Shown in pieces: positions 1-37,986 of a stretch of 37,986 nucleotides of DNA. A program made the translations under genes and the position numbers. The notes below the pieces were generated by a model. That model worked only from the letters and a program-made list of their open reading frames with translations. It was not told the DNA's origin and did not search any database. This DNA comes from Desulfuromonas sp. TF (lineage in GTDB: Bacteria > Desulfobacterota > Desulfuromonadia > Desulfuromonadales > ATBO01): contig NZ_KI421413.1 in NCBI RefSeq assembly GCF_000472285.1, positions 1 through 37,986 on the forward strand. The letters are read 5' to 3'. Numbering within the stretch: the stretch's first letter is position 1; every line of letters starts with the position of its first letter.

Positions 1-594
1 CGTTACGCCGTCCCCATCACTGTCGACAGGGGCTGCAACGGCGGCTGCCGCTACCGGAGCAGGGGCTTCCTCTCTCCCGCCGAGCTGAAATTTCAAGCCT
101 GCCGTATAGAGCAGGTTATTCTCGAGGTTGCTCTCGTTAAAGGCCGCCAGGTGCCGTACATCCGCCCGGAGGGCTACGTCCTCAGCGACATAATAGAGCA
201 GGCCGACGCCGTAATTGGCCATGAACTCCTGATCGCTGTCAAGGTCGTAAACGCCGGCGCCGAGAGCTACATAAGGAACAAGGGCGTTGTCGGGGTTGAA
301 ATGGTAAAGAGCGTCGATTCGATAATTCCAGAAATCAAGGTCGTCATTTGTAACCTCTTCCTCCATTTCGACGTAATTCACCACAGCTTCCAGGCCGAAA
401 GCCTTTGTGAAGTTATAGCCGATACCCAGACCGTAACCCCAATCGTCATCGATATTCTGATCCCCCTCCATGACGATTGCACCATACATCGGCGAAAGGG
501 TTAAAGCGCCGACTCTGTTTTCGGCCCATGATAGCGCTGGGAGCAGTCCGATAGCCATGATGAGTGCTGCCGATAAGTGTTTTGAAATCTTCAT
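1..594 (-). CDS. OmpA-like outer-membrane beta-barrel protein with thrombospondin-3 type linker (partial, 3' end outside window)
   Basis: The reading frame starts at ATG 594 and stays open to base 1, giving 198 codons of a longer gene. A strong AAGGAGG lies just before the start. The product begins with a signal peptide (about residues 1-24, ending LSWA). It continues as a beta-barrel domain with alternating aromatic/polar strands (motifs such as YGLGIGYNF and VPYVALGAG), and then an Ala/Pro-rich linker leading to VDSDGDGVT at the window edge. That DSDGDGV signature is the calcium-binding TSP3 repeat that in OmpA-family porins joins the barrel to a C-terminal peptidoglycan-binding OmpA domain, so the missing part is probably that domain. 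Role inferred: structural outer-membrane porin or anchor. Confident on class, not on the missing C-terminus. Confidence 0.8.
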   Translation of the reverse strand, partial: MKISKHLSAALIMAIGLLPALSWAENRVGALTLSPMYGAIVMEGDQNIDDDWGYGLGIGYNFTKAFGLEAVVNYVEMEEEVTNDDLDFWNYRIDALYHFNPDNALVPYVALGAGVYDLDSDQEFMANYGVGLLYYVAEDVALRADVRHLAAFNESNLENNLLYTAGLKFQLGGREEAPAPVAAAAVAAPVDSDGDGVT

Positions 595-622
595 GCATGC
601 CTCCTTGTGGACGATGAAATTG

Positions 623-660
623 ATTAGCCCGAACTTCGATGACCATAAGGTCGGGCTAAT
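623..660. repeat. 10-bp perfect inverted repeat upstream of the OmpA-like gene
   Basis: ATTAGCCCGA at 623-632 is exactly mirrored by TCGGGCTAAT at 651-660, with an 18-base centre. It lies about 30 bases upstream of the porin start (minus strand) and has no T-run on either side. An operator or a 5'-UTR hairpin is therefore more likely than an intrinsic terminator. Function unknown. Confidence 0.5.
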
Positions 661-732
661 GATATCAGCTTCCAATGAGAGCGCAACTGCAACACCCCAT
701 CTTTTTCCGACACCCTCCTATGATGCCTTCGC

Positions 733-763
733 AAAAACTCAGAGGATGGCGACGCCATCTCCT
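733..763 (-). terminator. Intrinsic terminator of the pfpI-like gene
   Basis: On the minus strand the stop codon of the PfpI-like gene runs directly into a hairpin. The core GATGGC/GCCATC has a GTC loop, is extended by imperfect pairs, and is followed after a few bases by TTTTT. Part of the same sequence recurs near 4305-4335, so it may also belong to a dispersed repeat family. Confidence 0.55.
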
Positions 764-1271
764 ATGACAATTTTTTCAGCGATTCTTTCACAAAGGCGGG
801 GATGTCGTTCGGGTTGCGGCTGCTGACGAGATTGCCGTCTACCACCACCTCCTGATCGACGAATTCGGCTCCGGCATTCTTTATGTCCTGGATGATCGAT
901 TTGTAGCCGGTGAACCGGCGCCCTTTCAGCACCTGGGCGGTGATCAGGAGCTGCCCGGCATGGCATATGGCGAAAACGGGCTTGCCGCTCTTGACGAAAT
1001 CGCCAGCAAAGCGCACGGCTTTTTCATCGACCCGCAACTGATCAGGGGAATAGCCGCCGGGGATCAGCAGGGCGTCGTAATTCTCTACGGAAACATCCCC
1101 GACCGCTTTGTCGATCCTGACCTCGGTCCCCTTTTTCTTCCCCTTGACCGTCTTGCCGGCTTCCAGACCCACGTGAATCAATTGGTGTCCCTTGTCCTGA
1201 AAGGCCTTGGCCGGCTCGATATATTCCGAATCCTCGAACAGATTGTCGATAATAACCGCGATCTTTGCCAT
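762..1271 (-). CDS. PfpI/DJ-1 family protein (YhbO/PfpI-like)
   Basis: A 169-aa protein of the DJ-1/PfpI superfamily, a cytoplasmic single-domain class I glutamine-amidotransferase-like fold. Members have been reported as proteases, glyoxalases or protein deglycases. The nucleophile elbow is AICHAGQLL with Cys103-His104, and an acidic residue early in the chain (Glu13/Glu16 in the FEDSEYIEP segment) matches the family Glu that polarises the Cys. The length is typical for YhbO/PfpI. AAAGGAG precedes ATG 1271 at good distance. A TTGCGA/TATAAG promoter lies about 90 bases upstream and a hairpin terminator follows, so it is probably monocistronic. Likely stress or glycation related, which is inferred; the exact reaction cannot be read from sequence. 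Confidence 0.9.
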   Translation of the reverse strand: MAKIAVIIDNLFEDSEYIEPAKAFQDKGHQLIHVGLEAGKTVKGKKKGTEVRIDKAVGDVSVENYDALLIPGGYSPDQLRVDEKAVRFAGDFVKSGKPVFAICHAGQLLITAQVLKGRRFTGYKSIIQDIKNAGAEFVDQEVVVDGNLVSSRNPNDIPAFVKESLKKLS

Positions 1272-1358
1272 GTCCGCTCCTTTCCCGCTGCGTGATAGAT
1301 TTATCGCGTCAGCCAGAACTCGCCCGCGGGCGGTTTGTCTGATGCTCGACCCCTATCA

Positions 1359-1386
1359 CTTATATATCCGGGGACACGTTTCGCAA
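1359..1386 (-). promoter_or_regulatory. Sigma-70-like promoter for the pfpI-like gene
   Basis: On the minus strand TTGCGA (1386-1381) and TATAAG (1364-1359) are spaced by 16 bases. The predicted start of transcription is around 1352, about 80 bases before ATG 1271. Confidence 0.45.
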
Positions 1387-1411
1387 GCCGTGCAGAGAAG
1401 GAAGGAAGAAA

Positions 1412-1445
1412 AACCTTTGTTATCTGCAGATGACGCAGATTCACG
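1412..1445. repeat. Dispersed-type CGCAGAT motif repeat
   Basis: The stretch carries the word GCAGAT/CGCAGA three times in close succession (GCAGATGACGCAGAT, then CACGCAGAG). Sequences of this type, reading roughly as CTGCGTCATCTGCGG on the other strand, are familiar intergenic repeats in many bacterial genomes. The dispersed nature is remembered, not tested. No gene is recognised between 1390 and 1650. Confidence 0.35.
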
Positions 1446-1656
1446 CAGAGAAACCAGGGCAAAATACCGGATTCCGGTTTAATCTTCGTGAAGCTGCTTG
1501 GGTCAGCAGAAAGGCGGACCTGAAGTTCCTGAAGGTTTATGCGACCGGTTTTCGGCGGAGCTCAGGCAAGGATCGACAAGGACCTGCAGTCAGGCGGAAG
1601 GGGTGAGGTGGACTGGGATGAGTTTCTGATGGCCGATGTTCTCTGGAAGAGAGAAA

Positions 1657-1788
1657 TCAGAACCTGTTTTTCCAGGCTTTCTTACGGCGATTGGGCAGAA
1701 CATCGCGGGAGGCGATGAGGTGACTGAGGACGAGTCCGGCACTTACGCCCAAGCAGAAGATGGACGTGTAGATCATCAAATAATTCAC
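1657..1788 (-). CDS. Putative 43-aa single-span membrane protein
   Basis: An otherwise unexplained 700-base spacer holds this short reading frame, starting with GTG 1788. It is preceded by GAGGAA at a workable distance, and a good promoter lies 70 bases further up (TTGCAC, 17 bases, TTATAA). The product has one hydrophobic stretch (residues about 4-26, including SAGLVLSHLIA) followed by a strongly basic tail (RRKKAWKNR). That is the layout of a small inner-membrane protein with a cytoplasmic C-terminus by the positive-inside rule. No family is recognised. The promoter, ribosome site and membrane pattern together make it plausible, but such short frames can arise by chance. Confidence 0.42.
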   Translation of the reverse strand: MNYLMIYTSIFCLGVSAGLVLSHLIASRDVLPNRRKKAWKNRF

Positions 1789-1864
1789 GGGAATTCCTCG
1801 CGAGGCGATAATAGATTATTCAGAGCAGATCGAATTAAAGGCTGAAGCTGCTGTCGAAATGTTC

Positions 1865-1893
1865 TTATAACATGAGGACTTAGGTTTGTGCAA
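1865..1893 (-). promoter_or_regulatory. Sigma-70-like promoter for the 43-aa membrane protein
   Basis: On the minus strand TTGCAC (1893-1888) and TTATAA (1870-1865) are 17 bases apart. Transcription would start near 1858, about 70 bases before GTG 1788. Confidence 0.4.
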
Positions 1894-1986
1894 TAGGGAA
1901 AATTAGAGCCAGGCGGCAGAGATGGCTTCCAAAAAGAGACAGATCTGCCTCATGACGGTCGTGGCGCTGCAAAGGTCATTGCAGCA

Positions 1987-2313
1987 TCACTCCGGCAGAT
2001 TGAGAGAGAGGAGAATCATTTCTTCCGTCCCGGTGTTTTCGTATCCGTGAAGTTCGCCTGCGGGGACCCGCACGACCGATCCGGGGCCAACGGCTCGCTC
2101 CTCCGTTCCGGCCGAAACCTGTCCTTCCCCCTCAAGGATGTAGAAGAGGTGAGCGTAAGGATCTCGATGGGGAGCGAACCTTCCCCCCGGGGCGACACGG
2201 GTCAGCACGGCTTTGGCGGGGCCGTCCGAAAGAATCTTTCCGGAAACGTCCCGGGTGATTTCGGGACGTACGGGAAGCCAGGGAATGGATTCCGAGTCGA
2301 GGAATTCAGCCAT
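1987..2313 (-). CDS. Small cupin-domain protein
   Basis: A 108-aa single-domain cupin. Motif 1 is seen as GGRFAPHRDPYAHLFYILEGEG (residues about 49-70; metal-type His/Glu pattern) and motif 2 as PAGELHGYENTG (about 88-99). Together these form the two conserved halves of the small beta-barrel that usually binds a divalent metal. Substrate cannot be told. ATG 2313 is chosen because GGAGG sits five bases before it; the frame is open further upstream but would overlap the preceding transporter gene. It begins 11 bases after the DMT gene ends, so the two are almost certainly cotranscribed. Confidence 0.85.
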   Translation of the reverse strand: MAEFLDSESIPWLPVRPEITRDVSGKILSDGPAKAVLTRVAPGGRFAPHRDPYAHLFYILEGEGQVSAGTEERAVGPGSVVRVPAGELHGYENTGTEEMILLSLNLPE

Positions 2314-2324
2314 TTCAACCTCCG

Positions 2325-2774
2325 TCAATACTTCTGTATCAGGACGACCCCTGCGGCGACCATGAGCACTCCGAGGACGCGCGGCAGGCTGATCGGATGA
2401 ACCGGGAACGCGAAGGCGCCTAAGTGGTCGAGAACCAGCGAGGTGATCATCTGGCCGGCCAGGACCAGGGCCAGCATGGTGGTGGCGCCGAGCTTCGGGA
2501 CCAGGAAGATGGTGCTGGCGACGAAAAAGGCGCCGAGCGCGCCGCCGCTCCAGATCCACCAGGGCGCTCCGCTGAGGGCTGCCGTCGAAGGGAAGGGAAT
2601 GCGGGAGGCAAGAACGTAGACAGCCAGGCAGACGGTGCCGACAGCGAAGGAAATGCCGGCGGCCAGGGTCGGTGAGCGGATCAAATGACTGAGCTGCGCA
2701 TTGATGCCGGCCTGGGTGGGGATGCAGATCCCCGCGGCCAGGGCGAGAAGGATGTAGAGAAGGGTAGTGTTCAT
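2325..2774 (-). CDS. DMT-family membrane protein (DUF606/YdcZ-like)
   Basis: A 149-aa hydrophobic protein with about five membrane segments, the usual size for YdcZ/DUF606, a half-size branch of the drug/metabolite transporter superfamily. Family-typical sequences are the N-terminal AAGICIPTQAGINAQL and the central FFVASTIFLVPKLGATTM. The frame is complete and begins at ATG 2774 with a modest AGGA ribosome site. It forms a two-gene operon with the downstream cupin. Transported substrate unknown; a link to whatever ligand the cupin binds is only inferred. Confidence 0.85.
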   Translation of the reverse strand: MNTTLLYILLALAAGICIPTQAGINAQLSHLIRSPTLAAGISFAVGTVCLAVYVLASRIPFPSTAALSGAPWWIWSGGALGAFFVASTIFLVPKLGATTMLALVLAGQMITSLVLDHLGAFAFPVHPISLPRVLGVLMVAAGVVLIQKY

Positions 2775-2905
2775 GAATGAATCCTGCTTGATCGAATAAT
2801 ATTCTATGTTTCAGGACGGAATTTGAAGACCGTTAAAATTTGTTTTTTATTCACATGTTAAAATGGATATATGAGAATGCAAGCTTTCTGAAAAGAGGTG
2901 TGACC

Positions 2906-3124
2906 ATGACCAGACAGAGGATCAGTATGCATGCTCTTCCGGGAAAAAGCGAAGAGATCAGTCCCCGCAAGTTTGATCTCGATGGCGAAACGATCGAGGT
3001 GACCGAAACCTTCGAGAGCTGGCAGGAGGACGAAAAAAAGCACTTTTTCAAAGTCAAAGGGGATAACGAGCAGTTTTACACCCTGCTTTTCGATGAAAAG
3101 AAGCACCAGTGGTATTGCGAATAA
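2906..3124 (+). CDS. Small hypothetical protein (72 aa)
   Basis: A short charged soluble protein with no signal peptide or membrane span. The frame is open upstream, but ATG 2906 is preceded by GAGGTG at the right distance and gives a compact product. The C-terminal half (WQEDEKKHFFKVKGDN followed by YTLLFDEKKHQWYCE) looks like a small all-beta fold of the kind seen in short nucleic-acid or ligand-binding proteins. This resembles DUF6504-like proteins only in pattern, and I do not assign it. It runs convergently into the lipoprotein gene, with 13 bases between the two stop codons. Confidence 0.7.
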   Translation: MTRQRISMHALPGKSEEISPRKFDLDGETIEVTETFESWQEDEKKHFFKVKGDNEQFYTLLFDEKKHQWYCE

Positions 3125-3137
3125 GCGGATTCCCGTC

Positions 3138-3746
3138 TCACTGCAGGCGCTGATAGAAGGACGGCTTCAGGTACCCGAACGACTCGATGAACCGGTGGAA
3201 ATCCTCCATTGGAGCCCGGTCGAATTCCCTGTCGGAGGGACGCCACTGAGTAAAATAGAAAGCCACCACCCGCTCTCCCCGGCGGGCGAAAACGACGCGG
3301 ACCAGGACCTTGTGCCGAAGGACCCGCTCGTGCCCGATCGTGTCCGCCTGCAGTGCCTCGCCTTCCAGCGCCCGGACGCGCTGAACCCGTGGCTCATCGA
3401 AATCGATCCGGGCGGCCCACAGAAAGCGGCGGAAGAATTCTTTCTGCCGCTGGTTCAGATCCCGCGAGTAGCCGAAGGGCTCCTCGGCATAGGCCACTAT
3501 CGATTCGCAGGGATAGTTTCCCGGCGTCCCGTGGTCGCAGGCCCGAAAAAAGGCGATGGAGTAATCCTCCTCATCCAGTTCGAGAAGCCGCCAGGGCTCG
3601 GGCATCGGGGAGAATTCGTATTCCTCCTGCCACCTCACCGTCCCCTCGCCGGTGCGCATCCCCGCAAAGGGGTCGGCCGGTGCTCCGGAGGTGGCGCATC
3701 CGGCCAGAAGAAACAGGGCCGCAGTCGTGACCAGTGCACGCATCAT
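3138..3746 (-). CDS. Lipoprotein of unknown function, coupled to the Sec-peroxiredoxin
   Basis: A 202-aa lipoprotein: N-terminal signal with lipobox LLAGC, acylated Cys17, then a soluble periplasm-facing domain rich in Glu/Arg/aromatics (for example PEPWRLLELDEEDYSIAF). No domain is recognised. The start is taken at ATG 3746, preceded by GAGGAGGG. It shares the ATGA overlap with the stop codon of the peroxiredoxin upstream, so translation should be coupled; a second ATG follows immediately. The tight overlap suggests it acts with the exported peroxiredoxin, for example as envelope partner, but that is inference. Confidence 0.78.
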   Translation of the reverse strand: MMRALVTTAALFLLAGCATSGAPADPFAGMRTGEGTVRWQEEYEFSPMPEPWRLLELDEEDYSIAFFRACDHGTPGNYPCESIVAYAEEPFGYSRDLNQRQKEFFRRFLWAARIDFDEPRVQRVRALEGEALQADTIGHERVLRHKVLVRVVFARRGERVVAFYFTQWRPSDREFDRAPMEDFHRFIESFGYLKPSFYQRLQ

Positions 3747-4285
3747 GACCGTCCCTCCTCTGCATGCAGCTTTTTGAGAACCAGCAGGATCTCCCGGTAA
3801 TCGGGCGATCCGTCCTTGATGTAGCGGACCTTCCCCCACATGTCAATGATCACCGTCCTGCGCGCGAACATGGGCGTGCCCTTGTGCTGGGCACCGAAGA
3901 ACATTCCCAGGTAGCCGGTGGTATTGGAGAGCAGGGGAAAGGTCAGGCCCAGATCGTCGGACCAGTGTCTGAGAGTCGGAACGCCGTCATGGCTGACGCC
4001 CGCCACGCGGGCGTTGAAGCGGTCATAGAGGTAGAGGTTCCTCTGATGACCCTCCATTTCCCCCGTTCAGACAGGTGTGAAGGCGGCCGGGAAGAAGGTG
4101 AGGATCAGGTGGTGAAGGCCGTAGTAGTCCTTGTCGTAGTTGACCAGATCCCCATGGGCGCTGACCAGGGAGAAGATCGGAGCCCGCTCGCCGATCACTT
4201 TGGCCGATTCCGGGGCCAGAAGCTCGGCATGGGTCGCGCTCCCCAGGGCAAGAAGGAGGGTGCAGAAAATAAGAATTCGTCGCAT
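3743..4285 (-). CDS. Selenocysteine-containing exported peroxiredoxin (UGA read as Sec)
   Basis: Two adjacent open frames share one phase and are split only by TGA at 4069-4067. Read through, they give a 180-residue AhpC/TSA-type peroxiredoxin. The UGA falls exactly where the peroxidatic Cys belongs: P66-A-A-F-T70-P-V-U73-T-G-E, the Pxxx(T/S)xxC signature. Downstream family features remain intact (SHDG, FPLLSNTTG, RRTVIID). A signal peptide (about residues 1-20, ending THA) predicts export. No Cys occurs in the mature chain, so this would be a one-Sec enzyme needing an external thiol. Fifteen bases after the UGA is a strong SECIS-like hairpin. Selenoprotein peroxiredoxins are known in anaerobes (PrxU of Eubacterium acidaminophilum). 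GGAG precedes ATG 4285. The alternative is a pseudogene with a nonsense mutation. Confidence 0.85.
4021..4051 (-). promoter_or_regulatory. SECIS-like mRNA hairpin downstream of the UGA codon
   Basis: In the peroxiredoxin mRNA (minus strand) GGTCAT pairs with ATGACC. After a single bulged C, AGAGG pairs with CCTCT around the 8-base loop AACCTCTA. That is an 11-bp stem beginning 15 bases after the UGA, with the apical loop about 27 bases away, inside the range usual for bacterial SECIS elements. An alternative upper stem AGAG/CTCT with loop GAAC would place the G that SelB-binding loops normally carry at the first loop position. The pairing is seen directly; the role is inferred. Confidence 0.65.
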
Positions 4286-4396
4286 CGTTAAACTCCTTGA
4301 AAGACGTGCCTTCGCAAATACATTCCGAGGATGGCTATTTAAGTATAGAGCAAACGAACGCGGATACCACCTTTGGTCCTGGTCAGTTCCGAATAT

Positions 4397-4966
4397 TCAG
4401 AGCGGCCGTCGGGCCACGATCCCCGCCACGGAACCTCCCCTGCGGGAGGGCTCCAATCCCTCCTCGTGCAGCAATATCTCCCAGTCGGCAAAAATTTCCA
4501 GGAGTTCTCCGGGGTGCAGCACGAAATCGGGGTTGCCGGGACCACCGGGGAAGGGACCGGCGCTGCTTAAGGACCGCATCACCATAATGCCCCCCGGGCG
4601 AACCGCATTGCGAAGCAGGGGCAGAAGAGGCCGATACAGATAAAAGAAAATGGTTACCAGATCGAAGCCTTCGCCGGGAAGGCGAGGATCCGATTCCAGG
4701 TCGACCCGGCAGGTCCGTATGTCGAGGTTGCGCACAGCAGCCTCGTTCCTGAGCTGCTCCAGCGCCTCCTCTGAGAGATCGACGGCGGTGACCGATATCC
4801 CCTGTTCGGCCAGATACAGGGCATTTCGGCCCTGGCCGCAGGCGACATCGAGGGCTTTTCCGCCGGGGAGGAGGTCCCTGGCCCTGAGCAGCCACCCATC
4901 CGGTTCGCAGGGATGCCCGGCTTTTTCCCTCCAGCGGTTGTCCCACTTCGTTCGCTTGTCACTCAT
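4397..4966 (-). CDS. Class I SAM-dependent methyltransferase (TehB-like)
   Basis: A 189-aa Rossmann-fold methyltransferase. Motif I is LDVACGQGRNALYLAEQG (about residues 38-55), followed by VTAVDLSEEAL (motif II acidic residue for SAM ribose) and the motif IV-V region FDLVTIFFYLYRPLLP. The fold and length match the TehB/methyltransferase domain 25 group, but the substrate cannot be inferred. The open frame extends to 5002, but ATG 4966 has GGAGC nine bases before it and gives the usual N-terminus. It is divergently arranged from the multiheme cytochrome gene, with a 150-base shared promoter region. Confidence 0.85.
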   Translation of the reverse strand: MSDKRTKWDNRWREKAGHPCEPDGWLLRARDLLPGGKALDVACGQGRNALYLAEQGISVTAVDLSEEALEQLRNEAAVRNLDIRTCRVDLESDPRLPGEGFDLVTIFFYLYRPLLPLLRNAVRPGGIMVMRSLSSAGPFPGGPGNPDFVLHPGELLEIFADWEILLHEEGLEPSRRGGSVAGIVARRPL

Positions 4967-5040
4967 GCCTGCTCCTTCAGTCGTAAGCCTGAAATCCTGC
5001 ATTGCGCATCAATTCAGTCTTCTTTTACCAGAATAGACCC

Positions 5041-5068
5041 TTGACTGTCCAGAGGGAGCGGTTACAAA
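5041..5068 (+). promoter_or_regulatory. Possible promoter for the multiheme cytochrome
   Basis: TTGACT at 5041 and TACAAA at 5063 are separated by 16 bases, about 50 bases before ATG 5119. The -35 is good, the -10 only moderate. Confidence 0.35.
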
Positions 5069-5118
5069 TAATTGGAGCAGACCATTGAATATATCCCACT
5101 TATCTCCGGAGAACAGTC

Positions 5119-6621
5119 ATGCCCCTGCATCTGCCCCCCTCCGTCAAAAACTGGACCTCCCTGGCGGGGGTGGTGATCGCCCTGATCAGCCTCTTCATGA
5201 TCGTTTTCCTCTTCGCGGTCACCGTATTTTTCGACGCCCATGCAGCCTATCTCGGTCTGGTGGTCTATATCCTGCTGCCGTCCGTCATGATCGCGGGCCT
5301 GATCCTCATCCCGGTTGGGATGCTGCTCAAAATCCGCCGCGAACACCGGGAGGGGCTCTCCCCCGAACCGGGCTGGCCGAAGGTCGACCTTAACAACCCG
5401 GGACATCGGAACGCGGCCTTGATCTTTTTCGTCGGGACCTCCCTCCTGCTCTTCGCTTCGGCCATCGGCAGCTATGAAGCCTTTCACTATACCGAGTCGA
5501 CGGCCTTCTGCGGGACGCTCTGCCATTCCGTGATGGAGCCCGAGCACGTCGCGCATAAGACGTCCGCCCATGCCCGGGTTGCCTGCGTGGCCTGCCATGT
5601 CGGGCCCGGGGCGGACTGGTACGTGCGCAGCAAACTGTCCGGAATGTACCAGGTCTATGCCGTTCTTACCGATGTCTATCCGCGGCCTATTCCCACCCCC
5701 ATAGAAAATCTGCGGCCGGCCCGGACCGTCTGTGAGCAATGCCACTGGCCGCAGAAATTCTATGCCTATACCTACCGCGCGGAGACCCACTACCTTCCGG
5801 ACGAGAAGAATACCCGCTGGGACATCGGCCTGACCCTGCGCGTGGGAGCGCCCCATTCGGCCGTCGGTTTCGAGGAAGGAATCCACTGGCACATCAACCC
5901 GCAGGTGAAGATCGAATATCTGCCACTGGACGAGAAGAGGGAGCAGATCGCCCGGGTGCGTTATACAAATCTGGAGAGCGGCGAAGTGAAAATATACCGC
6001 AACCCGGCCCTGGCCCAGGAGGGGGGTGAAGCGGGCGAGATGCGCACCATGGACTGCATCGACTGTCACAATCGACCCTCCCACCGGTATCTTCCCCCCA
6101 ACCGCTTCGTCGATAACGCCATGGCCAACGGGAGCATTCCAGCCGATCTCCCCTGGATAAAGGCGGCGACGGTCCCCCTCTGCGAACAGGAGTTCGCCAG
6201 CCGGGAAGAAGCCGAAGAGATCCTGCGCGCAGGGGTCCTGAACTTTTACCGGCAGGAGCATCCGGAGATTCTCGAGCAGCGCATGGCCGATGTCGAAAAG
6301 GCGATCGCCGGCTTCCTGGCGGCTTTCAACGAAAACATCTTTCCTTACATGAAGGCCCGCTGGAGCGCCTATCCCGAACACATCGGCCATCTTGTTTTCA
6401 ACGGCTGCTTCCGTTGCCACGCGGAGGGCTTCGCCACCGAAGAGGGTGAACCGATCCGCTCCGGGTGCAATGACTGTCACCTGATCAGCAGCCAGGGAAC
6501 CCCCGGCAGCATGGAATACGCCCCGATGGGAGAATCCCTGGACTTCCGACACCCCGAGGATATCGGCGAGGCCTGGAAGGAGATGTTGTGCTCCGACTGT
6601 CACAAAGGGCTTCTACCTTAA
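5119..6621 (+). CDS. Seven-heme NapC/NirT-family inner-membrane cytochrome c (ImcH-like)
   Basis: A 500-aa protein with three N-terminal membrane helices (about 15-38, 44-70, 99-119) and a periplasmic domain holding seven heme sites. These are CGTLCH 131-136 (CX3CH), CVACH 156-160, CEQCH 205-209, CIDCH 313-317, CFRCH 430-434, CNDCH 450-454 and CSDCH 491-495. The segment HSVMEPEHVAHKTSAHAR and CHVGPGADWYVRSKLSG are characteristic of NapC/NirT quinol dehydrogenases. Size, three helices and seven hemes resemble ImcH of Geobacter sulfurreducens, which passes electrons from menaquinol to periplasmic carriers for high-potential extracellular acceptors. Orthology is inferred. Ribosome site GGAGA precedes ATG 5119. 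The gene stands alone between a divergent methyltransferase and the formate dehydrogenase operon. Confidence 0.88.
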   Translation: MPLHLPPSVKNWTSLAGVVIALISLFMIVFLFAVTVFFDAHAAYLGLVVYILLPSVMIAGLILIPVGMLLKIRREHREGLSPEPGWPKVDLNNPGHRNAALIFFVGTSLLLFASAIGSYEAFHYTESTAFCGTLCHSVMEPEHVAHKTSAHARVACVACHVGPGADWYVRSKLSGMYQVYAVLTDVYPRPIPTPIENLRPARTVCEQCHWPQKFYAYTYRAETHYLPDEKNTRWDIGLTLRVGAPHSAVGFEEGIHWHINPQVKIEYLPLDEKREQIARVRYTNLESGEVKIYRNPALAQEGGEAGEMRTMDCIDCHNRPSHRYLPPNRFVDNAMANGSIPADLPWIKAATVPLCEQEFASREEAEEILRAGVLNFYRQEHPEILEQRMADVEKAIAGFLAAFNENIFPYMKARWSAYPEHIGHLVFNGCFRCHAEGFATEEGEPIRSGCNDCHLISSQGTPGSMEYAPMGESLDFRHPEDIGEAWKEMLCSDCHKGLLP

Positions 6622-6636
6622 GGGGTCGGACTTCGG

Positions 6637-6668
6637 GCCTTGCAGCTTGAACCTTGCAGCTTGAACTG
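6637..6668 (+). repeat. Tandem 14-base repeat downstream of the cytochrome
   Basis: CTTGCAGCTTGAAC occurs twice in a row just after the cytochrome gene. Similar degenerate CAAGGTTCAAGG/CCTTGAACC words recur at 28685-28710, 28965-28980 and 30005-30020, pointing to a dispersed intergenic motif. No gene function. Confidence 0.55.
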
Positions 6669-6678
6669 AAGTATGTCT

Positions 6679-6708
6679 TTGAATGATCCATCCCTTCCGT
6701 GTTAGACT
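6679..6708 (+). promoter_or_regulatory. Possible promoter of the formate dehydrogenase operon
   Basis: TTGAAT at 6679 and TAGACT at 6703 are 18 bases apart, with transcription expected near 6715. Directly there a small hairpin GGTAA-TTCG-TTACC (6714-6727) with a UUCG tetraloop would cap the transcript's 5' end. Confidence 0.38.
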
Positions 6709-6751
6709 AAAGCGGTAATTCGTTACCACCAATCCATTTGGACATTCTGGT

Positions 6752-7599
6752 ATGAGTACAACGCCGGCAAAACCAGCCGCACGATCTCTCTTCGTCCCCG
6801 TCGACTGCCGGATCGTGTCGATCACCGAGCTGACTCCTCAGGAAAAGCTCTTCAGGGTAGAGTTTCCTGGCGGGGCCGACCTCGGTCATGTTCCCGGTCA
6901 GTTCGTGCAGGTCTCCATCCTCGGTCTCGGAGAGGCGCCGATCTCGGTCGCCAGCTCACCGACCCGGAGGGGATCCTTCGAACTGGGGGTCCGCCGGGCC
7001 GGAACCCTGACGGGGGCGATGCACCGCCTGAAAGAGGGGGCGGTCATCGGCATCCGCGGTCCCTTCGGCCGCCCCTTCGATCTGGAGCGGATGGGGGGGA
7101 AGGATCTGCTGCTGATCTCGGGGGGCTGCGGCCTGGCGCCGATGCGCTCGCTGATCCAGTACTGCCAGGACAACCCTGACGATTTCGGCCGCATCACCAT
7201 CCTTTACGGGGCCAAGAGCCCCGAAGACATGCTGTTCAAGGATGAGATCCGTGACTGGGAAGCCTCCGAGCGCTACGCCTGCGCCGCCACCGTCGACGAC
7301 GTCCCCGGCGGATCCTGCTATGACGGCCCCGTCGGCCAGGTCACCCGGCTGATTCCGCCCCTTCGGATCGACCCCGAAAAGACCGTGGCGGCCATCGTGG
7401 GACCTCCCGTCATGTACCGCTTCGTTATCGAGGAGCTGAAGAAGAAGGGGCTTGCCGAAGACCGGATCGCCGTCTCCCTGGAACGGCAGATGCGCTGCGG
7501 CGTGGGCAAGTGCGGCCACTGCACCATCGAGCATCTCTACTGCTGTCTCGACGGGCCGGTCTTCTGGCTGAACGAGGTGAGCGGCCTCAGGGGGGCGTT

Positions 7600-7603
<4 letters not shown>
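6752..7603 (+). CDS. FAD/NAD(P)-binding diaphorase subunit (sulfhydrogenase gamma / HydG-AsrB type)
   Basis: A 283-aa ferredoxin-reductase-type electron-transfer subunit. The N-terminal flavin barrel (about 12-110) carries VPGQFVQVS and GPFGRPFD, and the NAD(P)-binding half begins at SGGCGLAP (123-130). A C-terminal [2Fe-2S] motif CGVGKCGHC (C249, C254, C257, with C264 or C265 as fourth ligand) is the signature of the HydG/AsrB and PyrK-like group. It would exchange electrons between NAD(P)H and the iron-sulfur chain of the two following proteins. Its stop overlaps the next start (GTGA). There is no clear ribosome site before ATG 6752, so the start carries some doubt. Confidence 0.88.
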
Positions 7604-9635
<2,032 letters not shown>

Positions 9636-9639
<4 letters not shown>

Positions 9640-10619
9640 AAGCCTTGAGCCTGACAGAGCTGAAAAATATTCTCCGCTCCCTGGAAGACCGCTATGACGT
9701 GCGTGCGCCGATCCGTCTCGCCGACGGCACGAGGGCCCTCGGCCGCCTCGATGAGGGGGAACTCGCGGTCGCCGGCGGCCGCCTGCCGCGCAAGCCGACG
9801 GACGTCTTCTTCCCCCAGCACGACCTGATCTTCACGGCACCCGCCGAAGGGGCAATCGAGAGTCCGGCGGCGCCGGGAAAACCGCTCTTCGTTCTTGGCT
9901 TCACGGCGGAGGACCTCGACTGCCTGGAGTTCATCGACCGCTTCTTCGCCGCCCATTATCGCGACGACCTCTATTTCCGATTGAGGGAAGGGGCGGTGGT
10001 GGGGGGTGTTTCAGGATACTGCGGAGAAGAGGGGAGGATGATGCGAATCGCAGGGGACAATTGCGATCTGGAGCTGGTCTGCGACGGCGAGCGCTTCATC
10101 GTCGCCCCCCGCTCGGCGAAGGGAAGGGAGATCGAGGGCGGGATCGACTGCGCCGTCACCGACGCCACCCTGGAAGAGCTGCGGCAAGCCTCCGATCTCC
10201 TTTCGGACGAGAGCCGGCGCATCCTGCAAAAGGCTTCGGAGCTGATCCGCGCCGACCGGGTCCCTGACGACTTCTGGGCGGAGATCGGCGATCTCTGCAT
10301 CGCCTGCACCGGCTGCAATCTGGTCTGTCCCACCTGCACCTGCTACGGAGTGCAGGACAGGAGCTGGCGAGACCGCACCGAACGCTCCCGGATGTGGGAC
10401 TCCTGCCAGCTCGACGGTTTCATGCGCGAGGCGAGCGGCCACAACCCCCTGGGCACAGAGGCCCTGCGCAGCCGCCGGCGCATCCACCACAAGCTCGCCG
10501 CCGACCCCACGCGGTGGGGCCATCTCACCTGTTATCTCTGCGGCCGCTGCGACGCCGCCTGCCCCACCGGCATCGGCATCCAGTCCGTGGCCCGCCGAAT
10601 CGTCTCCCGCTTCGCCTGA
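9636..10619 (+). CDS. 4Fe-4S dicluster electron-transfer subunit (sulfhydrogenase beta / HydB-AsrA type)
   Basis: A 327-aa protein of the HydB/AsrA group. The N-terminal about 200 residues form the family-specific domain (SGYCGEEGRMMRIAGDNCDLEL). The C-terminal part holds two ferredoxin-like cluster sites: C221, C224, C227, C231 (CIACTGCNLVCP, followed by C234 and C236) and C299, C302, C305, C309 (CYLCGRCDAACPTG). It would bridge the flavin subunit and the molybdopterin subunit. The start overlaps the dehydrogenase stop (ATGA), so the three subunits are translationally coupled in the order gamma, catalytic, beta. Members of this family normally accompany NiFe sulfhydrogenases or anaerobic sulfite reductase; here the partner is a formate dehydrogenase. 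Confidence 0.88.
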
Positions 10620-10712
10620 GCATCTCCCTCAGGAGACTCTTTCCTCTTATGAATTATCGATTGTATTCTGACGGTGTTTCCATGGAGGTCAGTAAATCAG
10701 AGAGGAAATTCC

Positions 10713-11861
10713 CTAGGATGACCCGATTCTCTCGTCATGAGTGCCGTCGCCGCCCAGAAACTCCCCTATCGGCGCCATTGGAGGAAGTTGATCACAGACG
10801 ATCTTGAAGGAAGCCAGCATGGGGACCGCCAGCACGGCCCCGGGAATCCCCCACATCCATCCCCATAGGAAAAGTCCCAGGAGGATCACGAACGGATTAA
10901 GGGTCAGCCGTCGGCCGACGATGATCGGGGTCAGAAAATATCCCTCGATGGCGGTCAGAAGAAAATAAACCAGCGGCGGCAGGAAATATTCGGAGGGGGT
11001 CTCGAAGGTGAGGGCGGCGACGGCGGCAATGACGGCGATCCCCACCATGGCCCCGAGGTAGGGGACGAAATTGAGGACCGTCGCCATTACCCCCCAGAGC
11101 ATCGGGTTCGGCAATCCAAGCAGGTGCATGGCCGTGCCTTCCGCAATCCCGAGTCCGATATTGATGAGGGTGATTGTCCAGAGATAGACGGAGATGTCCT
11201 GCCGGAGACGGCGGGCGATTTCCACGGCCCGCTTTTTGTTCTCCAGTAGAGGCAGAACCCGGACCAGCTTGCGAAGGAATAGGTCACCGGAGGCGAGGAG
11301 GAAATAGAGGAGGACCACTACCATGACCAGTCCGGCGAGTGTCTTGCGGGTGCCAGCGAAGAAGATTTCCGAAAAACTCTCCTTTTGCACCTGAACTTCG
11401 GTCTCGGACTCTTCTCCATCCTTGATTCCGGTAAGCTGTTCCATCTTGCGTGTGGCCTGATCCACCTTCTCGACAGGTCTCTTGAACTGGCGCAGCTTGT
11501 ACTCGATTCTCGTCAGAGTCTCGGGCGCCCTATCGATCCAGGCGGAAGCCGGATCGATCAGCAGGTAGACGGATCCCCAAAACAGCCCCATGAGGGCAAG
11601 AACCACCAAGCCTGAGCCGAGCCTGCGCGGGATGCCCAGGCGGCTGAGTACTCCAACCACCGGCGACAGTAGAAGGCTTAAGAGAAGGGCCAGAACAAGG
11701 GGAAGGAAAAATATCCGGGCGAAATAGAAGGTGTAAAAAATCGCGAGAACGAACAGACCGGTCAGGGCTATGGATCCGGGCGAGTGGCTGGTCCGGAGGA
11801 TGGGTTCGTCCTCTGCACCGGGATCCTGTATGCGTGCCGGTTCGACGGGCTTCTCAGCCAC
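10713..11861 (-). CDS. AI-2E family transporter (PerM/UPF0118 type)
   Basis: A 382-aa integral membrane protein with about eight hydrophobic segments. The family-typical C-terminal half reads TLINIGLGIAEGTAMHLLGLPN, then LNFVPYLGAMVGI and the last pair around GRRLTLNPFVILLGLFLWG. A hydrophilic insert (about residues 120-165) separates the first membrane group from the rest, as in the family. Members have been linked to autoinducer-2 export or Na+/H+ exchange; substrate is not predictable here. The only reasonable start in frame is GTG 11861, which lacks its own ribosome site and overlaps the end of a well-initiated 14-codon leader frame. Translation is therefore probably coupled to that leader. 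Confidence 0.85.
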   Translation of the reverse strand: MAEKPVEPARIQDPGAEDEPILRTSHSPGSIALTGLFVLAIFYTFYFARIFFLPLVLALLLSLLLSPVVGVLSRLGIPRRLGSGLVVLALMGLFWGSVYLLIDPASAWIDRAPETLTRIEYKLRQFKRPVEKVDQATRKMEQLTGIKDGEESETEVQVQKESFSEIFFAGTRKTLAGLVMVVVLLYFLLASGDLFLRKLVRVLPLLENKKRAVEIARRLRQDISVYLWTITLINIGLGIAEGTAMHLLGLPNPMLWGVMATVLNFVPYLGAMVGIAVIAAVAALTFETPSEYFLPPLVYFLLTAIEGYFLTPIIVGRRLTLNPFVILLGLFLWGWMWGIPGAVLAVPMLASFKIVCDQLPPMAPIGEFLGGDGTHDERIGSS

Positions 11862-11898
11862 GGCGGGCTCGGTACGAGAGGGTAAAAGCGATCTTCAT
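11854..11898 (-). CDS. 14-codon leader minicistron upstream of the AI-2E family gene
   Basis: ATG 11898 has an excellent AAAGGAGC ribosome site and opens a frame MKIAFTLSYRARRG that stops at a TGA within the first codons of the transporter (GTGGCTGA). The transporter GTG has no ribosome site of its own, so ribosomes ending on this minicistron could restart there. Alternatively a frameshift separates a single longer N-terminus. The sequence is seen directly; the coupling role is inferred. Confidence 0.45.
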   Translation of the reverse strand: MKIAFTLSYRARRG

Positions 11899-11984
11899 GG
11901 TATCGCTCCTTTCCCTCCAACATATCATCTGGCGCTTTTTCGGCAAGAGCCGCCGTTCTCCTGCGGGAACGCAACGTGCCTGAT

Positions 11985-12500
11985 TCAGGCTCCTGTTTGG
12001 TTCAGGATCTCGATGATTCCGTCCGCCACCTGCTCGGGATTCAGCGCATCCGTCTCGATCTCGTGGTGAGCGGCGCCTCGGTACAGGGGGGCTCTGCGTT
12101 CGAGAACTTCGGCCACCTCTTCGGTGAAGGTTGTTCCGGATGTAAGGGCGGGTCGCTGGGTGTCCCCCTCGATCCGGGCGACGATGGTTTCAACGGACGC
12201 CTTCAGCCAGAAAACGCGGGCATTTTTCCTAAGAACCTCCATGTTTTCCGGCCGCTCGATCACTCCGCCGCCGGAGTCGATTACCAGGCCATCCATTCCC
12301 GCCAGTTTCCGGGCCTCTGCCGATTCCATGTCGCGGAACGTCGGCCAGCCGAATTTCTCCACGATTTCCGGAATGATCATTCCGGCCGAACGGACGATTT
12401 CCGCGTCCATGCCGACGAGGGTCATCCCGAGGCGAGCGGCGAGCAGCTTTCCGACTTCGCTCTTTCCTGTCCCCCGGTAACCGATCAGCACGATATTCAT
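11985..12500 (-). CDS. aroK: Shikimate kinase
   Basis: A 171-aa P-loop kinase that phosphorylates shikimate with ATP, step five of chorismate synthesis. It shows the Walker A GYRGTGKS (7-14), the shikimate-binding Asp32 in GMDAEI, Arg57 in FRDMES, the glycine run SGGGVIE (76-82), and the lid region DTQRPALT with its Arg. The length is that of AroK/AroL. Its start overlaps the aroE stop by four bases (ATGA), so it is coupled to and cotranscribed with aroE. Position in the pathway directly follows the aroE product. Confidence 0.93.
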   Translation of the reverse strand: MNIVLIGYRGTGKSEVGKLLAARLGMTLVGMDAEIVRSAGMIIPEIVEKFGWPTFRDMESAEARKLAGMDGLVIDSGGGVIERPENMEVLRKNARVFWLKASVETIVARIEGDTQRPALTSGTTFTEEVAEVLERRAPLYRGAAHHEIETDALNPEQVADGIIEILNQTGA

Positions 12501-13366
12501 GACTTAAGATGCTCCATGACGACACGGCGCATCACATCTTCCGGGGCGTCTGCGCCAGTGAATCGCTCGAACTGCAGCACCGCCTGGTTGATGAACATCT
12601 CGACGCCGGAGATGACCTGGAGGCCTCGTGCCCGGGCATCGGCCAGCAGCCTGGTCTCCAGTGGCGTATAGACGATGTCGAAGACGACCTGTCCCGGCCG
12701 GAAGAGTCCGGCGGGGACGAGGGAGGCGCCTTCCCTGGGATGCATCCCCACCGGCGTGCAGTGGATGATGAGGTCTGCTTTTTCCATGGCGGCGGCGAGA
12801 GAGGCGTCGGTCAGCAACGCCGAGGAGATGCGGGCCTCCGTATGGGTTTTCAGGTCGCCGGCCAGCCCCTGCAGCATGGCCTCGTTGACATCGAGTATCG
12901 CCAGTTCGTCCAGTCCGGTCTTCAGTGCGAGGGTAAAGGCGATCGCCCGCGCCGCGCCGCCGGAGCCGAGCATCAGGACCTTTTTGCCCTCCATGACCAC
13001 ACCGGCATCGACGAGGGCCTTCAAGGCGCCCGGTCCGTCGGTCCCCAGGCCAATCAGCTTGTTCCCTTCCTTGACGATCGTATTGATCGAGCCGATGGTG
13101 CGGTCGGCCTCCGCGATTTCATCCAGGTATTTCATCGCCTCGATCTTGTGCGGAATGGTGACGCTCATGCCGCGGAAATTGTGGAAGGCCCGCATCCCGG
13201 CCAGAGCGCTTGCGACGTCCTCGACCTGGCAGGGGATGTAGAGGAAATCGAGATCCAGGGCTTCGTAGCCCGCATTGTGTATGGCCGGCGAAAGACTGTG
13301 AGCCACCGGATTGCCGATAACCGCGCAGATCCGGGTATTGAAGTTGATCGATCTGAGATCTTTCAT
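12497..13366 (-). CDS. aroE: Shikimate dehydrogenase (NADP+)
   Basis: A 289-aa enzyme reducing 3-dehydroshikimate to shikimate with NADPH. The N-terminal substrate domain has SLSP (24-27), the catalytic Lys74 in SVTIPHK, Asn95 in INT and Asp110 in GTDGPG. The NADP domain has GSGGAARAI from residue 134, and later the family motifs CTPVGMHP and FDIVYTPLET. A GGGAG ribosome site lies before ATG 13366. It is upstream of and overlapping aroK, and the two consecutive shikimate-pathway steps form one operon. Confidence 0.95.
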   Translation of the reverse strand: MKDLRSINFNTRICAVIGNPVAHSLSPAIHNAGYEALDLDFLYIPCQVEDVASALAGMRAFHNFRGMSVTIPHKIEAMKYLDEIAEADRTIGSINTIVKEGNKLIGLGTDGPGALKALVDAGVVMEGKKVLMLGSGGAARAIAFTLALKTGLDELAILDVNEAMLQGLAGDLKTHTEARISSALLTDASLAAAMEKADLIIHCTPVGMHPREGASLVPAGLFRPGQVVFDIVYTPLETRLLADARARGLQVISGVEMFINQAVLQFERFTGADAPEDVMRRVVMEHLKS

Positions 13367-13419
13367 GGAAAAACTCCCTTAAGGATTGAATTCTATTCGC
13401 ATCCTGCGATCTTCACCTC

Positions 13420-13686
13420 TCAGACCGTCAAGGAATCAAGGAGAAGGATCGCCGAAAGCATCAGAACGGCAAAGGTTGCCAGATAGCCGTAATAGGGGTG
13501 GCCGATCCGGCCGTACCTGGTCCTGCTGATTTCACGGTATGTTTTCAGGTTCTTGAAGATGAACCATCGCAGGTCAAAGAAGGACGTGTTCTTTCCCGCC
13601 GCCGAGAGCTCTTTCAGGATTGCCAACGCAAAGGCGTAATTTGCCAGAGCCGCCGCGATGAGTAAAACCAGGTAGAACACAGTCAA
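13420..13686 (-). CDS. Small two-span membrane protein of unknown function
   Basis: A product of about 88 aa with membrane helices near residues 2-24 and 66-87, flanking a basic cytoplasmic loop (FIFKNLKTYREISRTRYGR). The open frame reaches further up to 13803, but that part overlaps rubrerythrin and is low-complexity. TTG 13686 has AGAGG six bases before it, and a GTG at 13680 is a second choice. The hairpin-like topology (helix, loop, helix) resembles the layout of UspB, but sequence similarity is not evident, so no function is given. Confidence 0.6.
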   Translation of the reverse strand: MTVFYLVLLIAAALANYAFALAILKELSAAGKNTSFFDLRWFIFKNLKTYREISRTRYGRIGHPYYGYLATFAVLMLSAILLLDSLTV

Positions 13687-13789
13687 TGAGAGCCTCTTGG
13701 AGCGTGGGATGGAAGAATGGGCACGAATAAGAGAAATGGGGGACAGGGAACAAACCCCTGTTCCCCATTTCGATGTTCCATCTACACGA

Positions 13790-14362
13790 TCAATAGTTTT
13801 CACCGAGAAGTTCGAAATGGGCCCGGGGGTGTGCGCAGGCGGGGCAGGATTGTGATGCTTCGGTCCCTTCGTGCAGATAGCCGCAGTTGCGGCAGCGCCA
13901 GGTCACCACAGTATCCCGTTTGAATACCCGGTCGTTCCGGATGTTGGCAAGGAGGGCCAGGTAGCGTTTCTCATGATGCATTTCCGCAACGGCGATCGAT
14001 TCGAAGACCGAGGCGATTTCATGCAGCCCTTCTTCGCTGGCGATGCGGGCAAAGGAGGGGTACATATCGGTGTGCTCGTAGTTTTCCCCCGCCGCGGCGT
14101 CCTGGAGGTTCTCGGCCGTGGTTCCTGTCTTGCCGGCGGGAAAGGAGGCCGTGATCTCGACCTCGCCCCCTTCGAGAAACTTGAAGAGGCGCTTGGCATG
14201 CTCCTTCTCCTGGTCGGCCGTTTCCTCGAAGATGGCCGCCATCTGTACATAGCCTTCTTTTTTTGCTTTGGAGGCGAAATAGGTATAGCGGTTGCGTGCC
14301 TGGCTTTCACCGGCAAACGCAGTGAGGAGGTTTTTTTCGGTGCGGGTGCCTTTCAGATTCAT
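13790..14362 (-). CDS. rbr: Rubrerythrin
   Basis: A 190-aa non-heme iron peroxidase of anaerobes that reduces H2O2 using electrons from rubredoxin or NADH-linked reductases. The four-helix diiron domain supplies E19 ([12 protein letters not shown]), E52 and H55 (DQEKEHAKR), E93 (AAGENYEH), E127 and H130 ([10 protein letters not shown]). The C-terminal rubredoxin-like domain binds one iron with C157, C160, C173 and C176 ([10 protein letters not shown] and CPACAHP). Full length for the family. It is divergent from the DUF4382 lipoprotein, with a 250-base regulatory space between them. Confidence 0.96.
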
Positions 14363-14418
14363 CAGATGGATTCCTTTCAGATGATGGTCAGAATATCTTT
14401 CAAATTGCCCCTATGATT

Positions 14419-14433
14419 ACCCTGAAACAGGGT
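14419..14433. promoter_or_regulatory. Palindrome ACCCTG-AAA-CAGGGT
   Basis: A perfect 6-bp inverted repeat with a 3-base centre in the divergent space between rubrerythrin and the DUF4382 lipoprotein. It lies about 155 bases upstream of the predicted sigma-54 transcription start and about 60 bases upstream of rubrerythrin. Possible operator or activator site for either gene. Confidence 0.35.
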
Positions 14434-14472
14434 CGTGCGTCAATGATTTAGCTCCTGTACGCCAGGCGGGAT

Positions 14473-14490
14473 CCACATGCCCGGATGTGG
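14473..14490. promoter_or_regulatory. Palindrome CCACAT-N6-ATGTGG, candidate enhancer site
   Basis: A perfect 6+6 inverted repeat centred about 100 bases upstream of the predicted start of the sigma-54-type promoter at 14555. That is the distance and symmetry usual for bacterial enhancer-binding protein sites. Function inferred from position. Confidence 0.4.
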
Positions 14491-14554
14491 CAGCAGCAAC
14501 AGTCATTTGGCCTTGAAAATCCAGGCAGGCTCGAGAAATACAGGATTTGGGGTG

Positions 14555-14570
14555 TGGCATCAGTCTTGCT
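14555..14570 (+). promoter_or_regulatory. Sigma-54-type promoter for the DUF4382 lipoprotein
   Basis: TGGCAT-CAGTC-TTGCT carries the -24 GG and -12 GC elements exactly 10 bases apart. It differs from the consensus TGGCAC-N5-TTGCW in one position. Transcription would begin near 14581, 35 bases before ATG 14616. Confidence 0.6.
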
Positions 14571-14615
14571 AAGTACGGGGCATAGAGTTACTCACTCGAA
14601 TTTCAGGAGGCAAAG

Positions 14616-15530
14616 ATGAAAAAAGTCTTGTCAATGTTCATGTACATGGGAATGGGGTTGTTTATTTTACTTCTGGGCGCCTGCGCCTCGGACGACGGAG
14701 GCGGGGAAGAAACAGGGTCGGTCCAGCTTTCCATAACCGATGCCGCCGACCACGATTTCAGTGAAGTGGTCGTCTCCATAAAAGAGATCCGGGCTGTTCC
14801 CGCGGGCAGCGAAGATTCCGATGGCGCCGGCCTGCCTCTGATCGTCGCCTTCGAAACGCCCAAGGTCGTCAACGTTCTCGATCTCGTTTTCCACCAGGAG
14901 CTTCTTGGCGAGGCTCTCGTCCCGGCGGGCGACTACAATCAGCTCAGGCTGATCATGGAGGAGAATGCCGATCCGCTGGCCCCGGTCAACTACATCATCC
15001 TCGCGGATGATCCCGAACAGCTGCCGATTCCCCTTGACACTCCGAGCGGTCATGAATCAGGGCTGAAGATCGTCGGCCATTTCGAGGTTGCGGCAGGGGA
15101 GGTCATCCCCGTGGCCCTTGACTTCGATCCTTCCCGGGCCGTTGTGCAGTCCGGCGAGAGTCAGAAATGGCAGTTCAAACCGACGGGTATCCGCGTGGTG
15201 CAGACGGAGGAACTCCTTCTCTCCTACGGCGCGGTGGTCGGTCAGGTGGTGGTGTACGAAATAATTCAGGACGGAGTAACAACCCTTGCACCCGTCAGTG
15301 TCGCCCTGGTCCATGCGATACCGCAAGGGGGAGTGGCGCCGGTTGCCTCCAGTGCGGTCAATCCCGAGGATGGGACCTTCCGTCTGCTTCTCCCCGATGG
15401 GATCTACGATCTGCATGTCACTGCGGCCGGATTTGAGGACTACTCCTCCGCCCCTGCGCTTTATGAAGTGATCGGTGGTACGGACACGGATGCGGGGACC
15501 CTGCTGCTGAATTCGGTCTCGGCGCTTTAA
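14616..15530 (+). CDS. DUF4382-domain lipoprotein with C-terminal carboxypeptidase-regulatory-like domain
   Basis: A 304-aa lipoprotein: signal peptide with lipobox LLGAC (acylated Cys23), a short Asp/Glu/Gly linker, then a DUF4382-type domain (about 34-190). Its opening GSVQLSITDAADHDFSEVVV and the LVPAGDYNQLRLIME motif are characteristic of the family. The last about 90 residues (GAVVGQVVVYE through PDGIYDLHVTAAGFEDY) look like a CarboxypepD_reg/transthyretin-type beta sandwich. Function of DUF4382 lipoproteins is unknown; an envelope or surface location is expected. AGGAGG precedes ATG 14616. A sigma-54-like promoter upstream and terminators downstream make it a single-gene unit. Confidence 0.88.
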   Translation: MKKVLSMFMYMGMGLFILLLGACASDDGGGEETGSVQLSITDAADHDFSEVVVSIKEIRAVPAGSEDSDGAGLPLIVAFETPKVVNVLDLVFHQELLGEALVPAGDYNQLRLIMEENADPLAPVNYIILADDPEQLPIPLDTPSGHESGLKIVGHFEVAAGEVIPVALDFDPSRAVVQSGESQKWQFKPTGIRVVQTEELLLSYGAVVGQVVVYEIIQDGVTTLAPVSVALVHAIPQGGVAPVASSAVNPEDGTFRLLLPDGIYDLHVTAAGFEDYSSAPALYEVIGGTDTDAGTLLLNSVSAL

Positions 15531-15574
15531 GGTCTGCCTGTTTGACTTAGAGAAGCAGGACAGATGTCGCCTGG

Positions 15575-15611
15575 AAAGAAGAATTCCCATCCCCCAGGAG
15601 TTCTTCTTTTT
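15575..15611 (+). terminator. Hairpin AAAGAAGAA/TTCTTCTTT with T-run
   Basis: A 9-bp A/T-rich stem around a C-rich loop ends in TTTTT, 45 bases after the DUF4382 lipoprotein stop. It is weaker than the hairpin that follows immediately. Confidence 0.45.
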
Positions 15612-15614
15612 GGG

Positions 15615-15653
15615 AAAAGCCCCCGGCAGCTTAAGCGGTCGGGGGCTTTTTTT
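15615..15653. terminator. Strong intrinsic terminator between convergent genes
   Basis: AAAAGCCCCCG pairs with CGGGGGCTTTT around a 14-base loop, followed by a T7 run on the plus strand. The A-run on the other side supplies a U-tract for the minus strand, so it can end both the lipoprotein and the DoxX transcripts. Confidence 0.85.
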
Positions 15654-15682
15654 CGTATGTTCTGAATCGGTGGAATATCCGA

Positions 15683-16078
15683 TTATTTCCTGAGACGATC
15701 CAGGCTCCAGGGACCTCCACCGGCGGCGAAGAGGTACAGATACAGAAAACAGTACAGCGCCGCCAGCTCTCCCTGGTTCACCAGAGGCCAGAAGTCTCTC
15801 GGAGCGTGCACCATGAAGTAGGCGAAGGCCATCTGCCCCGACAGCAGGAAGGCGACAGGGCGGGTGAACAGGCCCATGAGAATGAGCGCACCGCCGAAAA
15901 GCTCCAACACCCCCGCCAGGCCAAGCAGCGAGAAGAGGGCGGGCTCGGCTTGCGGCGCCGCCGGAAAGCTGAACAGCTTCTGGCCGCCGTGCTGCATGAA
16001 GAGAAATCCCGCTACCATGCGCAGAACGCTCAACAGGCGAGGCGCCCAACTGGTGCGGAGAGTTTGCAGATTGATCAT
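15683..16078 (-). CDS. DoxX family membrane protein
   Basis: A 131-aa, four-helix membrane protein of the DoxX/YphA group. It has the family signature MVAGFLFMQHGGQKLF near residue 22, then the helix FSLLGLAGVLELFGGALIL and the C-terminal ALYCFLYLYLFAAGGGPWSLD. Members act in redox/thiol homeostasis or as terminal-oxidase-associated proteins in other organisms; the role here is open. ATG 16078 is preceded by AAGGAGG and gives the normal family length, although the frame is open further upstream. It follows the dienelactone hydrolase gene by 43 bases on the same strand, a probable operon. Confidence 0.9.
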   Translation of the reverse strand: MINLQTLRTSWAPRLLSVLRMVAGFLFMQHGGQKLFSFPAAPQAEPALFSLLGLAGVLELFGGALILMGLFTRPVAFLLSGQMAFAYFMVHAPRDFWPLVNQGELAALYCFLYLYLFAAGGGPWSLDRLRK

Positions 16079-16121
16079 TCGGTCCTCCTTAACGCTGAAG
16101 TAATTTTGCTCGTCTCGGTTT

Positions 16122-16934
16122 TTATTCGCCGGGCTGCTTGCCGGACCGGAAGATCCCGGCAAGAAATTCCTGCATCGCCTGCCAGGACTTTCTATCGGCT
16201 TCGGGGTCGTAGGCGATCGGCATGTCGAATTTTCGGCCGGTTTCGTCGGCCTGGGGATTGGTGAAGCTGTGTCTGGCCCCCGGATAGCTGATGAAGCGAT
16301 AATCGACTCCGGCGACGGCCATCTCTTCCTTGAACCGATCAATCTGCTCCGCCGTGATGAACCTGTCCTCGGCGCCGTTGAGCACCAGTATCCTGGCTTC
16401 GACCTCTCCGGGCCTGGCCGGATTGTCCGTGGTCAGATTGCCGTGGAAGCTCACAACACCGTCCAGGTCGATCCCGGCCCGCGCCATCTCCAGCACCAAG
16501 CCGCCGCCGAAACAGTAGCCGATGGCCGCGATTCTTTCGGTATCGACGGTCGGATGCTTCTTCAACTGCTCCATCGCCGCCAGAAAACGCTCCTTGGCCA
16601 GAGGCAGGTTTTTGCGCAATTCACCGGCGAAGCTCCCCGCTTCCTCAGGATGGGCCGCCGTCTTCCCCTCGCCGTACATGTCCACCGCCAGCGCGGTGTA
16701 GCCAAGTTCGGCCAGCATGCTTGCGCGTTTTCGCGCGTAATCGTTGAGACCCCACCATTCGTGGACCACCAGGATTCCGGGACGTTTCCCCTCGACGGAA
16801 TCGTCAAAGGCGAGATGCCCCCTCAACTCCGTTCCGTCGGCGCTGTATGTCACTTCCTGTTCCTGCACCGCCGCCGGAGCGGTGACAGGAAAGGCCATAA
16901 GCATCATCATGGTGGCGATAAAGGTCCGCATCAT
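16122..16934 (-). CDS. Exported dienelactone hydrolase family alpha/beta-hydrolase
   Basis: A 270-aa alpha/beta hydrolase with N-terminal signal peptide (about 1-22, ending APAA), so periplasmic. The DLH catalytic triad is visible: nucleophile Cys141 in AIGYCFGGGLV, Asp190 in NGAEDRFI and His222 in GARHSF. Glu59 in VVHEWWGLN is the residue that pairs with the Cys in DLH. Exported DLH-like proteins of this length are common in Gram-negative bacteria, and their substrate is generally unknown. AAGGAG precedes ATG 16934 (a second ATG follows directly). The start overlaps the end of a decayed SRPBCC fragment. Likely transcribed with doxX downstream. Confidence 0.92.
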   Translation of the reverse strand: MMRTFIATMMMLMAFPVTAPAAVQEQEVTYSADGTELRGHLAFDDSVEGKRPGILVVHEWWGLNDYARKRASMLAELGYTALAVDMYGEGKTAAHPEEAGSFAGELRKNLPLAKERFLAAMEQLKKHPTVDTERIAAIGYCFGGGLVLEMARAGIDLDGVVSFHGNLTTDNPARPGEVEARILVLNGAEDRFITAEQIDRFKEEMAVAGVDYRFISYPGARHSFTNPQADETGRKFDMPIAYDPEADRKSWQAMQEFLAGIFRSGKQPGE

Positions 16935-17098
16935 GGGGCTTCTCCTTGAGTGTTTTGGAGGGCAAACTCCTCCTCCGACATCTCCGGCATCCGGAACAGG
17001 GTGAAGACTACTTCACTGCCGGAACCGTTTGGCAGAACGCGCATGGGTACGTAGATTTTCCCACTCCGTATTTCTTCTAACAGAATACCACCAATTTT
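16931..17098 (-). pseudogene. Remnant of an SRPBCC/polyketide-cyclase-like protein
   Basis: Between a TAG at 17101-17099 and a TGA at 16933-16931 the minus strand reads 55 residues. They contain SGKIYVPMRVLPNGSGSEVV and, continuing, FTLFRMPEMSEEEFALQ. This resembles the C-terminal segment of SRPBCC (START-like) proteins, where a line such as GSEVxFTLFRxPxMSDExFA precedes the last helix. The N-terminal domain and the final helix are missing, and the fragment has no ribosome site. It therefore looks like a deletion leftover whose 3' end was replaced by the hydrolase gene. Family resemblance is from memory and moderate. Confidence 0.5.
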
Positions 17099-17201
17099 CT
17101 AACAAACGGCCAACATGACAGGTATAAAAAAGCCTCGGATGGACAGCAAAACTGAATCCCTTCCCACCGAAGGTGAATAGCGAGCGGATATGAGGAGCCC
17201 G

Positions 17202-18329
17202 ATGTCATTGGCAAAAATCCTGATCGTCGAAGACGAAATAGAGTTGGCGGAAGTGCTCGAATACAACCTGCGCAAGGAGGGGTACGAAGTTCTGACCGCC
17301 TGCGACGGTTTGAGCGCCTGCCGGCTGATCGGGGCCGAGCGGCCCGATCTGATCCTGCTCGATATCCTGCTTCCGGATCTCGACGGCTGGGAGGTCTGCC
17401 GGCTGCTGCGGAGACACCATGACCGCGAACTGGCCTCGACGCCGATCGTCATGCTGACAGCCCTGAGCGCCCTCGACGACCGTTTGAAAGGGCTGGAGCT
17501 GGGGGCCGACGCCTACCTGGCAAAGCCCTACGCGGTCAGGGAAGTGATGCTGCGGGTGCGGCAGCTGCTGGAGAAGCGGCGGGAGCGCTCGGCGCTCATG
17601 GCCGAGATGGAGGCGCTGCGGGCCGGGGCGGGGCTGCAGGCGGACTTGCAGGATCTGATGTTTCATGAGCTGCGCAACCAGATGGTGATCATCGGCGGCT
17701 TTTCCGGTCTCCTCGTCCGTGGCGGAAAGTCGGTGCCGCCGCTGGATTGCCTGGAGGCGATCCAGCGCAGCGCCGATTACCTCAGCTCTCTCGCCGAGGG
17801 ATTTCTGCTGGTCCGTCAGATCGAGACAGGAGCGTTCGAACTCCCCCGCGAGAAAGTGTCGCTGAACGCTGTACTTGAGGAGATGATCGAACTCTATCGC
17901 CCGCGGGCGGCGGCGAAGCAGATCATCCTTCGGCTCGAGACGGCCGCCGTGCCATCGCTGCAGCTGCACTCCGGCGCGGTCCGGGTGATCCTCTCCAGCC
18001 TGCTCGAAAACGCCATCAAATACAGCGAGAACGGGACCGTCGTCAGTCTCCGTTTCGCCGCCGGCAACGGCGGCAGCGATATCGAGATCGAGGATGAGGG
18101 ACCGGGAGTTTCGGAGGAGGAAGCCGAGCGTATTTTCGACCGCTTTTACCGCGGCGAGCGCCTGACCGGCACCACCCGGGGGTCCGGGTTGGGACTCTAT
18201 GTCGCGCGTACTCTGGCCCGCCACCTGGGGGGAGAGATCTCTCTGCGCAGCGCCCCGGGGCACGGAGCCTGCTTCACGGTCCACTTCCCCGCTTCTCCGG
18301 CCGGGTCGGGTCGGTTTTCACCTCAGTAG
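17202..18329 (+). CDS. Receiver-histidine kinase fusion (hybrid two-component protein, REC first)
   Basis: A 375-aa cytoplasmic signalling protein. Residues 4-125 form a receiver domain with acidic pocket E10-D11, phospho-acceptor Asp54 in LLDILLPDLDG, and Lys108 in AKPYAVREV. A coiled-coil linker (about 120-150) leads to a HisKA-like box with His155 (FHELRNQMVIIGGFSGLL). The ATPase domain has an N-box LLENAIKYS, EDEGPGVSEEEAERIF (G1), FDRFYRG and GSGLGLYVAR (G2). There is no membrane span, so it must be controlled through its own receiver, like KinA-type or cyanobacterial hybrid sensors; the output partner is not in the window. ATG 17202 is chosen because AGGAG precedes it; ATG 17190 is an alternative. 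Confidence 0.9.
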   Translation: MSLAKILIVEDEIELAEVLEYNLRKEGYEVLTACDGLSACRLIGAERPDLILLDILLPDLDGWEVCRLLRRHHDRELASTPIVMLTALSALDDRLKGLELGADAYLAKPYAVREVMLRVRQLLEKRRERSALMAEMEALRAGAGLQADLQDLMFHELRNQMVIIGGFSGLLVRGGKSVPPLDCLEAIQRSADYLSSLAEGFLLVRQIETGAFELPREKVSLNAVLEEMIELYRPRAAAKQIILRLETAAVPSLQLHSGAVRVILSSLLENAIKYSENGTVVSLRFAAGNGGSDIEIEDEGPGVSEEEAERIFDRFYRGERLTGTTRGSGLGLYVARTLARHLGGEISLRSAPGHGACFTVHFPASPAGSGRFSPQ

Positions 18330-18340
18330 GAGGAGATGAA

Positions 18341-18400
18341 ATGAGTGCCGTGGCCGAAACATCACTGTGCGCCGAAGAAGGAGAGCGATCATGCCGGTGA
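18341..18400 (+). CDS. Leader minicistron (19 codons) ahead of the PAP2 gene
   Basis: A short frame starts at ATG 18341 behind a near-perfect AGGAGGAG ribosome site. It ends inside the beginning of the PAP2 gene (TGA 18398-18400, overlapping ATG 18391). It may be a translational coupler between the kinase and the phosphatase, or a truncated remnant. The peptide shows no recognisable domain. Confidence 0.35.
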   Translation: MSAVAETSLCAEEGERSCR

Positions 18401-18972
18401 ACGGAATTCAAATGCGGGACAAGGGGTTGGCCGCTTTCTACACCCGCCACATCACCCCCCGCGAAGTCCTTCTCATGCATTATCTCTGCGACCTGCGCCG
18501 CTTCTCCCCGCTGACTCTCCTGTTTTTGGCAGCCAGCCGCCTGGGTGACGGCCCGCTCTGGGGGGTGAGCGGCATCGTTCTGCTCGTCAGCGGCCCGGCC
18601 CGGAACCGCTGGGCGGTGCTCGGGGCGGCGCTCGCCATGGCGTTTTCCGCCGCCCTGTTCATGGCAGTCAAGAACCTCATCGGCCGGCCGCGCCCCTACG
18701 AAGCCTGGCGTGACCTTCCGTGTCTGCTCGCCCCGCCCGACAAGTTCTCCTTCCCTTCGGGCCACACCATGACCGCCGTCGCCGCCTGCGCCAACTACGC
18801 CGAAATTCTTCCCGGCTCGGAAATCTTCTTCCTGCCCGCGGCTGTCCTCATTGGCCTGTCCCGGGTTTTTCTCGGCTGCCATTATCCCACCGACGTTCTG
18901 GCCGGCGCCATCCTCGGCGGCGGCATCGGCTTCGGGTCGTCGCGGCTGGTGTTTTGGCTTGCAGGTTTCTAG
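18391..18972 (+). CDS. PAP2 superfamily membrane phosphatase
   Basis: A 193-aa integral membrane phosphatase of the PAP2/PgpB-type group. All three signature motifs are present: KNLIGRPRP (KX6RP type), FPSGHTM (PSGH) and SRVFLGCHYPTD (SRX5HX3D). The catalytic His residues lie in the second and third. Several membrane helices surround them. Such enzymes dephosphorylate phosphatidate, undecaprenyl diphosphate or lipid A precursors; which one cannot be told. ATG 18391 is chosen because GAAGGAG precedes it; the frame is open a little further upstream. It follows the hybrid kinase by 60 bases and may be cotranscribed. Confidence 0.9.
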   Translation: MPVNGIQMRDKGLAAFYTRHITPREVLLMHYLCDLRRFSPLTLLFLAASRLGDGPLWGVSGIVLLVSGPARNRWAVLGAALAMAFSAALFMAVKNLIGRPRPYEAWRDLPCLLAPPDKFSFPSGHTMTAVAACANYAEILPGSEIFFLPAAVLIGLSRVFLGCHYPTDVLAGAILGGGIGFGSSRLVFWLAGF

Positions 18973-19159
18973 TATGGAGGTGGCAAATAGTGCGGAGTGG
19001 TCTGGAGTGGTCTCCATTGCGCCGCTTCGAACAGTGCTAAAATATTGGTAGGTAGATAGATCGCCACGATTTTGATACCGACTTTGCGGTAAGCGTGAGG
19101 TGTCGGTCTCAAAGGCCTGCGAAGAGAAGAAAGAACCCGTTTTTAACATCCCGAGATGA

Positions 19160-19188
19160 CCCATTGAAGAGCACATATCTTCAATGGG
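19160..19188 (+). promoter_or_regulatory. 11-bp perfect hairpin just upstream of the ribosome site of a small gene
   Basis: CCCATTGAAGA (19160-19170) pairs perfectly with TCTTCAATGGG (19178-19188) around loop GCACATA. It ends four bases before the GGAAAGGAGAAG ribosome site of the 68-aa gene at 19207. There is no U-run, so not an intrinsic terminator; a translational or mRNA-stability element is more likely. The rest of the 18973-19206 spacer holds nothing recognisable. Confidence 0.6.
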
Positions 19189-19206
19189 GCGGAAAGGAGA
19201 AGAGTC

Positions 19207-19413
19207 ATGAAGGAAACCGCTTTTAAAAAACTATGTAAGTCCGTCCAGAAAGGAGAATCGCGGTTCGTGGAGAACACCCAATCCCATCATGCCGGTAAGG
19301 CTCTCTCCTGCAGTGAAGGACGGATCGAGGTGCACATCTACGGCAAGCACGAAACCTGGCCCAATGAAGAGTGCAAAGAGTTCGAGGGACCCGATTTCGA
19401 CTATCACCGGTGA
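19207..19413 (+). CDS. Small acidic hypothetical protein (68 aa)
   Basis: A 68-residue soluble protein with a good ribosome site (GGAGAAG, seven bases before ATG 19207). Its sequence is Lys/Glu/His-rich, with two Cys (LCKS and LSCSEG) and a C-terminal acidic/aromatic tail (ECKEFEGPDFDYH) that has a third Cys. No family recognised. It looks like a real gene because of its ribosome site, the structured leader directly upstream and absence of a better frame. It precedes the cupredoxin lipoprotein on the same strand by 128 bases, without visible terminator. Confidence 0.6.
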   Translation: MKETAFKKLCKSVQKGESRFVENTQSHHAGKALSCSEGRIEVHIYGKHETWPNEECKEFEGPDFDYHR

Positions 19414-19541
19414 CCCTGGTCCAAGGCAAGCCAGGGAACTCGGCCCTGATCTCCGGGTCGATCGACCTTCAAATGCCGTTCTTGAAATGGACTTCGTGGT
19501 AGATCGAAGGAGAGAACAGGGACGAACAAAGGAGAGAGACG

Positions 19542-19934
19542 ATGAAAATGAAACCCTGGATGCTGTCGGGAGTGGTCGTCGCGCTGGTTGCGGTGCTGGC
19601 TGGGTGCGCCGGACCTAAGGTGAGCGTTTCAGCCCCTGCAGGGACAGGTGAGAAGCGGATTGCAATGGAGGCGAGCAGCTTCAGCTTCGAGCCGAACGAA
19701 ATCCTCGCCCATTCCGGAGACAGGCTGCTGCTGGAAGTGGAGAACACGTCGGGAATGGATCATAACCTGACCGTTCTCGATCCGGCCGGGGAGCTGCTTC
19801 TCTCCCGCCACCTGCCGGCCGGCCAGAAAGTGCCGATCGAACTGAACCTCGACCAACCGGGCGACTATCACTTCCACTGCGACAAACCGCTGCACCCGAG
19901 CCTCGGCATGAAGGGGACGATCCGCGCCCAATAG
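19542..19934 (+). CDS. Cupredoxin-domain lipoprotein (type 1 copper site)
   Basis: A 130-aa lipoprotein with lipobox LAGC (acylated Cys22) followed by a single cupredoxin fold. The four type-1 copper ligands can be read: His74 (GMDHNLTV), Cys113 and His118 (FHCDKPLHPSLG) and Met123 (GMKG). Similar domains occur in plastocyanin-like carriers and in cytochrome oxidase subunit II-like proteins. Role inferred: envelope electron carrier or copper handling. AAGGAG lies before ATG 19542. A large hairpin terminator follows at 20024. Confidence 0.85.
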   Translation: MKMKPWMLSGVVVALVAVLAGCAGPKVSVSAPAGTGEKRIAMEASSFSFEPNEILAHSGDRLLLEVENTSGMDHNLTVLDPAGELLLSRHLPAGQKVPIELNLDQPGDYHFHCDKPLHPSLGMKGTIRAQ

Positions 19935-20023
19935 CCGGGTCGAAGGGCTCTGCGAACCCAACAATCGCTCCATCAAAGCAAGAGGGGAAAGCTCTGATTT
20001 GAATGAGGGACATGGGGAAGGTT

Positions 20024-20056
20024 GAGGGAAACCCCGGCGGGGTTTCCCTCTTGCTT
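20024..20056. terminator. 12-bp G/C hairpin between convergent genes
   Basis: GAGGGAAACCCC (20024-20035) pairs perfectly with GGGGTTTCCCTC (20039-20050) around a 3-base loop, followed by TTGCTTG. The position between the convergent cupredoxin and Pal-like genes fits a bidirectional terminator, although the U-tract is poor. Confidence 0.7.
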
Positions 20057-20076
20057 GCGCAGTCGTTATCGGGAGC

Positions 20077-20589
20077 TTAGTTGCTTATGACGAATTCCGC
20101 CCGTCGGTCCTGTGCCCAGGCGACATTGCTCGTTGCTCCCTTGGTTGCTTTCTCTTCTCCGTAGCTGATAATGGCGACCCGCTCGGAGTCGATCCCAAGA
20201 GACATCAGGTAATCACGAACGGTTTGGGCTCGTTTCTCGCCGAGGGCCAGATTGTACGCGTCTGAGCCGCGCTCGTCAGCATGCCCCTCGATGATGATGC
20301 GGACTTCTTGTTGAGTCAGCAGCCACAGGGCATTGCCTTCCAGGGCTTTCTTGCCCTCGGGGGTGAGGGAGGAGGAGTCAAGATCAAAGAAAATCCTTTC
20401 GGCGGTCATCGCCTTCTGTACCGGTGCAGCGGCGATCGGCTCGGCTGACTCCTGGGTCACGACAGGGGCCTCCTGCTCGGCAACGACAGCGGCAACATCC
20501 TTGATCGGTTGATCGTTCACAACTGTTTTCTGGGCGCAGCCGGCCAGAGCCAGGCTGCCAATAAGAATCAGGCCAAAAAGATTCTTCAT
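20077..20589 (-). CDS. pal: Peptidoglycan-associated lipoprotein (Pal-like, OmpA C-terminal domain)
   Basis: A 170-aa lipoprotein: lipobox LAGC with acylated Cys18, an Ala/Glu/Pro-rich linker (about 20-62), then an OmpA/MotB peptidoglycan-binding domain (about 65-168). The domain has the marker IEGHADERGSDAYNLALGEK and the motif YGEEKATKG. It would anchor the outer membrane to peptidoglycan as in the Tol-Pal system. It stands alone without tol genes here, so it could be a paralogue of the tol-linked copy. GGAGG precedes ATG 20589, and a sigma-54-like element lies 75-90 bases upstream. Confidence 0.88.
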   Translation of the reverse strand: MKNLFGLILIGSLALAGCAQKTVVNDQPIKDVAAVVAEQEAPVVTQESAEPIAAAPVQKAMTAERIFFDLDSSSLTPEGKKALEGNALWLLTQQEVRIIIEGHADERGSDAYNLALGEKRAQTVRDYLMSLGIDSERVAIISYGEEKATKGATSNVAWAQDRRAEFVISN

Positions 20590-20660
20590 TTTTTACTTCC
20601 TCCTTGATGACGAATGTTAACAAACTGCGGCCGATGCAGATCGGACACGAGAAATCTCAG

Positions 20661-20677
20661 TAGCAAAAACAAGGCCA
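20661..20677 (-). promoter_or_regulatory. Possible sigma-54-type promoter for the Pal-like gene
   Basis: On the minus strand TGGCC-TTGTT-TTTGCT has GG and GC 10 bases apart, close to TGGCAC-N5-TTGCW. Transcription would start around 20651, about 60 bases before the ATG. Confidence 0.42.
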
Positions 20678-20742
20678 TCATGGATCGGTGAGTCCTTCCC
20701 GCTGTGCGCGGAAAGGGAAGGGAGGGTCAAGAGATTGAGACG

Positions 20743-20898
20743 ATGGAATCGAAGGAGATGCTGATGCATATAGTTTTGAAGACGAAGATCAGCAACGCAG
20801 GAATCGGAAAGAGAGGAGATTTTTTAATCCAAAAGAAAAAGGTTAAAATCATTCCACCCGGTGAAATGGCGCAGGTAAATGAAATTCAGCATGAATGA
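20743..20898 (+). CDS. Doubtful small ORF (51 aa)
   Basis: The A-rich stretch in the 415-base gap between the Pal-like and beta-barrel genes holds a Lys-rich frame from ATG 20743. An inner ATG at 20764 is preceded by GAAGGAG. No signal, motif or family is seen, and the amino-acid mix could come from A-rich non-coding DNA. Listed only so the gap is documented; nothing else is recognised there. Confidence 0.22.
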   Translation: MESKEMLMHIVLKTKISNAGIGKRGDFLIQKKKVKIIPPGEMAQVNEIQHE

Positions 20899-21004
20899 TC
20901 AACAGAAATTGGCAACTTACGCATGCGCTTTCACGTTCGGCAATCCACCTGTTCTGCACTCGAAGTCAAAAAGCCTCGCGCGGGTCGAAGCGTGCAATTG
21001 CTTC

Positions 21005-21733
21005 TCAGTATCCCTTGAAATGGCGGGTGAAGGTGATGAATCCCTGCACTCCGTTCACTTCGGAGGAGCCGACCGCATTGTCGAACTCCATGTCGGTGGC
21101 CAGGCCTCGAACGCTGATCCCGATGGAAGCAGTGGGGTAGTACTCGAATTCGAGGCCGGCCCGGCCGTAGACGCCGATGCCGAATTCGGAAAAACTCTCG
21201 CCAGCAGCGGCGGCGGCTGTATCGGGGTCAGCGGCATCCCCCGCTTTGACCTCACCGTCCTCCTCGTACTCGGCAAAGACCATGGCCGGCCCGGCACCCA
21301 GATAAAGCCGCCAGCGCGAACCCAGCCTCTGGTTGAGGCAGACTCCCGCAGAGAGGTCGAGCATCCAGAAGGAGGTGTCGATCTTGACGCGCGCCTGGTT
21401 CTGGCCGAGAAGGACAGTTGAGTCGCGGGATCGCCAGCCGAACAGGGCTCCTCCCTCAAACCCCACCTGGGTCGCTTCGCCGGCTAAAAAGTGCTGGCCG
21501 AAAAAACCGACGTAGGGCATCGAGGAGAGATCCTCCTCGTCGGCGAACTCCGACGATGGCACCCGGAAGGTCAGGCTGTCCTCGTCGAAGCTGGCCGCTC
21601 CGATCAGTCCCTGAAGGAAGCTGTCGCCCGCGGCGTGCGTTGTGCGGGGGAGGCCTGACGACAGGCCGGACAGGGCCAGAAGGGTGATCATGAAAATCGG
21701 AGAGGATAGAAAATAACGATTTCCCCGTGGCAT
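21005..21733 (-). CDS. Outer-membrane beta-barrel protein
   Basis: A 242-aa protein with signal peptide (about 1-35, ending THAA). Alternating amphipathic strands follow, typical of the OmpA/OmpW-like eight-stranded barrel: SMPYVGFFGQHFLAGEA, GFEGGALFGWRS, WRLYLGAGPAMVFAEY and FGIGVYGRAGLEFEYYPTAS. It ends with an aromatic residue (HFKGY), the outer-membrane insertion signal. The acidic loop (VKAGDAADPDTAAAAAGE) would be extracellular. Function unknown. GGAGGTGG precedes ATG 21733. It lies upstream of Pal on the same strand, but 415 bases away, so it is not an obvious operon. Confidence 0.82.
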   Translation of the reverse strand: MPRGNRYFLSSPIFMITLLALSGLSSGLPRTTHAAGDSFLQGLIGAASFDEDSLTFRVPSSEFADEEDLSSMPYVGFFGQHFLAGEATQVGFEGGALFGWRSRDSTVLLGQNQARVKIDTSFWMLDLSAGVCLNQRLGSRWRLYLGAGPAMVFAEYEEDGEVKAGDAADPDTAAAAAGESFSEFGIGVYGRAGLEFEYYPTASIGISVRGLATDMEFDNAVGSSEVNGVQGFITFTRHFKGY

Positions 21734-21868
21734 TCTCCACCTCCTTATTCATCCTCCCGCACTGCGGGAGCAGCTTGCCCTGGATGTTCCCTCAAGGATA
21801 GCAGGAAAAAAGAGAGCTACTGTCGATTCGGTGCGAGGGACTCTTTCCATCGGAAGCAGAGGCCGTAT

Positions 21869-22480
21869 TCATTTCTCCGGATCGAAACCGTATCCGCCTA
21901 TTTCGATATCCGCCAGGCGGCCCTTGCGAAACTTCAGAATGTGAATGAAATGACGCGGGCCGAAATTGTAAGTCCACTGTTCAACCGGAACCGTCGTCCT
22001 CCGTTCAAGAGTACGGTCCTCCCTCAGGATGGTTTCGTCATACCAGCGTTCAACCAGATCCGGTTCGCCGCATTTTTTCAGCACCTCGGCAGTGGTATCT
22101 CCTTCGGCCAGCAACTGGCCGTGCCGGCAGCGGTCCAGCCCGGAGTCCATATCGGGGTCAAAGCCGTAATCGCCTGTTTCGATATCGATGAGGATGCCGT
22201 TGGCGAACTTCAGAAAGTAAAGAAAGTCATGGGGACCGAAATTGTAAGTCCATTCATCCACTACGGAACCGATCCGTTTTTCGACGTGCGTATCCACCCC
22301 TTTCCGAAACTCTTCGAAATGGCGTTCTTCCAGCATCGGTTCACCGCATTTCTTCAGAACTTCCAGCTTACTGTCGCCGGTGGTCACCACGTCGTGTCCG
22401 CACCGCAGGGCGAGGGCTTCGGGGGCCCCCGACAGACAGAATAAAGCAAGAATCAGAGAAGAAACGATCAAATTACCCAT
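21869..22480 (-). CDS. Exported protein with two tandem DUF2845 domains
   Basis: A 203-aa protein with N-terminal signal peptide (cleavage after about residue 24, PEALA). It then has two copies of an approximately 85-residue DUF2845 domain. Copy 1 starts RCGHDVVTTGDSKLEVLKKC and copy 2 RCRHGQLLAEGDTTAEVLKK; each continues CGEP, then EWTYNFGP or QWTYNFGP, and ends DYGFDP or GYGFDP. Each copy has two Cys that could pair in the periplasm. Function of DUF2845 is unknown; most relatives have a single copy. ATG 22480 is preferred over a GTG nine bases upstream because GGAG lies eight bases before it. Confidence 0.85.
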   Translation of the reverse strand: MGNLIVSSLILALFCLSGAPEALALRCGHDVVTTGDSKLEVLKKCGEPMLEERHFEEFRKGVDTHVEKRIGSVVDEWTYNFGPHDFLYFLKFANGILIDIETGDYGFDPDMDSGLDRCRHGQLLAEGDTTAEVLKKCGEPDLVERWYDETILREDRTLERRTTVPVEQWTYNFGPRHFIHILKFRKGRLADIEIGGYGFDPEK

Positions 22481-22547
22481 TCGGAGCACTCCCGCTTATT
22501 CATGCCCGACAGAACGCGAACCCTGTTTACATCGACGAGATCGATGC

Positions 22548-22889
22548 TCATGCTTTTTTGACAAACTCCGATTTCAACTTCATTGCGCCGATACCCTCGA
22601 TCCTGCAATCGATATTGTGATCGCCATCTACCAGGCGGATATTCCTGACCTTTGTCCCGACCTTGACCACTGATGACGAGCCTTTGACCTTGAGATCCTT
22701 GATCACCGTGACCGAATCGCCGTCTTCAAGGACATTTCCGTTGGCGTCCCTGATTGCATTTTCATCGTCGGTCCTTTCGACGGCGGAAATTGCTGTCCAT
22801 TCATGTGCACATTCCGGACAAACATACATACTTCTGTTTTCGTAGGCGAATCCTGAACCACATTTCGGACAGCTCGGTAAATTACTCAT
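22548..22889 (-). CDS. yjdM: PhnA/YjdM family zinc-ribbon protein
   Basis: A 113-aa protein matching YjdM (formerly PhnA). An N-terminal zinc ribbon has C7, C10, C24 and C27 (CPKCGSGF and CPECAHEW). The KOW-like C-terminal domain has the typical [20 protein letters not shown] and [19 protein letters not shown]. The family name derives from the E. coli phosphonate region, but no role in phosphonate breakdown has been established for it, and no phn genes are near. GAGGAAA ribosome site before ATG 22889. Monocistronic by appearance. Confidence 0.92.
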
Positions 22890-22935
22890 TTTGTTTCCTC
22901 TTCTCTGACTGACATTGTCGATATGCGTCGGGCGC

Positions 22936-23388
22936 CTATTTTCGTGCTTTACCTGTCAGTGAATCAATATCAATTCTGATGACCCTCGTCACTGCGTCTT
23001 TTTGTTCGATATATCTTTTCCCCTCCTCAATAAACGCAGGGGAGTATTTTCCCAGAAGGCTCACCAGAGCGTCGATCCTTTCGACACCCTGCACCGCGCA
23101 AGCGGTCCCGGAGACGATGACGCTCTCATACTCGGTGGCAAATTTTTCGGGGAGAATTTTCGTCCTGCCGACGACACAGAAGGACACTTTGCGATTGTAA
23201 TCCAAATTGACAAGCTTGTGACCTTCCAGGGCGCAATGGATGTAAATCGAGTTGTTTCTGTAGGCATAGCTAAGGGGGATGCCATAGGGTTGGCCGTCTT
23301 CGCCTACGGTCGATAAAACGCCATATTCCCCCTCGGCCAGCAACCATGTTGCCTCTTCTGCGCTTATTCCTCTATCTTTTCTCCTCAT
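22936..23388 (-). CDS. Pyridoxamine 5'-phosphate oxidase-like flavin-binding protein (NimA-like)
   Basis: A 150-aa split-barrel protein of the PNPOx-like/NimA group. Signature stretches are [20 protein letters not shown] at the N-terminus and then [24 protein letters not shown] and KVSFCVVG. Such proteins bind FMN or heme and reduce small compounds; substrate unknown. ATG 23388 (after TTGAGG) overlaps the end of the deacetylase gene by 17 bases in another frame, so it is coupled to it. The frame is open further upstream, but that would invade the deacetylase gene. Confidence 0.87.
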
Positions 23389-24391
23389 AAACCTCAAGAT
23401 AACTCCTTTGATTTCGGCGCACCGCAAGCACGGCGATGATTTCCGGTACCAGGCGCTCCAGAACGGCGATCGAGTAGCCGCCTTCCAGGAAGAAACCGAC
23501 CTTTCCCTCGCAGTGATCGCCTGCGATTTCTGCAATTAGTCCGGCCGCTTTGATGAAGTGCCGATCCTCCACGTTCATTACCCCGAAGGGATCTTCCCGG
23601 TGCGCATCGAAACCGGCGCTGACAAGAAGGTAATCGGGACGTATCTTTTTCTCAAAGTCGCGCAGGCTCACTTCGAAATGCCGCAGCCAATGATCGCCCG
23701 AGCTCTCCAGCGGCAGGGTGATATTGCGCGTATAGCCTGTCCCCTCGCCGCACCCGGTTTCGTGCAGGTAACCGGTATGCGGAAAAATGTGATCGGGCTC
23801 TCCATGGAGCGAGTAGTAGAAAACTCCCGGGTCTTCGCAATAGATGTAGTCGATGCCGTTGCCGTGATGAACGTCGAAATCGACCACCAGAAAGGTCGCC
23901 TCCGGTTCGTTTAGCCGGATGGCTTCGATGGCCAGCGCGACGTGGTTGATGTAGCAGAACCCTTCGGCGCTCCTTCTGCTCGCGTGGTGGCCCGGCGGGC
24001 GGATCAGCGCGAAGCCGGCGCCTTTTTCCCGCAGTGTTTCAGCCAAAGCCAGAGCGCATCCGCCCGCGGCCAGCACGGCGCGAAAGGTCGTCGGGCTGAT
24101 ACGATTGTCGGGTGACATGAAAAAGCGGCTTTGCCTCAGGCAAGCGGCCTCCAGACGCAGCAGGTACTGCTTTTCGTGTACAAGTTCCAGTTCGGAGATC
24201 CGGGCGGGCTGCGGGACTTGAAAAGAGACAGGCAGCTGTGCGGGGAGTCTGGCGCATCCGCGGAGGATGCTGCTGAGCCGCGCCGGGATTTCCGGGTGCC
24301 CTGAGCCCACCTCGTGCAGAAGGCAATCCGGGTGATAAAAGACCTGGAAGTGTTCTTTTTTAAATGGAAATCTCTTTTCCAGATCCAGCAT
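23372..24391 (-). CDS. Histone-deacetylase superfamily protein (AcuC-like)
   Basis: A 339-aa zinc-dependent deacetylase of the arginase/HDAC fold. Motifs: HPEIPARL near the start, PPGHHA with the catalytic His pair (H135-H136), VVDFDVHHGNG with zinc ligands D173 and H175, SAGFDAHREDP with zinc ligand D262, and LEGGYS with the transition-state Tyr306. Bacterial relatives include AcuC (deacetylates acetyl-CoA synthetase) and acetylpolyamine amidohydrolases. ATG 24391 has GGAG eight bases before it; a GTG at 24400 that overlaps the upstream stop (GTGA) is an alternative. It lies between a CoA-transferase-GNAT fusion and a flavin-binding protein, overlapping both, which points to a role in reversible protein acetylation. 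Confidence 0.9.
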   Translation of the reverse strand: MLDLEKRFPFKKEHFQVFYHPDCLLHEVGSGHPEIPARLSSILRGCARLPAQLPVSFQVPQPARISELELVHEKQYLLRLEAACLRQSRFFMSPDNRISPTTFRAVLAAGGCALALAETLREKGAGFALIRPPGHHASRRSAEGFCYINHVALAIEAIRLNEPEATFLVVDFDVHHGNGIDYIYCEDPGVFYYSLHGEPDHIFPHTGYLHETGCGEGTGYTRNITLPLESSGDHWLRHFEVSLRDFEKKIRPDYLLVSAGFDAHREDPFGVMNVEDRHFIKAAGLIAEIAGDHCEGKVGFFLEGGYSIAVLERLVPEIIAVLAVRRNQRSYLEVYEEKR

Positions 24392-24396
24392 GGTCG

Positions 24397-26265
24397 TCAC
24401 TCCAGAGGGAGCAGATAATTCAGCTCCGAGGGATCTTCTGCGGGTTCACTTATGAAATGGAATTTTTCGAAAACCCGGCACATCGGGGTGTTGTCGGAGC
24501 GGACATTGGCCGTCATGAACTTCAGGTTTCTCTGGCGCGCGATGTCGATGAGCCGTTCCAGGAGCCGGGTGGCGAACCCTCTGCCGCGCATACTTTCGTG
24601 CACGACGAAAGCGGCTTCCGCCCTCTCGCCGTCTTCGAGGACGTAATAGCGTCCGACGGCGAGAATGACTTCTCGGGGGCCCTGGCGTTCCACGATGCAC
24701 AGGGCCATGTCCTTGGACAGGTCGGTATTGACCAGGCGATAGGCCTGCGCCGTTCCCATTTTTTTCGGTTCGTTGCGGTATCGCTGGAAAAGCGTTACCT
24801 TGTCGTGCGAATAGAAAAAACTCTGCAGCCGACGCTGATCGGAAGGATGGAGGGGGCGCATGAAATAATCCTCTCCTCTGCTCTCCAGCTTGATGACCTC
24901 AGTATCTCCGAGTTCCTTGACAGGGGTCGGAGTGTTGCGCTGATAGGGAGGGACCTTGTCGGATTTCAGCATGTCCTCCAGCAACTGATCGCGGAATTTC
25001 GGATGTGCGATCTGGATCAGTTCCATGACCCGCTCGCGAATGCTGCGGCCCCTCAGCGTTGCTATCCCATACTCGGTCACCACATAATGGACGTCACCTC
25101 GGGTGGCCACCACCCCGGCCCCTGAACTGATCTCCGAGACGATGCGCGAAATGGCGCCGTTTTTCGCGGTGGAGGGCAAGGCGATGATGGGGAGTCCTCC
25201 CTTGCTCATGCCGGCGCCGCGGATGAAATCCACCTGACCGCCGATGCCGCTGTAAAAATGGCCCCCTACCGAATCGGAAACGATCTGACCTGTCAGATCG
25301 ACCTGGGTTGCGCTGGTAAGGGAAACCATCTTGTTGTTTTTCGCGATGACCGCCGGATTGTTCACGTAGTCGGTGCTATGAAACTCCACATGGGGGTTGT
25401 TATCGACGAAATCATAGAGTTCCTGACTGCCGAAACAGAACGAGACGATCGTCTTGCCTTCGTGGATTCCCTTGAAGCGGTTGGTGATATTGCCGTGCTT
25501 GTACAGTTCCAGCAGACCGTCGCTGAACATCTCGGTATGGATCCCCAGATCGTTGTGGTCGGTCATCTTGTGCAGCACCGCATCGGGAATTTTGCCGATC
25601 CCCACCTGCAGGGTGCAGCCGTCTTCGATGAGCAGGGAGACGTATTCTCCGATCTGCAGGGTGACTTCGTCCAGGGCTGCGGCAGGCACCGGCGGGATCG
25701 GCTCGGAAACCCTGATGAAGGCGGAGATCTCGTCTTGATGCAGGTAGCATTGGCCGAAGGTCCGGGGCATCTGGTCATTGATCTGGGCGATGATGTGTTT
25801 GGCTGATTTGGCCGCCGCCATGACGATATCGACGGAGACTCCCAGCGAACAGTAGCCCTGCGCGTCGGGCGGGGTGACCTGTATGAAGGCAATATCGACG
25901 GGGAGGATGTTTTCCGTGAAAAGGGCCGGAATCTCCGACAGGAAGCAGGGAGTGTAGTCGGCCTCGCCCGCGCGAACCGACTCGCGGGTCCCCTGATCCA
26001 GAAAAAAGGTATTGACCCGAAGAGTCTGCTCATATTTGGGATCGGTCCATGGAGTCTTGCCAAGAGTGAGCAGATAGACAAATTCCAGGTCGCTGAAATG
26101 TTCGGCGGATTCCAGAAAAAGATCGATCAGTGCATGGGGACAGGCCGCGCCGGTGCCTAGAAAAATACGAAAGCCGTTCTTTATGAATTTTTTCCATGAA
26201 TTGGGATTGTTGCTGAGTTCTTCCATCATGCCCCCGTCTGCCTTGGTTGACTGCCGTTCTTCCAT
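24397..26265 (-). CDS. Acetyl-CoA hydrolase/transferase fused to GNAT acetyltransferase
   Basis: A 622-aa two-domain protein. Residues about 15-445 form a class-I CoA-transferase of the acetyl-CoA hydrolase/4-hydroxybutyrate CoA-transferase group. That part shows VTPPDAQGYCSLGVSVD, the candidate catalytic Glu245 in GIHTEMFSDGLLEL, GGQVDFIRGAGMSKGG and VVTEYGIATLRG. After a linker comes a GNAT domain (about 462-622) with the acetyl-CoA pyrophosphate loop SMRGRGFATRLLE and ANVRSDNTPMCRVFEKFHF. The fusion could connect acetyl-CoA level with lysine acetylation. The start is uncertain: ATG 26265 is chosen, with TTG 26277 and ATG 26229 as alternatives, none with a good ribosome site. The stop meets the deacetylase start, so the two form one unit. 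Confidence 0.88.
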   Translation of the reverse strand: MEERQSTKADGGMMEELSNNPNSWKKFIKNGFRIFLGTGAACPHALIDLFLESAEHFSDLEFVYLLTLGKTPWTDPKYEQTLRVNTFFLDQGTRESVRAGEADYTPCFLSEIPALFTENILPVDIAFIQVTPPDAQGYCSLGVSVDIVMAAAKSAKHIIAQINDQMPRTFGQCYLHQDEISAFIRVSEPIPPVPAAALDEVTLQIGEYVSLLIEDGCTLQVGIGKIPDAVLHKMTDHNDLGIHTEMFSDGLLELYKHGNITNRFKGIHEGKTIVSFCFGSQELYDFVDNNPHVEFHSTDYVNNPAVIAKNNKMVSLTSATQVDLTGQIVSDSVGGHFYSGIGGQVDFIRGAGMSKGGLPIIALPSTAKNGAISRIVSEISSGAGVVATRGDVHYVVTEYGIATLRGRSIRERVMELIQIAHPKFRDQLLEDMLKSDKVPPYQRNTPTPVKELGDTEVIKLESRGEDYFMRPLHPSDQRRLQSFFYSHDKVTLFQRYRNEPKKMGTAQAYRLVNTDLSKDMALCIVERQGPREVILAVGRYYVLEDGERAEAAFVVHESMRGRGFATRLLERLIDIARQRNLKFMTANVRSDNTPMCRVFEKFHFISEPAEDPSELNYLLPLE

Positions 26266-26550
26266 AGTAATCGACAAGAGCTTGGAGTGTAAATGGAAAC
26301 AACCGGGTGCGGGCCGGATAGTTCCTCATACCCCTATATCTTCATTCCACAGTTCGCCTCTCGTTTCCCTTCGGCGAAGGCGCGGTTGATGCCTCGCAGA
26401 ACTTCGGCGAGGTTGATGGTTAGAAAGGCCGCAGTGGACCTCCCAGCTTGGTCCGACTCCGCAGTGTGCACGGCACATAACGAACTTACTTTTGCAGGGG
26501 TCGAAATTTTTCTTGACGTGTGTTCGTCTGAATAGTTAGGGTGCTTGGAG

Positions 26551-26664
26551 AAGGCTTGAAAGAAGCTTTAAGTGGAACTTTGGAATCAAAGGCGATATGA
26601 AGGCAACGCATCCATATCGATAAATTCAGCACCGTGGCTGCAGTGGCCGTGGTGCTTTGTTTTT
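26551..26664 (+). promoter_or_regulatory. Structured 5' leader with four hairpins ending in a terminator-like stem
   Basis: Upstream of the chemoreceptor gene lie four successive hairpins. Hairpin 1 is AAGGCTT/AAGCTTT (26551-26569, loop GAAAG). Hairpin 2 is CTTTG/CAAAG (26578-26591). Hairpin 3 is CGATATG/CATATCG (26593-26619, 13-base loop). Hairpin 4 is AGCACCGTGGC/GCCGTGGTGCT (26628-26656, loop TGCAGTG). TTGTTTTT follows, and then directly the AAGGAG ribosome site of the receptor. A terminator immediately before a start codon suggests riboswitch or attenuator control. It does not match the c-di-GMP (GEMM) pattern that I looked for. The rest of the 26278-26550 spacer holds no clear gene. Confidence 0.55.
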
Positions 26665-26678
26665 AAGGAGCTTAGGGC

Positions 26679-28679
26679 ATGAATAATTTGGGTGCATCGA
26701 GCAACGTCAATCGCAGTCGGCTTTATGCTCTCTGTGGATTTCTTCTCGGAATACTTGCCCCCATCGGGTGGATTGTTCTGCGGCTTGTTCTTTTCTGGCA
26801 ACCGGGGGAGACGGTCTGGGCCCAGATTTCAGGGGATATCCTTCATTCCTCCGAGAGCCTGACTCTCTACGGCTATATGGGACTGGGAACGGCCCTTGTC
26901 CTCGGCGTCTTCGGTTACCTGATCGGCAAAGCCTCTCAGCAGATACACGAACGGGCCCGTGGTCTGGACGAGCTTAACCAGGCGGTGGAGAGGCAAAAAA
27001 CTGAATTCGAGCGGCGTTTTCGCGACCTGAACACCAGTATCAAAAATTTCCATTCCATTAACAACCATGTTCAGAAATCGATGGATATTCAAGAAGTTCT
27101 GCGTCTTTCCGCCGATGGCCTGCATGAAATCCTCGGCTATGACAGAGTGAACATTCTTATGGTGAATCCGGGGCGAGAAAGCCTGCAATTCGTCGCCAGT
27201 CGCGGCACCGGAGACGATGACGTTTCCAATATCGTCATTCCCCTCGACGAACGGGCCGGAGCTCTCTATAAAACCGTCACTGAAAACAGGCTTCTCCTCG
27301 TCGATGACATCACGCGCATGCCCGAGGAATTCCACCTGAAGCCCCCCTGCGACAACATCCATCAATTGCGTTCAAGAAGCTTTATTCTATGCCCCATCGT
27401 GGTCAGGGATGAAGTCATGGGGATGTTTGGCGTCGACAACAAAGTACGGCATCATGCCCTGGACGAGACCGACGTCGATACCGTCCATCTTTTTGCCGAT
27501 CAGGTTTCTTCGGCATTGACCAGGATCAACCTGGTGGAAGCAGTGGACACCCTTACCAGAGAACTGGAAGTCACTTTTCAGGAGCTTCTCAAGTATCGTG
27601 GGGAACATACCCGCCTTGATCACACCCTCAAGCAGGCCACCGCGTCAACGAGCGAAGCGACGGCCGATATCGCACGTGCGGCCGATGTGGTTTGTGACGC
27701 GGTGAATGCCACTCGTTCGGCTTCCGGAGAGATATCCGTCTCCATAGAGCAGGTGTACCAGAGTCTGAACCAGCTGACCGGGTTCATGAATAATTCCGTC
27801 TCGGCCATGACGGAAATTTCCGCAACCATCAGAGCGGTCGAAGAGAACGGGACCCACTCTCATCTCATGTCCGAGAAGGTGAAGCAGCAGGCCGAAACCG
27901 GTGCCGAGGCGGTGAGCGATGTTCTGGCGGGTCTCAAGGAAATTGCAGGGGCCGTGGAAAGCGCTGCTTCCACCATAGGCCGCCTTTCCAAAAAAGGGGA
28001 AGAGATCAACGGCATCACTACCGTCATCGCTGAGATCACTCAAAAAACTAATCTTCTTGCACTGAATGCCGCAATTATCGCCGCCCAGGCCGGTGAGCAC
28101 GGTCGTTCTTTTGCCGTTGTCGCCGATGAGGTGCGCAGCCTCTCCGTGGAAGCAGCCAACTCGACGGGGGCCATAGGTCGGCTCGTCGGAGAGATCCAGG
28201 AGTATACCCGCGAAACCGTGGACCATTTCGCACGGACCCGGCAACTGGTCAAGGAAGGGACAGACCTGGGAGAAGGGATGGAGGCCTCTCTTCGCCAGAT
28301 CCTCGAGAGCGCCGTCTCGGCCATGGAAATGGCGCGCGACATCCGCAAGGCGACCCAGGAAGTCGCCCGAAGCGTAGAGTCGGTCACCGTCTCAATCGAC
28401 GAACTTGGAGATATGGTGACTCAGATTTCCACCGCTTCAAAAGAAGAGGCCGTCGGAATCCGAAGCATTGTGAAATCGATCGAGGAAGTGAAGAGCATGA
28501 CTGACGACATGGTAACGGCGACTACCAGGCAGCGCCAGAACACGCAAAGCATCGAAGCGGCGGTTCAATCGGTCAGCGATATGGTCGGACAAATTTTTAC
28601 GGCCATGGAAGAACGAAACCAGGGGAGCCGAGAGGTGATTGAAAGCCTGGAGCGCCTCAAGAATGTAGGCGGGAAATGA
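26679..28679 (+). CDS. Methyl-accepting chemotaxis protein with internal GAF domain
   Basis: A 666-aa chemoreceptor-type protein. Two membrane helices (about 14-38 and 62-82) flank a short outer segment of only some 25 residues, so there is no real periplasmic sensor. Then come a coiled coil, a GAF domain (about 130-285, for example [20 protein letters not shown] and [20 protein letters not shown]), and a long coiled-coil signalling domain. Its hairpin tip is near residues 455-490: [20 protein letters not shown] followed by [13 protein letters not shown]. The usual AAIEAARAGE is changed to [10 protein letters not shown]. Sensing is likely cytoplasmic through the GAF. AAGGAG eight bases before ATG 26679 sits right behind a terminator-like hairpin. 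Confidence 0.93.
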
Positions 28680-28683
28680 GGCG

Positions 28684-28724
28684 TGAGGTTCAAGGTTCAA
28701 GGTTTAAGTTTTAGGATTTAAATT
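28684..28724 (+). repeat. GGTTCAAGGTTCAAGG-type short repeat
   Basis: Degenerate tandem copies of GGTTCAAG follow the chemoreceptor stop. The same words recur (also reversed) near 6640, 28970 and 30010. Probably a dispersed intergenic motif without coding role. Confidence 0.45.
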
Positions 28725-28887
28725 CAAGAGAAGCCTTCGTTTGCAATACCCAGGAAAATCATTTCTGTCACCAGAAGTCGGCAAAAGGCAAATCAACGGA
28801 GACGCATCTTTCTACCTTGGCGCACCAGTGAAAAAAGCCACTGCCGAACGCGGAAGCAATGCCCAGCGCAGCGCAGGTCCTTTCTTT

Positions 28888-28922
28888 GGTTACTTTTCTT
28901 TAGACCAGTAAAGAAAGTAACC
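28888..28922. repeat. REP-like hairpin element in a gene-free spacer
   Basis: GGTTACTTTTCTTT and AAAGAAAGTAACC form a long stem with one bulge around AGACCAGT, followed by the G/C-rich CGGCTGCCGGCCGGGACCGG. Such elements are familiar repeats in many proteobacterial genomes (remembered, not searched). The 28680-29002 spacer contains no gene that I can support. Confidence 0.6.
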
Positions 28923-29002
28923 CGGCTGCCGGCCGGGACCGGCGAATTTAAAGATTCTGGTTCAAGGGTCAAGATGCAAGGGGAGAGGCATGCTTTTCCC
29001 CC

Positions 29003-29965
29003 TCACGCCTTCAGGTCCTGACCATTATCCCTCTCATCATCCATGCGGGCCATCTCCGCCGGACACTTATCCCGGCCCGGACAGTCGGCTCGGCGACAGG
29101 GCTCGATGTGAATGGTGACATCGGACCCCCGAATCTCCTCCTTGATTCTCTTTTCCAGATGATCGGCGATGGCATGGGCCTCTTCCACGGAGAGGTGTTT
29201 GCAAACAGTGAGATGAAAATCCATGATTTTTTGAGACCCGGCTCTGCGGGTCCGGAGCTTGTGGAAATCGAGCATGTTGCCGTGATGGGCCTCGATCAAC
29301 CGGGCGACTTCCTGATTGATCTGTTCGGGGAGCTTTTCGTCCAGCACTTCTCCCAGGCTGTGACGTACGAGCCGCAGGGCTTCCGTGAGAATATAGAGGG
29401 CTACCAGGATCGACAGGATCGGATCCAGCCACGGAATCTCGAAGAAGGAGACAACCGTCAGCCCCGCGACAAGGGCAAGATTGGTGTAGACGTCCATGGA
29501 GAAATGGAGGCTGTCGGCCTTGAGGGCAGGTGAATCGGTCTGCCGTGCAATGCGCCGCAGGTATCGACCGAGCAGCCAGGAAGCGGCCGTGCTGAACAAA
29601 AGCACGATGACACCCCCGCCAGGGCTGCTTAGATGCACTCCACGGATCAGCCTGCGCACCGATTCGAAGATGATCCATGAACCTGACAGGGCAATAAATA
29701 GAGCTTGAACGAAGGTGGCAACCGTCTCGAATTTGCCGTGCCCGAAGGGGTGACTTTCGTCAGCCGGTTGTTCCGCCTGGCGGATGGCCAGATAATTGAC
29801 CCCCGACATGAGGATGTCGAGAAGAGAATCGACCGCCGAGGCAAGAACAGCCATTGAACCGGTCATTAACCCGGTCAGCATCTTGAGCAGGGCCAGACCG
29901 GTGGCGGCGGCAATGGAAACCCGGGCGGCTCGGATTTTCGGAGAGGTCGTTATCATTTGATCCAT
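29003..29965 (-). CDS. Cation diffusion facilitator (CDF) metal exporter with Cys-rich tail
   Basis: A 320-aa CDF-family transporter, six membrane helices and a cytoplasmic C-terminal domain, exporting divalent metals (Zn, Fe, Cd, Mn) against protons. The transport-site residues are D46 and D50 (ASAVDSLLD) and H154 and D158 (DSLHFSMD), the DD-HD set typical for Zn/Cd/Fe exporters. HPFGHGKFET (H72, H76) is another family mark. The cytoplasmic domain ends with CRRADCPGRDKC (C290, C295, C301), an extra metal-binding tail not present in FieF. Start ATG 29965 has only a weak ribosome site; ATG 29956 is possible. Not in an obvious operon. Confidence 0.92.
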   Translation of the reverse strand: MDQMITTSPKIRAARVSIAAATGLALLKMLTGLMTGSMAVLASAVDSLLDILMSGVNYLAIRQAEQPADESHPFGHGKFETVATFVQALFIALSGSWIIFESVRRLIRGVHLSSPGGGVIVLLFSTAASWLLGRYLRRIARQTDSPALKADSLHFSMDVYTNLALVAGLTVVSFFEIPWLDPILSILVALYILTEALRLVRHSLGEVLDEKLPEQINQEVARLIEAHHGNMLDFHKLRTRRAGSQKIMDFHLTVCKHLSVEEAHAIADHLEKRIKEEIRGSDVTIHIEPCRRADCPGRDKCPAEMARMDDERDNGQDLKA

Positions 29966-30030
29966 AAGGCCAGGAGCCAGGAATCAGGGAATCAGGATCA
30001 ACCCGGAACCTTGAACCTGAAACCCCGGTT

Positions 30031-30543
30031 TCATTCCTTAAGCGAACATTCCCTCTCCCAGGCCGAGTAGCCGTCTCCCTCAATTTGCCAGAAGGCTTCT
30101 ATCCGGCGGCGGAAGTAGTCGAGTTCGGAACAATCCCTGCGCACGTCTTCGACAACTTCCTCGCTCACCTTGCCTATCTTTTTCCCGTATTCATAAAAAG
30201 CTTCGACACCTTGGAGAATGGTCCCGAGCTCTTCCATGTTCGGCTCGAGGTTTTTCACAATATACCAGTTGCCGGCGAACTGGCGAACCCTTCCGGAATG
30301 AGGGGAGAAGATGTTCTCCCGGCGGTCCGGAATGATGAACTCGCGGAGGAAATAATCGGCTCCCCAGACCAGGCGCCCCGCCTCGCCCGGCGAACGTCCC
30401 TCTTCCGCCATCTCCAGATAGAACATCCGCAGCAGTCGTTGGCACAGCGAGTCGATGCGGATCTCGTCCTCGAATGTATTTAGGTCGAAATTTTCCTTCC
30501 GGAAAATGTCTCCTTTTGAGTCTGTTCTACTATTTGCGTTCAT
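30031..30543 (-). CDS. Conserved-looking hypothetical protein (170 aa)
   Basis: A 170-aa soluble, mostly helical protein with many charged and aromatic residues (LLRMFYLEMAEEGRSPGEAG, GADYFLREFIIPDRRENIF, FAGNWYIVKN). No signal, membrane span or known motif. The good ribosome site GGAGG before ATG 30543 and balanced composition indicate a real gene. I do not recognise the family. It lies between the CDF gene (same strand, 65 bases downstream) and the divergent mutS unit. Confidence 0.75.
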   Translation of the reverse strand: MNANSRTDSKGDIFRKENFDLNTFEDEIRIDSLCQRLLRMFYLEMAEEGRSPGEAGRLVWGADYFLREFIIPDRRENIFSPHSGRVRQFAGNWYIVKNLEPNMEELGTILQGVEAFYEYGKKIGKVSEEVVEDVRRDCSELDYFRRRIEAFWQIEGDGYSAWERECSLKE

Positions 30544-30736
30544 ATTTCCTCCTGCAGTGGCGGTTTTCTTATCATTGCCGTCTTTGAGAGGTCAAGGCAA
30601 ATCTGCCTCGAGAGCTTGTAGGATTTGGGATGTCGTCACGCGAAAACAGGAAAATCGAAGCATGTTTCCGCATATTTCAGAGCGGTGCAGAACTAATTTG
30701 CCCAAAATTTCGAGAAATATGGACCAATCCACCTTT

Positions 30737-30791
30737 TTTACATCAAATTGATCCTGAGTCGACGGGTCACTATAAGGCTATTTACATCAAA
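30737..30791 (+). repeat. TTTACATCAAA direct repeat flanking the mutS promoter
   Basis: The 11-base word TTTACATCAAA occurs at 30737-30747 and again at 30781-30791, exactly 44 bases (about four helical turns) apart, bracketing the predicted -35/-10. This spacing fits paired operator half-sites, but no regulator is identifiable. Confidence 0.45.
30748..30776 (+). promoter_or_regulatory. Sigma-70 promoter of the mutS-amidase-glnD unit
   Basis: TTGATC (30748) and TATAAG (30771) are separated by exactly 17 bases, giving a predicted transcript start near 30783 and a leader of about 95 bases before the mutS ATG at 30878. Confidence 0.6.
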
Positions 30792-30877
30792 AAGGGGGTT
30801 TGTTAACATAATGCCGCCCCCGGCTTCCGGCGAGGGTATTGCTGACTGCCGTCCCATCCGCGAGGTTTGTCGAATCT

Positions 30878-33493
30878 ATGAGCAGTACCACCCCCATGAT
30901 GCGTCAGTATCTGGAAATCAAATCCATGTATCCCGACGCCATCCTTTTTTTTCGCCTTGGCGATTTTTACGAGATGTTCATGGAGGACGCGGTCACCGCT
31001 TCCCGGGTCCTGGATATCACGTTGACTTCCCGCAACAAGGGAGCGGCCGACGAGATCCCTTTGTGCGGCATCCCTTATCACAGCAGCCAGCCCTATATCT
31101 CGAGACTCGTGGAAAACGGATACAAGGTTGCCGTATGTGAGCAGGTCGAGGATCCCAAAACGGTCAAAGGGATCGTCAAACGGGAGGTCGTGCGGGTCGT
31201 CTCCCCCGGCCTCATCGTCGATACCGATACTCTCCAGCCCAAAGAAAACAATTATCTCATGGCTCTGGCCTGCGGCGGGGACTTCGGATGGGGGATCGCC
31301 GTTCTCGATATCACCACCGGAGAATTCAGGGCCACGGAAATGGCCGGCCCGGAAGGGGTTTTCAGCGAAATCGCTTCCATCAATCCCCGTGAGGTTCTGC
31401 TTCCCTCCGGCGAAAACGGCGCTGCCCTGATAGAGTCCCTTGCGGGGCCGTTGGCCGGTCGGATGATCAACACCATCCCGGAATGGGTTTTTGAGACCGA
31501 CAGGGCTGCAGGGCTGCTGACGGACTTTTTCGCCTGCTCTTCCCTGGACTCCTTCGGCTGTACCGATCTCCCCGGCGCCATCGGCGCCGCCGGCGCTGTT
31601 CTCCATTACCTGCAGGAAGCCCAGAAGGGGACGCTCGATCATATCCGCACCCTGTCCACGTATCATGCCGCTGATTTCATGGTTCTGGATGACTCCACCC
31701 GGCGCAATCTGGAACTGACCGCCACGTTGCACGACAACGGCAAGAAAGGATCCCTCCTCGGTGCTCTGGACCGGACGGTGACAGCCATGGGGGGGCGTAA
31801 GCTCAGGCAATGGATCAACCGGCCTCTGGTCGACGTGAGGAGAATCCGAGATCGTCATCAGGCGGTACATGAACTGGTCGAAAAAAGCCTGGCGAGACAG
31901 GATCTGCGCTCCGCTCTGGACGGGGTGTATGATCTGGAGCGCCTGAACGGAAAGATCTCCATGGCCAGCGCCAATGCCAAGGATTTGATCGCGCTCAAAG
32001 GCTCTCTGGAGCGAATTCCGGCTCTCCTCGATGAACTCGCGGCACTGGAGAGCCCCTTGGTTCGCAGTCTGCGCGGGGATATCGATCTTCTGGCCGACGT
32101 GACCGGGATTATCGGCAAAGCCATCGTCGACGATCCGCCTTTCGTCCTGCGAGAAGGCGGGCTGATCCGAGACGGCTTCGACGGGGAGTTGGATGAGCTG
32201 CGCACCATCAGCCGAGAAGGAAAAGGATGGATTGCCCGTCTGGAGCGCGAAGAAAAGGAACGGACCGGAATTTCCTCCCTCAAGGTCCGATTCAACAAGG
32301 TGTTCGGCTATTATATCGAAGTCACCCGATCCCACCTTGCCAGCGTTCCGGACGATTACCAGCGCCGGCAGACCCTCGCCAACGCCGAACGGTATATCAC
32401 GCCGGCCCTCAAGGAGTACGAAGAGAAGGTCCTTGGGGCGGAGGAAAAACTGACCGCCATCGAATACGATCTCTTTCAGCAGGTTCGCCGGCAGGTGGCC
32501 GGGCAGGGGGGGCGGATTCAGGCGACCGCCGATGCCCTGGCCGTTCTGGACGTGCTTCTCGCGCTGGCCGACCTTGCCCATGACCGCAGCTATGTCCGTC
32601 CCGAAATCGTCGACAGCGGCGAATTGATCATTATCGAAGGTCGTCATCCGGTTGTCGAGGGCATGAGTCTCTCTGAGCGGTTCGTACCAAATGACGTGGT
32701 CATGGACACCCGGGAAAACCAGATCCTCATCATTACCGGTCCCAACATGGCGGGCAAATCCACCTTCATGCGCCAGGTCGCCCTGATCACCCTGATGGCT
32801 CAGATGGGGAGCCTGGTGCCGGCCAAAAGCGCCCGCATCGGGGTGGTGGATCGCATCTTCACCCGTGTCGGAGCAAGCGACAACCTGGCGCGAGGCCAGT
32901 CGACCTTCATGGTGGAGATGACAGAGACGGCGCACATCCTCAATCACGCCACCCCCAGAAGTCTGATCGTGCTCGATGAAATCGGCCGCGGCACCTCCAC
33001 CTTCGACGGTGTCAGCATCGCATGGGCGGTTGCCGAGTACCTGCATGACCATGCGCCCGTGGCGGCAAAGACCCTCTTTGCAACACATTACCATGAACTG
33101 ACGGATCTGGCTCTGACCCGGGAGAGGGTGAAGAACTTCAACATCGCCGTTAAGGAATGGAACGATCAGATCGTTTTTCTGCGCAAGATCGTCAAGGGAG
33201 GCGCCAGCCACTCTTACGGCATTCAGGTCGCTCGCCTGGCGGGGCTTCCCCAGGCGACGATCGAGCGTGCCCGGGAAGTCCTCAGGAATCTGGAGTCGGG
33301 TGAGTTCGAAAAGGAAGGACAGCCCCGCCTGGCACGCAGCCGCATGGCCTCGCCCGTCCGGGAGACCCCCCAGCTCTCCTTGTTCGCCCCGGCAAAGGAT
33401 GAATTGCGGCAGAAGCTGGAGGATCTCGATATCTCCGTCCTCACCCCCCTTGAGGCATTGAACGTTCTGGACCAACTGAAGAAGATGGTGTGA
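30878..33493 (+). CDS. mutS: DNA mismatch repair protein MutS
   Basis: An 871-aa MutS that recognises base-base mismatches and small loops and recruits MutL using ATP. The mismatch-binding F-x-E is F30-Y31-E32 in [11 protein letters not shown]. The ATPase domain has Walker [10 protein letters not shown] from residue 621, Walker [17 protein letters not shown] and the switch His in FATHYHEL. The C-terminus ends with the usual short tail ([10 protein letters not shown]). ATG 30878 gives the family N-terminus [15 protein letters not shown]; an in-frame TTG at 30839 is a weaker alternative. It is the first gene of a compact three-gene unit, with the next start three bases after its stop. Confidence 0.96.
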
Positions 33494-33496
33494 TCA

Positions 33497-35215
33497 ATGT
33501 TTTTTTTCCGTCTGCCGATTCTGTTTCTGATCTTTCTTCTGGCTGCCTCCGCAGGCACGGCGGCAGCCGATGCCGAAAGCGCCTACCGGAAGGCGAAAGA
33601 GGGCTATCAGCAGCTTCTGAAATCATCTAAACAGCAGCTTTATCGAAGCAACTGGGAAAAGGTGATCGACGGGTTTATGCGGGTCCGCGACACCTATCCC
33701 CGGCATCCTAAGGCTGCCGCTGCTCTGTATATGGCGGGCAAGTCCTGCCAGGGACTGTATAAGATATCCAGGGTGAAGAAAGATGCCGGGCGGGCCTTCG
33801 AACTCTACTCCCTTCTGGCGGAAGACTATCCGGAAACCTCGCTTGCAGACGATGCTCTTTCCCTGGCCGCCGGCATCCAGGAAGAGGTTTTCGGCGACTT
33901 TTCCCAGGCCTATGCATGCTATCGGAAGGTATGCGAACAACACCCTTCAGGGGATATGGTCTCCGCGGCCCGAAAGAAAATGATTGAATTGGCCCGCTAT
34001 GCTCCGTCCCGGCCGCCTTCGCAGGCAGCGGATCTCAAGGCTTCGGCCTCGGATTCCACGGTGATGGGAATCCGCTACTGGTCCAAATCCGACTATACGC
34101 GGATCGTCATCGATCTGGGCGGCCGCGCTGATTTTACCTCCAATGTTCTCGCTCCGGATTCCCGCGGGAGCGTTCCGCCCCGTATCTATGTGGATGTGCC
34201 GGGGGTCACCCTGGGGCCGGAAATGGTGGAGACCATCGAGGTGGGAGACGGGCTTCTGCAGAAAATCCGCACTGGCCGCCCCGATGACAAGACGGTGCGA
34301 GTGGTCCTTGATCTGGTCAGTTTCCAGGATTACAAGGTTTTTCCCCTTGAAGACCCTTACCGTATCGTCATCGATGTTGCCGGTGCCGGTGCTCCTGAAC
34401 TTACGTCCAATCCCGCAGAGCTGAGGTCGCTGCCGCCGGGAGCGAAGGACGGCATCGCCGGAATCCTGGATCAGGTCCCTGGTGACAGCCCGCTCAAGGT
34501 CCGCATCCCCCCCGGCAGAGCGGGCAAGGGGTTGAGACGCATCGTTGTCGATGCCGGTCATGGTGGAAAGGACCCCGGGGCGATCGGACCCAAAGGAGTC
34601 ATGGAAAAGGATGTGACCCTGGCGATGGCCAAGGCGCTGGCCCGTTCGCTGGAGAAAGAACTGGGCTGCGAGGTCATCCTCACGCGGGACAGCGATGTCT
34701 ATCTGGATCTCCCGGAGCGAACGGGAATCGCCAACAGGGTGGGGGCGGATCTTTTTATTTCCATCCACGCCAATGCCAACCGCAGTCGTGATGCCTATGG
34801 GGTCGAGACCTTCTATCTCAACTTTTCCAAGAACGACAAGGCTGCGGATGTAGTCGCCCGAGAAAACGGCACCACGCTCAAGGAGGTCGGAGACCTCGAA
34901 CTCATCCTCTTCGATCTGATGGCCAATTCCAAGATCAACGAATCGAGCCGCCTCGCCGCCGAGATTCAGAAATCCCTTGTCGAGGATCTGAGCAGACATT
35001 ACTCGCATATCAAGGATATGGGAGTGAGGCAGGGGCCCTTCTATGTGCTTTTGGGAGCCACCATGCCTTCCGTTCTGGTCGAGACGGCTTTCATCAGCAA
35101 CAATCGTGAAGAGGCCCGTCTCGCCGACCGGAAGTTCCAGCAAAAAACCGTCGAAGCCATCACCCGGGGGGTTCGCAGTTATGCCGTCGCCCACAACCTG
35201 ATTGCCACGAAATGA
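33497..35215 (+). CDS. N-acetylmuramoyl-L-alanine amidase with AMIN domain and N-terminal TPR-like region
   Basis: A 572-aa exported cell-wall amidase (AmiC type) that cuts the bond between MurNAc and the stem peptide. Signal peptide about 1-24. Then TPR-like helices (about 27-168, with YRSNWEKVIDGFMRVRDTYP and a sol-sol repeat pattern), an AMIN domain (about 188-295; binds envelope/peptidoglycan) and the Amidase_3 catalytic domain (about 347-568). Zinc ligands are H355 (DAGHGGKDPG), E370 (GVMEKDVTL) and H424 (SIHANA); catalytic E529 is in VLVETAFISN. The TPR-plus-AMIN front is longer than in E. coli AmiC. It starts three bases after mutS and ends in an ATGA overlap with glnD. Confidence 0.93.
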   Translation: MFFFRLPILFLIFLLAASAGTAAADAESAYRKAKEGYQQLLKSSKQQLYRSNWEKVIDGFMRVRDTYPRHPKAAAALYMAGKSCQGLYKISRVKKDAGRAFELYSLLAEDYPETSLADDALSLAAGIQEEVFGDFSQAYACYRKVCEQHPSGDMVSAARKKMIELARYAPSRPPSQAADLKASASDSTVMGIRYWSKSDYTRIVIDLGGRADFTSNVLAPDSRGSVPPRIYVDVPGVTLGPEMVETIEVGDGLLQKIRTGRPDDKTVRVVLDLVSFQDYKVFPLEDPYRIVIDVAGAGAPELTSNPAELRSLPPGAKDGIAGILDQVPGDSPLKVRIPPGRAGKGLRRIVVDAGHGGKDPGAIGPKGVMEKDVTLAMAKALARSLEKELGCEVILTRDSDVYLDLPERTGIANRVGADLFISIHANANRSRDAYGVETFYLNFSKNDKAADVVARENGTTLKEVGDLELILFDLMANSKINESSRLAAEIQKSLVEDLSRHYSHIKDMGVRQGPFYVLLGATMPSVLVETAFISNNREEARLADRKFQQKTVEAITRGVRSYAVAHNLIATK

Positions 35216-37911
35216 ATCCAAAAAAATCTCCAAATTCGAAAGTTTTCTTCTCTCCGGAGATGCTCTCCGATTCGTCCATCACTTACGACCGTCGGCGGGC
35301 GCTGCTTCTGCCCGCCGCCCGCTCCTTCATTGAACATCACCAGCAGCGCATCCACGAAGAACATCTCGGCGGCGCCGGCGGCAGGCGGGTGGTTGGCAGC
35401 CTGACCTCGTTTACCGATACCCTGCTGCGCAACCTTTATCGAGGAGTCTCCCTGGATCTCAACGACAGTCAAGGATCCTGCGCCCTGATTGGCCTGGGAG
35501 GGTATGGCCGCGGCGAGCTCAACCCCCGTTCCGACATCGACATCATGTTTTATTACGGGGGCAAGGAGAAGCGTTTCGCCGAAACCGTGTCGGAACGCAT
35601 GCTGTACCTGATGTGGGATCTCGGCCTTGAGGTGGGGTACAGCGTCCGCACGGCCAAAGACTGTCTTGAAATGGCCGAAAAGGATATCACGGCCCGCACG
35701 GCACTGCTGGACTCCCGTTTCCTGGTCGGCGACGAGGAGCTCTATAACGATTACGACCGGACAGTTCTGGATACGATGCTGCGCCGCAACAGCCAGTCTT
35801 TCATCCGGGAGAAGATGGAGGAAAATTCCCGTCGTCTAGGCAAATACGGATCATCCGTCTACCTGTTGGAGCCCAACATCAAGGAAGGGGAAGGGGGGCT
35901 GCGGGATCTGCATACCGCACTCTGGGTGGCGCAAGTCAAATTCAAAGCCCGATCTCTGCGCGATCTTATCATCAAGGGTGTCCTCACCGAACGGGAAGGG
36001 CAGTTCTTTGAAGAGGCCCAGGATTATCTCTGGCACATCCGCAATGAACTCCATTACCTCTCCTCCCGGAAAAACGATCAGATTCACTTCGATCAGCAGG
36101 AGAAAATCGCACGTTTTCTAGGATATCAGGACAATAAAAGAGCACCGGCCGTCGAGCAGTTCATGCAGGACTATTATGCGCATGCCACCCGCGTCGAGCA
36201 TCTTGCCTCTTCCCTGATCACCAAGGCTCTGCAGCAGGAACAGTCCACGTCCAGAATTTTCGGCTATATCGCAAGACGTCAGGTGGAAGAAGGCTTCTAC
36301 ATTCTGAGGGGCGAGTTGCGGCTCAGCCAGGAAGACCTTTTCACCCGGGAACCGTCCCGGATGATGCGGGCATTCGTCCTTGCCCAGCGGCACGGAGTTC
36401 GCCTCAGCGTACCGTTGAAGGGACTGATCAGAGAGAATCTGCACCGTATCAACGACCGGGTTCGCCGTTCCCGGGCGATGAGCGAGGGATTCTGGGAAAT
36501 CCTGCGAACTCCCCAGGGGATGTCCGACACCCTGATGGATATGCACCATCTGCAGTTTCTCAATCACTTCATCCCCGAGTTCGGCCGCATCTACTGTAAG
36601 GTGCAGCATGATGCCTACCATATTTACACGGTGGATATCCATTCGCTCTTTGCCGTCGAGGAAATCGCCAAGCTCTGGCGTGGGGATTACGCGGAGAAAA
36701 AACCACTGCTGACCAAAGTGGCCAATGATATCGAGAAGCGGGAGCTGCTTCTGTTGGCCGTCCTGTTCCACGATATAGGCAAAGGAGAGGGAAAGGACCA
36801 TTGCAACAAAGGGGCAGACCTCATCCCTACGATCGCCCGACGTCTTGGCCTCGGCAAGGAAGACAGCCGCCGGCTTGAATTCCTGGTCCGCAATCACCTG
36901 ATCATGGCCCATATTTCACAGCGCCGGGACCTCCACGACGACAAGCTGATCGAGCAGTTTGCCCAGAACATGGGGATGAGCGAAAATCTCAAGATGCTCT
37001 ATCTCCTGACCTTTGCCGATATCAAGGCGGTCGGTCCCGACGTATGGTCCGAATGGAAAGGCTTTCTTCTGCAGGAACTCTATGAAAAGGCCTACGATCT
37101 TCTCGAACGAAGTAATTTTCGCCTGGAGAAAAGGTCGGAGAAGGTTCGCAACCGCAAAAGGAAGGTCGTTGACCTTCTCGAAGACGAATTCGATTCCAAG
37201 GTCGTCAAGGACGCCCTCAAGGCCATGAGCACCCGCTATCTCCTTTCTTATCGTTCCGCGGAGATTGCCGAACACCTTCGCCTGGTTCTCAGCCGGGGAG
37301 ACCGGACACTGGCCATGAAGATGGAACACGGGCCGCAGGGCGAATACACCCAGGTCACCGTCTCTACCCTCGACGTGCCGGGGCTCTTCTCGATGATCAC
37401 CGGAGTCATGGCCGCAAACGGCATCAATATCCTGGGCGCCCAGATTTTCACCCAAAGCCACGGGGTGGCTCTGGATATTCTCCAGGTCGTCGGCCCGGCG
37501 GGGAAGATGATCAGCGATGAGAAGAAATGGCTGCGTGTCGAGGAGAACCTCACCTCGGTAATCGAAGGGCGGGTCAGGGTGGATGATCTCGTCAGCCAAC
37601 GCCAGCGCCCCAGCTTTCTGGCGGAGCGCCCACTTCCCCGGTATCCCAATCGGGTTGAGGTTGACAACGAGATCTCCGACGAATACACCGTCATCGATAT
37701 CTACGCCCACGATAAGGTCGGACTCCTCTACCACATCACCAAGACCCTCAAGGAACTTGGTCTTTACATCGGAGTTTCAAAGATTTCCACCAAGGTCGAC
37801 CAGGCTGCGGACACTTTCTATATACAGGATATCTTCGGCCAGAAAGTTCTCCGTCAGGATAAGATCGAGGAGTTGCGCACTCGGCTGCTGGAATGCCTCG
37901 ACGAGGATTAG
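35212..37911 (+). CDS. glnD: Bifunctional [protein-PII] uridylyltransferase / uridylyl-removing enzyme
   Basis: An 899-aa GlnD, the glutamine sensor that adds UMP to PII proteins when nitrogen is short and removes it when glutamine is high. Domains: nucleotidyltransferase with GLGGYGRGELNPRSDIDIM (about 94-112; metal Asp108 and Asp110), the linked helical region, an HD phosphohydrolase domain around residue 519 (LFHDIGKGEGKDHC), and two C-terminal ACT domains (about 714-780, TVSTLDVPGLFSMITGVMAA; and about 824-895, YAHDKVGLLYHITKTLKEL) that bind glutamine. All catalytic motifs are intact and length is normal. The start overlaps the amidase stop (ATGA). Confidence 0.96.
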   Translation: MNPKKSPNSKVFFSPEMLSDSSITYDRRRALLLPAARSFIEHHQQRIHEEHLGGAGGRRVVGSLTSFTDTLLRNLYRGVSLDLNDSQGSCALIGLGGYGRGELNPRSDIDIMFYYGGKEKRFAETVSERMLYLMWDLGLEVGYSVRTAKDCLEMAEKDITARTALLDSRFLVGDEELYNDYDRTVLDTMLRRNSQSFIREKMEENSRRLGKYGSSVYLLEPNIKEGEGGLRDLHTALWVAQVKFKARSLRDLIIKGVLTEREGQFFEEAQDYLWHIRNELHYLSSRKNDQIHFDQQEKIARFLGYQDNKRAPAVEQFMQDYYAHATRVEHLASSLITKALQQEQSTSRIFGYIARRQVEEGFYILRGELRLSQEDLFTREPSRMMRAFVLAQRHGVRLSVPLKGLIRENLHRINDRVRRSRAMSEGFWEILRTPQGMSDTLMDMHHLQFLNHFIPEFGRIYCKVQHDAYHIYTVDIHSLFAVEEIAKLWRGDYAEKKPLLTKVANDIEKRELLLLAVLFHDIGKGEGKDHCNKGADLIPTIARRLGLGKEDSRRLEFLVRNHLIMAHISQRRDLHDDKLIEQFAQNMGMSENLKMLYLLTFADIKAVGPDVWSEWKGFLLQELYEKAYDLLERSNFRLEKRSEKVRNRKRKVVDLLEDEFDSKVVKDALKAMSTRYLLSYRSAEIAEHLRLVLSRGDRTLAMKMEHGPQGEYTQVTVSTLDVPGLFSMITGVMAANGINILGAQIFTQSHGVALDILQVVGPAGKMISDEKKWLRVEENLTSVIEGRVRVDDLVSQRQRPSFLAERPLPRYPNRVEVDNEISDEYTVIDIYAHDKVGLLYHITKTLKELGLYIGVSKISTKVDQAADTFYIQDIFGQKVLRQDKIEELRTRLLECLDED

Positions 37912-37986
37912 CAGGCTGATGAAAAACGCCCATCTGCGGCGTTGGCCTCATCCTTCGTCAACGACGTACCTTCCAGGTACGCCTTA
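37912..37986. repeat. Dispersed-type intergenic repeat (partial, runs off the window)
   Basis: Right after glnD lies a structured stretch. AACGCC-CATCTGC-GGCGTT (stem 6, loop 7) is followed by CTCATCCTTCGTCAACGACG and GTACCT-TCC-AGGTAC (stem 6, loop 3). This combination, reading on the other strand as GTACGT...GACGAAGGATGAGGCCAACGCC, is one I recall as a frequent intergenic repeat in Geobacter/Desulfuromonas genomes. The first hairpin could also serve as a terminator-like end for glnD. Confidence 0.55.

Follow-up and report, generated by a model that had tools for sequence, protein, structure and literature searches.

A probable selenocysteine peroxiredoxin with a predicted export signal, fixed beside a lipoprotein gene, in Desulfuromonas sp. 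TF and its relatives

Does the TGA triplet that interrupts a peroxiredoxin-like reading frame in Desulfuromonas sp. TF end a gene, or does it encode selenocysteine (Sec), and what kind of protein would then result? The window analyzed here is a stretch of 37,986 nucleotides (contig NZ_KI421413.1), on the minus strand of which the frame occupies 4285 to 3743, with an in-frame TGA at 4069-4067 and a second TGA (3745-3743) that ends the gene. Read through, the gene (3743..4285) comprises 180 codons, the UGA being codon 73, and a Shine-Dalgarno-like AAGGAG (4293..4298, minus strand) lies 7 nt 5' of its start ATG. Under the standard code the same DNA is divided into two short ORFs, the second of which has an ATG at 4057. 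This is what one would see if the TGA were an ordinary stop, either because the gene is a pseudogene or because a Cys codon was misread in sequencing, and if the downstream ORF were a separate gene.

The read-through product is a 180-aa AhpC/TSA protein. Its match to PF00578 (E 5e-21, 75.4 bits against a gathering cut-off of 26) covers residues 31-156 and crosses the TGA. The UGA occupies the peroxidatic position of the PxxxTxxC motif, here P66-AAF-T70-PV-U73 (4067..4090, minus strand), and the window protein has both the PxxxTxx(C/U) motif and the active-site Arg; P66, T70, residue 73 (Sec) and R142 did not vary among the 32 orthologues that were aligned. An AF2 model in which Cys was substituted for Sec had a pLDDT of 92.9 and a peroxiredoxin fold, matching Bcp4, AhpE and many further peroxiredoxins with Z of about 23-24. 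Sequence comparison thus confirmed a putative signal-peptide-bearing, AhpE-like member of the AhpC/TSA family with a UGA at the peroxidatic position.

Orthologues came from a genome contig scan (26 loci) and from close TGA-bearing matches among 195 relatives (22, including the window and one partial gene); after removal of 11 duplicates from these 48 loci, 37 non-redundant peroxiredoxin genes remained, window included. Every one of the 37 had TGA at codon 73 (4067..4069 in the window, minus strand) and none had Cys there. The DNA on either side of the triplet behaves as coding: median pN/pS was 0.37 downstream of the TGA and 0.46 upstream in 35 comparisons with the window, from which the stretch 3' of the TGA is, judged by its substitution pattern, evolving as coding sequence. 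These ratios and the spanning PF00578 match bear out the sequence-only reading, which had placed the TGA exactly at the active-site motif with frame and family kept on both sides. A pseudogene or sequencing error was rejected because the TGA is common to all 37 orthologues, a conservation that refutes this reading for practical purposes; with coding evolution and a profile match across the triplet, and with selenocysteine machinery in the host genome (below), we give an ordinary stop practically no credence. Genome-wide reassignment of TGA was likewise judged unlikely, since the gene itself ends in TGA in 35 of the 36 orthologues whose 3' end is complete and since a tRNA-Sec with anticodon TCA was found in the 13-kb stretch scanned.

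A wider search of 395 phylum genomes returned 20 strong peroxiredoxin matches (E < 1e-60), all with the TGA; 14 of them duplicate sequences among the 37, and the remaining six (L084, L093-L097) are new. The distribution of the family is patchy, and the other matches in these searches were mostly distant peroxiredoxins (a match of any kind occurred in 166 of 195 relatives at E 0.001 and in 110 of 395 phylum genomes at E 1e-20); at most 8 candidates per phylum genome were scored for the peroxiredoxin and for the lipoprotein described below, and absences are not absolute. A plasmid search matched 62 records, all at less than 60% identity, the best 10 of the 62 being 27-33% identical and for the most part carrying annotations of ordinary redoxins or peroxiredoxins.

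The host genome (G000; 4.4 Mb, 17 contigs, listed as 100% complete) encodes what Sec insertion would need. The genes selA, selB, selC and selD, which the sequence-only reading had named as the ones to look for, were all present above curated or gathering cut-offs: selA at 616.9 bits (cut-off 267.9), selB at 381.5 bits (242.25), selD at 359.5 bits (125) and tRNA-Sec at 80.9 bits (gathering 47), the last also found by ARAGORN, with anticodon TCA. The host selD carries an in-frame TGA of its own, read as ...SSGUAAK, and because of this the genome, by its gene content, very probably uses Sec elsewhere too. From the gene sequences and the machinery together, the internal stop codon of the window gene very probably encodes selenocysteine.

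Immediately 3' of the UGA lies a SECIS-like hairpin (4015..4056, minus strand). Its inner stem of 11 bp with one bulged C (4051-4021) begins 15 nt 3' of the UGA, the 8-nt apical loop AACCUCUA (4039-4032) begins 27 nt after it, both distances being as first proposed, and an outer extension of 5 pairs (4056-4052 with 4019-4015) brings the total to 16 bp. The minimum free energy was -14.1 kcal/mol for 49 nt and -23.1 kcal/mol for 60 nt. Folding of 4021-4069, proposed as a check, gave a divided answer: the 49-nt stretch alone was unremarkable (z -0.78, with 41 of 200 shuffles folding equally well), whereas 69 nt that included the hairpin and its flanks reached z -3.45, with none of 200 shuffles as good.

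The stronger control was synonymous recoding, in which the protein sequence is kept. Native fold energy was below the mean of the recodings in all 37 orthologues (median z -2.7, the weakest -1.2 in L062), and among 15 offsets compared in 36 of the genes that of the UGA was the strongest; the 14 others had median z from -1.2 to +0.7, the lowest being +10 codons, which overlaps the hairpin. In a few of the 37 (L022, L026, L027, L052, L056) the predicted fold departs partly from the common one. Synonymous diversity fell to 0.23 at codons +1 to +18, compared with 0.50 upstream and 0.56 downstream. Sec genes beyond the 37 had a median z of -2.07 (n = 17, including the close orthologue L084) and Cys genes one of -0.09 (n = 10), a difference with a one-sided p of 0.00035 on rows that are related and not independent. 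The fold was weak in some of these further Sec genes (L067, L070, L099), and two Cys genes also scored low (L066, z -1.55; L105, z -2.04).

Two pairs of codons within the hairpin change together. The codon of Gly79 (GGT, 4049..4051, minus strand) is coupled to codon 88 (Asp, GAC, 4022..4024, minus strand; Glu, GAG, where Gly79 is GGC): GGT with GAC occurred in 23 of the 37 genes and GGC with GAG in 12, mixed states in none, and the two others had GGG. In the GGC/GAG state a bulge shifts the register of the predicted helix. Changing codon 79 or 88 singly cost on average 3.9-4.6 kcal/mol starting from GGT/GAC and 1.7-2.4 starting from GGC/GAG, while changing both cost 2.2 kcal/mol in one direction and gained 2.4 in the other. 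At Arg82 and Tyr85, AGG with TAC was found in 23 genes, AGA with TAT in six and AGG with TAT in one, with another residue at position 85 in seven. The GGC/GAC pairing occurs in the Cys outgroup genes L104 and L105.

Mapped on a tree of 63 peroxiredoxins, with the Sec genes counted, the 79/88 coupling involved four changes per codon, and all three independent pairs on supported branches agreed in direction; for 82/85, 2.8 of three independent pairs on average went the same way. The sign test on independent pairs gave p 0.25, and we claim no significance for the codon couplings because the independent events are too few. Column-wise covariation statistics for the hairpin were weak: both sides had changed at one or two pairs, a count that shuffles matched just as readily (426 of 500 at least equalled the single pair), the score of 0.044 was reached, exceeded or approached by four of six slid versions (0.058-0.070 in three), and the RNAalifold covariation term was small (-0.26).

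A search of Rfam gave no match to a SECIS family. The bSECIS model, as excerpted in PMC13188914, specifies a loop of 3-9 nt, an upper stem of 4-16 bp, 16-37 nt from UGA to apical loop, a minimum free energy of -7.5 kcal/mol or lower, and a G within the first two loop positions. Set against this model, the window hairpin agrees in four of the five constraints (loop size, stem, spacing, and energy) but its loop, in the predicted fold, has no G at the first two positions; the same review states that a subset of bacterial SECIS elements fails the bSECIS model. A hairpin that lacks the loop G yet is strongly conserved and has coupled codons is therefore a useful test case for SelB recognition.

Among more distant homologues, Cys stands at this column in L066, L131-L133 and L102-L107; a column occupied by Cys or Sec had been expected of homologues, and TGA in the orthologues with Cys farther away fits that expectation. 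Neither a missing selB or selC nor a want of Cys or Sec homologues, on either of which the selenocysteine assignment might have foundered, was found. Four of the Cys proteins (L066, L131, L132, L133; ANAFGPNC) are encoded beside a distant relative of the window's lipoprotein, as is L134, which has a TGA (ANAFGEGU); these sister modules have the lipoprotein and not the PxxxT motif. A second TGA-bearing group (L067-L073, L098-L101, L135; labelled 'Geobacter-type'), of which L067-L073 are about 40% identical to the window protein, gave no match to the lipoprotein in the flanking DNA retrieved, nor did the Cys proteins L102-L107 in theirs. In L068, L069, L071 and L072 of this second group a hairpin occupies the corresponding position but differs greatly in sequence. 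Presence of the lipoprotein required one change on the careful tree (support 72/77), subject to a warning about long branches that come together at L134 and the Cys group, and the state of the Sec/Cys column two changes on a quick, unpolarised tree. The Cys sister modules beside a related lipoprotein permit a direct comparison of Sec and Cys.

The same sister modules, which kept the lipoprotein and lost PxxxT (ANAFGPNC in the four Cys forms, ANAFGEGU in L134), are what speaks for a protein that is no peroxidase at all, and is instead an exported oxidoreductase of thiols or persulfides that works with selenium. Within the window's own clade, however, P66, T70, Sec73 and R142 are invariant, and the nearest folds of the window protein are those of peroxiredoxins; we therefore regard an oxidoreductase of this kind as quite unlikely and retain the peroxiredoxin assignment.

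The peroxiredoxin is predicted to leave the cytoplasm. Residues 1-20 (MRRILIFCTLLLALGSATHA; 4226..4285, minus strand) form a putative signal peptide, its cleavage site placed by eye, and an N-terminal hydrophobic stretch was present in 37 of 37 orthologues; export was judged from this hydrophobicity only. The strict lipobox pattern occurred among the peroxiredoxin orthologues in L018 alone, and a looser LLAC, ALAC or VLAC site was discerned by eye in five (L022, L024, L043, L056, L062). The sole Cys of the window protein, C8, falls within the signal peptide, leaving the mature form Cys-free as had been claimed, and none of the 37 orthologues has Cys outside the N-terminal signal region (L043 is cut by a contig end soon after the TGA).

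Downstream, and overlapping the peroxiredoxin stop, lies a lipoprotein gene (3138..3746, minus strand; 202 aa, lipobox LLAGC17). Its start ATG (3746-3744) shares an ATGA with the stop TGA (3745-3743), and a Shine-Dalgarno-like GAGGAGGGA (3752..3760, minus strand) precedes it, within the 3'-terminal part of the peroxiredoxin gene. The pairing noted at this single locus proved to be fixed: the lipoprotein adjoins the peroxiredoxin in all 36 orthologues with downstream DNA, the other lipoproteins having 34-63% identity to that of the window, and an ATGA overlap can be formed in all of the 36 but L034, with starts that a script selected and that may lie later in some loci. The lipobox C17 column was invariant in a 33-row alignment (A3), with L029 having no clear lipobox. 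Among the 395 phylum genomes the lipoprotein was found in 21, namely 20 with a strong Sec peroxiredoxin and G340, whose match (L128) is a fragment, starting 171 bases from a contig end and missing the first 74 profile positions. In the neighborhoods, whose flanks vary in length and can be as short as about 1.5 kb, no further clear gene recurred family-wide. Two opposite-strand clusters, present at 19 and 17 loci, overlap both genes and resemble antisense ORFs. Other neighbor clusters recur in up to 10 loci, within sub-lineages.

The ATGA overlap suggests translational coupling of the lipoprotein to the peroxiredoxin, which raises the possibility of a selenium switch with partial read-through. 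UGA73 would then serve mainly as a gauge, the lipoprotein would be well translated only by ribosomes that have passed UGA73, and the lipoprotein would equally be the regulated output. The availability of the overlap in 35 of 36 orthologues and the Sec peroxiredoxin in 20 of the 21 phylum genomes that have the lipoprotein agree with such a switch. ATGA overlaps are, however, common in bacterial operons, the sister modules of Cys type have retained the lipoprotein with no UGA present, and the lipoprotein could be translated alone, since its start has a Shine-Dalgarno-like motif before it in 35 of 36 orthologous loci. We judge the switch unlikely.

The lipoprotein had no meaningful Pfam match and belongs to no Pfam family. 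Its AF2 model (pLDDT 92.1) resembles PsbP, Mog1, SciW and LpqN, with Z up to 11.2 and rmsd of 3.2-3.8 for the top three matches; Foldseek gave E down to 1e-4, and its 12 matches with E <= 0.001 had a TM to the query of 0.42-0.49. We take this moderate match to a PsbP/Mog1-like fold, predicted from the model, as a hint that carries no function. The predicted fold is similar to those of PsbP/Mog1-like proteins (PsbP, Mog1, LpqN, DcrB, SciW), but a sequence relationship to them was looked for and not found, and their functions are not transferable. Two extra Cys are present in the window's lipoprotein and in most Desulfuromonadales-type members, as would suit an electron donor whose Cys pair resolves the selenenic acid. 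The Syntrophaceae-type and other deltaproteobacterial members, and L020 and L026, lack the pair yet keep the Sec peroxiredoxin. The pair was accordingly rejected as a universal resolving thiol; being absent from many members it is not a general electron donor, and a donor role for the lipoprotein, which we consider very improbable, would be at most lineage-specific.

We infer that the product is a 1-Sec peroxiredoxin of the cell envelope. SelB and tRNA-Sec would decode UGA73 as selenocysteine, directed by the hairpin just 3' of it; the signal peptide would export the protein to the cell envelope, where Sec73, set in an AhpE-like active site, would attack and reduce peroxides in the manner of the AhpE Cys. 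Because the peroxiredoxin has no resolving thiol, another molecule would have to reduce the Sec73 selenenic acid, either a thiol protein that is itself exported or a small compound such as sulfide, and the lipoprotein from the overlapping gene most likely anchors, docks or assists the peroxiredoxin at the membrane. The conserved UGA, coding sequence on both sides of it, the machinery, a hairpin with coupled codons, and the fixed gene pair make up the computed support, and we hold this joint reading of hairpin-directed decoding, export, peroxide reduction, and anchoring or assistance by the lipoprotein to be highly likely.

A bolder version would make the two genes a selenium-gated envelope module, a functional unit of an exported 1-Sec peroxiredoxin without Cys and a dedicated new-family lipoprotein, in which Sec insertion gates the lipoprotein and the lipoprotein replaces the resolving thiol. 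We put this forward tentatively, as a possibility that we rather doubt. If true, selenium supply would set the amount of both proteins, and the lipoprotein would be a specific docking or recycling partner that offsets the missing resolving thiol.

Among proteins of solved structure, the window peroxiredoxin is closest in sequence to the 1-Cys enzyme AhpE (Rv2238c), which is its best PDB sequence match and a near-best fold (Z 24.2, rmsd 1.4). Both are without a resolving Cys, F65 stands before the active-site Pro, and R142, presumably catalytic, aligns with an Arg of AhpE. A tentative assignment to the AhpE type, for which Phe or Tyr would be expected before the active-site Pro, would draw on the best sequence match and the missing resolving Cys; the fold Z is tied with Bcp4 and others, and several orthologues have Val for F65. 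The window protein differs from AhpE in having Sec for Cys, a putative signal peptide, and a lipoprotein partner. In Prx6-type enzymes a His stands before the active-site Pro; all 37 orthologues have Phe or Val there (Phe in the window, Val in several), so that the Prx6-type His is not present. According to excerpts of PMC12697902, the active-site His is specific to the Prx6-type subfamily, whose oxidised members have rate constants with HS- above 1e8 per M per s, compared with about 1.4e3 for AhpE. In regard to HS- reactivity, as those excerpts present it, Phe or Val before the active-site Pro would group the window protein with AhpE.

No NCBIfam model reached its own cut-off for the window protein, the PrxU equivalog NF040737 scoring 30.4 bits against a cut-off of 270; because of this the gene has probably been split or lost in automatic annotation, and a split is a plausible outcome. 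Prx-SUH (NF045827) has a CxxU motif, whereas the motif here is TPVU with no mature Cys, and its model was absent from the NCBIfam matches at 0.001. That Sec peroxiredoxins are established (PrxU), as the sequence-only reading stated, agrees with the listings in two sources: a type given as 'Prx, PF00578, TxxU' is tabulated in PMC13188914, and Geobacter metallireducens, Syntrophus aciditrophicus, Anaeromyxobacter and others are listed with Sec peroxiredoxins in PMC1794560. A table in PMC12013277 appears to count 13 known selenoprotein genes in Desulfuromonas soudanensis WTL, and a gene of the present family may already be among those 13. In the open-licence literature, as far as its accessible text goes, no paper was recognised as describing this peroxiredoxin-lipoprotein pair.

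The predicted placing of selenium chemistry in the envelope, in a protein with no mature Cys, poses a sharp question, namely what reduces the enzyme, and a concrete candidate for its partner is the fixed neighbor, whose lipoprotein family has no Pfam model. With the PrxU or TxxU type, as tabulated, the window protein shares the AhpC/TSA domain and Sec at the peroxidatic position of PxxxTxxU; it differs in its predicted export, in being Cys-free when mature, and in its fixed lipoprotein partner. Sec peroxiredoxins themselves are known, and what we call new is a putative subfamily of them that would be exported and Cys-free, with a dedicated lipoprotein.

The lipoprotein encoded beside the window's predicted exported Sec peroxiredoxin was kept in the sister modules L066, L131, L132, L133, and L134, whose peroxidatic motif has lost its Pro and Thr. 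The peroxidatic column was occupied by Cys in L066, L131, L132, and L133 (ANAFGPNC) and by Sec in L134 (ANAFGEGU); the chemistry of the sister modules may differ. Among the 21 phylum genomes bearing the lipoprotein, only G340 had no strong peroxiredoxin match; its lipoprotein match (L128, 168-578) lay near a contig end and was missing the first 74 profile positions.

A second group of TGA-containing peroxiredoxins comprised L067-L073 (~40% identity to the window's peroxiredoxin), L098-L101, and L135. No lipoprotein was found beside these loci within the fetched flanks, and several of them carried a hairpin, unrelated in sequence, at the same position. Within the ~2 kb that precede the peroxiredoxin, three ORF families recurred in seven loci (L030, L033, L034, L036, L037, L041, and L042), including a small Cys-rich protein and, as another family, a protein with PIWVGLPEA; all three were absent from the window.

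In the window's own genome, selB and selA adjoin selD (L136, about 769-1850, minus strand). SelD is itself likely a selenoprotein, because selD contains an in-frame TGA near its N-terminus (read SSGUAAK).

The window also carries, in order, genes for what we take to be a multihaem c-type cytochrome (5119-6621, plus strand, several CxxCH), an oxidoreductase-like protein (6752-7603), and a formate-dehydrogenase-like molybdopterin protein (7510-9639, plus strand), which together possibly form a formate-linked electron chain. The formate-dehydrogenase-like protein is a Cys form despite Sec decoding by the same genome, the Cys of its ARLCHASTVVG presumably corresponding to the site of Sec in E. coli FdhF.
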